Below, one piece after another: positions 1 through 64,000 of a stretch of 64,000 nucleotides of DNA; position 1 is the stretch's first letter, and each line of letters begins with the position of its first letter. The notes beneath the pieces are model-generated. The model was not told the origin of the DNA. It saw only the letters and a list, made by a program, of their open reading frames with translations, and searched no databases. The stretch lies in assembly GCA_028875055.1 (NCBI GenBank), contig JAPPGG010000045.1, forward strand, positions 62,001 to 126,000, in the 5' to 3' direction. Origin of the DNA: Chloroflexota bacterium (GTDB taxonomy: Bacteria; Chloroflexota; Dehalococcoidia; Lucifugimonadales; UBA3495). Both the position numbers and the translations under genes were made by a program.

Positions 1-965
1 ATAGCGGCCAGGACCTTCTCCCAGTCTCCAACAACGCCGTAGCGGGCTTCCCGGAATATATTGGCTTCGGCATCTTTGTTGATGGCCACGATAGCCTTGG
101 AACCCGAACAACCGGCCATGTGCTGGCTTGCGCCGGAAATGGCGATTGTAATGTACAGGTCCGGGGTAATGGTCTTGCCCGTAAGGCCAACCTGGTAGCT
201 GGCCGGGACCCAGCCCGAGTCCACCGCGGCCCTGGACGCACCCACAGCGCCGCCCAGCAATTTCGCCAGTTCCTCCAGCTTGGCAAAGGGCTCGGGGCCA
301 CCCAAACCGCGCCCGCCGGAAACAACGATGCTGGCATCTTCCAGCTTTACGCCCTCGGCCTCTTCCTTGACTACTTCTATGACCCGGCTTCGGACCATGG
401 ATTCATCCAGGTCAACTGGAAAGGAAACCACCTCTCCCTGCCGAGACTGATCAGGCTCCAGCGGTACATAGACCTTGGGGCGCACGGCCGCCACCTGGGG
501 AGACTGGTTGCAGCTGACCACCGCCACAGCGTTGCCACCGTAAACGGGCCGGTTGGCCAGCAGGGTGCCCGTTGCCGTGTCAACGGAAACCTCCAGGCAG
601 TCCTGGGCCAGACCTACCCCCAGCCTGAAGGCCAGCCGGGGCGCTACCTCACGACCCTGGTTCGTGCGGGCGACCAGGACAATGGCGGGGCCCGTTTCCC
701 TGCACAGGATGTCGGCAGCCGCCAGGTAGAGCTCAACCTGGAATTCCGCCAGCAACGGGCTGGTGACCGAATAAACCCGGTCGGCGCCCTGGGCAACAGC
801 CTGCCGGGCAGGAGCGTCAACGGCGCTGCCAAACACCGCAACGGCCAGTTCCTGACCCAGGTCGTCAGCTATTTTGCGGCCCGCGGCCAGGATTTCCTGG
901 GATGCCAGGCTAAGCTCGTCGGCCTGGGTTTCTCCAATTATCAGGACGCCATTGCCCTCCGCCAT
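1..965 (-). CDS. etfA: Electron transfer flavoprotein alpha subunit, 3' end cut by the window
   Basis: EtfA pairs with EtfB to carry electrons from acyl-CoA and related dehydrogenases to the quinone pool, holding FAD in its C-terminal domain. The minus-strand frame is open from 965 to the window edge: 321 codons, near the family's usual 310-325, so only about ten residues should be missing. The FAD-domain signatures are visible: [10 protein letters not shown] at residues 214-223 and [10 protein letters not shown] at 276-285. The start at 965 is chosen because GGAGG lies five bases upstream; an in-frame ATG at 977 is possible. It lies 84 bases downstream of etfB, in one transcript. Recognition is firm; which dehydrogenases it serves cannot be told from this window. 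Confidence 0.93.
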
Positions 966-1049
966 GAGGACCTCCATCAGTTTTGTCTGTAACCAGGGAG
1001 CAGGATAAGCTCCCTTTAAATTAAGGTTCTTGCTGCTTGCGGGTATTGA

Positions 1050-1853
1050 TCAGAAGAACTTTTCCTCTCTCAGCTTGAGGGCCAGCTTCCGGCCCGCATC
1101 CTGTTCATCGTCGCCTTCAATAATCTCGCATTCAGTGTTGCTGACCGGCACAAACAGGTCGTGCAGGGTAAGCCTTGGCTCCAGTTCGCCGCCGTCCATT
1201 TCCAGGTCCGAGGCGCTCCAGATGGTAGGCCGTTTCCGGGTTGCCGCCATTATGCCCCTCAGTGTGGGGTAGCGGGGCTGACCCAACTCGTTGCTGACCG
1301 TCACCAGGGCAGGGAGCGAGGCCTCCACAACCTCGTATCCGTCGGGGATGAGACGCTCTACAACCACCTTGTCATCCTTGAGTTCCACCTTCTTGCCCAG
1401 GGCGACGCAAGAAACATCCAGCAGTTCGGCGACACCCAGCGGCACCTGGGCGTTGTCCCAGTCTGAAGCCTGCCTGCCGCAGATAATCAGGTCAAAGCCG
1501 CCCAGCTTCCGAATGGCGGAGGCCAGCAACTGCGCCGTCTGAAAACTGTCCACCGGATTTCCGAAACTTTCGTCCTGGAGCAGGACCAGTTCGTCCGCGC
1601 CCATGGAAAGGGGTTTCTTCATCACGTCCAGGGCAAACTCTGCGCCAGACGAGATGACGGTGACGGTCACATCCTGCTGAGAGTCCTTAATCTGGAGTGC
1701 GGCTTCCACCGCGTTCTCGTCAAATCCATTAACCACGGGGGGAATGTTTGGGGGGGTAAAGACCCGCTTGGCGTTGGCGTCGATTTGAAAGGCGGCCATA
1801 GGCATTTCAGGGTCTATGACCTGCTTGGCCAGTACGGCAATCTTGGCTGGCAT
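1050..1853 (-). CDS. etfB: Electron transfer flavoprotein beta subunit
   Basis: Beta subunit of the heterodimeric electron transfer flavoprotein, 267 aa, a normal length. It opens with MPAKIAVLAKQVIDPE, as EtfB does, and carries the conserved stretch DLIICGRQASDWDNAQVP near residues 120-137 and the TVSNELGQPRYPTLRGIMAA region near 205-225, which is the EtfB signature that contacts the partner and AMP. GAGG precedes the ATG. It is the first gene of etfB-etfA on the minus strand, with a good sigma-70-type promoter about 45-70 bases upstream. No flavin sulphur/quinone oxidoreductase gene is visible beside it. Confidence 0.95.
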   Translation of the reverse strand: MPAKIAVLAKQVIDPEMPMAAFQIDANAKRVFTPPNIPPVVNGFDENAVEAALQIKDSQQDVTVTVISSGAEFALDVMKKPLSMGADELVLLQDESFGNPVDSFQTAQLLASAIRKLGGFDLIICGRQASDWDNAQVPLGVAELLDVSCVALGKKVELKDDKVVVERLIPDGYEVVEASLPALVTVSNELGQPRYPTLRGIMAATRKRPTIWSASDLEMDGGELEPRLTLHDLFVPVSNTECEIIEGDDEQDAGRKLALKLREEKFF

Positions 1854-1896
1854 TTCTAATTCCTCGCGGGAAAATCAGCTATAAAAACCTTGTGAA

Positions 1897-1925
1897 ATGT
1901 ATCACCAACGGCCTTGAAGTGTCAA
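1897..1925 (-). promoter_or_regulatory. Promoter of etfB-etfA
   Basis: On the minus strand a perfect TTGACA (1925-1920), a 17-base spacer and ATACAT (1902-1897) form a sigma-70-type promoter. Transcription would start near 1890, leaving a leader of about 37 bases before etfB. Motif match only. Confidence 0.55.
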
Positions 1926-2057
1926 TTGAGACTGGCGGTCAATCGTGCATCCGGAAAAGGCGCGGGCAAGGACCAGGGAGGTTCAAAGGCGAGCAGCCCC
2001 TGCTTCCGGATGTTAATATTGCGTTGAACGAGCGCCATGCCGACTGTCTGGGGATCT

Positions 2058-3416
2058 ATGCTCCTTTGGATTCTTCGGGCCCTCGCCTCTACCCTGGCTG
2101 GATTGTGCATCTATCTGGCCGTTGCCCTGCTGCTCTTCCACGTCAACCTGCAAGCCCTCCTTGACGATGAACTCTACACTGATTCCCTGCTGGAACAAAA
2201 TGCTTACGAACGGCTATATACCGATGTTCTGACCCCCCAGAACATCGAACAGCTCTGGAGCGAAGTTTCTGGCGACGTCGCCTATCTGACTCCTGAAGAG
2301 TTGCATCGTCTCGTAAGGACCGCTGCCCCACCGGAATACTTGCAGGCCGAGGTGGAGGCCAACCTGGCGTCGTTGTCATCCTTCTCCAACGGGGAGTCGG
2401 AAGACCTGGAACTTTACCTCGAGATTTCCGGCCCCCTGGACCGACTGGTTGAATCCACGGTGGACCTCCTAACTGATCGCATTGAAGCGAAGCCTCTGGA
2501 AGCCGGAGAGTTAATACAGGATGTCCTGGATGAAACGGAGGACAGTCCCTACACGGAAGACGTCAGGAGCGCGCTGGAATCCATTTCATCCGGCGAACTG
2601 GAAGGCCAGTCCATCAGGGACCTCACGGGATTGAGTGAGGAGGAAGCCCTGGCGGCCTTCAACCAGGCTTTTGCCCAGGTAGTGGACAACCCCTTGATCG
2701 ACTGGCGCTACCGCGACGCCCTCAGGAAAGCGGAACCGGAGCTCCGGCAAGTATTCAGGGAGGGTGATGTCAGGGAATTGCTCAGGCAGGTCGCAAGGAC
2801 GGTGGCGGCGCCGGCCCTCGAAGCTACGCTGGCAGAATTCGGGCGCCGACTGGACTCCGAAGGCCGCCTGCCCCTGGTGCCGCTTCTGGCTGAAGAAGTC
2901 GCCGGCATCAGTGAAAGCGATTTTCAAGCCAGCGCGGACAGATGGCGGGAACGGATTCAAGCTGTTCTTGACCGAACCAGGAACTATGGGCTGACCGCCC
3001 TCGCGGCTGCCATTGGTCTCATCACTTTGATCTATTGGGGCCGTCCCGGAGCGGGGGTCCGCTGGCTATACCGATTGTTGATCGCCAGTTGCGGCGTGTC
3101 GCTGGCGTTTCTCACCGTCGCGTACTTTGCCTTGCCCAGGGTTGTTGATCGCGCTGTTGAAGGCGCCTGGATGGGGGACGAGGTTAACGTCGAGGGGTTT
3201 GTAGTCCTGACTTTGGATGTGGTCATTTCGGTAATAACCGCCAGGCTGGAGTCATTCATGTGGTACTTCGGCATCGCTTTCGCGCTGGGCATTCTGCTGT
3301 GGACTTCGCTCATGGCGCGGGACAAGGTCCAGGAGAGACGAAAGCGCGAGGACAGGGGACCAGCCGACGACTCCCGGCCAGTCGAATCCGTAACCGGAGA
3401 GGATTCGGGCAGCTAG
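2058..3416 (+). CDS. Membrane protein with a large extracytoplasmic domain, function unknown
   Basis: About 452 aa. I do not recognise a named family. A hydrophobic helix at residues 3-26 (LLWILRALASTLAGLCIYLA) is followed by about 290 mostly acidic, helical residues and then three hydrophobic segments near 315-335, 345-365 and 400-420, ending in a charged K/R/E tail. This predicts one N-terminal anchor, a large outside domain and a C-terminal membrane bundle. The start at 2058 (MLLWILRA) is preferred over ATG at 2037 because GGGGA lies just upstream and the helix begins there. It runs convergently into fmt, the stop codons overlapping by four bases. No enzymatic motif is visible. Confidence 0.75.
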   Translation: MLLWILRALASTLAGLCIYLAVALLLFHVNLQALLDDELYTDSLLEQNAYERLYTDVLTPQNIEQLWSEVSGDVAYLTPEELHRLVRTAAPPEYLQAEVEANLASLSSFSNGESEDLELYLEISGPLDRLVESTVDLLTDRIEAKPLEAGELIQDVLDETEDSPYTEDVRSALESISSGELEGQSIRDLTGLSEEEALAAFNQAFAQVVDNPLIDWRYRDALRKAEPELRQVFREGDVRELLRQVARTVAAPALEATLAEFGRRLDSEGRLPLVPLLAEEVAGISESDFQASADRWRERIQAVLDRTRNYGLTALAAAIGLITLIYWGRPGAGVRWLYRLLIASCGVSLAFLTVAYFALPRVVDRAVEGAWMGDEVNVEGFVVLTLDVVISVITARLESFMWYFGIAFALGILLWTSLMARDKVQERRKREDRGPADDSRPVESVTGEDSGS

Positions 3417-4366
3417 AGCCGGCTGCCCACAAAATTGGGGTAGCCCCGGAGGAACTCCGAAGACGATGTGGCGCGGCGTCCTTCAAGCTGCAGAGACCTG
3501 ATTCCGAGGATACCTTCCGCGGTCCCTATGCCGCACCCGATATCGCCCTCATTCAGGGCTACCACTTCACCTGGCTGGGGCCCTGGCGACTCCCCGAGCT
3601 GCTTCCCACCCTGCAGGGCCACCACTTCAAGCAACCTCAAGGTCTTGTTTTCCCACTGCGTGAAAAGTCCTGGCCAGGGGGTTAAGGCCCGCTGACGGCG
3701 TTCCAGGTGTGCGGCGGATTGAGTCCAGTCCGCAATCCCGTCACTGCGCACCAGCTTGGATGTCACCGTGGCAAGCGAGTCCTCTTGAGCCATGGGAGTA
3801 AGCTGCCCCGCCGCCCAGGGCTCGAGGCAGTTGACCAGCAACCTGCCTCCGGCTCTGAACAAGTCCTCGGTCAAGGAAAGGGCTGTCTCCGTACCACTCA
3901 GCCCATACTTTTGCTGGGCGACGATGGGACCGGTGTCCATGCCCTCGTCCAGCAGCATCAGGGTAACGCCGGTTTCGGATATGCCATCGAGAATAGCCGT
4001 CACCACCGGAGAAGGGCCGCGATAACGGGGGAGCAGGGAAGGGTGAATATTGAGGCAGCCGTGGGGCGGAATTTCCAGCGCAGCCGAGGGCAAAAGCTTG
4101 CCATAGGCAGCAACTACCGCCACATCGGGCCGAAAGGCCGCCAGTTCCCGACGCGCCTCTTCCGAGCGGAAGGAAACGGGCTGGCGAACCGGAATACCAA
4201 ATTCCAGGGCTGCGCCTTTGACCGGGGTAATCTCAATTTCGCGACCGCGACCCCGGGGACGGTCCGGAGGCGTATATACGGCAGCTACCTGGAGTTCGGA
4301 AGCGCCCTGCAATTCTTCCAGGACAGGAACGACATATTGGGGCGTTCCCATGAATACTATTCGCAT
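3413..4366 (-). CDS. fmt: Methionyl-tRNA formyltransferase
   Basis: Adds a formyl group from 10-formyltetrahydrofolate to initiator Met-tRNA. The start MRIVFMGTPQYVVPVLEEL is typical of the family. The catalytic region reads NIHPSLLPRYRGPSPV (Asn, His) around residue 105-120 and DEGMDTGPIV further on, which supplies the catalytic Asp. Length is about 317 aa, normal. ATG at 4366 is chosen because the conserved protein begins there; a TTG two codons upstream is possible. Its 3' end meets the stop of the upstream membrane protein head-on with a four-base overlap. The usual partner def is not in this window. Confidence 0.96.
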   Translation of the reverse strand: MRIVFMGTPQYVVPVLEELQGASELQVAAVYTPPDRPRGRGREIEITPVKGAALEFGIPVRQPVSFRSEEARRELAAFRPDVAVVAAYGKLLPSAALEIPPHGCLNIHPSLLPRYRGPSPVVTAILDGISETGVTLMLLDEGMDTGPIVAQQKYGLSGTETALSLTEDLFRAGGRLLVNCLEPWAAGQLTPMAQEDSLATVTSKLVRSDGIADWTQSAAHLERRQRALTPWPGLFTQWENKTLRLLEVVALQGGKQLGESPGPQPGEVVALNEGDIGCGIGTAEGILGIRSLQLEGRRATSSSEFLRGYPNFVGSRL

Positions 4367-4372
4367 CGGCAA

Positions 4373-4682
4373 CTCAACCCGGTGAGTCTCCTTTTGGACA
4401 AACCGGATACGCTCAGCAAATCACGACTCGATCCGGTTCTCCCCGGCACATTATTGCACCGCACCAGTGGCCCCACAACAACCTAAAGCTAGCGAGCAAC
4501 CATTCCATGTCAGCAGGACCCGTCTGGCGTCCAAAGCGGGGGTTCCGACCTTCGCCGGGAGCCGGGAGCTCAAGAGGGGCAGCGACGCTCCAGGACAAGA
4601 GATTTCGTGGTCCTCGGCACGGCCGAGAAGGCCAATGCGGAAATCCCACCAACTCTGAACCTTTTCGGTTGCGAAAAACACG
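4373..4682. other. Intergenic stretch without a supported gene
   Basis: Open frames on both strands here lack start signals and family resemblance. The only item of note is at 4637-4659, where GCGGAAATCCCACCAAC followed by TCTGAA matches the end of the dispersed repeat at 29217-29383. This looks like a fragment of that repeat. Confidence 0.5.
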
Positions 4683-4711
4683 TTGACAAGCACTTGCTGT
4701 TGTGCTAAAAA
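4683..4711 (+). promoter_or_regulatory. Promoter in front of a six-codon ORF and structured RNA
   Basis: TTGACA at 4683-4688, a 17-base spacer, and TAAAAA at 4706-4711. The predicted start is near 4718, placing the small ORF at 4752 and the rod-like RNA fold at 4777 inside the transcript. Motif match only, but the -35 and the spacing are ideal. Confidence 0.6.
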
Positions 4712-4751
4712 TACTGGAACCGCTTGGCGGGAATCTGAAGAAGGAGGTGAT

Positions 4752-4772
4752 ATGGCATGGAACATAGTTTAG
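4752..4772 (+). CDS. Possible leader peptide of six codons
   Basis: ATG GCA TGG AAC ATA GTT TAG encodes MAWNIV. It follows AAGGAGGTGAT at 4741-4751, a near-perfect complement of the 16S 3' end, only one base before the ATG. It sits about 34 bases after a predicted transcription start, and its stop codon ends four bases before a long RNA hairpin. Strong ribosome loading just before a folded RNA suggests a regulatory leader, but no run of one regulatory codon is present. It could be chance. Confidence 0.3.
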   Translation: MAWNIV

Positions 4773-4776
4773 TATG

Positions 4777-4888
4777 CGGGGGCGATGGTAGGCATCAGTC
4801 TGGACACGACGGGGTGAGCCTGACCTAAAGGCACATATCACCAAAATCCCGTTAGTCGGGCCCAGGCCAATGTCTACCATCGCCCCCG
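4777..4888 (+). ncRNA. Rod-like structured RNA of unknown class, upstream of rpsP
   Basis: Bases 4777-4795 pair with 4870-4888 as 19 consecutive pairs with one G-U. Inside are 4800-4803 with 4862-4865, 4808-4813 with 4848-4853, 4814-4817 with 4838-4841, and an apical helix 4818-4821 with 4829-4832. The result is one long interrupted rod of 112 nt. It lies behind its own promoter and about 270 bases before rpsP. The stretch GGACACGACGGGG recalls the tmRNA 5' end, but no tRNA-like 3' half follows. It also lacks the SRP RNA core. Class unknown. Confidence 0.5.
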
Positions 4889-5077
4889 GGACCACGAAGA
4901 CCCTTGGGCGGTGCCTCATCCAGATGGGCTGGGCCCGAACCTTTTTCAGCCTCGCTTTGCGGCAAGCATTTTCTCCAATTTCAGCCGCAGTTTTCCAAGT
5001 GCAAGCTAGTATTGAATCCGGACTTCGCAATTCTGATTCAACGCGCTCAAAATACCTCGAATAACGAGGTACTATAA

Positions 5078-5106
5078 TTGACAAGCAGGTACCCTGCTCG
5101 TAGAAT
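5078..5106 (+). promoter_or_regulatory. Promoter of rpsP-khpA-rimM
   Basis: TTGACA at 5078-5083, a 17-base spacer and TAGAAT at 5101-5106, predicting a start near 5113 and a leader of about 43 bases. A 7-bp hairpin (TACCTCG / CGAGGTA, 5053-5071 region) lies just upstream and could be an operator or the end of the upstream RNA. Confidence 0.7.
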
Positions 5107-5155
5107 TACGTGGCTAAATTACGTCTCAACACACTTTGGTTCAGGTGGAGTATTA

Positions 5156-5449
5156 ATGCTACGTATTCGGTTACGGAGAGTAGGGAAGAAGGGAAGGCCG
5201 TCCTACAGAATAGTCGTTGCAGATTCCGCAGCGCCCCGAGACGGCGCCTATGTTGAGTGGATCGGTCAGTATGACCCCATGGTTGACCCACCGGCAGTGG
5301 TGCTGAAGGAAGACCGGGCCGTCGAGTGGCTCAGTCGCGGCGCGCAGCCCTCGGACGCAGTCAAGCGGATCTTTGACAGGGACGGCATTTACGATAAGTT
5401 GCGCTCTCCAGTGGATGAGCCTGTCGCGGTTGAAGAGCAAATTGAATGA
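5156..5449 (+). CDS. rpsP: 30S ribosomal protein S16
   Basis: Small-subunit ribosomal protein, 97 aa. MLRIRLRRVGKKGRPSYRIV is the diagnostic N-terminus; the VVADSAAPRDGAYVEWIGQYDP segment follows. ATG at 5156 is the start because the conserved protein begins there and AGGTGGAG lies upstream; a TTG-led extension back to 5078 would run through the promoter. It heads rpsP-khpA-rimM and overlaps khpA by four bases (ATGA). The usual upstream ffh is absent, its place being taken by the structured-RNA region. Confidence 0.97.
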   Translation: MLRIRLRRVGKKGRPSYRIVVADSAAPRDGAYVEWIGQYDPMVDPPAVVLKEDRAVEWLSRGAQPSDAVKRIFDRDGIYDKLRSPVDEPVAVEEQIE

Positions 5450-5673
5450 AAGAATTGGTAGAATACATTGCCCGTTCACTGGCCACCAATCCCGATGCGG
5501 TGAAGGTGACTGAATCCATCGAAGAAGGCCAGGTGATCCTCAGGCTCGAAGTGGCCCCAGAGGACAAGGGCAAGGTAATCGGCAGACAAGGAAGGGTCGC
5601 CCAGGCAATCAGAGTTCTGGTCCGAGTTGCCGCTATTAAAGAAGGCACCCGCGCACTCCTTGAAATAGTCTGA
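5446..5673 (+). CDS. khpA: KH-domain RNA-binding protein KhpA
   Basis: A 75-aa single KH domain. The RNA-binding GxxG loop is VIGRQGR, near residues 45-51, and the C-terminus ALLEIV completes the fold. In other bacteria KhpA binds many RNAs together with KhpB (Jag/EloR). The start codon overlaps the rpsP stop, so translation is probably coupled. The rpsP-khpA-rimM order is a widely conserved ribosome-biogenesis context. Confidence 0.95.
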   Translation: MKELVEYIARSLATNPDAVKVTESIEEGQVILRLEVAPEDKGKVIGRQGRVAQAIRVLVRVAAIKEGTRALLEIV

Positions 5674-5759
5674 AGTCAGCTTATTCTTGCAAGCGCCTCC
5701 AGCCTGGTGTTTTCACGGAGAAAACACATTCCTATATATCTCCAAGCGTTAGCCCAAGT

Positions 5760-6287
5760 TTGACTGACCAACGAGAAAACGTTGAAGGCCTGGGAATTTC
5801 CCAGGTCGTTGTTGGGACAGTCCTTGGCGTCCACGGCGTAAACGGCCACATTCGCATCCGGACTCTCAGCGACGTGCCCGACAGGTTTGACAGCGGCCAC
5901 ACGCTGTACCTGGAAGGAGCTCCGGTCCTCATCGAGTCCAGTTCTCCGGCCGGCGCCAACCTGCTCCTGCTGAAGCTGGCCGGAATAGACAGTCCATCCG
6001 CCGCCAGATCGCTCATCGGCCAGGATCTGTCAGCCCCTGCCGAATCGTCTCCCGATTTGCCTGAGGGCGAGTATTTTCACTACCAGCTGATGGGCATGCA
6101 GGTCTTCACCGAGGAAGGTGAAAACCTGGGCAGCATTTCCGAGATTATTGTGACGGGCAGCAACGACGTTTATGTGGTTTCCGGCGGTGAAGGGGACATA
6201 CTTTTGCCGGCCCTGGCGCAGGTAATTCGAAGGGTTGACATTACCAGGATGGAAATGGTCGTCAAGCTCATGGATGGCCTTCGCTGA
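5760..6287 (+). CDS. rimM: 16S rRNA processing protein RimM
   Basis: RimM binds S19 and helps mature the 3' domain of 16S rRNA. It has two beta-barrel domains. The N-terminal one begins VVVGTVLGVHGVNGHIRI at about residue 17. The C-terminal PRC-barrel includes YFHYQLMGMQVFTEEGENLGSI, with the linker ending in DILLPALAQVIRRVD. Length is 175 aa, normal. The TTG start at 5760 is the most upstream possibility and has no clear ribosome site, so the exact start is uncertain. It lies 86 bases after khpA. trmD and rplS, often next, are missing. Confidence 0.94.
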   Translation: MTDQRENVEGLGISQVVVGTVLGVHGVNGHIRIRTLSDVPDRFDSGHTLYLEGAPVLIESSSPAGANLLLLKLAGIDSPSAARSLIGQDLSAPAESSPDLPEGEYFHYQLMGMQVFTEEGENLGSISEIIVTGSNDVYVVSGGEGDILLPALAQVIRRVDITRMEMVVKLMDGLR

Positions 6288-6289
6288 GT

Positions 6290-6306
6290 ATTCGCACCCT
6301 GCGAAT
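6290..6306 (+). terminator. Weak hairpin after rimM
   Basis: ATTCGCA and TGCGAAT form a perfect 7-bp stem around CCC, three bases after the rimM stop. The tail (TAAGGCGCATTTTCC) is only partly T-rich, so terminator function is uncertain. Confidence 0.35.
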
Positions 6307-6519
6307 TAAGGCGCATTTTCCCCACTCCCTACCTTTTTCCCCGGTTTCCGGCCTGGGGCCCTTTCCGGGCCAGGCCGCGCTGGCTATCGTTTCAGAGCTT
6401 TTGTGATTTAGGACTGAGTTCAGTCATGGTTGAGGCTGTTCGGGGGAAGGCGGCCAGCCAGGTCTGCCCAGGAGTGTTGGTGGGAGCGCACCCTTCAGTT
6501 TCATGGGTGCAGGCAGCGG

Positions 6520-6664
6520 CGGGTGTCCGTCAAGATTTTGGTAGAGCAACTGGATAGGGGCAGATATCGAAAGCTAAGGTAGGGGCGCAGGGCCCTGCGC
6601 CCCTACAGCGACGGCCTGCAACGGGGCCCCACCAGGCATTCCCCAAAAATTTGACGGACACCCG
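6520..6664. mobile_element. Miniature element with terminal inverted repeats
   Basis: The left end CGGGTGTCCGTCAAGATTTT and the right end, read in reverse complement as CGGGTGTCCGTCAAATTTTT, match over about 20 bases. They bound a 145-bp AT-to-GC mixed core with no ORF. In the middle sits the 28-bp palindrome at 6579-6606. The size, terminal repeats and lack of coding capacity fit a MITE-type non-autonomous element. No clear target-site duplication was found. Confidence 0.6.
6579..6606. repeat. 28-bp perfect palindrome, copy 1
   Basis: GTAGGGGCGCAGGG followed directly by its exact reverse complement. The same palindrome, changed only at two symmetrical central positions, occurs at 19859-19886. 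The paired substitutions keep both palindromes perfect. Confidence 0.85.
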
Positions 6665-6679
6665 GCAGCGGCAGCCGCT

Positions 6680-6708
6680 TTGACCGGCCGTTAAGCCAAT
6701 GCTAAAAT
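6680..6708 (+). promoter_or_regulatory. Promoter of yebC
   Basis: TTGACC at 6680-6685, a 17-base spacer and TAAAAT at 6703-6708, just after the miniature element at 6520-6664. The predicted start is near 6715 and the leader about 80 bases. Confidence 0.6.
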
Positions 6709-6795
6709 TCAGGCAGCAATCTCGACGATTATGGTCAGAGTTGGTGTCAGGATTTTTCTTGCTTTGCCAGTTTGACCGTCAGGAGGCGAGTAGTT

Positions 6796-7563
6796 ATGTC
6801 AGGACATTCAAAGTGGTCAACCATCAAGCGAGCCAAAGGCGCCGCCGACGCCAAGCGGGGCGCCCTCTTCACCAAGCTGGCCAGGGACATCACCCTGGCA
6901 ACTTCCCAGGGAGGCGGCGGCGATCCGGATATGAACTTCCGGCTGCGGCTGGCCATAGACAAAGCCAAGTCCAGCAATATGCCGATGGACAGCATTTCGC
7001 GGGCCATCAAGCGGGGCACGGGTGAGTCCGGAGAAGGGGCGGAGGCGCTTTCAGAAATCACCTACGAAGGCTACGGGCCGGGAGGGGGAGCCATTCTGAT
7101 CCAGGCCGTCACTGACAACAGAAACCGCACTGCCGCAGAGGTGCGTTCCGCCTTCAACAAGGGCGGCGGCAACCTGGGCGAGTCGGGCTGCGTGGCCTGG
7201 AACTTTGAAACCAAGGGCGTCATCACCATCGAAATGGACGACGAGGAGAAGGCAGAGGAACTGGGGCTGGTGGCTATAGATGCCGGGGCGGAAGACGTGA
7301 AGATCGAAGACGGCATCGTTGAAATACATACCGCGCCAGACACCCTGCAGACCACTCAAAAAGCCCTGGAAGAGCAGGAAGTGAGCTTCACGTCTTCGGA
7401 TATCTCCCTGGTGCCCAAGGCTACGGTAGCCCTGGACGCGCGGGCTGCCGAACAGACCCTGCGCTTGCTGGACTTGCTTGAAGACCTGGCCGACATCCAG
7501 AAGGCCTACACCAATGCCGACTTCCCCCCTGAGGTCCTGGAGCAGTACGGGGCAGCATCCTAG
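6796..7563 (+). CDS. yebC: YebC/PmpR-family protein (TACO1-like translation/DNA-binding regulator)
   Basis: 255 aa. MSGHSKWSTIKRAKGAADAK and RGALFTKLARDI are the family's fixed N-terminus; GPGGGAILIQAVTDNRNRT and GGNLGESGCVAW follow. Members have been described as transcriptional regulators and, more recently, as translation factors helping ribosomes at proline stretches. ATG at 6796 has AGGAGG ten bases upstream; a longer in-frame start exists but lacks conservation. The gene precedes ruvC-ruvA, a common arrangement in bacteria. Confidence 0.96.
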   Translation: MSGHSKWSTIKRAKGAADAKRGALFTKLARDITLATSQGGGGDPDMNFRLRLAIDKAKSSNMPMDSISRAIKRGTGESGEGAEALSEITYEGYGPGGGAILIQAVTDNRNRTAAEVRSAFNKGGGNLGESGCVAWNFETKGVITIEMDDEEKAEELGLVAIDAGAEDVKIEDGIVEIHTAPDTLQTTQKALEEQEVSFTSSDISLVPKATVALDARAAEQTLRLLDLLEDLADIQKAYTNADFPPEVLEQYGAAS

Positions 7564-7663
7564 AACTACCGGCTGAGCCTGGCGGGTGATGGTCTCGGTC
7601 CGGCATCGGGCCGGCTGCCATCGCCCCCTTCTCTTTTGCCGCGCCACCCTTGAGGCCAATGCT

Positions 7664-8185
7664 ATGCGAGTCCTGGCAATCGATCCCGGCACCATCAAGA
7701 TGGGCTACGGCTTTATTACCAGCGAACCCGCTACTGAGGTAGTGGATTACGGGGTGGTGACCCTGTCCAGGTACATGGCCATCGAGGAGAGGCTGTTCCA
7801 GCTTTTCACTCACGTCAGAAACATGATCAGCGTGTTCAATCCCGACGCTGTGGCGGTGGAGGAACCCTTTCTTGGGCGGGGAGACCGGCAGTTTATCGGT
7901 CCGGCGATTGCCGTGGGCCAGGCACAGGCGCTGGTACTGATCGGGGCCGCCAGCGCGGGCATTCCGGTCCACCGCTACAGTCCCGCCGAGGTCAAGCGGG
8001 CGGTGGCCGATTATGGGGCCGCCACGAAGGACCAGATGCAGCGGGCGCTGGCGGCGACCCTTGGCCTGGACTCGCTGCCCGAGTCCGATGCCGCGGATGC
8101 GCTCTCGGTGGGGTTGTGCCACCTCATTCACACCAATGCAACTTCGGCCCTCTCCCGAGAAATCTCCCCGGGATCGGAACGCTAG
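7664..8185 (+). CDS. ruvC: Holliday-junction endonuclease RuvC
   Basis: Resolves Holliday junctions made by RuvAB. 173 aa. The RNase H-like acidic residues are visible: Asp in MRVLAIDPGTIKMGYG (D7), Glu in AVEEPFLGR near residue 66-67, and the C-terminal Asp pair in ESDAADALSVGL. ATG at 7664 is chosen because the catalytic beta-strand begins immediately after it; upstream in-frame sequence has no conserved residues. Its stop is three bases before the ruvA start, so they form one unit, while ruvB lies 11.4 kb away at 20102. Confidence 0.96.
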   Translation: MRVLAIDPGTIKMGYGFITSEPATEVVDYGVVTLSRYMAIEERLFQLFTHVRNMISVFNPDAVAVEEPFLGRGDRQFIGPAIAVGQAQALVLIGAASAGIPVHRYSPAEVKRAVADYGAATKDQMQRALAATLGLDSLPESDAADALSVGLCHLIHTNATSALSREISPGSER

Positions 8186-8188
8186 TCC

Positions 8189-8773
8189 GTGATTGCAGGC
8201 GTTAAAGGCACCCTGACGGCGGCGGGCGACGATTGGGTGCAGGTGACCGTTGGCGGCGTGACCCTTCAGATTTCGGTGCCGCCATCGGAAATTCTCAGCC
8301 TCGGTTCGACGGGAAGCCAGGTGCAACTGTTTACCCACCTCAGAATTCGAGACGAGCACCCCATCCTGTACGGATTCACCAGCCAGGCCGCGCTGGACCT
8401 TTTCCTGGTCACGCAGGGTGTTTCAGGGGTAGGGCCCCGACTGGGACTGGCCCTGCTTTCCGGGCTGGGCGCCTCGGGTCTGCAACAGGCAATAGCCCTG
8501 GGTGACACCGCCAGGCTGAGCGGAGTTTCGGGAGTGGGACGCAGGACTGCTGACCGCATTGTTCTCGAGCTAAAAGGCAAGATGGAAGACGTGGAGATGG
8601 CCGAGGACGAGGGCGGGGCCGTTTCGGGCGACGGGGAGTTGATTGAAGTTCTTTCCGCCATGGGCTACTCCACTTCTGAGATCAGGCGGGCACTGGCTAA
8701 CCTGGAACGTTCGCCGGACATGACGGTGGAGGATTATCTGCGCCAGGCATTGCAGCAGATAGGGGGGTGGTGA
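8189..8773 (+). CDS. ruvA: Holliday-junction branch migration protein RuvA
   Basis: Tetrameric junction-binding partner of RuvB. 194 aa with GTG start. Domain I is an OB fold (MIAGVKGTLTAAGDDW...), domain II has two helix-hairpin-helix motifs, QGVSGVGPRLGLALLSG and SGVSGVGRRTADRIVLEL, near residues 75-125, and domain III (EVLSAMGYSTSEIRRAL) is the RuvB-contacting UBA-like bundle. It follows ruvC with three bases between. Confidence 0.96.
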   Translation: MIAGVKGTLTAAGDDWVQVTVGGVTLQISVPPSEILSLGSTGSQVQLFTHLRIRDEHPILYGFTSQAALDLFLVTQGVSGVGPRLGLALLSGLGASGLQQAIALGDTARLSGVSGVGRRTADRIVLELKGKMEDVEMAEDEGGAVSGDGELIEVLSAMGYSTSEIRRALANLERSPDMTVEDYLRQALQQIGGW

Positions 8774-8914
8774 GGGCCCATTGGCCGGCGCCCACTTCAA
8801 GTCTCCCAAACAGTACAGTCTCATGCGAACGGAATTCTGTCAGAGTCGTCGGTTCTATTTGCTGGTAAACTGAATCCCGAACCAGATCCACTCCCGGACA
8901 CAAGGGTAGCAGTC

Positions 8915-10909
8915 ATGCCTGAATTTCTACTGGCTTCCGACTTTAGAATGACCGGCGACCAGCCCCGGGCCGTGCAGCGGCTGGCAGACGGGCTGAGGGA
9001 AGGGCTGGTACACCAGACCTTGCTGGGCGTTACCGGCAGCGGCAAAACGTTCACCATGGCCAATATCATCCAGGAGGTGCAGCGGCCGACCCTGGTCATT
9101 GCCCACAACAAGACCCTGGCCGCCCAGTTGGCCACCGAGTTCAAAGAGTTCTTTCCCAACAACGCGGTGGAGTATTTCGTCTCCTACTACGATTACTACC
9201 AACCGGAAGCCTACGTGCCCAGGACCGATACCTACGTGGAGAAGGACGCCAGCGTCAACGAGGAACTGGACAAGCTGCGCCTTTCCGCCACCACGTCGCT
9301 GCTGACCCGCAGGGACGTACTGATAGTCGCATCGGTTTCCTGCATTTACGGTCTGGGCGATCCCCAGGATTATTTCAACATGGTGGCCCAGGTACGGGTC
9401 GGCGAAATCCGGGACCGCTCGAGGCTGCTGCGGCAACTTGTAGAGATGCAGTACGAGCGCAACGATATGGAGTTGTCCCGGGGAAAGTTCAGGGTTAGGG
9501 GCGAAGTGCTGGAACTGGTGCCTGCCTACGAGGAAGCGGCCACCCGAATCCAGTTCTTTGGCGACGAGGTCGAACGCATAGTCACCCTGGACCCGCTGAC
9601 GGGAGAGGTGCTGGCGCAGCAGCAGGAAACGGCCATCTATCCGGCCAAACACTTCGTCACCAGCAAGGAGAAACTGGCCCTGGCCTGCACCGACATTCGG
9701 GAGGAACTGATCGAACGGCTGGCCGAATTGAAGCGACAGGAGAAGGTCCTGGAAGCGGCCAGGCTGGAGAGCCGGACTCACTACGACCTGGAAATGCTGC
9801 AGGAAACCGGTTTCTGCGCCGGCGTCGAGAACTATGCGCGCCACCTTTCGAGAAGGGACGCCGGCACTCCTCCCCATACGTTGCTGGACTACTTCCCGGA
9901 GGATTACCTGCTGCTGATTGACGAGTCTCATATGACGTTGCCCCAGGTTAGGGGCATGTACCACGGGGATATCTCTCGCAAGCAGACCCTGGTGGACTAT
10001 GGGTTCAGGCTGCCTTCGGCGCTGGACAACCGGCCATTGAACTTCGGGGAGTTTGAGCGCCACGTCAACCAGGTTATCTTCGTATCAGCAACCCCGGGGC
10101 CCTACGAGATGGAGCACAGCGCCACGACGGTGGAGCAGGTGATAAGACCGACCGGCCTGCTGGACCCCACCATTGAGGTAAAGCCCTCTGAGGGTCAGAT
10201 AGACGACCTGCTGCACCAGATCAAGATTCGGGTGGAGCAGAGACAGCGGTGCCTGGTAACAACCTTGACCAAACGTATGGCCGAGGAACTGGCCGACTTT
10301 CTGTCGGAGATGGGCATACGCAATCACTACCTGCACTCGGACATCCACACCCTGGAACGGGTGGAGATTCTGCGGGACCTGCGGCTGGGGGTTTACGATG
10401 TGGTGGTGGGCATCAATCTCCTGCGGGAGGGGTTGGACCTGCCTGAAGTCAGCCTGGTGGCCATCCTGGACGCGGACAAGGAAGGGTACCTACGGTCAAC
10501 CACCTCGCTGATCCAGACTATTGGGCGCGCAGCCCGTCACTCCGACGGCCACGTGATTATGTACGCGGACCGCGTAACCGACTCGATGAAGTTCGCCATT
10601 GACGAGACTTACCGGCGGCGGGGGCTGCAGGACGTTTACAACCGCGAAAACGGCATTGAACCCCAGAGCATCCAGAAGGCGGTCCACGACATCACGGAGA
10701 GCATCAAGGGCATTGGCGACAACCGGGCCAGCTACCAGGTAGTGCGACAGGAGATGTCCCGCGATGACATGTTCCGGGTCATCAAGGACCTGGAAGTCCA
10801 GATGAAGGACGCCGCCCGCAACCTGGAATTTGAGAAGGCCGCCCAGGTGCGCGACGAGATTTACGAACTGCGCCGGATACTGGCGGTGGAGCAAAAGACC
10901 CTGGCATAA
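8915..10909 (+). CDS. uvrB: Excinuclease ABC subunit B
   Basis: Damage-verifying helicase-like subunit of nucleotide excision repair. 664 aa, full length. Motifs in order: Walker A GVTGSGKT near residue 40; the DNA-clamping beta-hairpin [12 protein letters not shown] near residue 92; DESHMTLPQ as the Walker B motif; [10 protein letters not shown] as motif VI; and a C-terminal UVR domain ([16 protein letters not shown]) that contacts UvrC. AAGGG precedes the ATG. It follows ruvA by 141 bases, so repair genes are grouped here. uvrA and uvrC are not in the window. Confidence 0.97.
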
Positions 10910-11140
10910 CCAGCCCAACGCAAGAAGGGCGCCCTGCCCTTTCGCTACAACTGGGCAGGCTCAACCGCCTGGCCATATAGGAACCACCCCTTTCTGGCGA
11001 TGAGCATTGGGGGTCAAGCGCTCCCGGCTGACCTGCTCAATGCCGATACCGTCGTTGCCCTCATAGTCCCGGAGTCGCCCAGGGCGGCTTCACCACCCTC
11101 GCCCTCACGCGCCAAGTAGAATGAACTCTTGAGATAAGCT

Positions 11141-12019
11141 CTAGGCCCTCCGTCCCTGGGCCAGGCCGTGGTTAACCTTCTGGTGGAGCAGTTCCAGCAG
11201 TTCGCCGTTTTCCTCCAGGGTAAAGTTGTCCACGTAATAGCGGCTCAGCCCGGAACCGCCGTCCACGGCGCCCTCATCCACCATCCTGGTGATCAGGCGA
11301 TTCTCCGCTTCAACGGAAGGCAGCAAATTGCGGCCGGCCAAGAGGGACAGGGCCGCCACCAGACCGTACCCACCCCAGTTGGAAACGCTGGCGATCAACA
11401 GGCGGTCCACCGTGCTTATGGCGGGTTCGTCGGGCAGGGTCGCCACGGGCGGGATATGCTCCACCACGTTGCCCATGCCGATTTCGTTGCCGCCGTCGCC
11501 AATGCCAACAGAGGGAATGCCCAGCTCAAACAGGTAGTCCAGGCGGGCGGTGAATTCGGTAATATCCCTCGACAGCATATTGAGGTAAACATCACTGGCG
11601 TTGCGCCCGCACCGCTCAATGGAAATGAGCAGGTCCGGCCGCAACTCGTCAATCAGCGCTCCGGCGGCCGTCCTGCTTTCCGCATCGCCGGCTATGGGAA
11701 ACTCTACGACTCTGGCGCTATCACCCAGCCAGCCGCGCAGCATGGGGGCGGTGTGGACGTCAGTGACGTAGGTGACATCATTGCCCAGGGTCTGCAGGGC
11801 GTTGCCGATGGCCAGGGCGCCGGGCGGGCCGTCAGTCTCGTGCTGCCCTGCGGTGAGAATGTAGAATCCCGTGATGATTGCCACCCGCCCGGGGTGTTTC
11901 AGCACGTACCGGGCAGTGCGGTCGCAAAAGTCGCCGGGCAGGAAGGGCCGCAGCTGGGAGACTCCCCGCTTGTCCTCGCACAGGATCAGGTCCTCGATGG
12001 TGTCGCCTGCGAAATTCAT
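11141..12019 (-). CDS. D-glutamate cyclase catalytic domain protein (DUF4392)
   Basis: 292 aa, matching the DUF4392 domain found at the C-terminus of mammalian D-glutamate cyclase (DGLUCY), which turns D-glutamate into 5-oxo-D-proline. Visible blocks are RVAIITGFYI, the glycine-rich TDGPPGALAIGNAL, ISIERCGRNASDVYLNM and the motif GIGDGGNEIGMGN. GGAGGAG lies upstream of the ATG. It is directly downstream of a DUF1445 gene, the other half of the same mammalian protein, with 56 bases between. Family assignment is firm; the substrate is inferred from the vertebrate enzyme. Confidence 0.85.
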   Translation of the reverse strand: MNFAGDTIEDLILCEDKRGVSQLRPFLPGDFCDRTARYVLKHPGRVAIITGFYILTAGQHETDGPPGALAIGNALQTLGNDVTYVTDVHTAPMLRGWLGDSARVVEFPIAGDAESRTAAGALIDELRPDLLISIERCGRNASDVYLNMLSRDITEFTARLDYLFELGIPSVGIGDGGNEIGMGNVVEHIPPVATLPDEPAISTVDRLLIASVSNWGGYGLVAALSLLAGRNLLPSVEAENRLITRMVDEGAVDGGSGLSRYYVDNFTLEENGELLELLHQKVNHGLAQGRRA

Positions 12020-12075
12020 CTGCCGTTCAACTCCTCCATGGGCAATCCCAGATTACGGTTCATGGGGCAGACAGT

Positions 12076-12870
12076 TCACAGGACGGCATAGTCGGCATCG
12101 CGCTGGGCGGTTACGAACATGTGGCCCGGAGCGTGGGTGATCATCAACGAGGGTTTGCAGTTCAGGGCCACCGCCTGGGGGGTTACGCCGCAGGCCCAGA
12201 AGACCGGTTCCTCGCCAGGGTAAATCTTCACGGCATCCCCAAAGTCGGGGCGGCCAATGTCCTCAATGCCAATCACCGATGGGTCTCCGATGTGCACCGG
12301 CGCTCCGTGGGTAGCCGGAAAACGGGATGTAACCTGCACTGCGCGCACGATCTTGTCGTGCTGCACGGGGCGCATGCTCACCACCATGGGACCCGAGAAC
12401 ACCCCGGCCGGGTTGGTGGGAATGCTGGTGATGTACATGGGAACATTGCAGTTCATTTCCTGGTGCCTGAGGGGTATCCCGGCATCGGACATCGCAGTCT
12501 CGAAGGAAAAGCTGCACCCCAGCAGAAAGGAGACCAGGTCGTCGCGCCAGATGTCCGCGAGGGAGTCCACTTCCCTGGTAAATTCGCCATTTTCGTACAC
12601 GCGGTAGTAGGGAATATCGGTGCGTATGTCAGCGCCCGGAGCGGTGAGCCTGGGCTCAACCTCCCCCGCCTCAATTACCTCCAGCAACGGGCAGGGACGG
12701 GGATTTCTCTGGCAGAAAAGCAGAAAATCGAAGGCCAGATCCCTGGGCAGGATGGCCAGATTGGCCTGAACGTGCCCGGGCGCCACCCCGGAAGTGACTC
12801 CTCGCCAATCATCACTGCGAATTCTCTGCCACGTTTCCTGGGGCGTTGCCGGAAGGGTCTGCATCGCCAT
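12076..12870 (-). CDS. DUF1445 / UPF0317 family protein (YcsI-like, putative hydro-lyase)
   Basis: 264 aa with the right start and length for the family. Recognisable blocks are DDWRGVTSGVAPGHVQANLAIL near residue 18-38, CQRNPRPCPLLEV, DIRTDIPYYRVYENG, FLLGCSFSFETAM, VVSMRPV, FPATHGAPVHIGDP and ACGVTPQAV. The start is set at 12870 because GGAGG stands six bases upstream of that ATG; an in-frame ATG at 12978 would add 36 unconserved residues. It precedes the DUF4392 gene, and the pair corresponds to domains joined in mammalian DGLUCY. The family is also annotated as a hydro-lyase; the exact reaction is not settled by sequence. Confidence 0.87.
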   Translation of the reverse strand: MAMQTLPATPQETWQRIRSDDWRGVTSGVAPGHVQANLAILPRDLAFDFLLFCQRNPRPCPLLEVIEAGEVEPRLTAPGADIRTDIPYYRVYENGEFTREVDSLADIWRDDLVSFLLGCSFSFETAMSDAGIPLRHQEMNCNVPMYITSIPTNPAGVFSGPMVVSMRPVQHDKIVRAVQVTSRFPATHGAPVHIGDPSVIGIEDIGRPDFGDAVKIYPGEEPVFWACGVTPQAVALNCKPSLMITHAPGHMFVTAQRDADYAVL

Positions 12871-13317
12871 TAGAGCCTCCAAGAGGTCAAATTTTCCGCG
12901 CCCGGCAAAGGCGGGGTGTACTGCCAGGAGAAAAGGGTAACCCATAGCGGTCAATGACACCAGATGGTTCGGGGACAAAGATCAGGACCAAGAAAACACT
13001 TTTTCCCGTCATTTGACCTCACCTGACCTCATTTTGTATCTGGGCGATTCTTCTTGATACTGGGAATTGTCTCGTCTTGGGGCCCTCCATGGGGTTTCCT
13101 GGAGGGTTTCGGCCCAAGAGAACTGTTGGACATAGAGCGTAGCAGGAGCCCCGTCAATTTCAGCCATTTTATTCCATAGTAAGCCGGCGCATACTGAATG
13201 GAAAAGGGGAGCAGGGCAATTGCACTATAGAATCAGGTTACAGGAGGCACAATTCGGTGGGCAGAAGTCATGCCGCCCTGAGCTTGCCGAAGGGCCTGAA
13301 GTCCTCATCCTCAGCCC

Positions 13318-13404
13318 GGCTGCGGGTAGTGAAGGTGGTTCCAGGGATAGATCTTGGATGCTTCGGCTTCGCTCAGCATGACATTCAACTAAAACGGGAT
13401 TGCC
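13318..13404. repeat. 87-bp dispersed repeat, copy 1
   Basis: Ungapped match of roughly 80% to 37953-38039, sharing GGGTAGTGAAGGTGGTTCCA, GCTTCGGC, GCTCAGCATGACATT and AACTAAAACG. Both copies lie between genes, and neither encodes a protein. Confidence 0.75.
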
Positions 13405-13440
13405 ATGGAAATGGCAGAACGTCATAAGTAACTGTTCAAA

Positions 13441-13606
13441 ATTGATGAGTCACTATGGCTTTGAAGCCACTAATGCGACGCAGGCCGGAATCCAGCAAGG
13501 CTGACAGTCAATACAGGACAAGCGCAGCAAGGATTCCTGGATACCGGCTTTCGCCGGTATGACGGGGCTGGCTGGCCGGGAAACTCCATTAGCTCTGAAC
13601 TCTTAC
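13441..13606. repeat. About 166-bp dispersed repeat, copy 1
   Basis: Shares with 29217-29383 the left end TTGATGA-TCAC-ATGGC, GGAATCC-GCAAGGCTGAC, GCAGCAAGGATTCCTGGA, ACCGGCTTT-GCCG-TATGACG and GGGGCTGGCTGG, ending CTGAACTCTT. An inner hairpin TACCGGC / GCCGGTA is present. It is non-coding and probably a non-autonomous mobile or REP-like element. Confidence 0.75.
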
Positions 13607-13621
13607 CTATTGCATCGCCAT

Positions 13622-13650
13622 TTGGTGCGCACCTGAAAATCTAATATACT
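13622..13650 (+). promoter_or_regulatory. Promoter of the orphan response-regulator gene
   Basis: TTGGTG at 13622-13627, a 17-base spacer and TATACT at 13645-13650. The start is predicted near 13657, about 30 bases before the GTG at 13687. Confidence 0.6.
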
Positions 13651-13686
13651 TACGCCATCGAGTTACGAGACAAAAAGGTCCCGCCT

Positions 13687-14361
13687 GTGTACACCATATT
13701 TCTCCTGGCCACCCACGGAAATGGTCTGCACGGCTTGTTGGAAACGATGAGCCGAGCAGGACTTTCCTGCCTGTTTGGCTCCGATTTCTCCCAGGTGGCC
13801 GATGCGGCGGAATCGGGACAGTCGCACATGGACGCGGTATTGCTGGACGTGGCCTCCTTCCGGCCGGTGGAGTGCCAGGAAATAGTTTCGGGCTGCCGCA
13901 ACCTCAAGATGCCGGTGCTGGCGGTCATTCCGGGGGAAGACCTGCAGAGCTATGACCCGGCCATGAACCCGGACGAGTTCATCCTCAGCCCGATGCAGCA
14001 GGAAGAACTGGTGGCCCGGATCAAGCAGGCCATTTACCGGGTCAACGGGCCTACCGGTGGCCAGCTATTGAAGGCGGGCGATCTAGTCATAGACCTGGAG
14101 AAGTACGACGTGATGATGGGAGGCCGCCGGGTTTCCCTGACCTACAAGGAGTTCCAGCTGCTGGTGATGCTGGCTTCCAACCCGGGCAGGGTGTATTCAC
14201 GGGATGTGCTGTTGAGCCAGGTCTGGGGGTATGACTACCTGGGCGGCACACGCACGGTGGATGTCCACGTCAGAAGGCTGCGGTCGAAGATTGAGGACCC
14301 GGACCATTCCTTCATCGAAACGATCTGGAATGTGGGGTACCGCTTCAGGTCGATAAACTGA
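13687..14361 (+). CDS. OmpR-type transcription factor with a degenerate receiver domain
   Basis: 224 aa, GTG start. Residues 1-115 fold like a receiver domain, keeping the acceptor-position Asp (VLLDVASF, D54). The N-terminal acidic pair is absent (TIFLLATHGNG), and the conserved Lys of the KP motif is Ser (ILSPMQ, S101). Residues 125-224 are a complete winged helix: LTYKEFQLLVMLASNPGRVYS, then the recognition region GGTRTVDVHVRRLRSKI. A DNA-binding regulator is certain. Control by phosphorylation is doubtful given the missing residues, and no kinase gene is adjacent. Target genes are unknown. Confidence 0.85.
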   Translation: MYTIFLLATHGNGLHGLLETMSRAGLSCLFGSDFSQVADAAESGQSHMDAVLLDVASFRPVECQEIVSGCRNLKMPVLAVIPGEDLQSYDPAMNPDEFILSPMQQEELVARIKQAIYRVNGPTGGQLLKAGDLVIDLEKYDVMMGGRRVSLTYKEFQLLVMLASNPGRVYSRDVLLSQVWGYDYLGGTRTVDVHVRRLRSKIEDPDHSFIETIWNVGYRFRSIN

Positions 14362-14457
14362 AGGCTTGATGGGCGCTGCTTTTCCGGAAACCAGGGAAGG
14401 ACGTGACCTCCATCCCTGTATTGCCCCGCCCCGGGATACGGGATCCGGAAACCATTT

Positions 14458-17010
14458 CTAGCTGATTTCCCCGCTCACCCGTTCCACGTATCGGGCAACC
14501 TGGGCGGCCATGCCGGCGTGTCCCGGTTGTTGGAGCTCCGGGTCTTCTTCGATTATTTTCGTGGCCTCCCGCCTGGCCAGGTCCAGCAGGTCAAGGTCCG
14601 AAGGCTGCGCCATGCGGAGATTCGGCAGACCACTTTGACGGGTTCCGAAGAAGTCGCCTGGCCCCCGCATCTTCAGGTCTATTTCAGCCAGCTGGAAGCC
14701 GTCCCGGGTGCTTTCCAGGGCTGAGAGTCGCTCCCGGGCCGAGGAGGAGGGGTTTTCCGACAGCAGCAGGCAATAGCTCTTGTGCTGGCCCCGGCCCACC
14801 CGCCCCCGGAACTGGTGCAACTGGGACAGACCGAAGCGGTCGGCCCCTTCGACGAGCATTACCGAAGCGTTGGGCACGTCAATTCCGACTTCCACCACCG
14901 CCGTGGTCACCAGGATGTCCAGTTCCCCGTCCCGGAAACTGCGCATCACCCTGTCTTTTTCGGCGGCCGACATCCGGCCGTGAAGCAGGGCCAGCTTGAG
15001 GTCGGGAAAGACTTCCTTCGACAGCCTCTGGTGCTCGTCGGAGGCCGCCTTGGCTTCGATTACCTCTGATTCCTCGATCAGGGGACACACAATAAAAGCC
15101 TGCCTGCCATCATTGACCTCCCGGCGAAGGAAGCCGTAAGCGGCCTCGCGGCGATCGGGTTCCACATACCGGGTCTGTATTTCCTGGCGGCCCGGGGGCA
15201 GCTGGTCAATAACGGAAATATCCAGGTCGCCGTACAGGGTCAGGCTGAGGGTCCGCGGAATGGGAGTGGCCGACATTACCAGCGTGTGCGGGTTCTCCTC
15301 GCTCTTCTGCCGTAGGGAGGAACGCTGCAAAACGCCGAAGCGATGCTGTTCATCCATTACTGCCAGGGTCAGGCGCGGCATTTCCACCCCCTCCTGAATC
15401 AGGGCGTGAGTGCCAATCAGCAAGTCCAGGGTCCCCTCGGCGGCCAGCGCCTTGAGGCGGTTGCGGGGCCTGGCGCGGGTGCTGCCGGTAAGGAGACCGA
15501 CGGTCATGGGCCGGCCCAGGGCTCCCAGGTAAACCGTCAGCAGGTTGTCTCCCTGGGTCGTGTCTGCCATTCCGCCCAGCAGGCGGGTGACAGTCAGGAA
15601 ATGCTGCTCCGCCAGCACCTCAGTGGGGACCATGATGGCGCCCTGGTAGCCCTGGGCGATGGCAGCCAGCAGGGCGACCAACACCACCACGGTCTTGCCG
15701 CTGCCCACTTCACCCTGGAGCAGGCGGTTCATCGGGGGAGTGCCCTGGCGCATATCCCCCAGCATTTCATCGAGGCTGCGCCGCTGGGCGTCGGTGAGCT
15801 GGAAGGGAAGGTTCCCCAGGACGGCATCCAGGAATCCCGGGGCTGCATCCACGCTGATGCCTTCCAGCAACCCCACTTCCCGCTGACGGCGGGAAAGGAC
15901 CGACAACTGGATTGTCAGCAATTCATCGAAAGCGAGACGGCGACGGGCCCGGTCTCGGCTTTCGAAGGATTCGGGGTAGTGGGCCTGGAGGAGGGCTGCC
16001 TTCAGCTGGGAAAGGGAAACGGCTGACAGGACAGCCCCGGGGAGCGTTTCTTCCAGCAGGTCCGCATGGTCATTGAGCGTCTGCCAGGTGAGGGCTCGCA
16101 GGGTGCGTCCGGCGAGGCCCTGGGTGAGCGGATAGACGGGAACGAGCCTTCCGGTGTTAACGGGAGCCTGGCCGGGCCTGATGATGTCGTACTCGGGCGA
16201 TTCGAAGACGGGGCGGTTCTGGAAGGCATCCACCTTTCCGCTGACGGCGATCCTGGCGCCCGGTTTCAGGGTACGGGCCAGGAATCCCTGACCAAACCAG
16301 GTTATCTTAACGCTGCCGGTCTCGTCGGTCAGGACGGCCTCGGTGGCCTTGCGGCGGCGCCGACCGAGGGCCAGTTCCCGGGCTTCGCTTATGCGCCCTT
16401 CCACCGTAATGTCCTGGCCGGGCCAGAGTTCGGAGATCTTGGCCTTGCGGGTGTAGTCGATATGGCGGGTGGGGAAGTGGTAAATCAGGTCTCGAACCGT
16501 GTTGATTTCCAGCCGGGCCAGCTGATCGGGCAGCCGGCGGGTTACCTGCTTTAGCTGGGTAACGGAGGAGTCCAGGCCGATTTCGGCGGGAGTCGCTGCG
16601 GGGACTCCCGCCTTGCGGCGACTGCTCGAATTTGCCCGAGGGCGGGCCGGCCCGGGCTTTGCTTCGGGCACGACGCTGGCGGATTGAGCACTGGGGGACA
16701 GGGCGCTGGCGTTCTCGGCGCTTGGGGCCTCTACGGAGGCTGGGGCCTGGCCTCCCTCCAGCAAGCTGAGCCATTGCTCCACCCACTGGGCGCGCTGGGG
16801 GCCATCCATTCTGGCGTATCCGGGTCGAAGCAGTTGCCTGGATTCGGACGACTTGCCGGCGAAGGAAGCCATGGATTCGGCCCACAGCCGGAGAAAGCTG
16901 TCCAGACCACCGATAACGGCCCGGTCGTTGAATCCGTTAGACCTCTCCAACTCAAGGATGTTGCGGAACGTCTGGGTCCAGTCTTCGGATTTGGGTGAAC
17001 GAGCAGGCAT
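14458..17010 (-). CDS. recG: ATP-dependent DNA helicase RecG
   Basis: Branched-DNA helicase that rescues stalled forks. 850 aa, longer than the usual 690-780 because of an N-terminal extension of about 150 residues with an Ala/Pro/Ser-rich linker. The wedge OB domain includes GQDITVEGRISEAREL and GSVKITWFGQ. Helicase motifs are LLQGEVGSGKT (I), VPTEVLAEQH (Ia), VMDEQHRFGV (II), VMSATPIPRT (III) and QFRGRVGRG (VI). It lies 67 bases downstream of the degV/fakB gene, a frequent neighbour. The start lacks a strong ribosome site, so the extension's exact length is uncertain. Confidence 0.96.
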   Translation of the reverse strand: MPARSPKSEDWTQTFRNILELERSNGFNDRAVIGGLDSFLRLWAESMASFAGKSSESRQLLRPGYARMDGPQRAQWVEQWLSLLEGGQAPASVEAPSAENASALSPSAQSASVVPEAKPGPARPRANSSSRRKAGVPAATPAEIGLDSSVTQLKQVTRRLPDQLARLEINTVRDLIYHFPTRHIDYTRKAKISELWPGQDITVEGRISEARELALGRRRRKATEAVLTDETGSVKITWFGQGFLARTLKPGARIAVSGKVDAFQNRPVFESPEYDIIRPGQAPVNTGRLVPVYPLTQGLAGRTLRALTWQTLNDHADLLEETLPGAVLSAVSLSQLKAALLQAHYPESFESRDRARRRLAFDELLTIQLSVLSRRQREVGLLEGISVDAAPGFLDAVLGNLPFQLTDAQRRSLDEMLGDMRQGTPPMNRLLQGEVGSGKTVVVLVALLAAIAQGYQGAIMVPTEVLAEQHFLTVTRLLGGMADTTQGDNLLTVYLGALGRPMTVGLLTGSTRARPRNRLKALAAEGTLDLLIGTHALIQEGVEMPRLTLAVMDEQHRFGVLQRSSLRQKSEENPHTLVMSATPIPRTLSLTLYGDLDISVIDQLPPGRQEIQTRYVEPDRREAAYGFLRREVNDGRQAFIVCPLIEESEVIEAKAASDEHQRLSKEVFPDLKLALLHGRMSAAEKDRVMRSFRDGELDILVTTAVVEVGIDVPNASVMLVEGADRFGLSQLHQFRGRVGRGQHKSYCLLLSENPSSSARERLSALESTRDGFQLAEIDLKMRGPGDFFGTRQSGLPNLRMAQPSDLDLLDLARREATKIIEEDPELQQPGHAGMAAQVARYVERVSGEIS

Positions 17011-17077
17011 GTTTCGTATGGCGATGTCCGGTTTGGGTGAGGTCAGTATCCTTCCGAGAGCCTGGAGTCACAAGGCG

Positions 17078-17917
17078 CTAGAGGGCGGAGGTGACCGCCA
17101 CACCAACCGCCCTGGGGCCCACGTAGGTGCCCAGGGCCGGCCCAAATCTGACGGTCATAATCTGGTCTTCGGGGACCAGGTCGGAAAGGGATGCGCGCAA
17201 ATCGGCTGCCCACTGCTCGTCAGTGCTGTAGGCCACACCGACGCGGGCGGCGGGGGCCTTCTCCCGGGTCATTTCGACTAGCCGGCGCATGGCCCGCTGG
17301 TGGTTGCGGGGACGTTCCAGGGGATGCACTTCCCCGTCCTCCAGGGTAAGGATGGGCTTGACGCTCAGCAATGAGCCTACAAAGGCCTGTGCCTTGCCAA
17401 TGCGTCCGCCCTTCTGCAGGTACTCGAGGGTATCCAGGGAAAAGACGGCGGAGGTACGTGGCAAATCCCGGCGAACCTGGTCGGCCAGCTCCTGACGGGA
17501 TGACGAACTGGGGGCGGCCTCGGCAGCAGCCGCTACTATGAGGGCCAGGGCAATGGAAGCGCCGCCCGAGTCCACAACCTCTATCGGGGTGTCTGGCCCG
17601 ATGCTGGCCCTGGCCTGTTCGGCGGAGTTGACGGTACCGCTCAGCTTGCCGGAAACGTGAATTGAGACAATCTCGTCGCCCTGGCCTAGAATTTCCTGGT
17701 AGGCCGCCTGGAAGGTGCCGACGGAGGGCTGGGAAGTGGTGGGGAGCCTGGGGCCGTTCACCAGGCGTTCGTAGAATTCATCCGACGTCATATCCACGCC
17801 GTCGCGGTAGGTCACGTCGTCGATAACCACATTGGCGGGTACGACTGTAATATTCAATTCCTCGGCCACCGCCGGCGGCAAGTCCGAAGTGCTGTCGGTA
17901 ACTATGCGTACTCCCAT
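17078..17917 (-). CDS. fakB: DegV-family fatty-acid-binding protein (FakB)
   Basis: 279 aa. FakB holds a fatty acid while FakA phosphorylates it to acyl phosphate for phospholipid synthesis. Family marks are VRIVTDSTSDLPPAVAEEL at the start, RDGVDMTSDEFYERL, PTTSQPSVGTF, SIHVSGKLSGTVNSA and LEYLQKGGRIGKAQAF. The C-terminus GPALGTYVGPRAVGVA is also typical. GGTGGAG precedes the ATG. It begins five bases after the fakA stop, so it is almost certainly co-translated with its kinase partner. Chain preference cannot be read from sequence. Confidence 0.92.
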   Translation of the reverse strand: MGVRIVTDSTSDLPPAVAEELNITVVPANVVIDDVTYRDGVDMTSDEFYERLVNGPRLPTTSQPSVGTFQAAYQEILGQGDEIVSIHVSGKLSGTVNSAEQARASIGPDTPIEVVDSGGASIALALIVAAAAEAAPSSSSRQELADQVRRDLPRTSAVFSLDTLEYLQKGGRIGKAQAFVGSLLSVKPILTLEDGEVHPLERPRNHQRAMRRLVEMTREKAPAARVGVAYSTDEQWAADLRASLSDLVPEDQIMTVRFGPALGTYVGPRAVGVAVTSAL

Positions 17918-17922
17918 TGTGC

Positions 17923-19581
17923 TTACTCCACCGATGCAAAATATGGGTAGTGGGGTTGCCCCCCGTAAAACAGATCAACCTGAATGCCCGGGACCTGCTC
18001 CTCTATGGCGCCGGCCAGCTCCTGGGAAGTTTCCTGGTCGGTGTCCGCCCCCCAGTAAATGGTTACTATGTGGTCGTCGGCCAGGCTCACACCCGCCAGC
18101 GAAGACAGCAGGGCGGCCTCCGCGGAGGTTTCCACCACCGAAAGGTCACCGTCAACCAGGCCCATGAAGTCCCCCTCGGCCACCGTTACGCCGCCAAGGG
18201 TGGTGTCACGCACGGAGCGGGTCACCTCTATGGAGACCACGGCCGCGACCGCCTCGCGCATGGCCTCGAGGTTTTGCTCGGCAGAGGCCTGGGCATTGAA
18301 GGCCAGGGCCGCCGCAACGCCCTGGGACACGGTGGAAGTGGCTACCACGTGAAGGTTCTGGCTGTCGTTTTCCCTTTCGGCGGCCTGGGTTGCGGTTATG
18401 GCAACGTTCTTGTTGTTGGGCAGGAGAATGACATCCTGGGCGCCGGAGCGCTCGGCGGCGCCAGTCAGCTGGGCGACGCTGGGATTCATGGTCTGTCCGC
18501 CACTGACCACCTGGGCGCCGGCCGTGTCCTTGAAGAGCTGGGCCAGCCCGTCGCCTGGAGCCACCGCCACCAGAGCGATACCGGACTTCGGTTCGCTCCG
18601 TTCCTGGTGGCCCGAGGCCCAGTCCTGGTTCTGCAGGCTCATGTTGTCAATCTTGATCTGGTCCAGCTCACCCAGCCCCACGGCGTAGGTCAGGGCAACT
18701 CCGGGGTCTTCCATGTGGACGTGGACCTTTATGAAGCGATCATCCCCCACAATAACCAGGGATTCCGCCTTCTCGGCCAGTTCAGAACGCACACGATCAA
18801 TGTCCAGGTTTTCGCCCTGGATGAGGAACTGGGTGCAGTAGCCCCACTCCGACTCCGTGGAAGAGTCCAGGAAATCGCTTTCTACGGAGACGGACGCCAG
18901 CTGCGAGGGATCGATCTGACCGGCGGCGGTGGCCAGTTCCAGGTCTGCCTCTTCCACGTTCTCGCCGGTGAGGTGGAGGTAGGCTCCGCCCAGGATAACC
19001 ACAATTCCCATGCCGCCGGCATCGACTACGCCTGCTTCCCGCAGTTTGGCCAGCATGGAAGGTGTGGCGTCCAGGGCGTCCCTGGAAGCCTGGTAGCCCT
19101 TGTACCAGAAGGAGAGAATGTCGCCAGGGTCGCCGGAGGTTTCCAGGTCTGACTCCAGGGCCTCGGCGACGTAGCGGATTACCGTCAGCATGGTACCTTC
19201 TACCGGATTGCCGACAGACTTATAGGCTGCGTCGGTGGCAGACCGAAAGGCCTGAGCCAATTCCCTGCCGCCGCATTCCTCTTCGCCCTCCAGTCCCTGG
19301 GCAATCCCCTTGAAGAACTGGGACAATATGACGCCGCTGTTGCCGCGGGCCTCCCAGAAGGTGCCATCGGCCACCTGGGCAGCTACCTCGCCGGCGGTGG
19401 CGTTCTCTGACTGGACCAGCTTCTCCACGCCCGCCCGCATGGTGAGCAGCATGTTGGTGCCGGTGTCACCGTCGGGGACGGGATAGACGTTCAGGGCATT
19501 GATGGGGTCGCGATACCGCTGAAGGCAATTGAAGCCTGCGGTCAGTGCATCGGCCAACTGTTTGCCATTTAAAGCCTGCAT
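17923..19581 (-). CDS. fakA: Fatty acid kinase catalytic subunit (DAK-domain protein)
   Basis: 552 aa, usual FakA length. The N-terminal DhaL-like nucleotide-binding domain contains the metal-binding PVPDGDTGTNM (residues 35-45) and RGNSGVILSQFFKG. The middle DUF1949/DAK1_2 region and C-terminal EDD-like domain with EVPGIQVDLFYGGQPHYPY follow. The start at 19581 (MQALNGKQLADAL) is chosen over ATG at 19590 and upstream codons because conservation begins there and AGGT is well spaced. It phosphorylates fatty acids bound by FakB, the next gene. PlsX and PlsY are not in the window. Confidence 0.93.
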   Translation of the reverse strand: MQALNGKQLADALTAGFNCLQRYRDPINALNVYPVPDGDTGTNMLLTMRAGVEKLVQSENATAGEVAAQVADGTFWEARGNSGVILSQFFKGIAQGLEGEEECGGRELAQAFRSATDAAYKSVGNPVEGTMLTVIRYVAEALESDLETSGDPGDILSFWYKGYQASRDALDATPSMLAKLREAGVVDAGGMGIVVILGGAYLHLTGENVEEADLELATAAGQIDPSQLASVSVESDFLDSSTESEWGYCTQFLIQGENLDIDRVRSELAEKAESLVIVGDDRFIKVHVHMEDPGVALTYAVGLGELDQIKIDNMSLQNQDWASGHQERSEPKSGIALVAVAPGDGLAQLFKDTAGAQVVSGGQTMNPSVAQLTGAAERSGAQDVILLPNNKNVAITATQAAERENDSQNLHVVATSTVSQGVAAALAFNAQASAEQNLEAMREAVAAVVSIEVTRSVRDTTLGGVTVAEGDFMGLVDGDLSVVETSAEAALLSSLAGVSLADDHIVTIYWGADTDQETSQELAGAIEEQVPGIQVDLFYGGQPHYPYFASVE

Positions 19582-19805
19582 AGTGAACATTACCTGAAAC
19601 GATTGGTTGGATTGATGCTCAATTATATAGAGCAGCAAATAATTTTCAACTTGCATACCTCGCAAGACCGGGGCTCTTTTCCTTTTACAGGTGCGGAACC
19701 AAATCAGCTGAACGGGCGAGGCTAGAATGGCGGCATAGCTTTGTCTGCGGCAGTGGGACCGCTGTACGAGCCGATTAGCGCTATCAATACGTGCTGACAT
19801 GCAAC

Positions 19806-19972
19806 AGTTCAGAGTTGAGGGAATTGCCTGCCCATAAACCCGTCATACCCCCGACTTCGTAGGGGCGCATGGCCATGCGCCCCTACCCAACCCACGACTT
19901 GCACAGGTTCCAGGTTCCTGCCTGCGCGGGAACGACGAGTTTTCCTGCCTTTTAACACACCATTTCTGAACT
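19806..19972. repeat. About 167-bp dispersed element, copy with internal palindrome
   Basis: Bounded by inverted AGTTCAGA (19806-19813) and TCTGAACT (19965-19972), ends also seen in the 13441 and 29217 repeats. It contains the 28-bp palindrome at 19859-19886 and a GGTTCC-TGCGCGGGAA hairpin. No coding frame. It probably belongs to the same loose family as the other two, with a different core. Confidence 0.5.
19859..19886. repeat. 28-bp perfect palindrome, copy 2
   Basis: GTAGGGGCGCATGG followed by its exact reverse complement. It differs from 6579-6606 only at the two mirror positions flanking the central GGCC. Confidence 0.85.
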
Positions 19973-20101
19973 CTTAGGTTGACATCCGTTTCTTGACGCT
20001 CTCCCGGCCCTGGCCTAGAATGGGTCAAAGGGAAGATTGACCTGCCCGGCCGGCAGTTCCAATACTACCCTCCCCAATTCGGTGTCAGTCCGGAAAGCGC
20101 T

Positions 20102-21178
20102 TTGACCGATTCCAGCTCGCCCCCCGAACGCTATTCAGAGTCCTCGCTGCGCATTGTTTCCGGCGATTCCCAGCCGGATGACGAGAACACGGACGTCTCC
20201 CTTCGGCCCAGGCGTCTGAACGAATTCGTGGGTCAGGCTCCGGTGAAGGAAAACCTGGCCATCGGTATCCAGGCCGCCAAGATACGCGGCGAACCCCTGG
20301 ACCACATCATCCTCTACGGCCCCCCGGGTCTGGGCAAAACCACCCTGGCCCACATTATTGCCAACGAGATGGAGGTCAACATCAAGGTAACCTCGGGGCC
20401 GGCCATCGAGAGGGCCGGGGATATGGCGGCCATCCTCACTGCCCTGCAGCCGTACGATATCCTGTTCATTGACGAGATTCACCGGTTGCACCGCTCGGTG
20501 GAAGAGGTGCTGTATTCCGCAATGGAGGACTTCTTCCTGTCGTGGATGGTGGGCAAAGGCCTGGCGGCGAGAAATATCAACCTGAGAATCAGCCCCTTCA
20601 CCCTCATTGGGGCTACCACGCGTTTTTCCCTCATCAGCGCTCCCCTGCGGGACCGGTTTGGCTCCGTGTTCCGGCTGGACTACTACGAACAGGCGGATAT
20701 GGAAATCGTGGTGCAGCGGTCGGCCAATATCCTGGGAGTCTCGGCCGATGCGGAAGGTATATCCGAGGTAGCGGCCCGGTCCAGGGGCACGCCCAGAATT
20801 GCCAATCGCCTGCTGAAGCGGACCCGCGACTATGCGCTGGTGGTAGCGGATGAGGACATCACCGGGGAAGTGGCACGGGGCGCCCTGGACCGCCTGCGCG
20901 TGGACGGGCTGGGGCTGGACGAAACAGACCACCGCCTGCTTGCCAACATCATCGACAAGTTCAGCGGCGGGCCGGTGGGACTGGAAACCCTGGCTGCTTC
21001 CCTGAGCGAAGACTCGGATACCGTGATGGAGGTCTGGGAGCCATACCTGATGCAGCTGGGATTCCTGGAAAGGACGCCCAGGGGCAGGGTAACCACCCGC
21101 CGGGCTTACGAGCACCTCGGTCGCACGGCGCCGGGGGTTGACGACCCGACCGACCAGGGAAGGCTTTCCGGGTTTTAG
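20102..21178 (+). CDS. ruvB: Holliday-junction branch migration ATPase RuvB
   Basis: Hexameric motor of the RuvABC resolvasome. 358 aa, TTG start. Motifs: [11 protein letters not shown], Walker [12 protein letters not shown] near residue 77, Walker [18 protein letters not shown], sensor 1 [10 protein letters not shown], arginine finger LRDRFG, and a winged-helix C-terminus [24 protein letters not shown]. It lies apart from ruvC-ruvA (7.7-8.8 kb). The first 30 residues are variable, so the true start could be a little downstream. Confidence 0.96.
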
Positions 21179-21262
21179 CGCGCTTCCAGCATTTCGCGCC
21201 CCCTCGGCGGGGGATGGCGACAACCAGGATTATTGGCCAACACATCAGCGAGAGGAGAAGCA

Positions 21263-21586
21263 ATGATTTACGAGCTGCGAATTTACGAGACCATGCCCGG
21301 GCGCCTGCCGGACCTGAATGACCGCTTCGCCAACCATACCGTTGGCTTCTTCGAAAAGCACGGCATCAAGGTGGTCGGCTTCTGGACCGAGGATATTGGC
21401 ACCAGCAATCGCCTTACCTACATGCTGGGTTACGACAGCCTGGCCGACCGGGAAGCCAAGTGGAATGCCTTCCAGGCCGACCCCGGCTGGCAGCAGGTAA
21501 GGGCAGAAACGGAAAAGGACGGCCCCATAAATGCCCGAGTCAACAACATGATCCTGCGGCCCACTTCATACTCTCCAATGCAGTAG
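21263..21586 (+). CDS. NIPSNAP-family protein
   Basis: 107 aa. MIYELRIYETMPGRLPDLNDRF is the standard opening of the NIPSNAP dimeric alpha-beta barrel fold, and a pattern GYDSLADREAKWNAFQADPGWQ follows. AGAGGAGAAG lies upstream of the ATG. Bacterial members are often annotated only as NIPSNAP; no reaction is established. It stands between ruvB and the F420 genes but 198 bases before cofG, so membership in that operon is uncertain. Confidence 0.88.
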   Translation: MIYELRIYETMPGRLPDLNDRFANHTVGFFEKHGIKVVGFWTEDIGTSNRLTYMLGYDSLADREAKWNAFQADPGWQQVRAETEKDGPINARVNNMILRPTSYSPMQ

Positions 21587-21783
21587 CAAGAGGTGGACAT
21601 CCGGCAAACACGCCAGTCCCCCTGACGCTCCGGCACTCAAGCGGGCTTCAGACGTTGAATTCCGGGGAACCCCGGAATTCAGGCGAAATCAGTGCGGTTG
21701 CCCCCTATTGAGGCAACCGCTACAATTACTGCTCCTGCCTGTATTGTTCCTACCTGGGCCCGAGCCCTGCAAGCGGTACGTTT

Positions 21784-23055
21784 TTGAGTTCCTTTACGTC
21801 CGGCACATCTCTGGCAAGCAGCGAGTCCCGCGAGCAATGCGGGACAGGCGCTCTTGACGCTGCCGAGGTTCTGGGAGCCCGGGGCGTAGTCGCCCCTTCG
21901 GACCACCACCTCACCAGCACGGATGCCTACCAGTTTGCGGGAGCGGATTGTCCTCCCGTCAGTGAGCTTTGCGCCCTGGCCGCGAGGATGAGGGACGAAG
22001 GCAAGGGACGGGTGACCACCTTTTCTCCAAAGGTATTCATTCCCTTGACGCACCTGTGCCGGGACTTTTGCGGCTACTGCACCTTCAGGGAAAGCCCGGA
22101 AACGGCTTCCAGCCTGTATATGTCGCCGGAAGAGGTTTTAGCCGTGGCCCGCGCGGGCCAGCGGCTGGGCTGTACCGAGGCCCTGTTTACCCTGGGAGAA
22201 CGGCCGGAGCAACGGTATCCGGAAGCGCGACGCTGGCTTGCAGACCGGGGTTTCGCGACTACGCTGGAGTACCTGGCGGAAATGTGCCGGCTGGTAGTGG
22301 AAGAAACCGACCTGATGCCCCACGCCAACCCGGGCACCATGAGCCGAAGAGAACTGGCAGCCCTTCAGCCCTACAACCCGTCCATGGGCCTGATGCTGGA
22401 GAGCACAAGCCCCCGGCTGTACGAGAAGGGCGGCCCCCACGAGTTCGCACCCAGCAAGCGTCCCCGGGTTCGTTTGAGGACAATGGAGTTGGCCGGCGAG
22501 CTGGGCATACCCTTCACCACCGGCCTGCTCATCGGAATCGGGGAGACCAGGCGGGAGCGGATTGACGCCCTTCTGGCCATCCGGGACCTGCAGCGCGCCC
22601 ACGGCCATATCCAGGAAGTGATCATCCAGAACTTCAGGGCCAAGCCGGCTACTCCCATGGAGGAGTCCGAAGACGCCACATCGGAAGATATGCTGTGGAC
22701 TCTGGCGGTCGCCCGGATTCTGCTGGGACCGGACATCAACCTGCAGGCGCCGCCCAACCTGAGCGCCGAGAACTACGAGACATATCTGTCAGCCGGGATT
22801 AACGACTGGGGCGGGGTTTCGCCGCTGACCATCGATTTCGTCAACCCGGAGGCGCCCTGGCCGGCGCTGGCAGACTTGAAGCGAAGAACAGAAGATCAGG
22901 GGTTTGAACTGCGACCCCGGCTGCCGGTTTACCCGGAGTATTTCCTGGGGGACGAACCCTGGCTTTCGCCAGCCCTGCGGGACAAGGCGGCCGAACTAAC
23001 AGACAGCGACGGATACGTTAAGGGAGGAATGGAGCGGTATGCCGGAAGGAACTGA
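21784..23055 (+). CDS. cofG: 7,8-didemethyl-8-hydroxy-5-deazariboflavin synthase subunit CofG
   Basis: Radical SAM half of FO synthase, which with CofH makes the deazaflavin chromophore of F420 from tyrosine and a pyrimidine intermediate. 423 aa. The [4Fe-4S] motif is CRDFCGYC (CX3CX2C) near residues 96-103, after KVFIPLTHL. TLGERPEQRYPEAR, DLMPHANPGTMS and LMLESTSPRLYEKGGPHEFAPSK are CofG hallmarks. The TTG at 21784 is the furthest upstream start and has only a weak ribosome site; the first 35 residues look unconserved. It overlaps cofH by 17 bases. Confidence 0.93.
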   Translation: MSSFTSGTSLASSESREQCGTGALDAAEVLGARGVVAPSDHHLTSTDAYQFAGADCPPVSELCALAARMRDEGKGRVTTFSPKVFIPLTHLCRDFCGYCTFRESPETASSLYMSPEEVLAVARAGQRLGCTEALFTLGERPEQRYPEARRWLADRGFATTLEYLAEMCRLVVEETDLMPHANPGTMSRRELAALQPYNPSMGLMLESTSPRLYEKGGPHEFAPSKRPRVRLRTMELAGELGIPFTTGLLIGIGETRRERIDALLAIRDLQRAHGHIQEVIIQNFRAKPATPMEESEDATSEDMLWTLAVARILLGPDINLQAPPNLSAENYETYLSAGINDWGGVSPLTIDFVNPEAPWPALADLKRRTEDQGFELRPRLPVYPEYFLGDEPWLSPALRDKAAELTDSDGYVKGGMERYAGRN

Positions 23056-24367
23056 AGGACACGCCACGGCCGGAACTGCGGCCAACAGTCTGCCGGCCCT
23101 GATTGGCGGCCTTGCGCCTTCCACGGCCCGCATCCTGGACCGTGCGCTGGCAGGCGAGGATATCAGCGTTGAAGACGCCGTGGAACTGTTTGACACCACG
23201 GGCCTTGAGTTTGCGGCCTTGGGAATGGTGGCTGATGAACTGCGCCGCCGGACGGTGGGCGACCTGGCAACTTACGTGGTGAACCGCAATATCAACTTCA
23301 CCAACGTCTGCATCAAGCGGTGCGGGTTCTGCGCCTTCAGCCGGGATTTCCGCGAGGAGGAGGGTTACTTCCTTCCCGTCAACGAAATCGTCCGGAGGGC
23401 AAAGGAGGCGTGGGACTATGGCGCCACCGAGGTGTGCATCCAGGCGGGCCTTCCCCCGCAGATGGAAGGCGACCTCTATATCCGGCTGTGTGAAGCCATT
23501 AAGGAAGAACTTCCGGACATTCACATTCACGGCTTTTCGCCGGAAGAGGTTCTTTACGGTTCGGTCCGCTCCCGCTGCACCATTCGCGAATACCTTGAGG
23601 GGCTGCGAGATGCCGGCGTAGGAAGCCTGCCGGGTACCTCGGCGGAAGTGCTGGACCAGGCGTTGAGGGACCGGATTTCACCGGGTCGCATAAACGTGGA
23701 GCAGTGGAAAGAAGTCATTACCACCGCCCACGAACTGGGCATTCCCACGACTTCCACGGTTATGTTCGGCCACGTGGAGTCCAACCTGCAGATTGCCAGG
23801 CACATGGCGCTCCTGCGGGATATCCAGAAGAGCACCGGAGGGTTCACCGAGTTCGTGCCCCTGAGCTTTGTCAACTCCGAGGCGCCCATGTTCCTCAAGG
23901 GGCTGGTGGATAACGTCCGGTCCGGTCCCACGGGCATGGACGTGATCAAGGTACACGCCATCGCACGAATAATGCTGAACAACTGGATTCCCAACATCCA
24001 GGCGTCCTGGGTCAAGGAGGGCAGCCGGATGTCGCAGCTGCTGCTTGCCGCCGGGGTGAACGACCTGGGCGGGACACTGATCAACGAGAGCATTTCCACT
24101 TCGGCGGGCGCCCAGCACGGTCAGCTAATGCGCCCTTCGGAATTTCGAGACATGATCCGCCAGGCCGGTCGCATACCTGCGGAACGATACACTACCTACG
24201 GCTTGAAACGGGTATTCGACCGGGACGACGAGCAAGTTGACCCGCTGGACCTGGTTGGCGACAACGTCGAGGAGATATTCGGTTCCTACCAGCGCCTGGT
24301 CAAGCTGGACACTTACCGTTTTGAGCATCCCCGCCATACCGCCGACGCCGGCGCAGAAACGCGGTAG
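23039..24367 (+). CDS. cofH: FO synthase subunit 2, CofH
   Basis: Second radical SAM enzyme of FO synthesis; it joins the tyrosine-derived fragment to 5-amino-6-ribitylaminouracil. 442 aa. The cluster motif is CIKRCGFC (CX3CX2C), preceded by VVNRNINFTNV as in CofH and the related MqnC/MqnE. EVCIQAGLPPQMEGDLY, IHIHGFSPEEV, GTSAEVLDQALRDRISPGR and FVPLSFVNSEAP are clear. GGAGG lies upstream. It overlaps the end of cofG, so the two halves are translationally coupled. Confidence 0.94.
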   Translation: MPEGTEGHATAGTAANSLPALIGGLAPSTARILDRALAGEDISVEDAVELFDTTGLEFAALGMVADELRRRTVGDLATYVVNRNINFTNVCIKRCGFCAFSRDFREEEGYFLPVNEIVRRAKEAWDYGATEVCIQAGLPPQMEGDLYIRLCEAIKEELPDIHIHGFSPEEVLYGSVRSRCTIREYLEGLRDAGVGSLPGTSAEVLDQALRDRISPGRINVEQWKEVITTAHELGIPTTSTVMFGHVESNLQIARHMALLRDIQKSTGGFTEFVPLSFVNSEAPMFLKGLVDNVRSGPTGMDVIKVHAIARIMLNNWIPNIQASWVKEGSRMSQLLLAAGVNDLGGTLINESISTSAGAQHGQLMRPSEFRDMIRQAGRIPAERYTTYGLKRVFDRDDEQVDPLDLVGDNVEEIFGSYQRLVKLDTYRFEHPRHTADAGAETR

Positions 24368-24387
24368 CCAGACCCATCTCCAAGAGG

Positions 24388-25353
24388 ATGGCAGATTTCT
24401 CCGGAAAGGTCCTGGCCCTGGCGGGAGGCGTCGGCGGCGCCAAGCTGGCGCTGGGGTTGTCGCGCATCCTGGCGCCCCACCAGCTGACCATTGTCGTCAA
24501 TACCGGCGATGATGAGACCTTCCACGGCCTTCACGTATCCCCCGACCTGGACACGATGTTATATACTTTAGCGGGCCTTTCCAATCCGGAAACCGGATGG
24601 GGACTGGCAGGCGAGTCCTTCCGTGTCCTGGAGATGTTGAACCGCTACGGCGCAGATACCTGGTTCAACCTGGGCGACGTGGACATGGCGACCCACATCC
24701 GGCGCACCCAACTGCTGGGCGAGGGCGCAACCCTTTCCGAAGTTACCGCGGAACTGTGCCAGCGGCTGAACGTGCGTCACCGGATAGCTCCCATGTCGGA
24801 TGACCCGGTGAGGACTTTTCTGAAGACGGACCAGGGCGACCTGCCTATGCAGGATTACTTTGTCCGGTTGCGCTGCGAGCCGTCCGCTGAGGACGTGTCT
24901 TACGTGGGCGCGGAGGCTGCCAGGCCATCGGACGAGTTTAGCCGCGCGCTGGATGAGGCAGACCTGGTGGTGTTCTGCCCGTCCAATCCGCTGCTCAGCA
25001 CCGGCCCGATCCTGGCCCTGCCCACGGTAAGGGAGCGACTGGGAAAGGGCGACCCCGCCAGGCTCAGCGTCGCCGTCAGTCCCATAATCGGGGGCGAGGC
25101 GGTGCGCGGCCCCGCAGCCAAGCTGATGACGGAACTGGGGCACGAGGCGACCTGCGTAGGCGTTGCGAAGATGTACCAGGATATCTGTGACGTCCTGGTG
25201 ATCGACAAACAGGACTCTGAAGCGGCGCCGGCCATTGCCAGCCTGGGAATCAGGCCCCTGGCGGCGCCCACGATTATGAACACCGAAGAGGACAAGGTGG
25301 CCCTGGCGAGACTCATCCTGGAACTGGGAGGCGGCTTTCAACATGATGAATGA
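24388..25353 (+). CDS. cofD: 2-phospho-L-lactate transferase CofD
   Basis: Transfers the phospholactyl-type group from its GDP/GMP-linked donor onto FO, giving F420-0 (or dehydro-F420-0). 321 aa. VLALAGGVGGAKLALGL, IVVNTGDDETFHGLHVSPDLDTMLYTLAG and the WFNLGDVDMATHIRRT segment are diagnostic. DLPMQDYFVRLRCEP and FCPSNPLLSTGPILALP follow. It begins 20 bases after cofH and overlaps cofC by 11 bases. Confidence 0.95.
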   Translation: MADFSGKVLALAGGVGGAKLALGLSRILAPHQLTIVVNTGDDETFHGLHVSPDLDTMLYTLAGLSNPETGWGLAGESFRVLEMLNRYGADTWFNLGDVDMATHIRRTQLLGEGATLSEVTAELCQRLNVRHRIAPMSDDPVRTFLKTDQGDLPMQDYFVRLRCEPSAEDVSYVGAEAARPSDEFSRALDEADLVVFCPSNPLLSTGPILALPTVRERLGKGDPARLSVAVSPIIGGEAVRGPAAKLMTELGHEATCVGVAKMYQDICDVLVIDKQDSEAAPAIASLGIRPLAAPTIMNTEEDKVALARLILELGGGFQHDE

Positions 25354-26050
25354 TGTCCAGGTGGATGAAAGCAGCATAATTCCGATCATACCGATGAAGC
25401 CCCTCGCCGACTGCAAGACCCGGCTGTCCCGCACACTGACCGCCGAAGAGCGCGGCGACCTGGTAATCGGTATGCTGCGACGCGTGCTGATGGCAATAAG
25501 GGGCGCTTCAATGGACTCGTTCTGGGTCGTTGGCGGAGACTGGCGCATTCGCAATTTGACCCGCAATTTCGATGGCATATGGCTGGAGGACCTGGGACGG
25601 AATCTCAACGACACCGTGGACAAGGCATTTGACCGGGCAGCCCAGCGGGGGTACGGGGCGATGTACCTTCCGGGAGATCTGCCTTTCATCCGGCCCGCCG
25701 ACATTTCCAGCATGCTCAAGTCCGCAGGCCACGGACGCAACATTGTCCTGGCGCCGGCCCGGCGGGACAGCGGGACCAACGGCATCCTCATTCCCCCGAA
25801 GCTGGCCTTCAAGCCCGAGCTGGGCAACCGCAGCTTTACCAAGCACCTGAGCCAGGCTGGAAAGCTTGGAATTTCCGTGGCCATCTGCTACAGCGAAGGA
25901 CTGGGCTTTGACCTGGACATTACCGAAGACCTGGAATTCTTCCAGCAAAGGGAGCCGGGTCTGCTGGACCGACTTACCCCGCACAAGAACGCAAATCCAC
26001 TGACCGAGTTCTCCAACTTGAGAGGCGAAGGTGACCCAACAGCAATCTAG
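25343..26050 (+). CDS. cofC: 2-phospho-L-lactate (or phosphoenolpyruvate) guanylyltransferase CofC/FbiD
   Basis: Activates a phosphorylated C3 acid with GTP to supply CofD. 235 aa. IIPIIPMKPLADCKTRLS is the nucleotide-binding opening; MYLPGDLPFIRPADIS and RRDSGTNGILIPP match the family, and LGFDLDITEDLEFF completes the active site. The start overlaps cofD; the end overlaps the next gene by 20 bases. Whether the substrate is 2-phospholactate or phosphoenolpyruvate cannot be decided from sequence here; many bacterial enzymes use the latter. Confidence 0.9.
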   Translation: MMNDVQVDESSIIPIIPMKPLADCKTRLSRTLTAEERGDLVIGMLRRVLMAIRGASMDSFWVVGGDWRIRNLTRNFDGIWLEDLGRNLNDTVDKAFDRAAQRGYGAMYLPGDLPFIRPADISSMLKSAGHGRNIVLAPARRDSGTNGILIPPKLAFKPELGNRSFTKHLSQAGKLGISVAICYSEGLGFDLDITEDLEFFQQREPGLLDRLTPHKNANPLTEFSNLRGEGDPTAI

Positions 26051-27026
26051 CTCCAACCCAGGCAAAAAAACGCCGAAGATAGGTTTCCTGCTGCCGACCC
26101 GGGGGCTGCTCCTGGCTGAAGACCGCCCCCAGAGCGCCAATCGAATCCTGGAACTGGCGTGCCGGGCAGAGGAAGGAGGGCTCGACTCGGTGTGGGTCGG
26201 AGACAGTCTCACCGCGAAGCCGAGGCTTGAACCCCTGGCTACCCTGGCGGCGGTGGCGGCGCGCACCAGCCGGGTGCGAATGGGAACAGCCGTGCTCCTG
26301 ATGGCCCTGCGACACCCGGTGCTGCTGGCCCAGACCCTGGGCACCGTGGACCTGATATCCCAGGGGCGTCTCATGATCGCCGCGGGAGTAGGGGGCGCTT
26401 TTAACGCAGAACAGGAAGGCGAATGGAAGGCCGCCGGAGTGTCCGCCAGGCGCAGGGCAGGTCGCCTCGAAGAAATGGTCAGGATAATCAAGTCCCTGGG
26501 ACGCGGCGACACCGTGGACTTTGCCGGTCGCCACTTTGACTTGGATTCGGTAGCCGTCAAGCCCTGGCCGGTGCAGGAGGACGGAGTACCCATATACCTG
26601 GCCTGCCACTGGCGGTCCAGGGCAAAGGACGCCCAGATAAGGCGGGCGGCCAGGCTGGCCGACGGCGTTATATCCATCTCCGACACTCCGGAAGAACACA
26701 CCCGGGTAATCGAGGCGGTCAGGGCCGAAGCAGCGGAGGCTGGACGGGACCCCGATTCCATCGAGACGGTCATGTACCTCACGGTCAACATGGATACGGA
26801 CCTAGCGCGAGCGGAGGCTGAATCGGAGCGCTACCTGATGGGCTATTACGGCGCGGAAATCTGGGGCGACCGCTGGGGGCCCTTTGGCGGGCCGGAAAGG
26901 GTTAAAGAACGAATTTCAGAGTACCTGGATGCCGGCGCCGAAACTGTTGTAGTCCGGTTCGCTTCCTTTGAGCCCGAACAGCAGTTGAGCACGTTCCTAG
27001 AGCAGGTCGCTCCCGAGTTTATGTAA
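26031..27026 (+). CDS. Luciferase-like (LLM) flavin/F420-dependent oxidoreductase
   Basis: 331 aa, GTG start, TIM-barrel bacterial luciferase-like family. IGFLLPTRG, LACRAEEGGLDSVWVGD, RVRMGTAVLLMALRHPVLLAQTL and GRLMIAAGVGG are typical. So are GRHFDLDSVAVKPWP and the AARLADGVIS stretch. Members use FMN or F420. Overlap with cofC and position at the end of an F420-synthesis cluster favour F420, which is inference. The substrate is unknown. Confidence 0.85.
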   Translation: MTQQQSSSNPGKKTPKIGFLLPTRGLLLAEDRPQSANRILELACRAEEGGLDSVWVGDSLTAKPRLEPLATLAAVAARTSRVRMGTAVLLMALRHPVLLAQTLGTVDLISQGRLMIAAGVGGAFNAEQEGEWKAAGVSARRRAGRLEEMVRIIKSLGRGDTVDFAGRHFDLDSVAVKPWPVQEDGVPIYLACHWRSRAKDAQIRRAARLADGVISISDTPEEHTRVIEAVRAEAAEAGRDPDSIETVMYLTVNMDTDLARAEAESERYLMGYYGAEIWGDRWGPFGGPERVKERISEYLDAGAETVVVRFASFEPEQQLSTFLEQVAPEFM

Positions 27027-27091
27027 TCGGCACGTCTCGGCCTTCCTGATACAGCGGGGAAGGACGGGCGTGGAGCCATTGGAGGGGACCC

Positions 27092-27865
27092 TTGTATCCC
27101 ATAGACCTGAGCGGCAAGAAAGGCGTAGTTTTCGGCGTGGCCAACGACCGCAGCATTGCCTGGTCCATCGCCCAGATTCTGGGCGAGGCCGGGGCGCAAC
27201 TGGCCCTGACCTATCAGAATGACCGCCTCAAGGACCGGGTGGTCCGCCTGGCCGACACGCTGGAGGGTTCCATCGCCCTGCCGTGCGACGCTTCCGAGGA
27301 CAGTCAAATTGAGGAAGTATTCCAGCAGGCCGGGGAGGCTTTCGGGGACATTTCCTTCCTGGTCCACAGCATAGCCTTCGCCAACCGGGAGGATCTGGCA
27401 GGCCGCTTTGCCGACACCGGACGCGAGGGGTTTCGCGTGGCCCTGGATGTCAGCGCCTATACCCTGATTCCCCTGGTGAAGTACGCCGCTCCCCTGATGA
27501 CCGGCGGAGGCAGCGTCATTGCCATGACCTTCCAGGCGTCGCAAAAGGTCTATCCCGGCTACAACGTCATGGGCACCGCCAAAGCAGCCCTGGAACACAG
27601 CGTCAGGCAGCTGGCGTCGGAGTTCGGTGAGGAAAACATCAGGGTCAATGCCATTTCAGCCGGCCCCATCGACACCCTGGCGGCCAGGGGTATACACGGG
27701 TTCCTCGACATGAAGAAAATCCACGCGGAAAAAGCGCCGCTGAAGCGCAACATTGTTGCAGAAGAAGTGGCCAAGACCGCCCTGTTTCTGTGCAGCGACA
27801 TGGCCAGCGGTATCACCGGGTCGGTGATTCCAGTGGATGCCGGTTATCACATCATGGCGGTGTGA
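27092..27865 (+). CDS. fabI: Enoyl-[acyl-carrier-protein] reductase FabI
   Basis: Reduces the enoyl-ACP double bond in the last step of each fatty-acid elongation round. 257 aa, TTG start after GGAGGGG. The nucleotide site is GVANDRSIAWSIAQILGEAGA. The catalytic pattern around YNVMGTAKAALEHSVRQLA supplies Tyr and Lys, and NAISAGPIDTLAARGI and a DAGYHIM ending are as in FabI. It follows the LLM gene by 65 bases and may be read from the same transcript. With fakAB it indicates both de novo synthesis and salvage of fatty acids. Confidence 0.95.
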   Translation: MYPIDLSGKKGVVFGVANDRSIAWSIAQILGEAGAQLALTYQNDRLKDRVVRLADTLEGSIALPCDASEDSQIEEVFQQAGEAFGDISFLVHSIAFANREDLAGRFADTGREGFRVALDVSAYTLIPLVKYAAPLMTGGGSVIAMTFQASQKVYPGYNVMGTAKAALEHSVRQLASEFGEENIRVNAISAGPIDTLAARGIHGFLDMKKIHAEKAPLKRNIVAEEVAKTALFLCSDMASGITGSVIPVDAGYHIMAV

Positions 27866-27976
27866 CGGGTAAGCGAACCAGGTGTCGGGCAGGACATTGG
27901 CGCCAGCCCAGGTCGCCAGGAGCGTACCTGCATCAGGGCGGGCCAGTGGAAGAGCAATCGGAAGGGGCTTGGCCGA

Positions 27977-28765
27977 CTAGATGGCTTCCAGCCGACTCTG
28001 GTCGGCCTTTTGTCGCTCCGGACGTCCCACGCGGCCGTAGGCCTCCGCCCGCCGCGCCCACGCCTCCCGGTAGTTGGGGTCCAGCGCAATAGCCTTTGTA
28101 AACTGGTCTATTGCTTCCTGGAATCTGCCCTGATTGAAGAGTTCAATGCCTCTTTCCGTCAAGTTTGTGGGCGTAGGCAGGGGCCTGGCCGGCCTCGGTT
28201 CAGGCTGGGCAGGAACTTCAGGTTCCGGGGGAGTCTCCACGGCATCCTGGGCAAGGATGGGTTCAGCAGCCGGGGCAAACCGCGAAGCTTCATCCGTTTG
28301 AGCTGCGTCCTCTCCTGAAAAGGTTTCCGCCGGCACAGCTTCCTGTTCCCGGGAATCGACCTGATCTGCCACGGTTGCGGCAGACTGGGCCGTTGCCTCG
28401 TGTCTCTGCGGGGCCATCTCTTCCTGCGTTTCGCCGGCAGCCGAGTCGGCGCGAGACAGGTCCCAGCCGCACTGGACACAGAAGTTCATTCCCCCGGTGT
28501 CGGAAGCTCGGCAATTGGGGCAAGGGGCGGCGTCCGCCTGGCTGTTTCGGCGGAACAGGGGACTGCGGAACAGCAGCAGGAAAATCAAGGGGGCCATTGC
28601 CAGGGGGGCCAGGTACTGTCTTCCGAAAGTCCACCCCAGCACAATAATGGTCACTACCCCAACACCCCAAAGCCAGGGGTTCAGGCCCTTGGAGCGGGCT
28701 AATCGCGTTGTCCACAGCACGATTATCCCCAGTGATATGAGAAGCAATATGTCCTGAGCAGGCAT
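27977..28765 (-). CDS. Membrane protein with zinc ribbon and TPR repeat
   Basis: 262 aa. Two or three hydrophobic segments (residues 4-20, 30-46, 50-66) anchor it. A zinc-ribbon CPNC...CVQCGW follows near 82-102. A Pro/Glu/Ala-rich linker of about 90 residues leads to a C-terminal TPR-type repeat (LFNQGRFQEAIDQFTKAIALDPNYREAWARRAEAYGRVGR). Such proteins usually mediate protein contacts at the membrane; I cannot name a function. It converges with fabI. No strong ribosome site precedes the ATG. Confidence 0.75.
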   Translation of the reverse strand: MPAQDILLLISLGIIVLWTTRLARSKGLNPWLWGVGVVTIIVLGWTFGRQYLAPLAMAPLIFLLLFRSPLFRRNSQADAAPCPNCRASDTGGMNFCVQCGWDLSRADSAAGETQEEMAPQRHEATAQSAATVADQVDSREQEAVPAETFSGEDAAQTDEASRFAPAAEPILAQDAVETPPEPEVPAQPEPRPARPLPTPTNLTERGIELFNQGRFQEAIDQFTKAIALDPNYREAWARRAEAYGRVGRPERQKADQSRLEAI

Positions 28766-29480
28766 AATGGTAAGCTAGAGAGCGTTTTCCTCACTGAGTC
28801 AGGAACGACAGGGCAGGGCCCGTTATCTAGAATATACACTCTACCAAGGCACTTCACAATGGCTAACCTTCACAGGGCCTGGGAAATCGCACTTCAGCAA
28901 GGGTCACGCGGAGCAACGTCGAGACATCCAAGACCGTTCCTGACGACCAGGAGTTTAGACCCTTCGGCAAGTTCAGGGAGACGTGCTTCCTTGCTTCCAG
29001 CCACGCATAGTTTGAGCGGAAATTGTGCTGCCATTTCCACGTTCAGGACGCCCGCCACAGGCAAAGGGGGGATTGTCCCTCGCGCAGGTCTCCGCAAAAT
29101 GCTCTCCCTCATGGCGCCAGGGAAACCGAACCTACCTAAAGTTGCCCGCCCCGAGCCCCAAGGGGATCAGCGTTCCGCCGATGGGAACTCAGCTTAGCTC
29201 GGGGTTACAGCCCCGAGTTGATGAATCACAATGGCCTGGACAGCGTCATTCCGGCTTGTGCCGGAATCCGGCAAGGCTGACGGTGGGTACAAGTGAAACG
29301 CAGCAAGGATTCCTGGACACCGGCTTTTGCCGCTATGACGGGGCTGGCTGGCGCGGAAATCCCACCAATTCTGAAGTCTTGCCTCTCGGGCTACTTCGAC
29401 GGAGCGAGGCCGGCTGGAGGGAGGGCTGGCTGGAGGCGTTTGGGGGCGTTCCCGGCAAGGTACAGATAGTCATTTCCGGA
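28766..29480. other. Intergenic region with repeats
   Basis: No supported gene in about 700 bases. It contains a CCCTTCGGCAAGTTCAGGG-type motif near 28961-28979, a hairpin CTCGGGG / CCCCGAG at 29198-29217, and the repeat copy 29217-29383. Plus-strand frames of 112 and 192 codons crossing it lack ribosome sites and consist partly of repeat sequence. Confidence 0.6.
29217..29383. repeat. About 167-bp dispersed repeat, copy 2
   Basis: Homologous along its length to 13441-13606, with a more complete inner hairpin ATTCCGGC / GCCGGAAT near 29250-29273. The right end GCGGAAATCCCACCAA then TCTGAA also occurs alone at 4637-4659. Non-coding. Confidence 0.75.
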
Positions 29481-29509
29481 TTGACCCGTACGTACAATAT
29501 TGCTATAAT
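29481..29509 (+). promoter_or_regulatory. Promoter of the FBP aldolase/phosphatase gene
   Basis: TTGACC at 29481-29486, a 17-base spacer and a perfect TATAAT at 29504-29509. The start near 29516 gives a leader of about 110 bases. Confidence 0.7.
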
Positions 29510-29625
29510 CCCGCATTGCCAAACTCCCTGTTATTTCCAATCAGTAGCAGACTTTGGCCAGGCATTGCACCTCACGCCAACTCCAGAAACTTTCGATTGC
29601 TGAGAGGAATTAAGGAGAAAAGGGT

Positions 29626-30804
29626 ATGAAACTTACTATTTCCGTACTGAAAGCCGATGTGGGCTCCATAGGCGGTCACACCAAGCCTTCCCAGCGAATG
29701 ATGGATGCCGTTGAGCAGGCGTTGGCCGACGCCATCAGCAGCGGCTTGTTGATCGACGGCTACGTCGGCCACACGGGCGACGACATCTGCATGACCACCA
29801 CCCATACCCGGGGCGCCAACGACACAGACGTGCACCAGTTTGCGTGGACCACTTTCCTGAAAGCCACGGATATTGCCCGCCAATACGGCCTTTACGGCGC
29901 AGGCCAGGACCTTCTGGCCGACGCTCCATCCGGGAACATCCGCGGGGCAGGTCCGGCGGTGGCCGAGGTCGAGTTTAATCACGACCCGGTGAAGACCAAT
30001 CCCGTACGTCCGGCCGAGTCCTTCTTCGTCCTGGCCGCCGACAAGTGCGGCCCCGGCGCCTATAACCTCCCCATGTTCCTGGGCTTTGCCGACCCCATGT
30101 ATTGCGGCGGCCTCATGCTTCCCAGGCTCAGCGAAGGGTTCACCTTCAACGTCATCGACATGGACAACACCGAGGGCGACAGCCTGATTGCCCTGAACGC
30201 TCCCGAAGACTATTACAAGCTGGCGGTACTGCTGCGGGATAACGAGCGCTTCGGCATCGACTCGATTGTCTCCCGGTACTCGGGTGAGACGGCGGCAGCC
30301 ATTTCCGCCACCCGCCTGCACAACATTGCCGGCAGCTACACCGGCAAGGACGACCCGGTGGCGGTGGTCCGTAACCAGGGCATATTCCCGGCTCCTGAAG
30401 AACTGACCTCTCCCTACGCCAAGGCCCACTACATTGGCGGCGACGCCAGGGGGTCCCATGTGATGCCTTTGATGCCGGTGCCTATCAACACTCCGGTTAC
30501 CGGCATGTACTGTCTGCCGCTGGTCTCCTGCGTAGGATTCTCAATAGCTCCCGACGGCACCTTCTCCGATTCCAGCATCGACTTTTTCGACAACCAGTCC
30601 TGGGACCACGTGCGGATGCTGGCCCAGCAGAAGGGCATCGAAATGCGGTCGCAGGGCTGGTCCGGCGCGGCCATGCTGCCCTACGGCGAGCTGGAATACT
30701 CCGGGTTCCGCCAGAGCATTGGCGACCTGGTGGACCGCTTCGCCTTCCGCAACGGCCACGGAGCCGAGATTCCCGAGAAGGCGGGCACTGCCGACAACGA
30801 CTAA
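29626..30804 (+). CDS. Bifunctional fructose-1,6-bisphosphate aldolase/phosphatase (archaeal type)
   Basis: One enzyme that both condenses triose phosphates and dephosphorylates the product, driving gluconeogenesis. 392 aa. KADVGSIGGH, HTGDDI, THTRGANDTDVH, GLYGAGQDLL and GNIRGAGPAVAEVE match the family's metal- and phosphate-binding blocks. The residues that switch between activities in the Sulfolobus enzyme appear conserved: Tyr and the Schiff-base Lys in AGSYTGKDDPV (Y238, K241) and the later Tyr in GELEYSGF (Y358). AAGGAG precedes the ATG. Transcribed alone. Common in archaea and in a few deep bacterial groups including Chloroflexota. Confidence 0.93.
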   Translation: MKLTISVLKADVGSIGGHTKPSQRMMDAVEQALADAISSGLLIDGYVGHTGDDICMTTTHTRGANDTDVHQFAWTTFLKATDIARQYGLYGAGQDLLADAPSGNIRGAGPAVAEVEFNHDPVKTNPVRPAESFFVLAADKCGPGAYNLPMFLGFADPMYCGGLMLPRLSEGFTFNVIDMDNTEGDSLIALNAPEDYYKLAVLLRDNERFGIDSIVSRYSGETAAAISATRLHNIAGSYTGKDDPVAVVRNQGIFPAPEELTSPYAKAHYIGGDARGSHVMPLMPVPINTPVTGMYCLPLVSCVGFSIAPDGTFSDSSIDFFDNQSWDHVRMLAQQKGIEMRSQGWSGAAMLPYGELEYSGFRQSIGDLVDRFAFRNGHGAEIPEKAGTADND

Positions 30805-30839
30805 TCCCAATTTCAGCGGCGCTCCAAAGAGCAGAAAAT

Positions 30840-30864
30840 GGCCCGGGCTGCGTAAGCCCGGGCC
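30840..30864 (+). terminator. Hairpin terminator after the FBP aldolase/phosphatase gene
   Basis: GGCCCGGGCT and AGCCCGGGCC form a perfect 10-bp stem with a GCGTA loop, 36 bases after the stop. No strict T-run follows, but TTCCGGTTGACTGG is then repeated about 2.4 times (30865-30898). Confidence 0.55.
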
Positions 30865-30898
30865 TTCCGGTTGACTGGTTCCGGTTGACTGGTTCCGG
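30865..30898. repeat. Short tandem repeat, 14-bp unit
   Basis: TTCCGGTTGACTGG occurs twice in tandem followed by TTCCGG. It lies between the converging FBP aldolase/phosphatase and aminotransferase genes and is not coding. Confidence 0.7.
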
Positions 30899-30940
30899 CG
30901 GAAGAGATTGAATCTCCCGCTATTGCGATGGCGTCCGGCT

Positions 30941-32140
30941 TCAGCCCTTCAGCGCTCCGTGCCGCTCGAAGATGCGGGCTAGTTCCGCCACACCCTCGGC
31001 CACCGTGTCGGCAGTCGGGTGTCCAAAGCAAAGGCGGGCACAGTTGGCCCCGCGCCCTTCGGGAGAGAACATGGTGCCGTTATAGTAACCGACTCCTTCG
31101 TTGAACGACGTTTCCTGCAGCCCGGCCAGGTCCACATCCTCGGGTAATTCCAGCCAGACGTACAGTCCTCCCTGGGGCTTGCTCCACTGGGCGGCGTCGC
31201 CGAAGTTCTCGCCCAGGGACGCCAGCATGGCATCCCGCTTCACCCGCAGGGACTGGTTCTGGTCGTCGATGTGGGCGTCCATATTGCCCTTGGCGTATTC
31301 CTGCACGGCCAGGGCAGCGAACTGGTTTACGCCGCCGCCGCCCTTGAAGCTCATAGCCCGCTGGATCACTTCCTGGGGAGCAACCATGTAGCCCAGGCGC
31401 ACGCCGGGGGCCACAATCTTTGAGAAGGAACCCACGTACAGCACCCGGCCGCTGTCGTCCAGGGAGTGCATGGAGGTTACCTCTTCTCCCTCGAACCGCA
31501 GGTCCACATAGCAGTCATCTTCCAGCACCGGAACCCCGTATTTCTGGGTAATTTCCAGGGTCTTCACCCGGCGGTCCAGGCTCATGGTCCAGCCCAGGGG
31601 ATTCTGGAAGGAAGGAATTGTGTACAGGAACTTGACCTTCTTGCCCTCGGCGGCAACCGCGGCAAGGATGCTCTCCAGCTCTTCCGGGATAATGCCCTCG
31701 TCATCGCACTTTACGCTGCGAACATCGGCGCCGAAGCGGCGCATGGTGCGCAAGGTCCCCAGGTAAACGTACTCCTCGGTCAGCAGCACATCGCCGGGGT
31801 CGGTCAGGGCCGCGATGAGCATAGATATGGCCTCGCCGGAGCCGGAGGTGAGGACTACGTCGTCCACCGTGACGCTCATATTCCGGTCTCGGGCCAGTTT
31901 CTCCACGACCCACTCCCGCAGGGAGGGAAGACCGGCGGGGACGGGGTAAATGGCCAGATCCCTGCCCTCCCGTTCCAGGGCGACCCGGAGCGAGTCGGCC
32001 AGTCCTTCCAGGGGGAGGGTATCCGGGTCGGGATAGGCCACCGCGAAATCATACCTGGCGTGGCGGCTTTCGCCCCGCACAACGGGTACCGACTGCTGGG
32101 AATAGAGGCCATCGTAGCTGAATGGACTAGAGGTAGTCAC
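30941..32140 (-). CDS. PLP-dependent aminotransferase, class I/II fold (2-aminoadipate/LysN-like)
   Basis: 399 aa. Fold-type I aminotransferase. Blocks are GLPSLREWVVEKLARD, LTSGSGEAISMLIAALTDPGD, VLEDDCYVDLRFEGE and SFSKIVAPGVRLGYMVAP, which supplies the PLP lysine. It resembles the stand-alone aminotransferases related to MocR regulators, often called 2-aminoadipate or valine-pyruvate aminotransferase. No winged-helix domain is present. GTG start after AAAGGAGG. It is the last gene of a minus-strand run after aspS. Substrate unknown. Confidence 0.88.
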   Translation of the reverse strand: MTTSSPFSYDGLYSQQSVPVVRGESRHARYDFAVAYPDPDTLPLEGLADSLRVALEREGRDLAIYPVPAGLPSLREWVVEKLARDRNMSVTVDDVVLTSGSGEAISMLIAALTDPGDVLLTEEYVYLGTLRTMRRFGADVRSVKCDDEGIIPEELESILAAVAAEGKKVKFLYTIPSFQNPLGWTMSLDRRVKTLEITQKYGVPVLEDDCYVDLRFEGEEVTSMHSLDDSGRVLYVGSFSKIVAPGVRLGYMVAPQEVIQRAMSFKGGGGVNQFAALAVQEYAKGNMDAHIDDQNQSLRVKRDAMLASLGENFGDAAQWSKPQGGLYVWLELPEDVDLAGLQETSFNEGVGYYNGTMFSPEGRGANCARLCFGHPTADTVAEGVAELARIFERHGALKG

Positions 32141-32203
32141 TTCAGGTTCCTCCTTTGTTTTGGGTCTGGCCTGGACAAGAGCCCGGGCGCCACCTGGCAG
32201 ATA

Positions 32204-33991
32204 TTATTCCGTTACTCGGAGTGAAAGATCGCGCAATTGGCTTGCATCAACCGGGGACGGCGAGCCGAAGAGCAGGTCTGTGCCGCTCTGGGTCTTGGGA
32301 AAGGCGATGACGTCACGTATGGAGTCGGCCCCGGCCATGATGGTTACCAGGCGGTCAATGCCGGGAGCTATGCCGCCGTGGGGGGGCGCACCATACTCGA
32401 AGGCTTCCAGAATGTGCCCGAAGCGATCCTCCACCTGTTCCATGCTGTAGCCGAGAATTCCAAAAATCTTTTCCTGAAGTTCCCTTCGGTGGATTCGAAT
32501 GCTCCCACTGGCCAACTCGGAGCCGTTGCAGACCAGGTCGTAGGCCTTGGACTCAATGCCCCCCAGGTCTTCCCCGTCAAGGAGCGCTTCCTTCCCGTCG
32601 GCCGGCGCGGTAAAGGGGTGATGGGAAGAGTCCCACCTGTTGTGGGTCTCGTCCCACTCAAAAAGTGGGAAGCCGGTGACAAAGGCGAAGGAGAGAGTAT
32701 TCTCGTCGGCCAGGCCCAGCCGGTCTCCGAAATATTCACGCATGGAACTGAGCCACAGGTTAACCCGGTTGGCCGGACCGGCCATCAGGACTATCAGGTC
32801 TCCGCCCGTTGCTCCCATTTTCTCCGCCAGGCGCCGCGACCATTCGACGGGCATTCTAAGGCCAGGGGAGAGGAGGAAAACGTCCTCTTCCAGGGCCTGT
32901 GGCTGCCCCTCTCCCTGGAGGCGGACGTGACTCATGCCTGCGGCTCCGAACTCCCTTGCTGTTTCTTCCAACCTGCGCATATCGGAACCGGTGTAGTGGC
33001 CCTGCCCCGGGGCCACAAAACCCTTGACGATGCCACCGCTCTCGATGGTGGACAGGAACACGCGGAACTCGGTCTCGCCCGCCAGGTCCGTGACATCGGT
33101 CATTTCCAGGCCAAACCTCAGGTCCGGCTTGTCACTGCCGTATCTCGCCATTGCTTCATCGTACGGCAAGCGGGGGAAGGGCTTGATAAGTTTCTTTTCG
33201 GGGGTCAATTTCTCCACCATGCCGGTGTAGAGTTCTTCAGTCAGGCGGAGCACGTCTTCCTGATCAACGAAGCTCATCTCCAGGTCAAGCTGGGTAAATT
33301 CGGGCTGGCGGTCGGCACGCAGGTCTTCATCCCGGAAACAGCGGGCGATCTGGAAGTACCGCTCAACTCCGGAAACCATCAGCAGCTGCTTCAGCTGCTG
33401 GGGCGACTGGGGAAGGGCGTAGAAGCTACCCTTTTGCAGCCGGCTTGGCACCAGGTAGTCCCTGGCGCCTTCGGGAGTGCTCTTGATCAGAATGGGGGTC
33501 TCCACTTCCAGGAAACCCCTGGCGTCCAGGAAGTCGCGGATGTACTTCACCACCTGGTGTCGCAGGATAAGATTCCGTTGCATCTGGGGGCGACGCAAAT
33601 CCAGGTAGCGGTACCTGAGTCGCAGCGCCTCGTCCGCCCGCACGTCATCCTCGATGTAGAAAGGGGGAGTCAGGGAGGAATTCAGCACCTTGACTTCGTC
33701 GGCATACACCTCCACATAGCCCGTGGGCAGGGAGGGGTTTTCTGATTCGGGCGGGCGCCGGCGGACCTGGCCCTTGACCTCAATCACCCACTCGGAGCGC
33801 AGTTGCTCCGCGGTGCCGTAGGCCTCGGGAGAGAGTTCAGGGCTGAATACTACCTGTATGATTCCGGACCGGTCTCTGAGGTCAACGAAAATCACCCCGC
33901 CGTGGTCCCGCCGGCTGTCAACCCAACCGGCAAGGGTTTGCCGACTGTCTATATCGGACAGAGTCAAATCGCTGCAGTTTACGCTCTTCAG
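32204..33991 (-). CDS. aspS: Aspartyl-tRNA synthetase, probably starting at CTG
   Basis: Class II synthetase charging tRNA-Asp (or Asp/Asn). From 33991 it has 595 aa. LAGWVDSRRDHGGVIFVDLRDR is the anticodon-binding OB domain; RYFQIARCFRDEDLRADRQPEFTQ is motif 2, GGIAPGIDRLVT motif 3, and a bacterial insertion domain lies between. The first ATG/GTG/TTG in frame is TTG at 33967, with no ribosome site. It would cut off LKSVNCSD, which corresponds to the conserved RTHxCGEL opening. A CTG at 33991 begins exactly there, with GGAGG at 34003-33999, seven bases upstream. An in-frame TGA 18 bases further up excludes other starts. Confidence 0.93.
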   Translation of the reverse strand: MKSVNCSDLTLSDIDSRQTLAGWVDSRRDHGGVIFVDLRDRSGIIQVVFSPELSPEAYGTAEQLRSEWVIEVKGQVRRRPPESENPSLPTGYVEVYADEVKVLNSSLTPPFYIEDDVRADEALRLRYRYLDLRRPQMQRNLILRHQVVKYIRDFLDARGFLEVETPILIKSTPEGARDYLVPSRLQKGSFYALPQSPQQLKQLLMVSGVERYFQIARCFRDEDLRADRQPEFTQLDLEMSFVDQEDVLRLTEELYTGMVEKLTPEKKLIKPFPRLPYDEAMARYGSDKPDLRFGLEMTDVTDLAGETEFRVFLSTIESGGIVKGFVAPGQGHYTGSDMRRLEETAREFGAAGMSHVRLQGEGQPQALEEDVFLLSPGLRMPVEWSRRLAEKMGATGGDLIVLMAGPANRVNLWLSSMREYFGDRLGLADENTLSFAFVTGFPLFEWDETHNRWDSSHHPFTAPADGKEALLDGEDLGGIESKAYDLVCNGSELASGSIRIHRRELQEKIFGILGYSMEQVEDRFGHILEAFEYGAPPHGGIAPGIDRLVTIMAGADSIRDVIAFPKTQSGTDLLFGSPSPVDASQLRDLSLRVTE

Positions 33992-34033
33992 GGGGTCGCC
34001 TCCACATCAGGTATAGTCCTGGACAGGTCAGGA

Positions 34034-35827
34034 CTAAAAGCTAACAAAGTTCTGAAATATGCTGGCGGCAGTGGGCTGGGGGCCATTCAATGCCTCTTCC
34101 ACCGACTCCGCGATTTCTTCCGGTTTGCTCACGGGCGGAAAACAAAGGGTCTCAACGCATACGTGGGCTACCGCTTCGTCTCCGTCCGTCCCGACGGGCT
34201 TTACTATCACGTGGGGATGGCTTACCTTGCTGGCCGCCAGCGCCAGGGAATGGGAATGGGGATGGCCGGTGGGCCCTTCAACAGTAATTTCAACCGGTGT
34301 ATGCAGGAAATGGTCCACGGCCACGGCGTAGGCGGCGGCATGCTCTCCAAAGTCCCGATTGGCTTCGGCATAGGCGCTCAGCGTGTTGTCCGCCCGCAAC
34401 CGGTAACTGTCCTCGCCGGTGGCGTGGTGCAACTTCAGCAAGGCCTCGGCCACCTGCACATTTTCCGGCAGCGGCTTTTCCCTCAGGCGCAGGTAGCCCA
34501 CCGCATTGGGGTCGGCCTGGGTATCGAAATAGGCCCCCATGGCGCGATCGTAGAAACGCTCATCCAGGAGCCGGGCAGCTTCTATTGCCGACGCCAGGTA
34601 TTGAGGAGCTTCCGGAGCACAATTGTGGGCATCCATCAGGGCATTGAACCAGGTCGCCCAGTCACAGAGCAGGTCCTTTTCTGGCTGAAGCTGCGACGAG
34701 GGATTGCCCTCGCCATCAAGGGCGTGGGCAAGGCGCTGGGCCTCAGCTCGGGGCATTGTACGGTCGAGGAGTTCGAGGGCAACTGATGAGAGTTCCGGAC
34801 GGGGCAGTTTCCACGAGGCTTCCAGCATCAACGATGCTGCCTGGCAAGTCCAACTGGTGTAAACGAACCGGTCGGGGTCTGGCGCGAGGCTGATCTTCCT
34901 GGCCTCTTCGGGCATGCCAAAATAGTCGGAGTGAGCGCCCTGGCTGCCCCGAAAGCCGCCTGCCTCTCGGTCCAGCAAGGTGTCCAGGAGGAAGTCCAGG
35001 GTTGACGCCGCGACTCGAATGTAACGGCGGTCATCCAGCAATACACCGGCATCGAGGAACACCCCGGCCAGCTGGATATTGTCCTCCAGCATCTTTTCGT
35101 GCTGCGCTTCCGTCCAGTCTCCCTGGACACAAAAGCGGAAGAAGCCGCCATCCACCTGGTCGTATAACTCCCCGTCCACCATGCTGTCCAGAGACTTCTT
35201 CAGTATTGCCCCATAGAATTCCTCGCCCGTGGTACGAAACAGGTGAAGGAAGAGGCGCAGGATGGGCGCCGAGGGGAACTTTGGCTCCTCGCCGAAGCCC
35301 CCGTGGCGAGGGTCATAGGCGCCGGCCATGCGGCGGGCGATAATGTCAACCAGGCGATGCCCTACCTCGCCCCCGGCCGCCACCTGCCCCACATAGTCCT
35401 GCCGCTGCCGATGCAGCTGGGCCGACTGGTCATAGATACCGGCCTTGTCCTCTTCATAGGCCCGACGGACTTCCATGAGCATGGCCAGCATCTGGTCGGG
35501 AGGAAGGTAAGTAGCGCCCGCGATGTATCCGCCGTGGGGAGTCAGGAAGGCAGTGGTAGGCCAACCTCCCACGTTGTAACGGGCATTTACTTCGGGGCGG
35601 TGGTCGTTGTCAATCAGCACCGGCACGAAATGCTCGTTTACGAAATCGGCTACTTCAGCATCGTCAAAGGTAGTCTCCTCCATTACGTGGCACCAGTAGC
35701 ACCAGACGGCCGTGATGGACAGCAGGACGGGCTTGTCCTGCTGCTGGGCCCGATTAAAGGCTTCAGCGTTCCAGTGCGACCACCGGATGCCTTTGCCCTG
35801 TTCGTTTGTACCGGAAGCGCCAGCCAT
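34034..35827 (-). CDS. Thioredoxin-domain protein of the DUF255/SPATA20 (YyaL) family
   Basis: 597 aa. N-terminal thioredoxin-like domain with WSHWNAEAFNRAQQQDKPVLLSI and CYWCHVMEETTF (C43-x-x-C46-His), then NVGGWPTTAFLTPHG. The remainder is an (alpha/alpha)6-toroid-like domain as in N-acyl-glucosamine epimerases, with RMAGAYDPRHGGFGEEPKFP. These are widespread, but their biochemical role is not established. It lies 42 bases upstream of aspS on the same strand and probably shares its transcript. Confidence 0.92.
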   Translation of the reverse strand: MAGASGTNEQGKGIRWSHWNAEAFNRAQQQDKPVLLSITAVWCYWCHVMEETTFDDAEVADFVNEHFVPVLIDNDHRPEVNARYNVGGWPTTAFLTPHGGYIAGATYLPPDQMLAMLMEVRRAYEEDKAGIYDQSAQLHRQRQDYVGQVAAGGEVGHRLVDIIARRMAGAYDPRHGGFGEEPKFPSAPILRLFLHLFRTTGEEFYGAILKKSLDSMVDGELYDQVDGGFFRFCVQGDWTEAQHEKMLEDNIQLAGVFLDAGVLLDDRRYIRVAASTLDFLLDTLLDREAGGFRGSQGAHSDYFGMPEEARKISLAPDPDRFVYTSWTCQAASLMLEASWKLPRPELSSVALELLDRTMPRAEAQRLAHALDGEGNPSSQLQPEKDLLCDWATWFNALMDAHNCAPEAPQYLASAIEAARLLDERFYDRAMGAYFDTQADPNAVGYLRLREKPLPENVQVAEALLKLHHATGEDSYRLRADNTLSAYAEANRDFGEHAAAYAVAVDHFLHTPVEITVEGPTGHPHSHSLALAASKVSHPHVIVKPVGTDGDEAVAHVCVETLCFPPVSKPEEIAESVEEALNGPQPTAASIFQNFVSF

Positions 35828-36186
35828 TTGGAGGGTCCCTAAAGGTGTTTCAAATGAGGATAGAAGCCGGGGAAATCCCGCATTACGTTAGCATAGCGGT
35901 ATCGGATTTTCAATGTCGGCACACCATATTTCATACCTGATTGCCCTGGTTCGCTTCGAATTTAGCAACCGGGCTTCGTGAGCTTGGCTGGGCCCGATAT
36001 TATGGCAAGATCGGCGAGCTGCGCCTTGAGGTTCTCCACCATAGCGAAGAGCCGGCAAATCCGCCGCCGGAGGGCGTTCGTATCACCTGTTGGCAAGCCC
36101 CTGACAATTCCCGCACATTCGTGCGCTATACTGAAATCAGCTTACAGTCCACAGGGCGTGCCTGCCAGCATTGATGGAGGCTGACC
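35828..36186. other. Divergent intergenic region upstream of htrA
   Basis: No gene is supported. A good -10 (TATACT, 36127-36132) lies about 55 bases before htrA, but the best -35 (CTGACA, 36101-36106) is 20 bases away, so the promoter is tentative. A plus-strand frame of 77 codons (35941-36174) has no ribosome site or family. Confidence 0.45.
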
Positions 36187-37725
36187 ATGCAACAGTTTTC
36201 AGAGTCAATCTTCTTTGCTTACAAGCGCGGGACCCACTGGCCTGCGATTCGTCGGGGCATTTTTGTTCCCCTTTTCGTAGTTGTGCTGGGGGCTTCCCTG
36301 GCAGGCTGCACCTTCCTGCAACCCGACTTTTCCAACGGAGATGCGGAGGTCGAAACTGCCACGCCGGATGTGGAATCCAGCCAGGTCCGGTCGATAGCCG
36401 TAGAACAGGAGAGTAGCGGGGACTCCGCCGCCACCCCGCCGGCTGCGACGGCATCAGCAGCAGGAGGAGGAGTCGAGGAGGCCGAGGAACCAGGCGGCTC
36501 CACCGAAGCCATCCAGGAGACTGATCAATCCACCGGCGAACCAGAGCTTACCGAAACGGCCGGTTCCGTTGGCGCGGGACCGCTGAACGATATTCTGGGC
36601 GACAACGTTCCGGAGGTCGCTTCTCCAGCAGAGGAGGGTGAAGGTGGCTCAAAGGTCCCGTCTTTGGGACTTTCACCCCTGGATATAGTGGCGGCCCAGG
36701 ACCAGGTACTGGAAGAAATTTACGATTCCACCCTGCCCTCCGTGGTTCTGATCCGGGTGTCCAGGAACCTGGGATCGCTGGCGGAACGGCCTTCCATTCC
36801 AGACCTGCCGGACATACCCAACGACTTCTTTGAACGAACCGGGGGGACCGGGTTTGTATGGGATGACCAGGGCCACATTATCACCAATCACCACGTGGTG
36901 GCGCAGGCCGACCGAGTGATCGTTGTACTGCCCAATCGGGTGGAAATGGAGGCGGAGTTTCTGGGCAGCGACCCGGATTCGGACCTGGCAGTCTTGAAGG
37001 TTTCCGACCCCGACGGCTTTCTGGTTCCGGTCACCCTGGGGGACAGTGACGAGGTGAAAATGGGCCAGCTCGCCGTGGCCATAGGCAATCCCTTCGGGCA
37101 GCAGTTCAGCATCACCACCGGCATAATCAGCGGTATCGGGCGGACTATTCGCAGCGGGCACAGCCAGTTTTCCATACCGGAAGTTCTGCAGACCGACGCC
37201 CCGATCAACCCAGGCAACTCCGGGGGCCCGCTGCTGGACCGCAACGGTAATGTTATCGGCGTTAACACCCAGATAATCAGCCGCGCCGGGGTAAGCTCGG
37301 GAATCGGATTTGCGGTGCCCATCAACATCGCGAACCAGGTGGTTCCGACCATCATCAGCGACGGCGAGTACGAATATTCCTGGCTGGGCATCAGCGGGAC
37401 CAGCCTGGGCCCCGACGCGGCCAAAGCGATGGACTTGCTACCCAACACCCGGGGCGCCATGGTCATTGACCTGGTAACCGACGGCCCCGCGGAAGAAGCC
37501 GGGCTGGAGGGCAGCGATGAAACCATCGAAATAGAAGGGCTGGAGATTCCCTACGGCGGAGACATCATTGTCGCCATAGACGGTACGCCCATTGAGACCA
37601 TCGACGATGTAATCGCCTACCTGGTGGCCAGGACCAAACCCGACCAGGAGGTTGTGTTTGAAGTTATCCGGGACGGGACCCGGCAGGAGATCACGGTCAC
37701 GCTGGGCAAGCGCCCAACGCCGTAA
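36187..37725 (+). CDS. HtrA/DegP-type serine protease, lipoprotein-anchored
   Basis: 512 aa. An N-terminal hydrophobic stretch ends in the lipobox SLAGC with Cys41, predicting a lipid anchor rather than the usual transmembrane anchor. About 120 residues of Ala/Glu/Thr-rich linker follow. The trypsin-like domain has the triad His236 (TNHHVV), Asp266 (SDLAVL) and Ser345 (GNSGGPLL). One PDZ domain closes the protein (GAMVIDLVTDGPAEEAGLEG, GGDIIVAIDG). It should degrade or refold damaged proteins outside the cell membrane. Monocistronic, with a terminator after it. Confidence 0.94.
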   Translation: MQQFSESIFFAYKRGTHWPAIRRGIFVPLFVVVLGASLAGCTFLQPDFSNGDAEVETATPDVESSQVRSIAVEQESSGDSAATPPAATASAAGGGVEEAEEPGGSTEAIQETDQSTGEPELTETAGSVGAGPLNDILGDNVPEVASPAEEGEGGSKVPSLGLSPLDIVAAQDQVLEEIYDSTLPSVVLIRVSRNLGSLAERPSIPDLPDIPNDFFERTGGTGFVWDDQGHIITNHHVVAQADRVIVVLPNRVEMEAEFLGSDPDSDLAVLKVSDPDGFLVPVTLGDSDEVKMGQLAVAIGNPFGQQFSITTGIISGIGRTIRSGHSQFSIPEVLQTDAPINPGNSGGPLLDRNGNVIGVNTQIISRAGVSSGIGFAVPINIANQVVPTIISDGEYEYSWLGISGTSLGPDAAKAMDLLPNTRGAMVIDLVTDGPAEEAGLEGSDETIEIEGLEIPYGGDIIVAIDGTPIETIDDVIAYLVARTKPDQEVVFEVIRDGTRQEITVTLGKRPTP

Positions 37726-37760
37726 CGCAGAACCGCAAACCGCAGAGTGTCCCAGAGCAG

Positions 37761-37795
37761 GGAGGGTGGGCAGGCAGTCCACCCTCCTTCCTTTT
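37761..37795 (+). terminator. Rho-independent terminator of htrA
   Basis: GGAGGGTGG (37761-37769) pairs with CCACCCTCC (37779-37787) as 9 bp, followed by TTCCTTTT. It lies 36 bases after the htrA stop. Confidence 0.8.
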
Positions 37796-37952
37796 GGCGG
37801 CAAGATCTCGGCCCCAATAATTCAAGCCATCGGTGGCTGTCCGGGGTATTCGCAAACTAATGCCCGCCCGGGTCGCTTCAGGGCTGGCGGCTAAGTTAGG
37901 AACCAAGTCACCCTGTGCCTGTCCGAAAGCCCCAATTCCTTCTCCTACACTC

Positions 37953-38039
37953 GGCTGAGGGTAGTGAAGGTGGTTCCAAGGACAGACTTAAGGCGCTTCG
38001 GCCTGGCTCAGCATGACATTAAACTAAAACGCAGTTGCC
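37953..38039. repeat. 87-bp dispersed repeat, copy 2
   Basis: Ungapped, roughly 80% identical to 13318-13404. It lies in the 418-base gap between htrA and the ybaK-type gene; the rest of that gap holds only the htrA terminator. Confidence 0.75.
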
Positions 38040-38143
38040 CTGTTCGCTGGTTCCCACAGATTGACCGGGGCCGCAAATTGGCCTAACCTACTCCGTGTCC
38101 CGGCCTACAGCTGTCGGACCTACACCTGGAAGAACGAAGAAAT

Positions 38144-38620
38144 ATGGACCTGCCGGCGCATACCTATCTGGACGAGAGGGGAATCACCTACCGCAGGCTG
38201 GAATTCCCGGGGGAAACGGAGAAGGGGGCCGCTAACGTGGCCCACTCCCTGGGGTTTGAAGCCGGCCAGATGGTCAAGACCCTGCTGTTCCGCACCGACG
38301 CCGGGGAAATGGCGCTGGTAATGCTGGGCGGCGACCAGCACGCCATTTCCGGCCAGTTGAAACGTGCCCTGGGCTCCCGAAATATCAGCCTGGCAGACCC
38401 GGAGTTGGTACAAGAAGTAACGGGCTACACCGTGGGGTCCATACCCCCTTTCCACTGGCAGCCACCGGGATTTCGGTCCATACTGGACTCCGCCCTGACC
38501 GAGTACCCCGAACTGGGTGTGGGCGCCGGGGTCTGGGGCAGCGAGATCGTGATGGCGCCTTCGGACCTGATAGCCGCTTCCAGCGCCGAAGTCTTTAATT
38601 TGACACGGAGGGACCCGTGA
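38144..38620 (+). CDS. ybaK: YbaK/EbsC-family aminoacyl-tRNA editing protein
   Basis: 158 aa, a stand-alone prolyl-tRNA-synthetase insertion-type editing domain that hydrolyses mischarged Cys- or Ala-tRNA-Pro. GFEAGQMVKTLLFRTDAGEMALVML contains the conserved Lys, and GYTVGSIPPF and the GVWGSEIVMAPSDL end match the family. It overlaps the next gene by four bases. Which mischarged tRNA it clears is not determined; the symbol is for the family. Confidence 0.87.
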   Translation: MDLPAHTYLDERGITYRRLEFPGETEKGAANVAHSLGFEAGQMVKTLLFRTDAGEMALVMLGGDQHAISGQLKRALGSRNISLADPELVQEVTGYTVGSIPPFHWQPPGFRSILDSALTEYPELGVGAGVWGSEIVMAPSDLIAASSAEVFNLTRRDP

Positions 38621-39024
38621 AGATCTGGACAATTGCTATCCTGCTGGCCCTGGCATTAGTGGCTTGCTCTCAGTCCGAAAGCATGACTACCACCGAGTCG
38701 GGGCTTCAGTACGAGGTACTGGCGTCAGGCGACGGGCAGTCGCCTTCCCTGGGAGACATTGCCGTGGTTCATTACACGGGCTGGCTGACCGACGGCACCA
38801 AGTTCGACAGCTCCGTGGACCGCGGAGACCCCTTCGAGTTTCCGGTAGGGCAGGGACGGGTGATTCAGGGCTGGGATGAAGGTGTCGCCCTGATGCAGGT
38901 CGGCGACAAATGGAAGTTCACCATACCCTCCGAACTGGCCTACGGCGAGCGAAGCATCGGTAACGGGCTGATTCCCGCCAACTCTACCCTGGTATTCGAG
39001 GTTGAACTCCTGGACGTGAAGTAG
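38617..39024 (+). CDS. FKBP-type peptidyl-prolyl isomerase, lipoprotein
   Basis: 135 aa, GTG start overlapping the ybaK stop. A short signal peptide ends in the lipobox LVAC at residue 17, so it is likely tethered outside the membrane. The FKBP domain has [79 protein letters not shown], with the active-site aromatic residues in place. It probably helps fold exported proteins, like the nearby lipoprotein HtrA. Confidence 0.94.
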
Positions 39025-39095
39025 AGATTGCCCACTTCTTCCATATAATGGAAGCGCACGGGCAACTCCAGAAAAATCAGGCGGTATGCAAAAGC

Positions 39096-39257
39096 ATGGT
39101 GAGAACCAACTGGTACACCGACCACCCCCCGGCATGTACCTGCAACACCTGTGAAGAAAAGAAGGCCATAAAGCGGCAGGAAGGCCGCAAGATTGGCCGC
39201 AACGAAAAGTGTCCCTGCGGCAGCAACCGCAAGTACAAGCGCTGCCACGGGGCCTAG
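39096..39257 (+). CDS. Small SEC-C zinc-motif protein
   Basis: About 53 aa from ATG 39096, or 69 from ATG 39048. It carries [14 protein letters not shown], then the SEC-C motif [21 protein letters not shown], the same zinc ligand set (CxC...CH) that ends SecA and binds SecB or ribosomes. Here it stands alone with a second CxCxxC cluster in front. 39048 overlaps a TATAAT (39044-39049) and has no ribosome site, so the downstream start is preferred, though uncertain. Function unknown. Confidence 0.65.
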
Positions 39258-39723
39258 AACGCCTTCAGCCCGGCTCAGCCGCCGGCCGACGGGCGCGGCG
39301 GACTTTGGGGTTGCCCGCCCAGGCTTCGAGGCAGTTCGTATGCCCCTTCAGCGATGATCCCTTTGCCCCTCGAATCGAGAGCTTCCTCGCAATGATGAAA
39401 TATCGCCAGGGCTTTTGAGGCTGCTTCCTCATCACTCAGGTCAGCCCGACCCGCCAGGTCTCGCAGGTCTCAAGCCTGGTCCACGAGGCCTGCCATGCTG
39501 ATGTAATGCCCCAGCAGCCATATGGCCTTTCTTGTTCCGTTCATCAGCGCCGCGCAACTTCCCCAAGCCTTTCTTGCCATCCGCCAGCATCCAAACCCGC
39601 CGCTGCCACGTATAAAGAGGCAACAAAAGCAAGCCTGGCCCAACCACTACAAGCTATTGCACCGGTTGTTGAATGGTTGCCAGGGGCGAAACGGTCGGGT
39701 TCAGGGAAGTTCGGAGAGGGTGG
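39258..39723. other. Intergenic region without a recognisable gene
   Basis: Frames on both strands are short, lack ribosome sites and show no family resemblance. No tRNA-like, repeat or promoter signal was recognised. Confidence 0.4.
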
Positions 39724-39799
39724 TGGCGCGCCTGGCAGGACTCGAACCCGCAACCCCTGGGTCCGAAGCCCAGTGCTCTATCCATTGAGCTACAGGCGC
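39724..39799 (-). tRNA. tRNA-Arg (anticodon TCG)
   Basis: Minus-strand cloverleaf: acceptor GCGCCTG/CAGGCGC, D arm GCTC-GAGC, anticodon arm CTGGG-CTTCGGA-CCCAG with TCG, T arm GCGGG-TTCGAGT-CCTGC, discriminator G and encoded CCA at 39726-39724. It reads CGA (and by wobble other CGN) codons. It follows tRNA-His by 31 bases on the same strand. Confidence 0.95.
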
Positions 39800-39830
39800 A
39801 AACGGGGCGGACAATTTCCTGAAGGTTGGT

Positions 39831-39908
39831 TGGGGCGAGCGACGGGATTCGAACCCGTGATCTCCTGTGCCACAGACAGGCGCCTTAGGCCTCTTGGCTA
39901 CGCTCGCC
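39831..39908 (-). tRNA. tRNA-His (anticodon GTG)
   Basis: Minus-strand cloverleaf with anticodon arm CCTGT-CTGTGGC-ACAGG (GTG), T arm ACGGG-TTCGAAT-CCCGT, acceptor GCGAGCG/CGCTCGC and encoded CCA. The extra 5' G at 39908 pairs with discriminator C at 39834, the G-1:C73 pair that HisRS needs, supplied by the gene itself. Confidence 0.96.
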
Positions 39909-39966
39909 ATCTTGTCATGCCGCCAGGAAGCCCGCGTTGGCGGGTTTCCGAAAATCGGCAACGGGT

Positions 39967-39995
39967 ATGGTAGCAAAAAGGCGGCCCGCTTTCAA
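39967..39995 (-). promoter_or_regulatory. Promoter of the tRNA-His/tRNA-Arg pair
   Basis: On the minus strand TTGAAA (39995-39990), a 17-base spacer and TACCAT (39972-39967). It lies about 60 bases before tRNA-His. Confidence 0.6.
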
Positions 39996-40135
39996 CAGCG
40001 GCGGTATGCGACGCAAGACAATCGCATCCTTTGGCCGCTCAATTTGCGCCTGGGTGGGCGGCGCAGGGGACACCAGATTCAAACCTGCCCTTGGGGGAGA
40101 CACCCGTCGCGCTTATTGATTCTAAGTACTGTTTA

Positions 40136-40165
40136 TTGCCCTACGAGGTAGTTTATGAATATAAT
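40136..40165 (+). promoter_or_regulatory. Promoter of the peptide-type ABC importer genes
   Basis: TTGCCC at 40136-40141, an 18-base spacer and a perfect TATAAT at 40160-40165, predicting a leader of about 80 bases. The 344-base gap it occupies also holds the tRNA promoter on the other strand. Confidence 0.6.
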
Positions 40166-40252
40166 GCCGGGGGTGAACGTGATGACTATCTAGGTACCGC
40201 AAGCGCTCTTTCTTCGGTAACTCACTCTCACAATTCTTGCTGGAAGGTAATT

Positions 40253-42109
40253 ATGCGCTGGACGACTTTGCTAATACTGGCCGTTCTCGGACTTTTCGTA
40301 ATAGCCTGCTTCCCTGGCGATTCCGAGAACGGCGCCGAAACCCAGGCCGAGCCAGCGGCGGCGGCCAGTCCCGAGGTTGCAACCGAACCACAGCCTGCGG
40401 ACACCCCACCGGCGGCGGACACCCCACCGGCGGCTGAAGCCAGTCCAACGACTGCCCTGCAGCAGTCTGCTCCTCCCACGGTCAGCGCCGTCATTCCCGC
40501 GGTTCCCGTCATAGCTACTCCGGAACCTGATACCTCGACTACCGTGGGTCCCTACACCGGCGGGACCCGTCCCGCCAACAGCGGCAACGGCATGGCTACC
40601 GACGGCGGCACCCTGAGGCTGCTGTTTGCCGACCCGCCTACCTTTGACCCCCACCTGGCCGAGGACAATATTTCCGGCCTGCTGGTCAATGAGATTTTTG
40701 GCGGCCTCGTAACAATAGAACCCTTTAACTTCTCCGTTGCGCCCGACCTGGCGGAAAGCTGGGAAATCAACGAGGACGGAACGGTTTACACTTTCAGGCT
40801 TCGGCCCAATGCCAGGTTCCACGACGGCACACCCGTAACCGCCCAGGACGTCAAGTGGTCCATAGAGCGGGTTGCCAACCCTGAACTGGTTTCTCCCGTG
40901 GTGGACCAATACCTCAACGACATCGTGGGTATAAAGTCCAGGCTGGAAGAATCCTCTTCCGAGGTCTCGGGTGTCCAGGTGGTGGACGACCAGACCATCC
41001 GGTTTACCATTGACGCCCCTAAGGCCTATTTCCTGGCCAAGCTCACCTACCCCACCGGTTTCATACTGGACCAGGAAAACGTGGAAATCGGTGACAACTG
41101 GTTTGAGACCCCCAACGGCACCGGGGCTTTCCGCCTGGATGAGTACACCATCGGAGAGACCATCCGCCTGGGCCGTAACGAGTACTTCCACCTCGGGCCT
41201 CCCCACGTGGACGAAGTTGAGATGATTCTCAGCGGCGGCAACCGCATGATCCTGTTCGAGAATGACGAAATCGACGTTACCGGGGTTGGACTGGCCGACC
41301 TGGAGCGGATTCTGGACCCGACCAGCCCGCTCAATCCCCTGGTCCACCCGTATCCCGCTCGTTTCACAACCAGTTACATTGGCCTGAATACCGACGAGCC
41401 GCCGCTGGATGACCCCAAGTTCCGGAAGGCCCTGAACCTGGCTTTTGACCGGGACCAGATCGCTTCGGTGGTTTACGAAGGTGCGGTGAGGCCGGCCAGG
41501 ACCATTATTCCGCCCCGCTTCCCGTCCTATAACCCGGACCTGGACCCCTATCCCTACGACCCTGAAGAAGCGCGGCGCCTGTTGGCCGAGTCCAAGTATG
41601 GCGCGGACCCGGACAGCATACCCCGAATGGTGCTGAGCATTTCGGGCAGCCTGGGCGCGGCAGTGCCCCTGGGCCTGGAAGTTATGATGGAGTCCTGGAA
41701 CCAGGAACTGGGCCTGCAAGTTGAAATCCAGCAGACGGAATGGGCAACATTCCTGGAGGACGTCAACCAGGAACGCTATCAGATGTTCTCCCTGGGCTGG
41801 GGCGCCGACTACCCTGACCCTGAGAATTTCCTCGACCTTCTTTTTCACAGCGAAAGCGAGGGGAATCGCACCAATTACTCCAATCCGGAAGTGGACGCAG
41901 TCCTGGAACAGGCACGAGTGGAGCAGGACCTGACCAGGCGGTTCGAACTCTACAACCAGGTTGAGGAAATGATCCTGGAAGACGCGCCCTGGGTCTTGCT
42001 CTGGAACGACGAAGACTGGTACTTCCTGATCAAGTCGAACGTCAGGGACTATTTCCTGCTGCCTCTCACCATTCCCAAGTTCCGGTACGTGCACTTCGCG
42101 GAACAATAA
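40253..42109 (+). CDS. ABC transporter substrate-binding lipoprotein (family 5, oligopeptide type)
   Basis: 618 aa. Signal peptide with lipobox FVIAC (Cys at about residue 19), a Pro/Ala/Thr linker to residue 110, then a family-5 solute-binding domain: GGTLRLLFADPPTFDPHL, APDLAESWEINEDGTVYTFRLR, RFHDGTPVTAQDVKWSIER, KFRKALNLAFDRDQIA and YPDPENFLDLLFHS. The start at 40253 is fixed by the signal peptide and GGAAGG; upstream in-frame sequence is the promoter. The ligand is probably a peptide or similar, but the family also binds nickel, opines and sugars. Confidence 0.92.
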   Translation: MRWTTLLILAVLGLFVIACFPGDSENGAETQAEPAAAASPEVATEPQPADTPPAADTPPAAEASPTTALQQSAPPTVSAVIPAVPVIATPEPDTSTTVGPYTGGTRPANSGNGMATDGGTLRLLFADPPTFDPHLAEDNISGLLVNEIFGGLVTIEPFNFSVAPDLAESWEINEDGTVYTFRLRPNARFHDGTPVTAQDVKWSIERVANPELVSPVVDQYLNDIVGIKSRLEESSSEVSGVQVVDDQTIRFTIDAPKAYFLAKLTYPTGFILDQENVEIGDNWFETPNGTGAFRLDEYTIGETIRLGRNEYFHLGPPHVDEVEMILSGGNRMILFENDEIDVTGVGLADLERILDPTSPLNPLVHPYPARFTTSYIGLNTDEPPLDDPKFRKALNLAFDRDQIASVVYEGAVRPARTIIPPRFPSYNPDLDPYPYDPEEARRLLAESKYGADPDSIPRMVLSISGSLGAAVPLGLEVMMESWNQELGLQVEIQQTEWATFLEDVNQERYQMFSLGWGADYPDPENFLDLLFHSESEGNRTNYSNPEVDAVLEQARVEQDLTRRFELYNQVEEMILEDAPWVLLWNDEDWYFLIKSNVRDYFLLPLTIPKFRYVHFAEQ

Positions 42110-42130
42110 GCCGATAGCGAGGAAGAAGCA

Positions 42131-43078
42131 GTGGCAACGTACATTGCCCGCCGGTTGCTGTGGGTGCCGGTACTTCTGGTCATGGTATCGTTCATCACCT
42201 TTGCCCTGGGCCGTTTCGGCCCAGGGGATCCGGTGCAGATACTCCTGGGTCAGAACTTCCGTGAGGACGCCTATGAGAGAATCCGCAAGCAGCAGGGTCT
42301 GGACGACAATATTGCGGTCCAGTACGCCAGGTACGTTGGCAACGCGTTGCGCGGGGACTTTGGCGAAAGCTACCAATACCGTGGACGCAGCGTAACCGCC
42401 CTGCTGAAAAACAAAATCTGGATTTCAGCCCAGCTGAACTTCGCCGCATTGCTGATCTCCATTACCCTGGGAATTGCGGCCGGCCTCTTTGCCGCCCTCA
42501 AGCAGGGCAGTTGGTGGGACAGCGCCATGGTGGCCTTTACGCTGGTGGGTCAGTCAATGCACGTCTTCCTGACCATACCGATAGCCCTGCTTATCTTTTC
42601 CCTGAAACTGCAGTGGCTGCCCACCCACGGATGGGACGGCTTCTTTTCCACCAGTATCATCCTGCCAGCTCTTGTGCTGGGCATTCCGGGAGTCGCCATC
42701 GTAACCCGCCTCACCCGGGCCAGCACCCTGGACGTAATCGGGCAGGACTACATCCGCACCGCCAGGGCCAAGGGGTTGCCCGAAAGGCTGGTGCGAGTGC
42801 GGCACATCCTGCGCAACTCCCTGATACCGGTGGTGACTACCCTGGGCTTTTCCCTGGCGGGGCTGGCCAGCGGGTCTTTCATCGTCGAACTGTATTTCGG
42901 CATCCCCGGAGTCGGGCTGCTGACCATAGAGTCCCTCTTCTCCAGGGACTACCCAATAATCATGGCGGTTACCCTGCTGGGAACTACCCTGTTCGTGCTG
43001 GCTAACCTTATAGTGGACCTGGTTTACCCGGTCCTGGATCCGAGAATCCGGCTGGGAGGTGACTACGTTGCAGGGTGA
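42131..43078 (+). CDS. ABC transporter permease, DppB/OppB type
   Basis: 315 aa, GTG start. Six membrane segments. The opening YIARRLLWVPVLLVMVSFITFAL and RFGPGDPVQILLGQ is the DppB signature. The EAA loop that contacts the ATPase is in DYIRTARAKGLPERLVRVRHILRNSLIPVVT. It follows the binding-protein gene by 21 bases and overlaps the next permease. Confidence 0.93.
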   Translation: MATYIARRLLWVPVLLVMVSFITFALGRFGPGDPVQILLGQNFREDAYERIRKQQGLDDNIAVQYARYVGNALRGDFGESYQYRGRSVTALLKNKIWISAQLNFAALLISITLGIAAGLFAALKQGSWWDSAMVAFTLVGQSMHVFLTIPIALLIFSLKLQWLPTHGWDGFFSTSIILPALVLGIPGVAIVTRLTRASTLDVIGQDYIRTARAKGLPERLVRVRHILRNSLIPVVTTLGFSLAGLASGSFIVELYFGIPGVGLLTIESLFSRDYPIIMAVTLLGTTLFVLANLIVDLVYPVLDPRIRLGGDYVAG

Positions 43079-44036
43079 AGCCCAACGCCTCCAGCTTCCG
43101 AATACCGAACACCGGGGCCACAGCTATTTCTACCTGTCCCTGCGGCGCCTGTCGCGAAAAAAGCTGGCGATGACCTGCCTGGTCATTATCGTCATTATGT
43201 ACGGCTCGGGGGTATTCGCGCCCCTGGTTGCGCCTCACGGGTACAACGATCAGGACTTGTCGATAGTCAAGGAGCGTCCCAGCCTGACCCACCCCCTGGG
43301 AACCGACCGGCTGGGACGGGACATGCTGAGCCGGGTAATGTATTCGCTCCGCACGACGGTGATCATTACGGTTACCTCGCTGGTCACGGGAGCCCTCATT
43401 ATCGGCGTGTCCCTGGGCCTCATTGCCGGCTATTTTGGGAAACTTGCCGACGGCATCATCATGAGGGTTGGCGAGGTAACCTCGGCCTTTCCTGATATTT
43501 TCCTGGTGCTGATAATCGTGGCTACGGTGAAGCCAAGAATCCTGCAGTGGGTTCGAGGGTTTGAGGACGCCACCGGAATAGACTGGATAATCCGTCTCGG
43601 CATAGTGGACTACACCGTAATTTCCCTGGCCCTAGCAGCCTTTTCCTGGTTCGGAATGGCCCGCCTGGTACGGGGACAGGTATTGCAGGCGCGGGAAAAT
43701 CAGTACGTGGAGGCCGCCCGGGCCATGGGTTCTTCCACCGGCAGGATCCTGGGCAGGCACCTGTTGCCCAACGTTATCAGCCCGGTAATTGTCTCGGTTT
43801 CCGCCGGCCTGGGAGCGGTTGCCGGGGCGGAGGTGGTCCTCAGCTGGCTGGGCATCGGCATTCAACCGCCAACCCCCAGCCTGGGCGTAATGATCTTCGA
43901 GAACGGCAACATATCCGTGCTGCGCAGCGACCCGCACCTTACGCTGGTGCCTTCCAGCGTGCTGGTGCTGCTGCTGTTCACCTTCAGCCTGCTTGGTGAC
44001 GGCCTGAACGACGCATTTAACCCCCGCGCACGTTGA
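43068..44036 (+). CDS. ABC transporter permease, DppC/OppC type
   Basis: About 322 aa. TTG at 43068 is chosen because GGGAGGTGA stands five bases upstream; GTG at 43059 is the alternative. HPLGTDRLGRDMLSRVMYSLRTT is the DppC hallmark, and QYVEAARAMGSSTGRILGRHLLPN is the EAA loop. LSWLGIGIQPPTPSLGVMI follows. It is the last gene of the unit: no DppD/DppF ATPase genes come after it, only a strong hairpin and a converging gene, so ATPases must be encoded elsewhere. Confidence 0.92.
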   Translation: MQGEAQRLQLPNTEHRGHSYFYLSLRRLSRKKLAMTCLVIIVIMYGSGVFAPLVAPHGYNDQDLSIVKERPSLTHPLGTDRLGRDMLSRVMYSLRTTVIITVTSLVTGALIIGVSLGLIAGYFGKLADGIIMRVGEVTSAFPDIFLVLIIVATVKPRILQWVRGFEDATGIDWIIRLGIVDYTVISLALAAFSWFGMARLVRGQVLQARENQYVEAARAMGSSTGRILGRHLLPNVISPVIVSVSAGLGAVAGAEVVLSWLGIGIQPPTPSLGVMIFENGNISVLRSDPHLTLVPSSVLVLLLFTFSLLGDGLNDAFNPRAR

Positions 44037-44060
44037 CGCGGCTTATGCCACCAGGAAATG

Positions 44061-44106
44061 CGGCGGGGCCCGGTGAATTGTCTCGGACATTCACCGGGCC
44101 CCGCCG
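44061..44106. terminator. Bidirectional hairpin between converging genes
   Basis: Bases 44061-44078 pair perfectly with 44089-44106: 18 bp, ten-base loop, very GC-rich (CGGCGGGGCCCGGTGAAT arm). It lies between the DppC-type gene and the converging gluzincin gene. T-richness is weak on either side, but the stem is very strong. Confidence 0.75.
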
Positions 44107-44202
44107 TTGCTTGTGTTTCCTATCCCGTTGCCTGGTTCAGGGGTTCCTCATAGCTGGATGACAAGTGCCCGGCTTTTCGGCGGCAACCAACCTTGTCAGC
44201 GT

Positions 44203-45726
44203 TCACCATTTCCTGCTGCGCTTGATAAGTACCAGTCCCAAGGGCGTTCCCAGCAACAGGAGCAAGGCTATTTCGCCCACAAAGCCGCCCTGAACCGATG
44301 GGGGGCCACAGCCACCGTCGGCCGCCTCCGGCTCGCTCTCCAACGGAGCTTCGGGCTCCGGGGCTACGGACGCCGTCTCGGGAGCCGCCGGCTCTGCGGC
44401 TGACTGTACCGGAGCCGGGGTTGGCGCCACTGGGGCCGGAGCTATGACGGCCGCCGGTGGCTGGGTAGGCGCCGGCGCGGGGTCCGGTACGACCGCCGGT
44501 TCGGCCTGCCTGGGTGCAAAGGTAGGCATCAGGATAGGCGACACCGTAGCGTCCGGAATATTTTCCAGCAGGGGTCGGCGGGAAGGCGCCACGGGCTTCG
44601 GCAGCGGCTCCAGTCCGATTTCCTCCCGCCAGGCCGAGTCGATTCCGTGCTGGTCCAGGCCATAGACCGCCATCAGGGCGGAGTCAATGTCCAGGGTACG
44701 CTTGAGGGCCTTCATCAGCTCGCCCATCTTTTCTTCCCCGTACTCCTCGACCATGAAAGTAACGACGGAATCTCCGTGGCCGTAGGCATAAAGGATCTCC
44801 TCCGGAGTGCCGCTGTAGGAACCCAGGTGCCAGAGCGGTCGCAACTTGTCCCTGTCAATCGCCTCTTCCACGGTGCCGTTCAGGAGCTCCCGGTTGTCGC
44901 CGTGGTAAGAGCCATACTCCGCCAATCCCTCATTCAGCCAGGCCGGGACCTGGGGATATGCTCGCCCCAGGACGTCTCCCACCAGTAAATGAACGAATTC
45001 GTGGGCCGTGGTGCTGGTTACCGAGCCGCTGCCGGAATGGACCATCAACACCCGCTCCTGGTCAAAGGCCATGCCAGCGGTAATCAGCTGGCTGCTGGTG
45101 GCCTGGGAACGGAAGGGCAGCGCCCCAAACATTTCGCGGTAGTTGTGGTAGGTAACAATGTGCAGGGGCAGTTCCGGGTTGACTCCCAGCAGGGGGCCGG
45201 TTATCCGCATGGATTCCAGCGCCGTTTCCAGAACGTGCTCCGCCCTGCTCTTGACCAGGGGGTCGTTGTAATAGACCGTTACAATGCCTTCCGAGACCGT
45301 GAACCACTCGAAACGCGTGTCCAGGTAAACGAAGACCTGCTCTTCCGTCTGCAGAACCCTGCCTTCCGCGTCCCGTACCTCGAAGGAATAGGCCATCCTT
45401 GTGCCTGGCGGAACATAATTGTTGCCGCTGGTCAGCAGTTCGGCCTCGCCGCTGACGGTGACTCCAGGCTCGAACTCCACCTGGCGATAGGCGCTGCGAG
45501 TGGTCTGGCCTATAGTTTTCATTACCACCCGGACTTCTTCAATGTCGTCGGGCCCCGTTACTTCAACGAAGAACTTGACATCGGTGGGGAAGTTCGTCTC
45601 TACCCGGTGGTCCAATATCTGAATTTCGGATTGCTGGGCCTCCGCGGGACTCACGCCCGCAACAAACCCAACCACCGCCGCAATAGCGAAGGCGGCAATT
45701 CCCAACAGAACGAATGAGTTTTTCAT
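44203..45726 (-). CDS. Secreted, C-terminally anchored gluzincin-type metallopeptidase (peptidase MA-like)
   Basis: 507 aa. Signal peptide MKNSFVLLGIAAFAIAAVVG with cleavage near AEAQ. An Ig-like domain follows, then a zinc peptidase domain with HEFVH (His242-His246) and the downstream glutamate in LNEGLAEYGSYHGD. A Pro/Ala/Glu-rich stretch of about 90 residues ends in GGCGPP, a hydrophobic helix (EIALLLLLGTPLGLVLI) and KRSRKW, a cell-surface anchor. The ATG at 45726 has AAAGGT upstream. Substrate unknown. Confidence 0.85.
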   Translation of the reverse strand: MKNSFVLLGIAAFAIAAVVGFVAGVSPAEAQQSEIQILDHRVETNFPTDVKFFVEVTGPDDIEEVRVVMKTIGQTTRSAYRQVEFEPGVTVSGEAELLTSGNNYVPPGTRMAYSFEVRDAEGRVLQTEEQVFVYLDTRFEWFTVSEGIVTVYYNDPLVKSRAEHVLETALESMRITGPLLGVNPELPLHIVTYHNYREMFGALPFRSQATSSQLITAGMAFDQERVLMVHSGSGSVTSTTAHEFVHLLVGDVLGRAYPQVPAWLNEGLAEYGSYHGDNRELLNGTVEEAIDRDKLRPLWHLGSYSGTPEEILYAYGHGDSVVTFMVEEYGEEKMGELMKALKRTLDIDSALMAVYGLDQHGIDSAWREEIGLEPLPKPVAPSRRPLLENIPDATVSPILMPTFAPRQAEPAVVPDPAPAPTQPPAAVIAPAPVAPTPAPVQSAAEPAAPETASVAPEPEAPLESEPEAADGGCGPPSVQGGFVGEIALLLLLGTPLGLVLIKRSRKW

Positions 45727-46022
45727 GTCTGACCTTTCTGCCAAAATTGGGCCAAGGGTGGCCTCCGCCGCCAACCGGCTTCAGGCAAAGAGCATCAATG
45801 GACCCACAAACCATTATAGAACCAACAGGGATTCTGCAAAAACTTCGGCGGTCACGTTTCTCTTACGCTTTTCCTGCCCCTACGGACTTGACGAAGGGAC
45901 AAGTCGATACAAACTTGGCAATCGCGCCTCAGCTGCAGTCCAAAGAGAACCGGGCCGGCCGGAATGTTGCCGTCCTGCCCCGTCCCCACTCCCCGGTGGA
46001 ATTGCATCTTACCTTGACGGCG
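45727..46022. other. Divergent intergenic region before gcvT
   Basis: No gene supported; short frames lack ribosome sites. No repeat or riboswitch-like fold was recognised; in particular I see no convincing tandem glycine riboswitch. Confidence 0.4.
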
Positions 46023-46052
46023 TTGGTAAAGACCTTTCTGAGTCCGTATAAT
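46023..46052 (+). promoter_or_regulatory. Promoter of gcvT, implying a leaderless mRNA
   Basis: TTGGTA at 46023-46028, an 18-base spacer and a perfect TATAAT at 46047-46052. The gcvT ATG begins seven bases after the -10 ends, so transcription would start at or next to the A of the ATG. Confidence 0.6.
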
Positions 46053-46058
46053 TGAAAT

Positions 46059-47153
46059 ATGAACCAGCAAACAATACTCTGCCAAACCCACCTCGACCTG
46101 AATGCCAGGATGGTGCCCTTCGGCGGATGGGATATGCCGGTCCAGTATTCGGGCATCATCAATGAAGTCAAAGCGGTCCGCACCGCGGCAGGAATCTTCG
46201 ACGTTTCCCACATGGGCCGCCTGTACATTTCCGGCCCCCGCTCAGGGGCATTTCTGGACCGGATGCTGACGGGCTCAGCCACTGGTCTGAGGCAGGGACG
46301 CGCCCGCTATTGCCTTATCTGCAATGAGTCCGGCGGCGTCATTGACGACACCATTTTCTATCGCCTTGGCGACGAGGAATTCTTGCTGATACCCAACGCC
46401 GGCAACCGTCCCGCTGTGGTTGAATGGTTCAACCAGTGGATCGAGGCGGAATTCTCGGGCGGAGTAAGCATTGATGACCGGACAACCGAAACCGGCCTGA
46501 TAGCCCTCCAGGGCCCCGGGGCAGCGAATTTGCTGGACAGCCTCTGCACTCTGACCGGAGGCGCCTCGCCATCATCTCTGAGGTTTTTCGCCTGGGGAGA
46601 GGGTGAACTGGGCCCCCACACCGTTTTTGTGGGGCGCACCGGCTACACTGGCGAAGACGGGTTCGAGCTTTCCATGTCCAGCCAGGATGCGACTCCAGTG
46701 TGGAATGCCCTGATGGAAGCGGGGGCGCTTCCCTGCGGGCTTGGGGCCCGCGACGTGCTTCGCCTGGAAGCCGCTCTCCCCCTGCACGGACACGAAATAG
46801 ACGCCAACACATCCCCCATTGAGGCCGGCCTGGACCGGTTTGTCCGTCGCGAGGGCGACTATATAGGACAACCCGTCCTGGCACAGCAGCGCAGCGATGG
46901 AACGGAGCGCCGGCTGGTGGGCCTGAAACTGCCCGGCCGCAGCGCTCCCCGAGCCGAGTACCCGATTCTGGCGAACGGGCAGGAAGTAGGTCGAATAACC
47001 AGCGGCAGCTTTTCGCCCACCCTTGACACCAGCATTGCAATGGGCTACGTTTTTGCGGGCCATTCAGAAGCCGGCACGACACTGGATGTGGACATTCGGG
47101 GTCGCCCGGCAGCTGCGACAGTAGTTCCTCTGCCCTTCTACAGCAGAAGCTGA
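46059..47153 (+). CDS. gcvT: Glycine cleavage system T protein (aminomethyltransferase)
   Basis: Takes the aminomethyl group from lipoyl-GcvH, releases ammonia and makes methylene-tetrahydrofolate. 364 aa. MVPFGGWDMPVQYSGIINE, GIFDVSHMGRL, YTGEDGFELSM and DVLRLEAALPLHGHEID are GcvT marks, and the C-terminal barrel includes EVGRITSGSFSPTLDTSIAMGYV. It is first in gcvT-gcvH-gcvPA-gcvPB. There is no ribosome site, in line with a leaderless message. Confidence 0.95.
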   Translation: MNQQTILCQTHLDLNARMVPFGGWDMPVQYSGIINEVKAVRTAAGIFDVSHMGRLYISGPRSGAFLDRMLTGSATGLRQGRARYCLICNESGGVIDDTIFYRLGDEEFLLIPNAGNRPAVVEWFNQWIEAEFSGGVSIDDRTTETGLIALQGPGAANLLDSLCTLTGGASPSSLRFFAWGEGELGPHTVFVGRTGYTGEDGFELSMSSQDATPVWNALMEAGALPCGLGARDVLRLEAALPLHGHEIDANTSPIEAGLDRFVRREGDYIGQPVLAQQRSDGTERRLVGLKLPGRSAPRAEYPILANGQEVGRITSGSFSPTLDTSIAMGYVFAGHSEAGTTLDVDIRGRPAAATVVPLPFYSRS

Positions 47154-47184
47154 ATCTACCCAACAATCAGGAGGCCGCTACAGG

Positions 47185-47574
47185 ATGAGTCCCGAGGACC
47201 GCAAATATACCCGTGAGCATGAATGGGCCAAGGTGGAAGACGCCGACGCCAAACTGGTTTCCGTAGGCATTACCCACTTTGCCCAGGACGAACTGGGAGA
47301 CATTGTATATTTCGACCTGCCCAACGCCGGCGACAGTGTTGCATACATGCAAAAGATGGGCGAGGTTGAATCGGTAAAGGCCGTCTCCGACCTGTTCTCC
47401 CCGGTCACCGGCAGGATTGACGCCGTGAACAGCGAACTGGTGGACCACCCGGAACTGGTCAACGACGACCCCTTTGAAGCCGGCTGGATCATGCGAGTTG
47501 TGCTGGAGGACCTGGGAGAGCTGGACACCCTCATGTCCGCCAATGAGTACGACGAATATACCGGAGCAAGCTAG
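47185..47574 (+). CDS. gcvH: Glycine cleavage system H protein
   Basis: Lipoyl carrier that moves the aminomethyl group between P, T and L proteins. 129 aa. The lipoylated Lys65 is in GEVESVKAVSDLFSPVTG; the opening YTREHEWAKVED and the GWIMRVVLEDLGELDTLMSANEY end are typical. AGGAGG-type sequence precedes the ATG. It lies 31 bases after gcvT. Confidence 0.96.
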   Translation: MSPEDRKYTREHEWAKVEDADAKLVSVGITHFAQDELGDIVYFDLPNAGDSVAYMQKMGEVESVKAVSDLFSPVTGRIDAVNSELVDHPELVNDDPFEAGWIMRVVLEDLGELDTLMSANEYDEYTGAS

Positions 47575-47703
47575 CGAACCTCAAAGGCCTGAAGAGGGGC
47601 GGTGGCGGAGAGGAGAGCTAATGGAGATCCGCGGCGCGACGGCCGCAATTGCGGGTAGGACTGTTCCTTCCAAAACCGTAGGCGCCACTCAGGAGTATTG
47701 CCC

Positions 47704-49056
47704 TTGACTACTGCCCATTTCCAATCCCACTACATCCCCAACACGGAACGGGAACAGGCCGAGATGCTGGCCACCCTTGGCCTCACTAGCATCGACGAAC
47801 TTTTTCATGACATTCCGGACGAATACCGGAATCCTCCCCTGAATCTGCCGGAACCACTATCGGAGCTGGAAATACAGCGGGAACTGGCCGGACTCGCCTC
47901 AAAAAACCGATCCCTGGGCAGCGGACCATCCTTCCTGGGCGCCGGCTCCTATCACCACTTCATACCGGCCATAGTCAAGGCCCTGATGACCCGGGGAGAG
48001 TTTCTAACCGCTTACACTCCCTACCAGCCCGAGGTAAGCCAGGGCACCCTTCAGGTTATTTACGAGTTCCAGACTCTCATCAGCAGTTTGTTCGGCATGG
48101 AGGTAGCCAACGCCGGCATGTACGACGGCGCTACCAGCCTGGCCGAAGGCGTGCTGATGGCCTGCCGCGTCACCAACCGCGAACGGGTGGCTGTTTCCGA
48201 CACCGTATCTCCCACCTACCTGCAGGTGATTCGCACCTACTGCCAGGCCCACGGCATAGACATCGAGGTGGTCCGGCACTGGGAACCGGAAGTCGGTGAC
48301 GACACTGCCTGCCTCGTCGTTCAATACCCCAATTTCTATGGGGGGCTGGAAGACCTGGGAGACTTTGCCCAGCTGGCCCACGGGCACGGCGCCCTGTTGG
48401 TGGTCTCCACCGACCCCACCGCCTGCGGCATGCTCAACCCGCCAGGACATTACAGCGCAGACATTGTGACGGGAGAGGGACAGCCTTTGGGCATCCCCAC
48501 CAGTTATGGCGGCCCTTACCTGGGCCTCTTTACCTGCAAGGAACAGTACATCAGGCAGATGCCCAGCCGCCTGGTGGGTCGCACGGTGGACAGCCAGGGC
48601 CGGACCGGCTACGTTCTCACCCTCCAGACCCGGGAGCAGCACATCCGCCGGGAACGGGCCACCAGCAACATTTGCACTAACGAGGCCCTTTACGCCCTGG
48701 CATCAACCATTTATCTTGCCGCCATGGGACGGCAGGGTCTGAAGCAGGTTGCTGAACTGTGCTACCACAAGGCCCACTACGCCGCCTCCCGGATAGAATC
48801 CCTGCCAGGGTATAACCTGCCCTTCCAGCGGGGGCCTTTCTTCCAGGAGTTTGTGGTCCAGTGCCCGGCGCCTCCCGCTGAAATCAATCGGAAGTTGATG
48901 GAACGGAACATCCTGGGCGGCCTGGACATCAGCGTTCCACCTTATAGCGCCCCCCTGCCGCCGGACTTGGACAAGGGAATGCTGGTGTGTGTCACCGAGA
49001 TGAACAGCAAGGAAGATATTGACGCTCTGGTAGCAGGGCTGGCGGAGTTTAACTGA
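47704..49056 (+). CDS. gcvPA: Glycine dehydrogenase (decarboxylating) subunit 1
   Basis: N-terminal half of the split P protein. About 450 aa. HYIPNTEREQAEMLATLG, FLGAGSYHHFIPA, TAYTPYQPEVSQGTLQVIYEFQT and SYGGPYLGLFTCKEQYIRQMPSRLVGRT are diagnostic. TTG at 47704 is preferred because AGGAG lies nine bases upstream; TTG at 47698 is too close. 129 bases separate it from gcvH. It overlaps gcvPB by one base (TGATG). Confidence 0.95.
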   Translation: MTTAHFQSHYIPNTEREQAEMLATLGLTSIDELFHDIPDEYRNPPLNLPEPLSELEIQRELAGLASKNRSLGSGPSFLGAGSYHHFIPAIVKALMTRGEFLTAYTPYQPEVSQGTLQVIYEFQTLISSLFGMEVANAGMYDGATSLAEGVLMACRVTNRERVAVSDTVSPTYLQVIRTYCQAHGIDIEVVRHWEPEVGDDTACLVVQYPNFYGGLEDLGDFAQLAHGHGALLVVSTDPTACGMLNPPGHYSADIVTGEGQPLGIPTSYGGPYLGLFTCKEQYIRQMPSRLVGRTVDSQGRTGYVLTLQTREQHIRRERATSNICTNEALYALASTIYLAAMGRQGLKQVAELCYHKAHYAASRIESLPGYNLPFQRGPFFQEFVVQCPAPPAEINRKLMERNILGGLDISVPPYSAPLPPDLDKGMLVCVTEMNSKEDIDALVAGLAEFN

Positions 49057-50528
49057 TGCTCAAAGGTGGATCCAGAGATACCGGCAAGCTCCTGATGGAG
49101 CGCAGCGTCCCGGGCAGGGCCGGCGTGGTTGCCCCTCCCCTGGACGTTCCCGAACAGCCGCTGCCCGATGCGTCCATGCTGCGGGACGATCTGGCGCTGC
49201 CCGAGGTTTCCGAGCCAGAGGTGGTCCAGTACTTTACCGCCCTGAGCCAGCAGAATTTCTCCATCGACACCCAGTTCTATCCCCTGGGCAGCTGTACGAT
49301 GAAGTACAACCCCAAGATCAACGACGAAATGGCCTTCCTGCCGGGTTTTGCGGCCATACATCCGTTGCAACCCCCCGACCAGAGCCAGGGCGCCCTGGAA
49401 CTGCTCCATACACTGCAGGAGTACCTGGGCGAAATTACCGGCATGTCCGGCGTCAGCCTGGCGACCCTGGCCGGCGCCCACGGCGAACTGGCCGGCGTGT
49501 TGATGATGCGGGCCTACCACCACTCCCGCGGCGATACGGGGCGCATCAAGATGGCCATTCCCGACAGCGCCCACGGCACCAATCCAGCCTCTGCAGCCAT
49601 GGCCGGCTTTGAGGTTGTGACGCTGGCCTCGGACGAGGACGGCAACGTGGACCTGGAAGCCCTCCACGAACTGGTGGGTCCGGACCTGGCCGGGGTGATG
49701 ATCACATTGCCCAGCACCCTTGGCCTGTTTGACCGGAACATCGTCGAAGTCTGCCGCATAGTCCACGAGGCGGGTGGCCTGGTGTACGGCGACGGCGCCA
49801 ACATGAACGCCCTGCTGGGCCGCGCCAAGCTGGGCGATTTGGGCTTCGATGTAATCCACCTGAACCTGCACAAGACCTTCAGCACTCCCCACGGCGGCGG
49901 CGGTCCCGGGGCGGGACCCGTATGCTGCGCGCCTATCCTCGAGCCTTACCTGGCAGCCCCCATCGTAACGGCCAGCGCCAACGGGTCAGGTCCAACCTAC
50001 GCGCTGTCCAATCCGGAGCAAAGCATCGGCAAGATGAGCGGGTATCACGGCAACTTTGGCGTGCTGGTCCGCGCTTACACCTACATCCGGACCCTCGGTG
50101 ACGCCGGAATCAAGTCAATTAGCGGAAATGCCGTCCTGAACGCCAACTACCTCTTAGGCGCCCTGAAGGATATCTACTATCTTCCCTATGACCGCACCTG
50201 CATGCACGAAGTGGTACTGTCGGCCGACTGGCAGCGCGCTCGGGGAGTAAGTGGCCTGGACGTGGCCAAGCGACTCCTGGACTACGGATTCCACGCGCCT
50301 ACCATGTACTTCCCGCTCATCGTTCACGAGGCCCTGATGATAGAGCCCACCGAGTCGGAGAACCGGTACACCCTGGACGCGTTCATAGAAGCCCTGCGCC
50401 AGATAAACCGGGAATCTGAAACTGACCCGGACATGGTGCACCACGCCCCTCACACTACCCCGGTGTCCCGGCTGGACGAGGCGGGCGCGGCCCGGCATCC
50501 AGACCTCAGGTGGCGCCCCAAAACCTGA
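49056..50528 (+). CDS. gcvPB: Glycine dehydrogenase (decarboxylating) subunit 2
   Basis: C-terminal half of the split P protein; it carries the PLP lysine, K273, in NLHKTFSTPHGGGGPGAGP. 490 aa. YPLGSCTMKYNPKIND, LAGAHGELAGVLMMRAYH and DSAHGTNPASAAMAGF match the family. Together with gcvPA it decarboxylates glycine and loads GcvH. The L protein (lpd) is not in the window. A hairpin follows the stop. Confidence 0.96.
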   Translation: MLKGGSRDTGKLLMERSVPGRAGVVAPPLDVPEQPLPDASMLRDDLALPEVSEPEVVQYFTALSQQNFSIDTQFYPLGSCTMKYNPKINDEMAFLPGFAAIHPLQPPDQSQGALELLHTLQEYLGEITGMSGVSLATLAGAHGELAGVLMMRAYHHSRGDTGRIKMAIPDSAHGTNPASAAMAGFEVVTLASDEDGNVDLEALHELVGPDLAGVMITLPSTLGLFDRNIVEVCRIVHEAGGLVYGDGANMNALLGRAKLGDLGFDVIHLNLHKTFSTPHGGGGPGAGPVCCAPILEPYLAAPIVTASANGSGPTYALSNPEQSIGKMSGYHGNFGVLVRAYTYIRTLGDAGIKSISGNAVLNANYLLGALKDIYYLPYDRTCMHEVVLSADWQRARGVSGLDVAKRLLDYGFHAPTMYFPLIVHEALMIEPTESENRYTLDAFIEALRQINRESETDPDMVHHAPHTTPVSRLDEAGAARHPDLRWRPKT

Positions 50529-50556
50529 CTTTCCGGGCAATATTCTGCTTCAGCAA

Positions 50557-50587
50557 GGGCCGCCTCCCTTCCGGCAGGGGGCGGCCC
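50557..50587 (+). terminator. Terminator of the gcv operon
   Basis: GGGCCGCC (50557-50564) pairs with GGCGGCCC (50580-50587), with CCCT/AGGG extending the fold inside. GCAGTTTTG follows. It lies 28 bases after the gcvPB stop. Confidence 0.7.
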
Positions 50588-50695
50588 GCAGTTTTGCGCC
50601 GCCGTGGATGGCGCAAGCATTGGCTGAACTGGGCTCAGGCGTTACAATGCCGGAAACCGGCTGAAGTTCATTTAATAGCGTCAGGAGGTACAACC

Positions 50696-51637
50696 ATGCC
50701 ACTGGACCCGCAAATCGTGACTGTGATGGAGGCTGTGGCTGCCCTTGGACTGCCACCCAACAATGAGGTTTCACCCGAGCAAGCGCGCATCAACGGGAAA
50801 ATGCGTCCCCGAGCACCGGGTCCCGACGTCGGCAAGGTGGAAGACCGGACCATTCCGGGCCCCGGAGGCGAAATACCCGTCCGCATTTACACGCCGACAG
50901 GCTCCGGACCCTTCCCCGGGCTGGCCTGGTTCCACGGCGGAGGCTGGGTAGTCGGTGACCTGGATACCGCTGACGGCGCTGCCCGGCAGTTGTGTGCCGG
51001 CGCCGATTGCGTGGTGGTTTCCGTGGACTACCGCCTGGCCCCCGAAACCAGGTTCCCCGGTGCCGCCGACGATTGCTACGCTGCCACCCAGTGGCTGTCA
51101 GCCAATGCGGCTTCCCTTAATGTGGACCCCGCCCGCATCGCAACCGGCGGCGACAGCGCCGGCGGAAACCTGTCGGCTGCCGTCTCTCTTATGTCCCGTG
51201 ACCGGGGAGGCTGTGACCTGGTGTTTCAACTGCTGGTTTATCCCGTAACGGAGCGAAATTTCGACACCATCTCCTACATCGAAAACGGCGAGGGTTACTC
51301 CCTGACCAGGGAGGGTATGGTCTGGTTCTGGGACCACTACCTGGCCAGCGACTCTGATGCAACCAATCCTTACGCAGCTCCAATGCACGCCGCCGACTTG
51401 AGCGGTTTGCCCCCGGCCCTGATAATCACCGCCGAGTATGACCCACTCCGCGACGAAGGCGAGGCCTTTGGCCAGAAGCTCTCAGCAGCCGGCGTACCCA
51501 CCGTCTGCACCCGCTACGACGGCATGATTCACGGTTTCTTCGGAATGTCTGCCTCAGTGGACAAGGCAAAGGAAGCGGTGGAACAGGCCGCCACCTGCCT
51601 GAAAGAGGCATTTTCCGGAGCGCCCGTAGTCAGCTGA
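50696..51637 (+). CDS. Alpha/beta-hydrolase, hormone-sensitive-lipase (HSL) type esterase
   Basis: 313 aa. Oxyanion-hole motif HGGGW (80-84), nucleophile Ser154 in GGDSAGG, acid Asp in ITAEYDPLRDEG and His in GMIHGFF. VDYRLAPETRFPGAADDCYAA is a family IV marker. ATG at 50696 follows CAGGAGG. It should hydrolyse small carboxylic esters. Substrate unknown. Monocistronic with its own terminator. Confidence 0.93.
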   Translation: MPLDPQIVTVMEAVAALGLPPNNEVSPEQARINGKMRPRAPGPDVGKVEDRTIPGPGGEIPVRIYTPTGSGPFPGLAWFHGGGWVVGDLDTADGAARQLCAGADCVVVSVDYRLAPETRFPGAADDCYAATQWLSANAASLNVDPARIATGGDSAGGNLSAAVSLMSRDRGGCDLVFQLLVYPVTERNFDTISYIENGEGYSLTREGMVWFWDHYLASDSDATNPYAAPMHAADLSGLPPALIITAEYDPLRDEGEAFGQKLSAAGVPTVCTRYDGMIHGFFGMSASVDKAKEAVEQAATCLKEAFSGAPVVS

Positions 51638-51685
51638 CCAGGTTGGAATGCGCTGGACCGGGGTCTGGCGTCTCTTACAAAAACG

Positions 51686-51711
51686 CCGGGGGCAGGAAAA
51701 TCTGCCCCCGG
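51686..51711 (+). terminator. Rho-independent terminator of the esterase gene
   Basis: CCGGGGGCAG and CTGCCCCCGG form a perfect 10-bp stem with a GAAAAT loop, followed by TCTCTTGTTT. It lies 48 bases after the stop. Confidence 0.85.
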
Positions 51712-51862
51712 TCTCTTGTTTAGTTCGTCCGTTGGTAGATTGCGAAACCCTGCGATAGCCACGGCATTCTCCTTGTGATAGTATCCGCCCGATACACTTA
51801 CGGGCCGCTCCCCGGCTTGTGGGTTCGGGTCACGGCTCAATCCTCATTTAAGGAGTACTGCT

Positions 51863-52708
51863 ATGGAACAGGTAGCAAGTACAGTTTTCGCCGAAACCCA
51901 GATTCGAGGGTGCAACCACGGCTTCGTGGTTACTTCCGAAGGGGTGGTGATGATCGACAGCCCCCAGAAGCCCAGCGACGCCCTGAAGCTCAAGGAGGAG
52001 ATCGCCAGGCACGGCGAATTGCTCTACATCATCAACACGGAGCCCCACGGCGACCACTGGACCGGCAACGCCTACTTTGACGCGCCGGTCATTGCCCATG
52101 AGGGTGTTCGGCAGCGCATCCTGGACACTAACCTGGAGGAACATGTTGCCCGGGTCGCAGGCATGGGTCCGGAGGAACCGGCGTTGCTGGAGAACTACAC
52201 GCCCAATGCCCCGGTGGTCACCTTCCAGAACGGCATGACCCTCCATGTGGGGGACCATACCTTCGAAATGATTCATATGCCCGGTCATACCCTGTACCAG
52301 GCCGCTATCCTCATCAAGGAAGAGGGGGTGGTATTTACCAGCGACAACATCTTTCACAAGGTGCAGACTTACATCCAGGAAGCCAACCCGGACCAGTGGC
52401 TGCGGGCCCTGGAATCCCTGCGCCGGCTGGACGAGGAAATCTTCATCCCCGGGCACGGACGACGGTGCGACAAGAACTACCTGGACGAGCAGGGCGAATA
52501 CATCCTGGAATGGAAGGAATACGCACGCCAGGCAGTGGAACGGGGAATGACCCGGGACGAGGCGGTAGAAAATCTTACCGACCTTACCGACCGGTACCCC
52601 ATGGACGTAGGCCAGGACGGTACCTCACCCCGCGTTATGAAGATGAACGCCGCCAACCTCTGGGACTACTGGAACAGGTCCGGCCTGCACGCCGACAGGC
52701 CGGAGTAA
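51863..52708 (+). CDS. Metallo-beta-lactamase-fold hydrolase with a Glu in the first metal-site position
   Basis: 281 aa. The fold is clear: GFVVTSEGVVMIDSPQ, the metal loop NTEPHGDHWTGN, MIHMPGHTLYQAAILIKEEGVVFTSDNIF and IFIPGHGRRCDK. The HxHxDH motif reads E60-P-H62-G-D64-H65: the first His is Glu, the rest intact. A ribosome site AAGGAG precedes the ATG. It is transcribed alone toward the selenoprotein region. Substrate unknown; lactone, ester or sulfur-redox hydrolases share this fold. Confidence 0.85.
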   Translation: MEQVASTVFAETQIRGCNHGFVVTSEGVVMIDSPQKPSDALKLKEEIARHGELLYIINTEPHGDHWTGNAYFDAPVIAHEGVRQRILDTNLEEHVARVAGMGPEEPALLENYTPNAPVVTFQNGMTLHVGDHTFEMIHMPGHTLYQAAILIKEEGVVFTSDNIFHKVQTYIQEANPDQWLRALESLRRLDEEIFIPGHGRRCDKNYLDEQGEYILEWKEYARQAVERGMTRDEAVENLTDLTDRYPMDVGQDGTSPRVMKMNAANLWDYWNRSGLHADRPE

Positions 52709-52739
52709 TGACGCGCCCGTTAGATGCCGCCAAATGAGT

Positions 52740-52762
52740 GGGGCGGGTTTGAAACCCGCCCC
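52740..52762. terminator. Bidirectional hairpin terminator
   Basis: GGGGCGGGTTT and AAACCCGCCCC form a near-perfect palindrome around one base (9 bp stem with a TTGAA loop). It lies between the converging MBL-fold gene (stop 52708) and the AhpD-like gene (stop 52788) and can serve both. Confidence 0.65.
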
Positions 52763-52787
52763 GGTTAAATTCACCCCGAATCTCCCT

Positions 52788-53348
52788 TCAGACGCCCTGC
52801 CCTTTGAAGACCCACAACCAGTCCAGGTCTCGCGCGGGACCGGTAACCCATCCGTCCATGGCTTGCTGGCGCTCCGCTTCAATATCCACCCCCAGTCCGT
52901 CGGCCAGGCGGTTCATGAAGTTGAACAGGCAGGTAATGCCCACAACCGACAGTATCTGCTCGTCGGTCAGCCCGAGGTTTCGCAGACCGGCTACATCCGA
53001 TTCTCTCATTTCGGTCGGACTCCTGGTGAGCTTTACCGCAAAGTCCAGCATTCCCCGGGTCTGAGGGTCCAGGTCCGCGGTGGTGTAGTCGTGGAGGATG
53101 TGGCTGGCGTATTCAGGATCGTCCGAGTGTTGACGGAGGAACCCTCCGTGGGAGGAAGCTCAATAGCGGCATTTGTTGATGACGGATACAGCCACCGCGA
53201 TGGACTCCTCCTGCACCCGGGTCAGTTCCGACGCTCCGAAACTTATGGCCTGGTTGAGATTCCTGACCGCCTCCATCATCCTGGAGTTGATGGACATGGA
53301 ACTGATGATGCCTGGCATTCCCACGTCCTCCTGCCGTATCCAGGTCAT
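52788..53348 (-). CDS. AhpD-like (carboxymuconolactone-decarboxylase-fold) selenoprotein with in-frame TGA
   Basis: Read with TGA (53162-53160) as selenocysteine, this is one 186-aa protein, normal for peroxidase-related AhpD-like enzymes. Residues 1-62 end NKCRY, then Sec63, then ASSHGGFLRQH. AhpD's catalytic set Glu118, Cys130, Cys133, His137 maps with exact spacing to E48, C60, U63, H67. Sec thus replaces the peroxidatic cysteine. The C-terminal part (RGMLDFAVKLTRSP, GLTDEQILSVVGITCLFNFMNR) is intact. ATG at 53348 follows GGGGAGG. A SECIS-like hairpin follows the TGA. It lies 72 bases after the cupin gene on the same strand. A recent Cys-to-stop mutation is the alternative. Confidence 0.85.
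53133..53149 (-). promoter_or_regulatory. SECIS-like hairpin of the AhpD-like gene
   Basis: Reading the minus strand, ten bases after TGA comes ACGGAGG-GTT-CCTCCGT: a perfect 7-bp stem with a three-base loop starting with G. The loop G is base 18 after the TGA, inside the spacing seen for bacterial SECIS elements, which sit in the coding region just after the Sec codon. Confidence 0.7.
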
Positions 53349-53420
53349 TGCTGCCTCCCCTTTTGCTGGCGTCGTTTGTCGACGGCCCTGCGACTCTGGT
53401 GCGCCAATTGGTACGTCGCG

Positions 53421-53807
53421 CTACTCGGAAACCGACGCCGGTCGCGCGCCTTCCAGGTAGTGCGTATGCTCTTCCGAGTAGGGGTTCAGCGCGGGGAAGA
53501 AGACCAGCAAGTGAGCCGTGCCCTCGCCCGTAACCCGGAATCCATGCTCGGCCCCTGGGGGAATCACCACCGTATGATTGGGTCCCACCGTCCGGGTTTC
53601 GCCGTCCATCACAACTTCCAGCGTTCCTTCCATGATTACAATCAGTTCATCGATAGTGTGGGTGTGGAGGGGCGCGCCCGCTCCCGGATCAGCGGTGTTT
53701 ATGCTGAAGGTGCTGGTAACTCCCTGCTCGTGGCCGGCGACATCCCACTTTCGGTAGCCTGGTCGCCAGGGCACTTCAGGAGCCTGGGAATGGTCAATAA
53801 TGGGCAT
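53421..53807 (-). CDS. Cupin-domain protein
   Basis: 128 aa. A single cupin barrel: PGAGAPLHTHTIDELIVIMEGTLEV is motif 1 with the His/His/Glu metal ligands, and NHTVVIPPGAEHGFRVTGEGTAHLL is motif 2 with the last His. ATG at 53807 is chosen because GAGGAGAAC lies upstream and the protein starts MPIIDHSQAPEVPW; the longer in-frame extension is unconserved. It leads the AhpD-like selenoprotein gene in one likely transcript, suggesting a related redox or detoxification role, which is inference. Confidence 0.87.
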   Translation of the reverse strand: MPIIDHSQAPEVPWRPGYRKWDVAGHEQGVTSTFSINTADPGAGAPLHTHTIDELIVIMEGTLEVVMDGETRTVGPNHTVVIPPGAEHGFRVTGEGTAHLLVFFPALNPYSEEHTHYLEGARPASVSE

Positions 53808-54181
53808 CTTTGTTCTCCTCGTAACAAGGTTGTTTCTCGCGAATCGCGCTTCAACCGGAAATCGATGGCATTGTACCGCATTAACCCCGTTTAATTCGTC
53901 CCTTACTTCCGGTTTCAGGGCAATCGCGCCTTGACTGACTGTCAATCTGAGCCTATCGGCAGGTCTTACCCTGAGCCAGGCCGAAGGGCTGGGGGCGGCA
54001 TAACCACTGTTTAAAGTATCAGCCTCCCCTTGAGAGGCGACTGCCCTGCTTCCGGACTGAGGTTCCCGCTCAATGCGGCGCTGTGCCCTTGCGCTCAGGG
54101 GCGAAAAATGTCCAGACCGTGTACAGGCCTGGAAGGGACCCGTGTTATACTCTCCACCACTCAAATCCGGAGGAGTCAGCG
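53808..54181. other. Divergent intergenic region between the two selenoprotein units
   Basis: No gene supported. A -10-like TATACT stands near 54145-54150 before the OsmC-like gene, without a well-spaced -35. A fragment of the CCCTGAGC-GGCCGAAGGG repeat type lies near 53970-53990. Confidence 0.45.
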
Positions 54182-54688
54182 ATGACCACAGCGGACAATG
54201 ACCGAGTTTCCCGCTCATTTACCATCAACGGCGACGCCATGACCCTGGACGGCATGAAGAAACAGGCGGAGGCCCGCGGCTTCACCATAATGTGCGACGA
54301 AGGCCCTCCCATGGGCGACAATACGGCCCCGTCACCCATGACCTATTTCGCCGTTTCCATTCTCTTTTGAGAAATGACCCAGCTTGAGCGGTACGCTCAG
54401 ATGATGAAGGTGGACCTGGGACAGGTTAAGGCCAATATCGGCTTTTCGGTTTCCTCCGAGGGTTCCGTGCTGCGGCAGACTATTCAGGCCAAGGCCGACA
54501 AAGTCCTCATCCATTATGACGTTGAGTCCAGCGACCCACCCGAAAAAGTTGCCGGCCTGATGCGGAATGCCCGAAACGGCTGCTATGCCCGCCAGTCCTT
54601 TGGTCGCCCCGAACTTTTTGAGGACACCATTAACCTGAACGGCAGCCCTTTTAACCTGGATGACTATCCTGCTCCCGCGGGCGACTAG
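54182..54688 (+). CDS. OsmC-like selenoprotein with in-frame TGA
   Basis: Read with TGA (54368-54370) as selenocysteine, one 168-aa protein. Residues 38-62 (CDEGPPMGDNTAPSPMTYF...) match the OsmC/Ohr block that precedes the first reactive cysteine, and Sec63 stands there (SILF-Sec-EMTQLERYAQMM). A second reactive residue, Cys134 (ARNGCYARQ), fits the partner cysteine of the family. OsmC/Ohr proteins reduce organic hydroperoxides. ATG at 54182 follows GGAGGAG; no ribosome site suits the ATG just after the TGA as an independent start. A SECIS-like hairpin follows. A disrupted pseudogene is the alternative. Confidence 0.85.
54383..54400 (+). promoter_or_regulatory. SECIS-like hairpin of the OsmC-like gene
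   Basis: TGAGCG-GTA-CGCTCA forms a perfect 6-bp stem at 54385-54399. Below it C54383-G54400 pairs with T54384 bulged, recalling the bulged U of the E. coli fdhF SECIS. The loop starts with G, at base 21 after the TGA. Confidence 0.7.
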
Positions 54689-54896
54689 TCACCCAATTCG
54701 CCTTCCACACAATAAATCCGGTCTGGTTTATTGGGCGTAGTATATGACGGTAGGGGTCATTGACATCCTCTCTTTCACCCCCTCTGGATGTCGGGCCCCT
54801 GCCACAAGTTGATTGCCACAGGCTCACAAACGGGGGAGGGAAAACCGTGACCGGGAAGGTACCAGGTAAACCGACTCCGGTCGGCAGTGATTTAGT

Positions 54897-55880
54897 ATGC
54901 AAGGCATTTCCAACGGCTTAACGCCCGCTGACCCAGCGGTGGTCACCCGGGGCCTCACCCGAAAGTTCGGCGGCTTTCTCGCCCTCCAGGACGTGAATTT
55001 CGAAGTTCCTGGCGGCGCCCTGCTGGGTCTTCTTGGCCCCAACGGTTCCGGCAAGACAACGATGCTGAGCATCCTAGCGGGGTTCATTTCTCCCACCTCG
55101 GGCTCATTCCGCCTGCTGGGGCAGCCCAACCATCGCCAGGCGCTCACCCGCACCGGTTTCCTCATTTCCAGGCCCCTCCTCTGGCCTCACCTCTCCTGCC
55201 GAGACAACCTGCGCTGCATTCTGGGCATGCTTGGCCTGGATTCCGGCCGGAGAAGTGTTGACTCCCTGTTGGCCCAGGTAGGACTGGAAGGAAATTCGGC
55301 CAGCCGCAAGTTCAGCCAATGCTCTACCGGCATGAAACAGCGACTGGGAATTGCCACGGCCCTGATCGGCAACCCCGACTTGCTGCTGCTGGACGAACCA
55401 ACCACCGGCCTGGACCCCGAGGGCATGGTGGAGATTCGAGACCTGGCCCGGACATTGGGCAGGGAGGGCGGGCGAACGGTCATAATGTCCAGCCACCTGC
55501 TTCACGAGGTGGAATTGACCTGCGACAGCTACGCCATCATCTATAAAGGCCACCTTGTGGACCAGGGCAGCATATCTGACTCGAAAGCCGTGGCCGCTGC
55601 TGTCCGGATCGAAACCACCGATAACGAGACTGCGCTGAATTGCCTGAATCGTAATGAATGGTCCGTTCAGAGCGTTTCGGGCGAGTCCGGGATTGCCGAG
55701 AGTCTGCTTGTAGAAGCGACGCCGGGGCGCGAATGGGAAGTGGCCAGAGACCTGGCGCAGGACGGCATCTACCCCAAGTCAATGCGGCCCGTAGCTCGCA
55801 ACCCGGGCGCCGGTTCCCTGGAGCAGAAATACCTGGCCGCCGTGTCCCATGGCGGTCATCCCGAGGAGGATCCCCGCTGA
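54897..55880 (+). CDS. ABC transporter ATP-binding protein (BcrA/DrrA-type exporter)
   Basis: 327 aa. Walker A GLLGPNGSGKTT near residue 45, Q-loop region around RTGFLISRP, signature CSTGMKQRLG (a variant of LSGGQ), Walker B LLLLDEPTTGLDP, and switch His in VIMSSHLLHEV. The C-terminal 100 residues are the regulatory domain common in this exporter class. It overlaps the permease gene by one base (TGATG). Substrate unknown; the family exports peptides, antibiotics or lipids. The 208 bases upstream hold no gene. Confidence 0.92.
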   Translation: MQGISNGLTPADPAVVTRGLTRKFGGFLALQDVNFEVPGGALLGLLGPNGSGKTTMLSILAGFISPTSGSFRLLGQPNHRQALTRTGFLISRPLLWPHLSCRDNLRCILGMLGLDSGRRSVDSLLAQVGLEGNSASRKFSQCSTGMKQRLGIATALIGNPDLLLLDEPTTGLDPEGMVEIRDLARTLGREGGRTVIMSSHLLHEVELTCDSYAIIYKGHLVDQGSISDSKAVAAAVRIETTDNETALNCLNRNEWSVQSVSGESGIAESLLVEATPGREWEVARDLAQDGIYPKSMRPVARNPGAGSLEQKYLAAVSHGGHPEEDPR

Positions 55881-56653
55881 TGCAGGCCGGCTTGAGACTA
55901 GCCCGATGGGAGTGGTTTCGATTGCACCACCGCGGGTCTTTCCTCCTCCTGGCTAGCCTGGCCATCGCAGTTCCCTTGCTGTCGCTGGTGGTCAGGGCAA
56001 TGCAGCTGGCGGGTTGGCTGCCGCTCCTGGGCGGCTCCGGCTATTTCGGGGCAGCGGCAGGCTCCCTGTTAATTCTGTCTCCAATTCTTGCCATCGTTCT
56101 CTCTTCTTTCACCCACGCCAGCGACCTGCAGACCGGCTCCTGCCGTACTCTGACGGCTCGCGGAGCCTCGCGCGAAAGCGTGATTGCAGCCAAGAGCCTG
56201 GTAGCCGCCGCACTGCTGTTGGGGTTCCATCTTCTGGTACTGGCGGCTGCCGCTATTTTCGCCGGCGCATCGGGGCCTCACTTCGCTGGCTGGCAGGACG
56301 GGACGGTTTCGGTATTAGCCTCCTGGATGGTTTCCCTGCTTTACCTGGCGCTGGGAATCGCTTTGTCTCACTGGCGGCAGTCGGCGTCGTTTACCCTAGG
56401 TGTGGGTTTGTCCATTGTTTTTGCCGAGGCCATATTCTATCCGCTGGCCAATGCCCTGGGTGCGCTGGAGAATTGGCCCGTAGCCGAAGCAACAGCATGG
56501 ACCCTTTGGGGAATTGCCCAGGGGCTGCGGGGCGATAGCAGCATCCTTTCAGCGGCCTGGTCCATCCCCGTTTCCATCGGCTACATCGCTGCCCTGGCCA
56601 TTCTGGCGGTGGCAGCCTTTCGCAAGTTCGACCTTCAGGCCGGCGGCGAGTAG
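55880..56653 (+). CDS. ABC-2-type permease
   Basis: 257 aa with six hydrophobic segments, starting GLRLARWEWFRLHHRGSFLLLA. The region SDLQTGSCRTLTARGASRESVIAAKSLVAAALL is characteristic of ABC-2 permeases of bacitracin-type exporters. Partner of the preceding ATPase, with coupled translation. No two-component system lies beside it. Confidence 0.85.
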   Translation: MQAGLRLARWEWFRLHHRGSFLLLASLAIAVPLLSLVVRAMQLAGWLPLLGGSGYFGAAAGSLLILSPILAIVLSSFTHASDLQTGSCRTLTARGASRESVIAAKSLVAAALLLGFHLLVLAAAAIFAGASGPHFAGWQDGTVSVLASWMVSLLYLALGIALSHWRQSASFTLGVGLSIVFAEAIFYPLANALGALENWPVAEATAWTLWGIAQGLRGDSSILSAAWSIPVSIGYIAALAILAVAAFRKFDLQAGGE

Positions 56654-56838
56654 CAGCGCCGGCGCTCCTCCACACATTGCTCCGCTGAAATGCAGCCTGA
56701 CAATTTCTTGAAGATTGCCGGTTACATTCTTGGCGAGCAGTATCCATGCCGCTTCGAGAAATAGATCCAGCGTTGCTCCCAGTGCGTATTTTCATCAAGC
56801 TAGACTTTGACATACGGATAGAAGACGGTTGTCATTGT

Positions 56839-57035
56839 CAGGGCTATCGCATAAGTGAGTAAATTGTCATTCTGAGCTTGCCGAAGAATCTAAACTCCTC
56901 CCCACAAACTGGCTTTCGGACCCGTGTCGAGGCCGTGGGGAATGTATTTAGGCCTTTCGGCAAGCTCAGGGCGAGATAGCTTTGACTTGTGGATATTAGC
57001 CGGCTGTAGGACGAATCTTTCATGCGATAGCCCTG
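56839..57035. mobile_element. 197-bp non-coding element with nested inverted repeats
   Basis: The outer ends CAGGGCTATCGCAT (56839-56852) and ATGCGATAGCCCTG (57022-57035) are exact 14-bp inverted repeats. Inside, TGAGCTTGCCGAA (56873-56885) and TTCGGCAAGCTCA (56956-56968) are exact 13-bp inverted repeats. No coding frame. It may be a miniature transposable element, or an older repeat inserted inside another. It fills most of the gap between the ABC permease and the S49 peptidase gene. Confidence 0.6.
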
Positions 57036-57172
57036 TGCCATTGTCGAGTGTCGTTGACACCTAGTTATGCGTGGGATACCATCAATGGCTAGCGCTTCAC
57101 GACGCCACCGGGCCTTCCGGTTTCCTGAGCACTCTTTCCCTCGGCGTGAGCCGCTGGAATACGAAGGTAGGG

Positions 57173-58273
57173 ATGAGAATACTTTCCGCATTGGGTCGGA
57201 TACTGATTAGCTGGTACGTAGCTGCCCCGGTTCTGGCCATACTCGGCATAGCCATCGGTTACGCCCTCTTCTTCCACGGTTATCCAGGCAAGCCCAAAAT
57301 CGGGGTTATCGACATACCCTATACGGGCATCAATGAGGACGCGGCCTACGTTATTACGGCATACCTGGACTACTGCCGCCGGAATCCCGACATCAAGGCG
57401 GTAGTCATCAAGCTGGCCAGCCCCGGCGGCGGCGCTTCTGCCAGCGAACAGCTCTACATCGAGACCCGCCGCCTGCGAGAAGAGAAACCCGTCGTCATGG
57501 CCATGAACGGCATCGTGGCCAGCGGCGGTTACATGATGGCCCTCGGCGCCAACTACACTTATACCAAGACATCAACGTTGGTGGGAAATGTGGGTGTGGT
57601 TGCCGGCAGCCCGCCGGTGCTTCCCCCGCTTGCTCCCGAATTCATCGCCTACACCGGCCCCTACAAGCTGTCCGGTAGTTCCCGCCGCGACTGGATTGCC
57701 ACTCTAGACCGCCTGAACGAGGCATTCATCGAAATGACGGTACGTGAGCGTGGCGACCGCTTGAAAGTTTCCCGCACCGAACTCGCCGAAGGACGCCTGT
57801 ACGCGGGTGTGGACGCGGTGCGCCTGGGATTTGCGGACGGCATTGGCAGCGACGCCCGGGCCCTGGAAAAGGCCGCTGAGCTTGCCGGTATAGCCAATTA
57901 CGAGATGGTTAACGTAAACGTTGAAGTCAATCGCCAGTTCGTCCAGAACTTGCGTCGAATCTATTCTTCCCACGGCGATGCAGGATCCCCTCTAACCGAA
58001 GCGGACGCCCGCCTGATGGACATTTTTGTCAGCCGCCAGGCGCCAGAGGGATCTGCTTCCAGCGGCTCGACAAGCGAAATCCTCAGTGGGGCGGACGGCC
58101 TTTCGCAGGCTGACCCTTCATCCGAAATGGACCAGTGGGTAAATGTGGAAGGCCTTCAGAGGCCGCTTGAGTATGGCGTCCTGGGCGTCCCGCCCGAAGA
58201 GGCCTTCCCCGAATTGCCCGTGGAGTTCAACCAACCCAAGTTCTACTATCTGCACATAGGAGCCAACCCCTAA
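57173..58273 (+). CDS. Membrane-anchored S49 (SppA-type) serine peptidase
   Basis: 366 aa. N-terminal transmembrane helix (ILISWYVAAPVLAILGIAIGYALFF), then an SppA/ClpP-fold domain: IKAVVIKLASPGGGASASEQLY, nucleophile Ser117 in MNGIVASGGYMMA, and the probable base Lys165 in GPYKLSGSS. The pattern fits the Ser-Lys dyad of signal-peptide peptidase. A C-terminal extension of about 100 residues is unassigned. GAAGGTAGGG precedes ATG 57173. First gene of a three-gene unit. Confidence 0.85.
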   Translation: MRILSALGRILISWYVAAPVLAILGIAIGYALFFHGYPGKPKIGVIDIPYTGINEDAAYVITAYLDYCRRNPDIKAVVIKLASPGGGASASEQLYIETRRLREEKPVVMAMNGIVASGGYMMALGANYTYTKTSTLVGNVGVVAGSPPVLPPLAPEFIAYTGPYKLSGSSRRDWIATLDRLNEAFIEMTVRERGDRLKVSRTELAEGRLYAGVDAVRLGFADGIGSDARALEKAAELAGIANYEMVNVNVEVNRQFVQNLRRIYSSHGDAGSPLTEADARLMDIFVSRQAPEGSASSGSTSEILSGADGLSQADPSSEMDQWVNVEGLQRPLEYGVLGVPPEEAFPELPVEFNQPKFYYLHIGANP

Positions 58274-58274
58274 A

Positions 58275-59573
58275 GTGTGGAAGCTTCTCATTTTTCCAGT
58301 CTGCGCGGTTGCGTTTTTCCTGGTAACTTTCCTGTCCTCATACCAGTTCTTCTACCGGGGTGGGTATTCTCCTCCGGTGGCGCCGGACATTTACTTTGAA
58401 GAAATAATGGCCATACCGGCGCCCGCCGAGGACTTTACGGACCAGCCCGTGTTTTCCGCCAATCCGCTGGGCGCCACCAACCGTGGCACTTTGCTGGTAG
58501 ATACCGGCCATCGCAACGCCTTCTCCACTCGCGAGATATCGACTCTGTTGAACCGCGTCAACGCCAGGGGTTTCGACGTGGCGTACATCTCCGAACCTGG
58601 CGCTCCCGCACTTTCCGAGGGGCTGCGTACCGCCGATGCCTTCATGGTCGTTCTGCCCAACGTACCCTACAGCGCCGGCGAGGCCGACCTGGTGGTGGAC
58701 TTCGTTGAGCGGGGCGGCAAGGTCCTGGTAATAGCCGACCCGGGCCGTCCTCACCAGATCAACAGCCTTTCCGAGAGCCTGGGAGTAGCCTTCCAGCCCG
58801 ACTACCTGTACAACCTGGAGGAGCACGACTCCAACTTCCAGGAATTCTACGTGCGAGACTTTCCGGCCCACGAGATAACTGCCGGCATCAATGAAATGGT
58901 CTTCTTCTACGCCGGTTCCATTGAATCTGCCGGCGAAAGCCTGGCATTGACCGACGAGAACACACACTCCAACATTTCGGAACGGAACCTGCCCCGCTCT
59001 CCCGTGGCCATGGGCGCCACCCGGAACGTGCTGGCCGTTTATGACCTTACCTTTATGATCCCGCCCTACAACGCGGTAAGGGACAACGATCAGCTGGTAA
59101 CCAATATTGCCGAGTTCCTGACCGAGGAGCAAAAGGACTACCGTCTCGCTGACTTCCCCGGCTTCCTCCAGGGCGGCGTTGATATACTGCTGGGCCGTCC
59201 GGACCTCTTCGACCTTGGGGCCGACATGAGGCAAGCGCTACTGGACTCCGGCATACCGTCGGAGGTACGGGGGTCGGAAAACGCCGGCAGGGACACCGTG
59301 TTTCTTGGACTTTACGAAAATCCCGCCGCGGTAGCCCGGTATCTGGATTCCGCAGGCGTCCGCATTGATGATTCTCTCTCCGCTCCCTTCTCAAGCGGCA
59401 TCCCCCTGGAAGGGTCTTCGGTCCTCCTGCTCCACCGTACCGGCGAGCGGGATGTCCTGATCGCCCTGTCCAGCACGCCAGAGGGTTTGGCGGAAATGGT
59501 CACTAAGCTGAATTCCGGAACCTTCAGGGCCGGACTGGCTGATGATTATGCAGGGGTGTACAAAACCAGATGA
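58275..59573 (+). CDS. Membrane-anchored protein with a DUF4350/GldG-like domain
   Basis: 432 aa, GTG start one base after the S49 gene's stop. One N-terminal helix (LLIFPVCAVAFFLVTFLSSYQFF), the rest predicted outside. Residues 75-160 resemble the Rossmann-like domain of DUF4350 and gliding-type ABC accessory proteins: GTLLVDTGHRNAF, FMVVLPNVPYS, FVERGGKVLVIADPG. No catalytic motif is evident. It overlaps the following lipoprotein gene by four bases, so the three genes probably make one surface system. Confidence 0.65.
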   Translation: MWKLLIFPVCAVAFFLVTFLSSYQFFYRGGYSPPVAPDIYFEEIMAIPAPAEDFTDQPVFSANPLGATNRGTLLVDTGHRNAFSTREISTLLNRVNARGFDVAYISEPGAPALSEGLRTADAFMVVLPNVPYSAGEADLVVDFVERGGKVLVIADPGRPHQINSLSESLGVAFQPDYLYNLEEHDSNFQEFYVRDFPAHEITAGINEMVFFYAGSIESAGESLALTDENTHSNISERNLPRSPVAMGATRNVLAVYDLTFMIPPYNAVRDNDQLVTNIAEFLTEEQKDYRLADFPGFLQGGVDILLGRPDLFDLGADMRQALLDSGIPSEVRGSENAGRDTVFLGLYENPAAVARYLDSAGVRIDDSLSAPFSSGIPLEGSSVLLLHRTGERDVLIALSSTPEGLAEMVTKLNSGTFRAGLADDYAGVYKTR

Positions 59574-61279
59574 TGAAAAAGCTGGTCCGCAAACTGTTTC
59601 TGGCTCAGGCCGTCATCGTAATTGTACTGATGGCGGGAATAGCTGCCTGTTCCAGCGAACCCGAAGAGGTCTCCCGGGAAACCGTTCCGCCTCAACATCC
59701 TGGATCGAATACTGGCGATTCCGGGTCCAGAATGGCGGTCGCAGTGTCAGCTGAAGTCGTGGCCGACTATGCATCGTCCCAGGACAGCATCAACGCAGAG
59801 TGGGACCAGTTCCACGCAGACTTTGACCAGTGGCGGACCGGCCTGACGGCATGCGACCGCACGGCCGTGGAGTCCGCCCTGCGGGAATTCGCCAGCGACT
59901 TTGCCGCCATAACCGAGGAGGCTCGAGCCCTCCCGGGCAAGGGCATCGCCCGCGAACTCCCCGACAGCGCCATAGCCGCGGCCAATGCCGAGGAAGCTTC
60001 CCTCAGACTGCTGCGGGACAACTGGCAGCCCGGCAATCCTGCCCTTATGGAACAGACCCAGAGTGAACGCGCCAGCGCATCCGCCCTGCTGAGAGCCACT
60101 CAGATTGAGGTTGACAAACTGCAGGAACTTGACGACCCCGAAGACCGGGAAATCGCCAAGGAGTTTGCGGAAGAGTTGGCCTCTGTGGAGGAAGACTGGG
60201 ACGCCTTCTACGATTCCTACAACTTGTTGTCGGATGAACAACTGGACCTCGCAGCCGCCGAGATCGTTACCCGGCTGCGGGAGTTGGCCAATGAGCACGA
60301 GTCCATAGTTTTCGCCCTGGAGGACATTCCTTCCGACAAGGTTACTGACCCCGTCCAGGATCCCCTGATCGAGGCTGCAGAGTCCGAAGCCAGCGCCCTG
60401 GAGGACCTGATCGACACCATGCGTCGGGAGGCACGGGGTAACGGCGATAGTGAAAATGGCGAAGAGAGTGAGGCTGCCCCCGGACCTGGTTCCGAAGAGC
60501 CCGGCACGGAGGGCGAGGCAATGTCGGAGGGTCCCGAAAATGGAATACCCGGACCGGGGATGGTTCCCTCTCCGGGAGCTTCAAGCAGCGGACTACAAGG
60601 CGGCCCAGGCGGAGGACTGGACGGTGGTTCAGTCAGTTTCGAAATCCCCGGAGGCGCATCCCGCCTTTCCGGGGCCCCCGCCACTCAACCCATTCCCGTC
60701 CCCACCGGTCAGCAGGGCCGGCCCCAGGACAGTGATGGTCCATCCGGGTCTGCCAGCGAGACTGCAGATTACACCGAGCACTTCGATACTTTTGAAGACA
60801 CCCTGGACGACACCAGGGGGATTCGCAGGAAGGCCGGAAGGGACCTGGATGACCTGGTAGAAGGCTTTAGCGAGTCCGACCGGAAGGACTTGTCCGAGTT
60901 CGTCCCCGCCTTCAGGGCCGTGATGCGGGACCTGAACGCCTTCCACGAGGATTTTGACGCCTGGGTCCGCACGGAAGGCGACTGCAATCGGGCCAGCGCC
61001 ATCAATTCCCTGAACCAGTACAGCCAGCAATTCAACGAATTGGGCAACCGGGTTCGGAATCTCTCCCAGGCATCCTATCTGCGACCCAGTTCCGACCTGA
61101 TAGTGGAGGCCGCCAACCGGGAGGGAGCAGCGCTGCGCAGCCTGGCAAACACCTGGGCGCCTTACGAAAGTGACGTTTACCGGGGGCTGGACGAGGAGCG
61201 CACCAATGCCGACAACCTGCGCCGCCTCGCCGTCCGCCGCACCCAGGAGCTTATGGAAAGAAACGGAATCGAACAATAA
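59570..61279 (+). CDS. Lipoprotein with three related helical repeats
   Basis: 569 aa. Signal peptide ends in lipobox AGIAAC (Cys27). Three segments share a pattern of W-D-x-F-x-x-x-(F/Y)-D followed by a long helical stretch: about 78-190 (EWDQFHADFDQW), 207-290 (DWDAFYDSYNLL) and 450-560 (DLNAFHEDFDAW). Repeats 1 and 3 are closest, both continuing with an AAN-(A/R)-E-(E/G)-A-(S/A)-LR motif and (Q/E)-ERxxAxxLxR. A Gly/Pro/Ser/Glu-rich linker of about 120 residues separates repeats 2 and 3. No known family recognised. Last gene of the unit, with a terminator after it. Confidence 0.75.
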   Translation: MMKKLVRKLFLAQAVIVIVLMAGIAACSSEPEEVSRETVPPQHPGSNTGDSGSRMAVAVSAEVVADYASSQDSINAEWDQFHADFDQWRTGLTACDRTAVESALREFASDFAAITEEARALPGKGIARELPDSAIAAANAEEASLRLLRDNWQPGNPALMEQTQSERASASALLRATQIEVDKLQELDDPEDREIAKEFAEELASVEEDWDAFYDSYNLLSDEQLDLAAAEIVTRLRELANEHESIVFALEDIPSDKVTDPVQDPLIEAAESEASALEDLIDTMRREARGNGDSENGEESEAAPGPGSEEPGTEGEAMSEGPENGIPGPGMVPSPGASSSGLQGGPGGGLDGGSVSFEIPGGASRLSGAPATQPIPVPTGQQGRPQDSDGPSGSASETADYTEHFDTFEDTLDDTRGIRRKAGRDLDDLVEGFSESDRKDLSEFVPAFRAVMRDLNAFHEDFDAWVRTEGDCNRASAINSLNQYSQQFNELGNRVRNLSQASYLRPSSDLIVEAANREGAALRSLANTWAPYESDVYRGLDEERTNADNLRRLAVRRTQELMERNGIEQ

Positions 61280-61305
61280 GGGCCAGAAAGCCTGGGCAAC
61301 GCGAG

Positions 61306-61340
61306 AGGGGCAACCGGAGTGGCTGCCCCTTCTTTATTGT
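61306..61340 (+). terminator. Rho-independent terminator of the surface-protein unit
   Basis: AGGGGCA (61306-61312) pairs with TGCCCCT (61324-61330), with CC/GG inside, followed by TCTTTATTG. It lies 27 bases after the lipoprotein stop. Confidence 0.75.
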
Positions 61341-61669
61341 AACGAGGTATCGGCCCCATTAGTGAAAGGCGGGGGGGACGCTGAACCCGCAAGAACATCC
61401 GCTCGAGCCTGGCCCACCTGGGATGTACTATGTCATTCCCCGATATTGTGCTAACTCAGCGGGGCTATGCCGGCAGTTCAATCGCACCTTAACGAATGAC
61501 GGGCTGAGCGACCTTGAGGCATCGAATTCCGTTCCTGCCTGCCAGCCAGAGGGGCGCATGCATGGCTTCACCTCCGGGCTTGGCTCGTTGTGGGCAGCGT
61601 CAGGGTGGCATAATTCCCTGCAGTCAGCCCGGTTTCAGACTCGGAGGAGTCACAATGATACCGCCCCGG
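61341..61669. other. Intergenic region after the surface-protein unit
   Basis: No supported gene. GGAGGAGTCACA before an ATG at 61655 opens a ten-codon frame (MIPPRLHRSN) that ends inside the opposing M20 gene. It may be the remnant start of a lost gene. Confidence 0.35.
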
Positions 61670-62752
61670 CTACACCGCAGTAATTAGCCTCTGGCACATT
61701 TCAGCCCCCTGCAGCACCTCTGGAATCAGCGCCGTCTCTTCCCTGGTGTGGAACGACCGCACACCAATGCCCACCGGCAGGGCGGCGATGCCATGCTCGA
61801 AGAAAACATTGGCGTCCGAACCGCCGCCACTTCCGGCAAATTGCGGTTGCAGCCCAATTTGTCCCAGCGCCTGAGAAACCATGACTGCGGCCGGGTGTTC
61901 AGTATCCACCCGGTATGCCCTGTAACTGTTGGCAATGTCCAGGTCAATCCGGGCATCCGGGTACATGTTCCCAACTTCGGCAAACGCCTGCCGGAACTGG
62001 TCGGTAAGACGGTCCAGCTTTTGCTGGTCCCGGCTGCGAATTTCGCCATCCAGGAAGGCTCGTTCGGGAACAATGTTCCGCTTGAGCCCCCCTTCCAGGT
62101 ATCCAACGTTGGAAGTGGTTTCGTCATCGATGCGGCCCAGGGGCAGCCGGGTCAGGATATGGGCCGCCACCACCAGCGCCGATAGTCCCTTCTCCGGTTC
62201 CAGGCCCGCGTGTGACGCCCTGCCCGTTATTTCAGCCTTCACCACGTTCTGCGCGGGAGCCGCAGCCGTAATGCGGTTGACCTCCCCTTCGCCGTCAAAC
62301 ACCACGCCGCGATTAGCTGATATAAGGCTGAAATCCAGGTTGCGCGCGCCATTCAGGCCTCCCTCTTCGGCTCGGGAAAAGACCACCTCCACCGGCAGAT
62401 GGGGCGAACCAGATTCCACTACCGACGTCAGGGCTTCCAGCACTATTGCCACCCCGGCCTTGCAGTCTCCCCCGAGAATGGTGGTGCCATCGGAGCGAAG
62501 AATGTCGCCCTCCAGCCTGGGCCTGATGCCCCGCCCCGGCTCCACCGTGTCCAGGTGGGCGGACAGGATTACCGCCTCTCCGGTCCCTTCAAGGCGGGCT
62601 ATCACGTTGCCGTAAGCGTCGTGCTTCACCGTGAACCCGAGGTTCTGCAGGCGGGCGGTAACCTCGCGGTCCATCTCATCTTCTTCGCCTGTAGGACTGT
62701 CAATCCGAATCAGGCTAACCAGCGATTCCACCAGACGCTCCCGATTGGCCAT
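61670..62752 (-). CDS. M20-family metallopeptidase (peptidase T-like)
   Basis: 360 aa. Two-zinc aminopeptidase or deacylase. Metal ligands: His in ILSAHLDTVEPG, Asp in TTILGGDCKAGVA, the Glu pair in FSRAEEGGLNGAR, Asp in GVVFDGEGEV and His in VRSFHTREE. The dimerisation domain with TGRASHAGLEPEKGLSA lies between. ATG at 62752 follows AAGGGGG; a longer frame to 62803 is unconserved. It resembles PepT-like tripeptidases; the substrate is not certain. Monocistronic. Confidence 0.92.
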   Translation of the reverse strand: MANRERLVESLVSLIRIDSPTGEEDEMDREVTARLQNLGFTVKHDAYGNVIARLEGTGEAVILSAHLDTVEPGRGIRPRLEGDILRSDGTTILGGDCKAGVAIVLEALTSVVESGSPHLPVEVVFSRAEEGGLNGARNLDFSLISANRGVVFDGEGEVNRITAAAPAQNVVKAEITGRASHAGLEPEKGLSALVVAAHILTRLPLGRIDDETTSNVGYLEGGLKRNIVPERAFLDGEIRSRDQQKLDRLTDQFRQAFAEVGNMYPDARIDLDIANSYRAYRVDTEHPAAVMVSQALGQIGLQPQFAGSGGGSDANVFFEHGIAALPVGIGVRSFHTREETALIPEVLQGAEMCQRLITAV

Positions 62753-62877
62753 GGTAGTACCCCCTTCGCAGGACATTGGAGAGTTTCGAGGATTATACAG
62801 CAAGGCCTGCTCTTAAGGGGCCCACCAAGGCCACCGCGACTCACCAACTCTGCCCAGTCACCCTACCTGTCCATACC

Positions 62878-62907
62878 TTGTGCTGATTGGGAAAAGCCGC
62901 TTATAAT
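62878..62907 (+). promoter_or_regulatory. Promoter of ilvE
   Basis: TTGTGC at 62878-62883, an 18-base spacer and a perfect TATAAT at 62902-62907. The start near 62914 gives a leader of about 33 bases. Confidence 0.6.
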
Positions 62908-62946
62908 CTTTCCACAATAGTATCGGGAAACTAAGGGGGAACCGCC

Positions 62947-63909
62947 GTGACTACAGGGCAGACCAGCAGCCAGGCCGGAGAGTTGTTAGCTTTTTTCCGT
63001 GGTGATTACGTTCCATTGAGCCAGGCCAAGGTCAGCGTCATGACCCACGCACTCCACTACGGCACCGGAGTTTTTGAAGGCATCCGCGGCAACTGGAACG
63101 AAGACCAGGGCGTGGTCAACATCTTCCGCCTGCGGGAACACTACGAGCGGTTGCTGCGCGGCACCCGCCTCCTGATGCTGGACATCCCCTATTCCGTTGA
63201 AGACCTCTGCGAGATTACCGTAGAACTGGTCGAGCGCAACGGGCACAATCAGGACATCTACATTCGTCCCCTGGTTTACAAGAGCGCCGAAATGGTCGCC
63301 AACCTGAAGCTTCAGGACCTGGAAAGCGACTTTACCCTGATCACCGTTCCTTTCGGCAACTACCTGGGGTCAGACCTGCTTCACTGCTGTACTTCGTCCT
63401 GGCGGCGGGTGGACGACCCAATGATTCCCGCTCGTCTGAAGATATGCGGCATTTATGTAAACAGCATCCTGGCCAAGACCGAGGCCACACTGGCCGGATT
63501 CGACGAAGCAATCATTCTCAACCAGGATGGTCACGTTTGCGAGGGTTCCGGCGAGAACCTCTTTGTGATTTCCAACGGCCGCATGATCACACCTAACCTC
63601 GAAGACAACGTGCTGCCCGGCATCACCAGGGACACGGTAATCGAGCTTGCCCAGACCGAACTGGGCCTGGAAGTTGTTGAGCGCAGCATCGACCGCAGCG
63701 AGTTGTACCTGGCCGACGAGGTCTTCCTCACCGGCACCGCAGCCCACCTTACTCCCGTGGTGGAACTGGACCACCGCCTCATTGCCGACGGCGCGGCCGG
63801 GCCGGTTTCCGCGAAACTGCAGAAGATGTACTTTGATATCGTTGTGGGTCGGAACGAGAAGTATCGCCACTGGTGCACGCCGGCTTCTCCCAGGCTGGTG
63901 ACCGTTTAG
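62947..63909 (+). CDS. ilvE: Branched-chain amino acid aminotransferase
   Basis: Fold-type IV PLP enzyme for the last step of Leu/Ile/Val synthesis or the first of their breakdown. 320 aa. THALHYGTGVFEGIRG, the PLP lysine in ARLKICGIYVNSILAKTEA (the usual GNY is GIY here), EGSGENLFVISNG, LPGITRDTVIELA and YLADEVFLTGTAAHLTPV all fit. GTG start after GGGGGA. Close relatives (D-amino-acid or aminodeoxychorismate enzymes) share the fold, but the length and motifs favour IlvE. Confidence 0.92.
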   Translation: MTTGQTSSQAGELLAFFRGDYVPLSQAKVSVMTHALHYGTGVFEGIRGNWNEDQGVVNIFRLREHYERLLRGTRLLMLDIPYSVEDLCEITVELVERNGHNQDIYIRPLVYKSAEMVANLKLQDLESDFTLITVPFGNYLGSDLLHCCTSSWRRVDDPMIPARLKICGIYVNSILAKTEATLAGFDEAIILNQDGHVCEGSGENLFVISNGRMITPNLEDNVLPGITRDTVIELAQTELGLEVVERSIDRSELYLADEVFLTGTAAHLTPVVELDHRLIADGAAGPVSAKLQKMYFDIVVGRNEKYRHWCTPASPRLVTV

Positions 63910-63979
63910 CAAGGGTTCACGTTTCCCGGCACCGCCAATTCCCCGGATACTCCCTTTCCAGACCAGGAGAAGAGAGCCG

Positions 63980-64000
63980 GTGCTGCAGACCTCTGAAAAC
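63980..64000 (+). CDS. Possible start of a further gene, cut by the window edge
   Basis: GTG at 63980 after AGGAGAAGAG opens a frame of seven codons (MLQTSEN) to the window end, 70 bases after ilvE. Only the ribosome site supports it. Confidence 0.25.

Follow-up and report, generated by a model that had tools for sequence, protein, structure and literature searches.

The window analysed here, a stretch of 64,000 nucleotides from a Chloroflexota bacterium, contains a gene whose reading frame is interrupted by an in-frame TGA (Table 1). Starting from its ATG, the frame comprises 62 sense codons, the TGA and another 105 sense codons before it ends at a TAG (54686-54688). An earlier note on this DNA had described this arrangement, including the upstream ribosome-binding site, and both the sequence and its translation bear it out; the second cysteine named there, Cys134, is likewise seen in the translation. 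Comparison with orthologs from the same genus revealed changes that are mostly synonymous and concentrated at third codon positions, upstream of the TGA as well as downstream. Relative to the same-genus ortholog L037, 19 synonymous and 0 nonsynonymous codons were counted upstream of the TGA, and 27 and 3, respectively, downstream of it. This third-position bias on either side of the TGA argues that the 3' part is translated in frame, and, judged from these codon comparisons, both halves of the frame are under purifying selection.

Table 1. Features of the OsmC-like selenoprotein gene and the evidence on which they are based.
Feature	Position	Strand	Evidence
Shine-Dalgarno-like GGAGGAG, 6 nt ahead of the ATG	54169..54175	+	direct sequence reading
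OsmC-like selenoprotein gene (predicted), 168 residues with Sec63	54182..54688	+	translation, PF02566, NF041052, AlphaFold2 model
UGA read as selenocysteine (predicted), Sec63, UEMT = UxxT	54368..54370	+	shared TGA column; Cys in L059 and PDB 3cje
bSECIS hairpin	54383..54400	+	MFE, UGA-to-loop spacing, conservation
Cys134 codon, predicted Sec63 partner	54581..54583	+	alignment A1; spacing from Sec in 50 loci

A crude search of the window for reading frames that have an internal TGA and a hairpin was non-discriminating, returning 277 candidates and placing the gene outside the top 25, and carries no weight here. One of the orthologs (L031, G036:C42:7964-8377) carries a second in-frame TGA where its relatives have a Trp directly after the second Cys (NGCUVRAA versus NGCWVRAA), for which a sequencing error, a mutation or decay are all possible causes. 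An OsmC locus in a genome of the same genus (G003:C182:3420-3806) apparently contains one TGA and scores in the range of the Cys-type paralog.

The neighbourhood of the gene includes, on the minus strand at 52788-53348, an AhpD/CMD-like gene (TIGR01926, 127 bits) with a TGA in the sequence CRYU, which corresponds to a CxxU motif, and a hairpin (CGGAGG-GUU-CCUCCG) whose loop lies 17 nt downstream of that TGA. Located about 0.8 kb from the OsmC-like gene and conserved in relatives, it is a second selenoprotein candidate. Judged from the ORF translations, there is also an apparent glycine cleavage cluster (gcvT-gcvH-gcvPA-gcvPB) at 46059-50528, whose GcvH is a potential lipoyl donor.

Family assignment and the selenocysteine column

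The product matches the Pfam OsmC domain (PF02566) with 43.9 bits over residues 45-141, that is, across the TGA, and the more specific NCBIfam model NF041052 (OsmC_like_Se) with 144.8 bits over residues 16-154 (cut-off 95). Among 50 genomes of the GTDB family, 29 loci in 26 genomes score above the NF041052 cut-off. Every one of these 29 contains an in-frame TGA, which occupies one shared alignment column in all family loci fetched. A phylum-wide sample of 400 genomes yielded 27 loci above the same cut-off, 26 of them with a TGA; the sole TGA-free locus (L059) has Cys in the Sec column (GVAFCLITQ). The same holds for the solved structure closest by sequence, PDB 3cje, in which CVMTQ aligns with UEMTQ and the second Cys with Cys134. 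Cys-containing relatives thus align at codon 63, and the proposal of the earlier note that the TGA stands at the position of the first reactive Cys is borne out.

OsmC-like selenoproteins carrying a UxxT motif have been known since a Sargasso Sea study of 2005 (PMC1088965), were seen again in the GOS survey (PMC2398784) and are also contained in selenoprotein reviews from 2022 and 2026, in agreement with the marine reports mentioned in the earlier note. Since UEMT fits UxxT, the gene belongs to the already known OsmC_like_Se family.

The hairpin and the selenocysteine machinery

Starting 14 bases past the TGA, a 6-bp stem (TGAGCG-GTA-CGCTCA, 54385-54390/54394-54399) encloses the loop GUA (54391-54393), and below it C54383 pairs with G54400 while T54384 is bulged, exactly as had been noted from the sequence before. 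The MFE is -8.6 kcal/mol. With its 3-nt loop, its 6-bp stem, a G in the first loop position and a UGA-to-loop spacing of 20 nt, the element agrees with all four bSECIS criteria listed in the legend to Figure 2 of PMC13188914. An Rfam scan of the window at gathering thresholds found two tRNAs only and no SECIS family. Taken by itself, the hairpin scored weakly in a dinucleotide-shuffle test (z = -0.82), and we therefore placed the weight on its conservation across species, with random synonymous recoding as a control. When 26 distinct hairpins of Sec-encoding relatives were compared at the six pairs of the stem (156 cells), Watson-Crick pairs were present in 132 of 156 cells, versus 72.4 +/- 5.1 under synonymous recoding (maximum of 92 in 2000 trials), and sliding the hairpin to other registers left only 35-69 paired cells of 156. 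Compensatory changes affect several pairs, among them 19-25 (C-G/A-T), 15-29 (G-C/T-A) and 17-27 (C-G/A-T/T-A/G-C). Relatives keep the 6-bp stem and a loop that begins with G (GUA or GUU), but not the bulged T. L059, the Cys homolog, has lost the stem, with 2 of 6 pairs left and an MFE of -1.8. The stem is missing from the shared register in three divergent family members (L056, L057 and L069), two of which, L056 and L057, seem to form a shifted hairpin instead. By these comparisons, the protein sequence alone does not account for the conservation of the hairpin.

The genome to which the window belongs encodes the machinery needed to use such an element. It contains SelA (450 bits), SelB (C-terminal winged-helix domain, E 7e-22), SelD (L084, G000:C49:5814-6737, minus strand; 385 bits) and a tRNA-Sec with the anticodon TCA (67.5 bits). 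The underlying RF01852 search also picks up other tRNAs, and of its three best loci only the one with 67.5 bits has TCA. The selD gene itself has one in-frame TGA, which parallels known Sec-containing selenophosphate synthetases. Together, the NF041052 score, the Sec column, the conservation of the hairpin and the Sec machinery lend good support to the earlier suggestion that the gene encodes an OsmC-like selenoprotein and carries a SECIS of its own.

Fold, redox residues and paralogs

An AlphaFold2 model of the product, based on an alignment of 29 sequences, reached a pLDDT of 91.7 and a pTM of 0.82. Its best structural matches in the PDB (Foldseek, VIA-align) are OsmC/Ohr proteins (2onf, Z 14.7; 1lql, Z 14.6), and the Ohr of P. 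aeruginosa (1n2f) matches at Z 12.0. Sec63 sits in the long central helix (residues 52-74), and Cys134 lies between helices 120-133 and 135-139. In our alignment A1, P52, C/U63, S116, A130, C134 and N153 are invariant, and D39, E40, G45, P50, Y55 and Q67 are nearly so. In 49 of 50 loci the second Cys lies at Sec+71, and in the remaining one at Sec+72. These observations support a Sec63-Cys134 redox pair that would resemble the Cp-Cr pair of Ohr.

In XfOhr, Glu51, ten residues before the Cp Cys61, holds the catalytic Arg19 (PMC5962072). All 50 loci have Leu or Met at the corresponding position, Cp-10, and none has a Glu at -9. No Arg is invariant in the N-terminal part of A1, where a counterpart of Arg19 may yet lie. 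With the catalytic Glu absent, a standard Ohr peroxidase cycle is less likely. As far as its residues indicate, the product is built on the OsmC plan but misses one defining feature of Ohr hydroperoxide reductases. FTN_1133 (PMC4069020), considered as a cautionary case, was set aside because it is not an Ohr/OsmC relative.

The same genome contains four loci with an OsmC domain, three of which are interrupted by a TGA. One of the paralog families, termed family B (L089, G000 C14:23311-23757, minus strand; also L003), encodes a protein of 149 aa that has Cys at the first site (TACAVNMVE) and the TGA at the second, resolving site (KRRUPLYGSV); in an alignment with an Ohr, this second site falls on the CP motif. 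Its orthologs in the GTDB family have one TGA each (41/41), and the loci that were read out, both in the family and phylum-wide, have it at the second site. In L137 and L144, two relatives from the phylum, this site is Cys and the hairpin is gone. Of 42 distinct rows, 40 preserve the complete family B hairpin (GGUCGC-CGUG-GCGACC). Overall, 249 of 252 pairs are formed versus 188 +/- 4 expected under synonymous recoding, and there are compensatory changes from C-G to U-A and from G-C to C-G. Family C (L118, G000 C50:40325-40819, minus strand; also L004) is an OsmC paralog of 340-400 aa from a different subfamily. In this family, the TGA occupies the first redox site (AAWAAUTVVT), whose partner site is Cys; the TGA is present in 14 of 14 orthologs, and its hairpin (GGUAGGC-GUG-GCCUACC) retains 96 of 98 pairs versus 53 +/- 4 expected under synonymous recoding. 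Both families score above the Pfam OsmC cut-off and far below that of NF041052 (20.7 and 12 bits), and the 2026 review has a single PF02566 entry, with one OsmC selenoprotein (UxxT). It is thus probable that these bacteria possess three separate OsmC-superfamily selenoproteins, with B and C uncatalogued, as judged from two sources, the NF041052 model and the 2026 review, and with Sec at the resolving site in B. If so, family B would place selenium at the other half of the same redox pair, and three OsmC-fold subfamilies with selenium, once at the resolving position, would offer a natural test of the role of selenium in each redox half, in a lineage of largely uncultivated Chloroflexota.

Interpretation and comparison with known systems

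We propose, with a probability of roughly 0.87, that the gene encodes an OsmC_like_Se selenoprotein in which Sec is inserted at UGA63 by means of the hairpin, and that its product most likely acts as a thiol/selenol oxidoreductase. The reading frame, the family, the Sec column, the conserved SECIS, the complete Sec machinery and the predicted fold are established by the sequence comparisons and the model described above; what we infer is that Sec is actually incorporated, that it pairs with Cys134 and that the catalytic cycle runs as outlined below. SelB and tRNA-Sec(UCA) would deliver selenocysteine to the ribosome at UGA63, and the hairpin, which begins 12-14 nt past the UGA and has its loop 20 nt past it, would direct the recoding. 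The mature protein of 168 residues would adopt the OsmC fold, with Sec63 in the central helix opposite Cys134 as the second redox site. The selenolate of Sec63 could then attack an oxidised substrate, be it a peroxide or some other electrophile, the selenenic acid formed in this step could condense with Cys134 to give a selenenylsulfide, and a dithiol donor, either a dihydrolipoyl protein or thioredoxin, may regenerate the reduced enzyme.

If the UGA were an ordinary stop, the 3' part would be a separate or degraded gene, translated from the ATG at 54374, which lies one codon past the TGA and indeed opens an ORF of 104 aa. However, this Met is not conserved among relatives (UEMT, ULLT, UMLT, ULAT), the Cys-containing relatives L059 and 3cje run through codon 63 as single proteins, and a stop would cut the modelled central helix. 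Purifying selection, moreover, acts on both halves, and the protein needs less conservation of the hairpin than is seen. Such a split is very improbable, and the pseudogene reading was rejected. That the frame is open once the TGA counts as a residue would also be expected if UGA were read as tryptophan or by nonspecific readthrough under an altered code. Yet UGA-free homologs have Cys in the aligned position, several orthologous genes of the same lineage end in TGA, and tRNA-Sec, SelA, SelB and SelD are all present in the genome, making an altered code less probable still.

A narrower question is whether the selenoprotein is, more precisely, an organic hydroperoxide reductase of the Ohr type whose recycling depends on lipoyl groups. 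The OsmC/Ohr fold, the occupation of the Cp and Cr sites by Sec and Cys and the upstream glycine cleavage cluster as a possible source of a lipoyl protein speak for such an activity, but the Glu that positions the Arg in Ohr (PMC5962072) is replaced throughout, the product falls into a different subfamily, and a GcvH in the neighbourhood proves nothing. We therefore regard this specific assignment as possible but somewhat doubtful. Of the selenol-based hydroperoxide reductase suggested in the earlier note, the fold, Sec63 and Cys134 agree with Ohr/OsmC proteins and the missing Glu does not, leaving this function no more than plausible.

The OsmC_like_Se assignment extends a known selenoprotein family to a SAR202-type Chloroflexota lineage, in a gene that standard annotation would truncate at the UGA. 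With the OsmC-like selenoproteins described previously (NF041052, PMC1088965), the predicted product has in common the family model, Sec at the first redox site, the UxxT motif and a bSECIS directly downstream, and it differs from them only in its host lineage and exact sequence. The solved structure 3cje, from Jannaschia, matches U63 and C134 with its CxxT-Q motif and second Cys, but has Cys where the product described here would have Sec. With the Ohr/OsmC organic hydroperoxide reductases, finally, the family shares the fold and the two redox positions, whereas the catalytic Glu found at Cp-10 in Ohr is missing.
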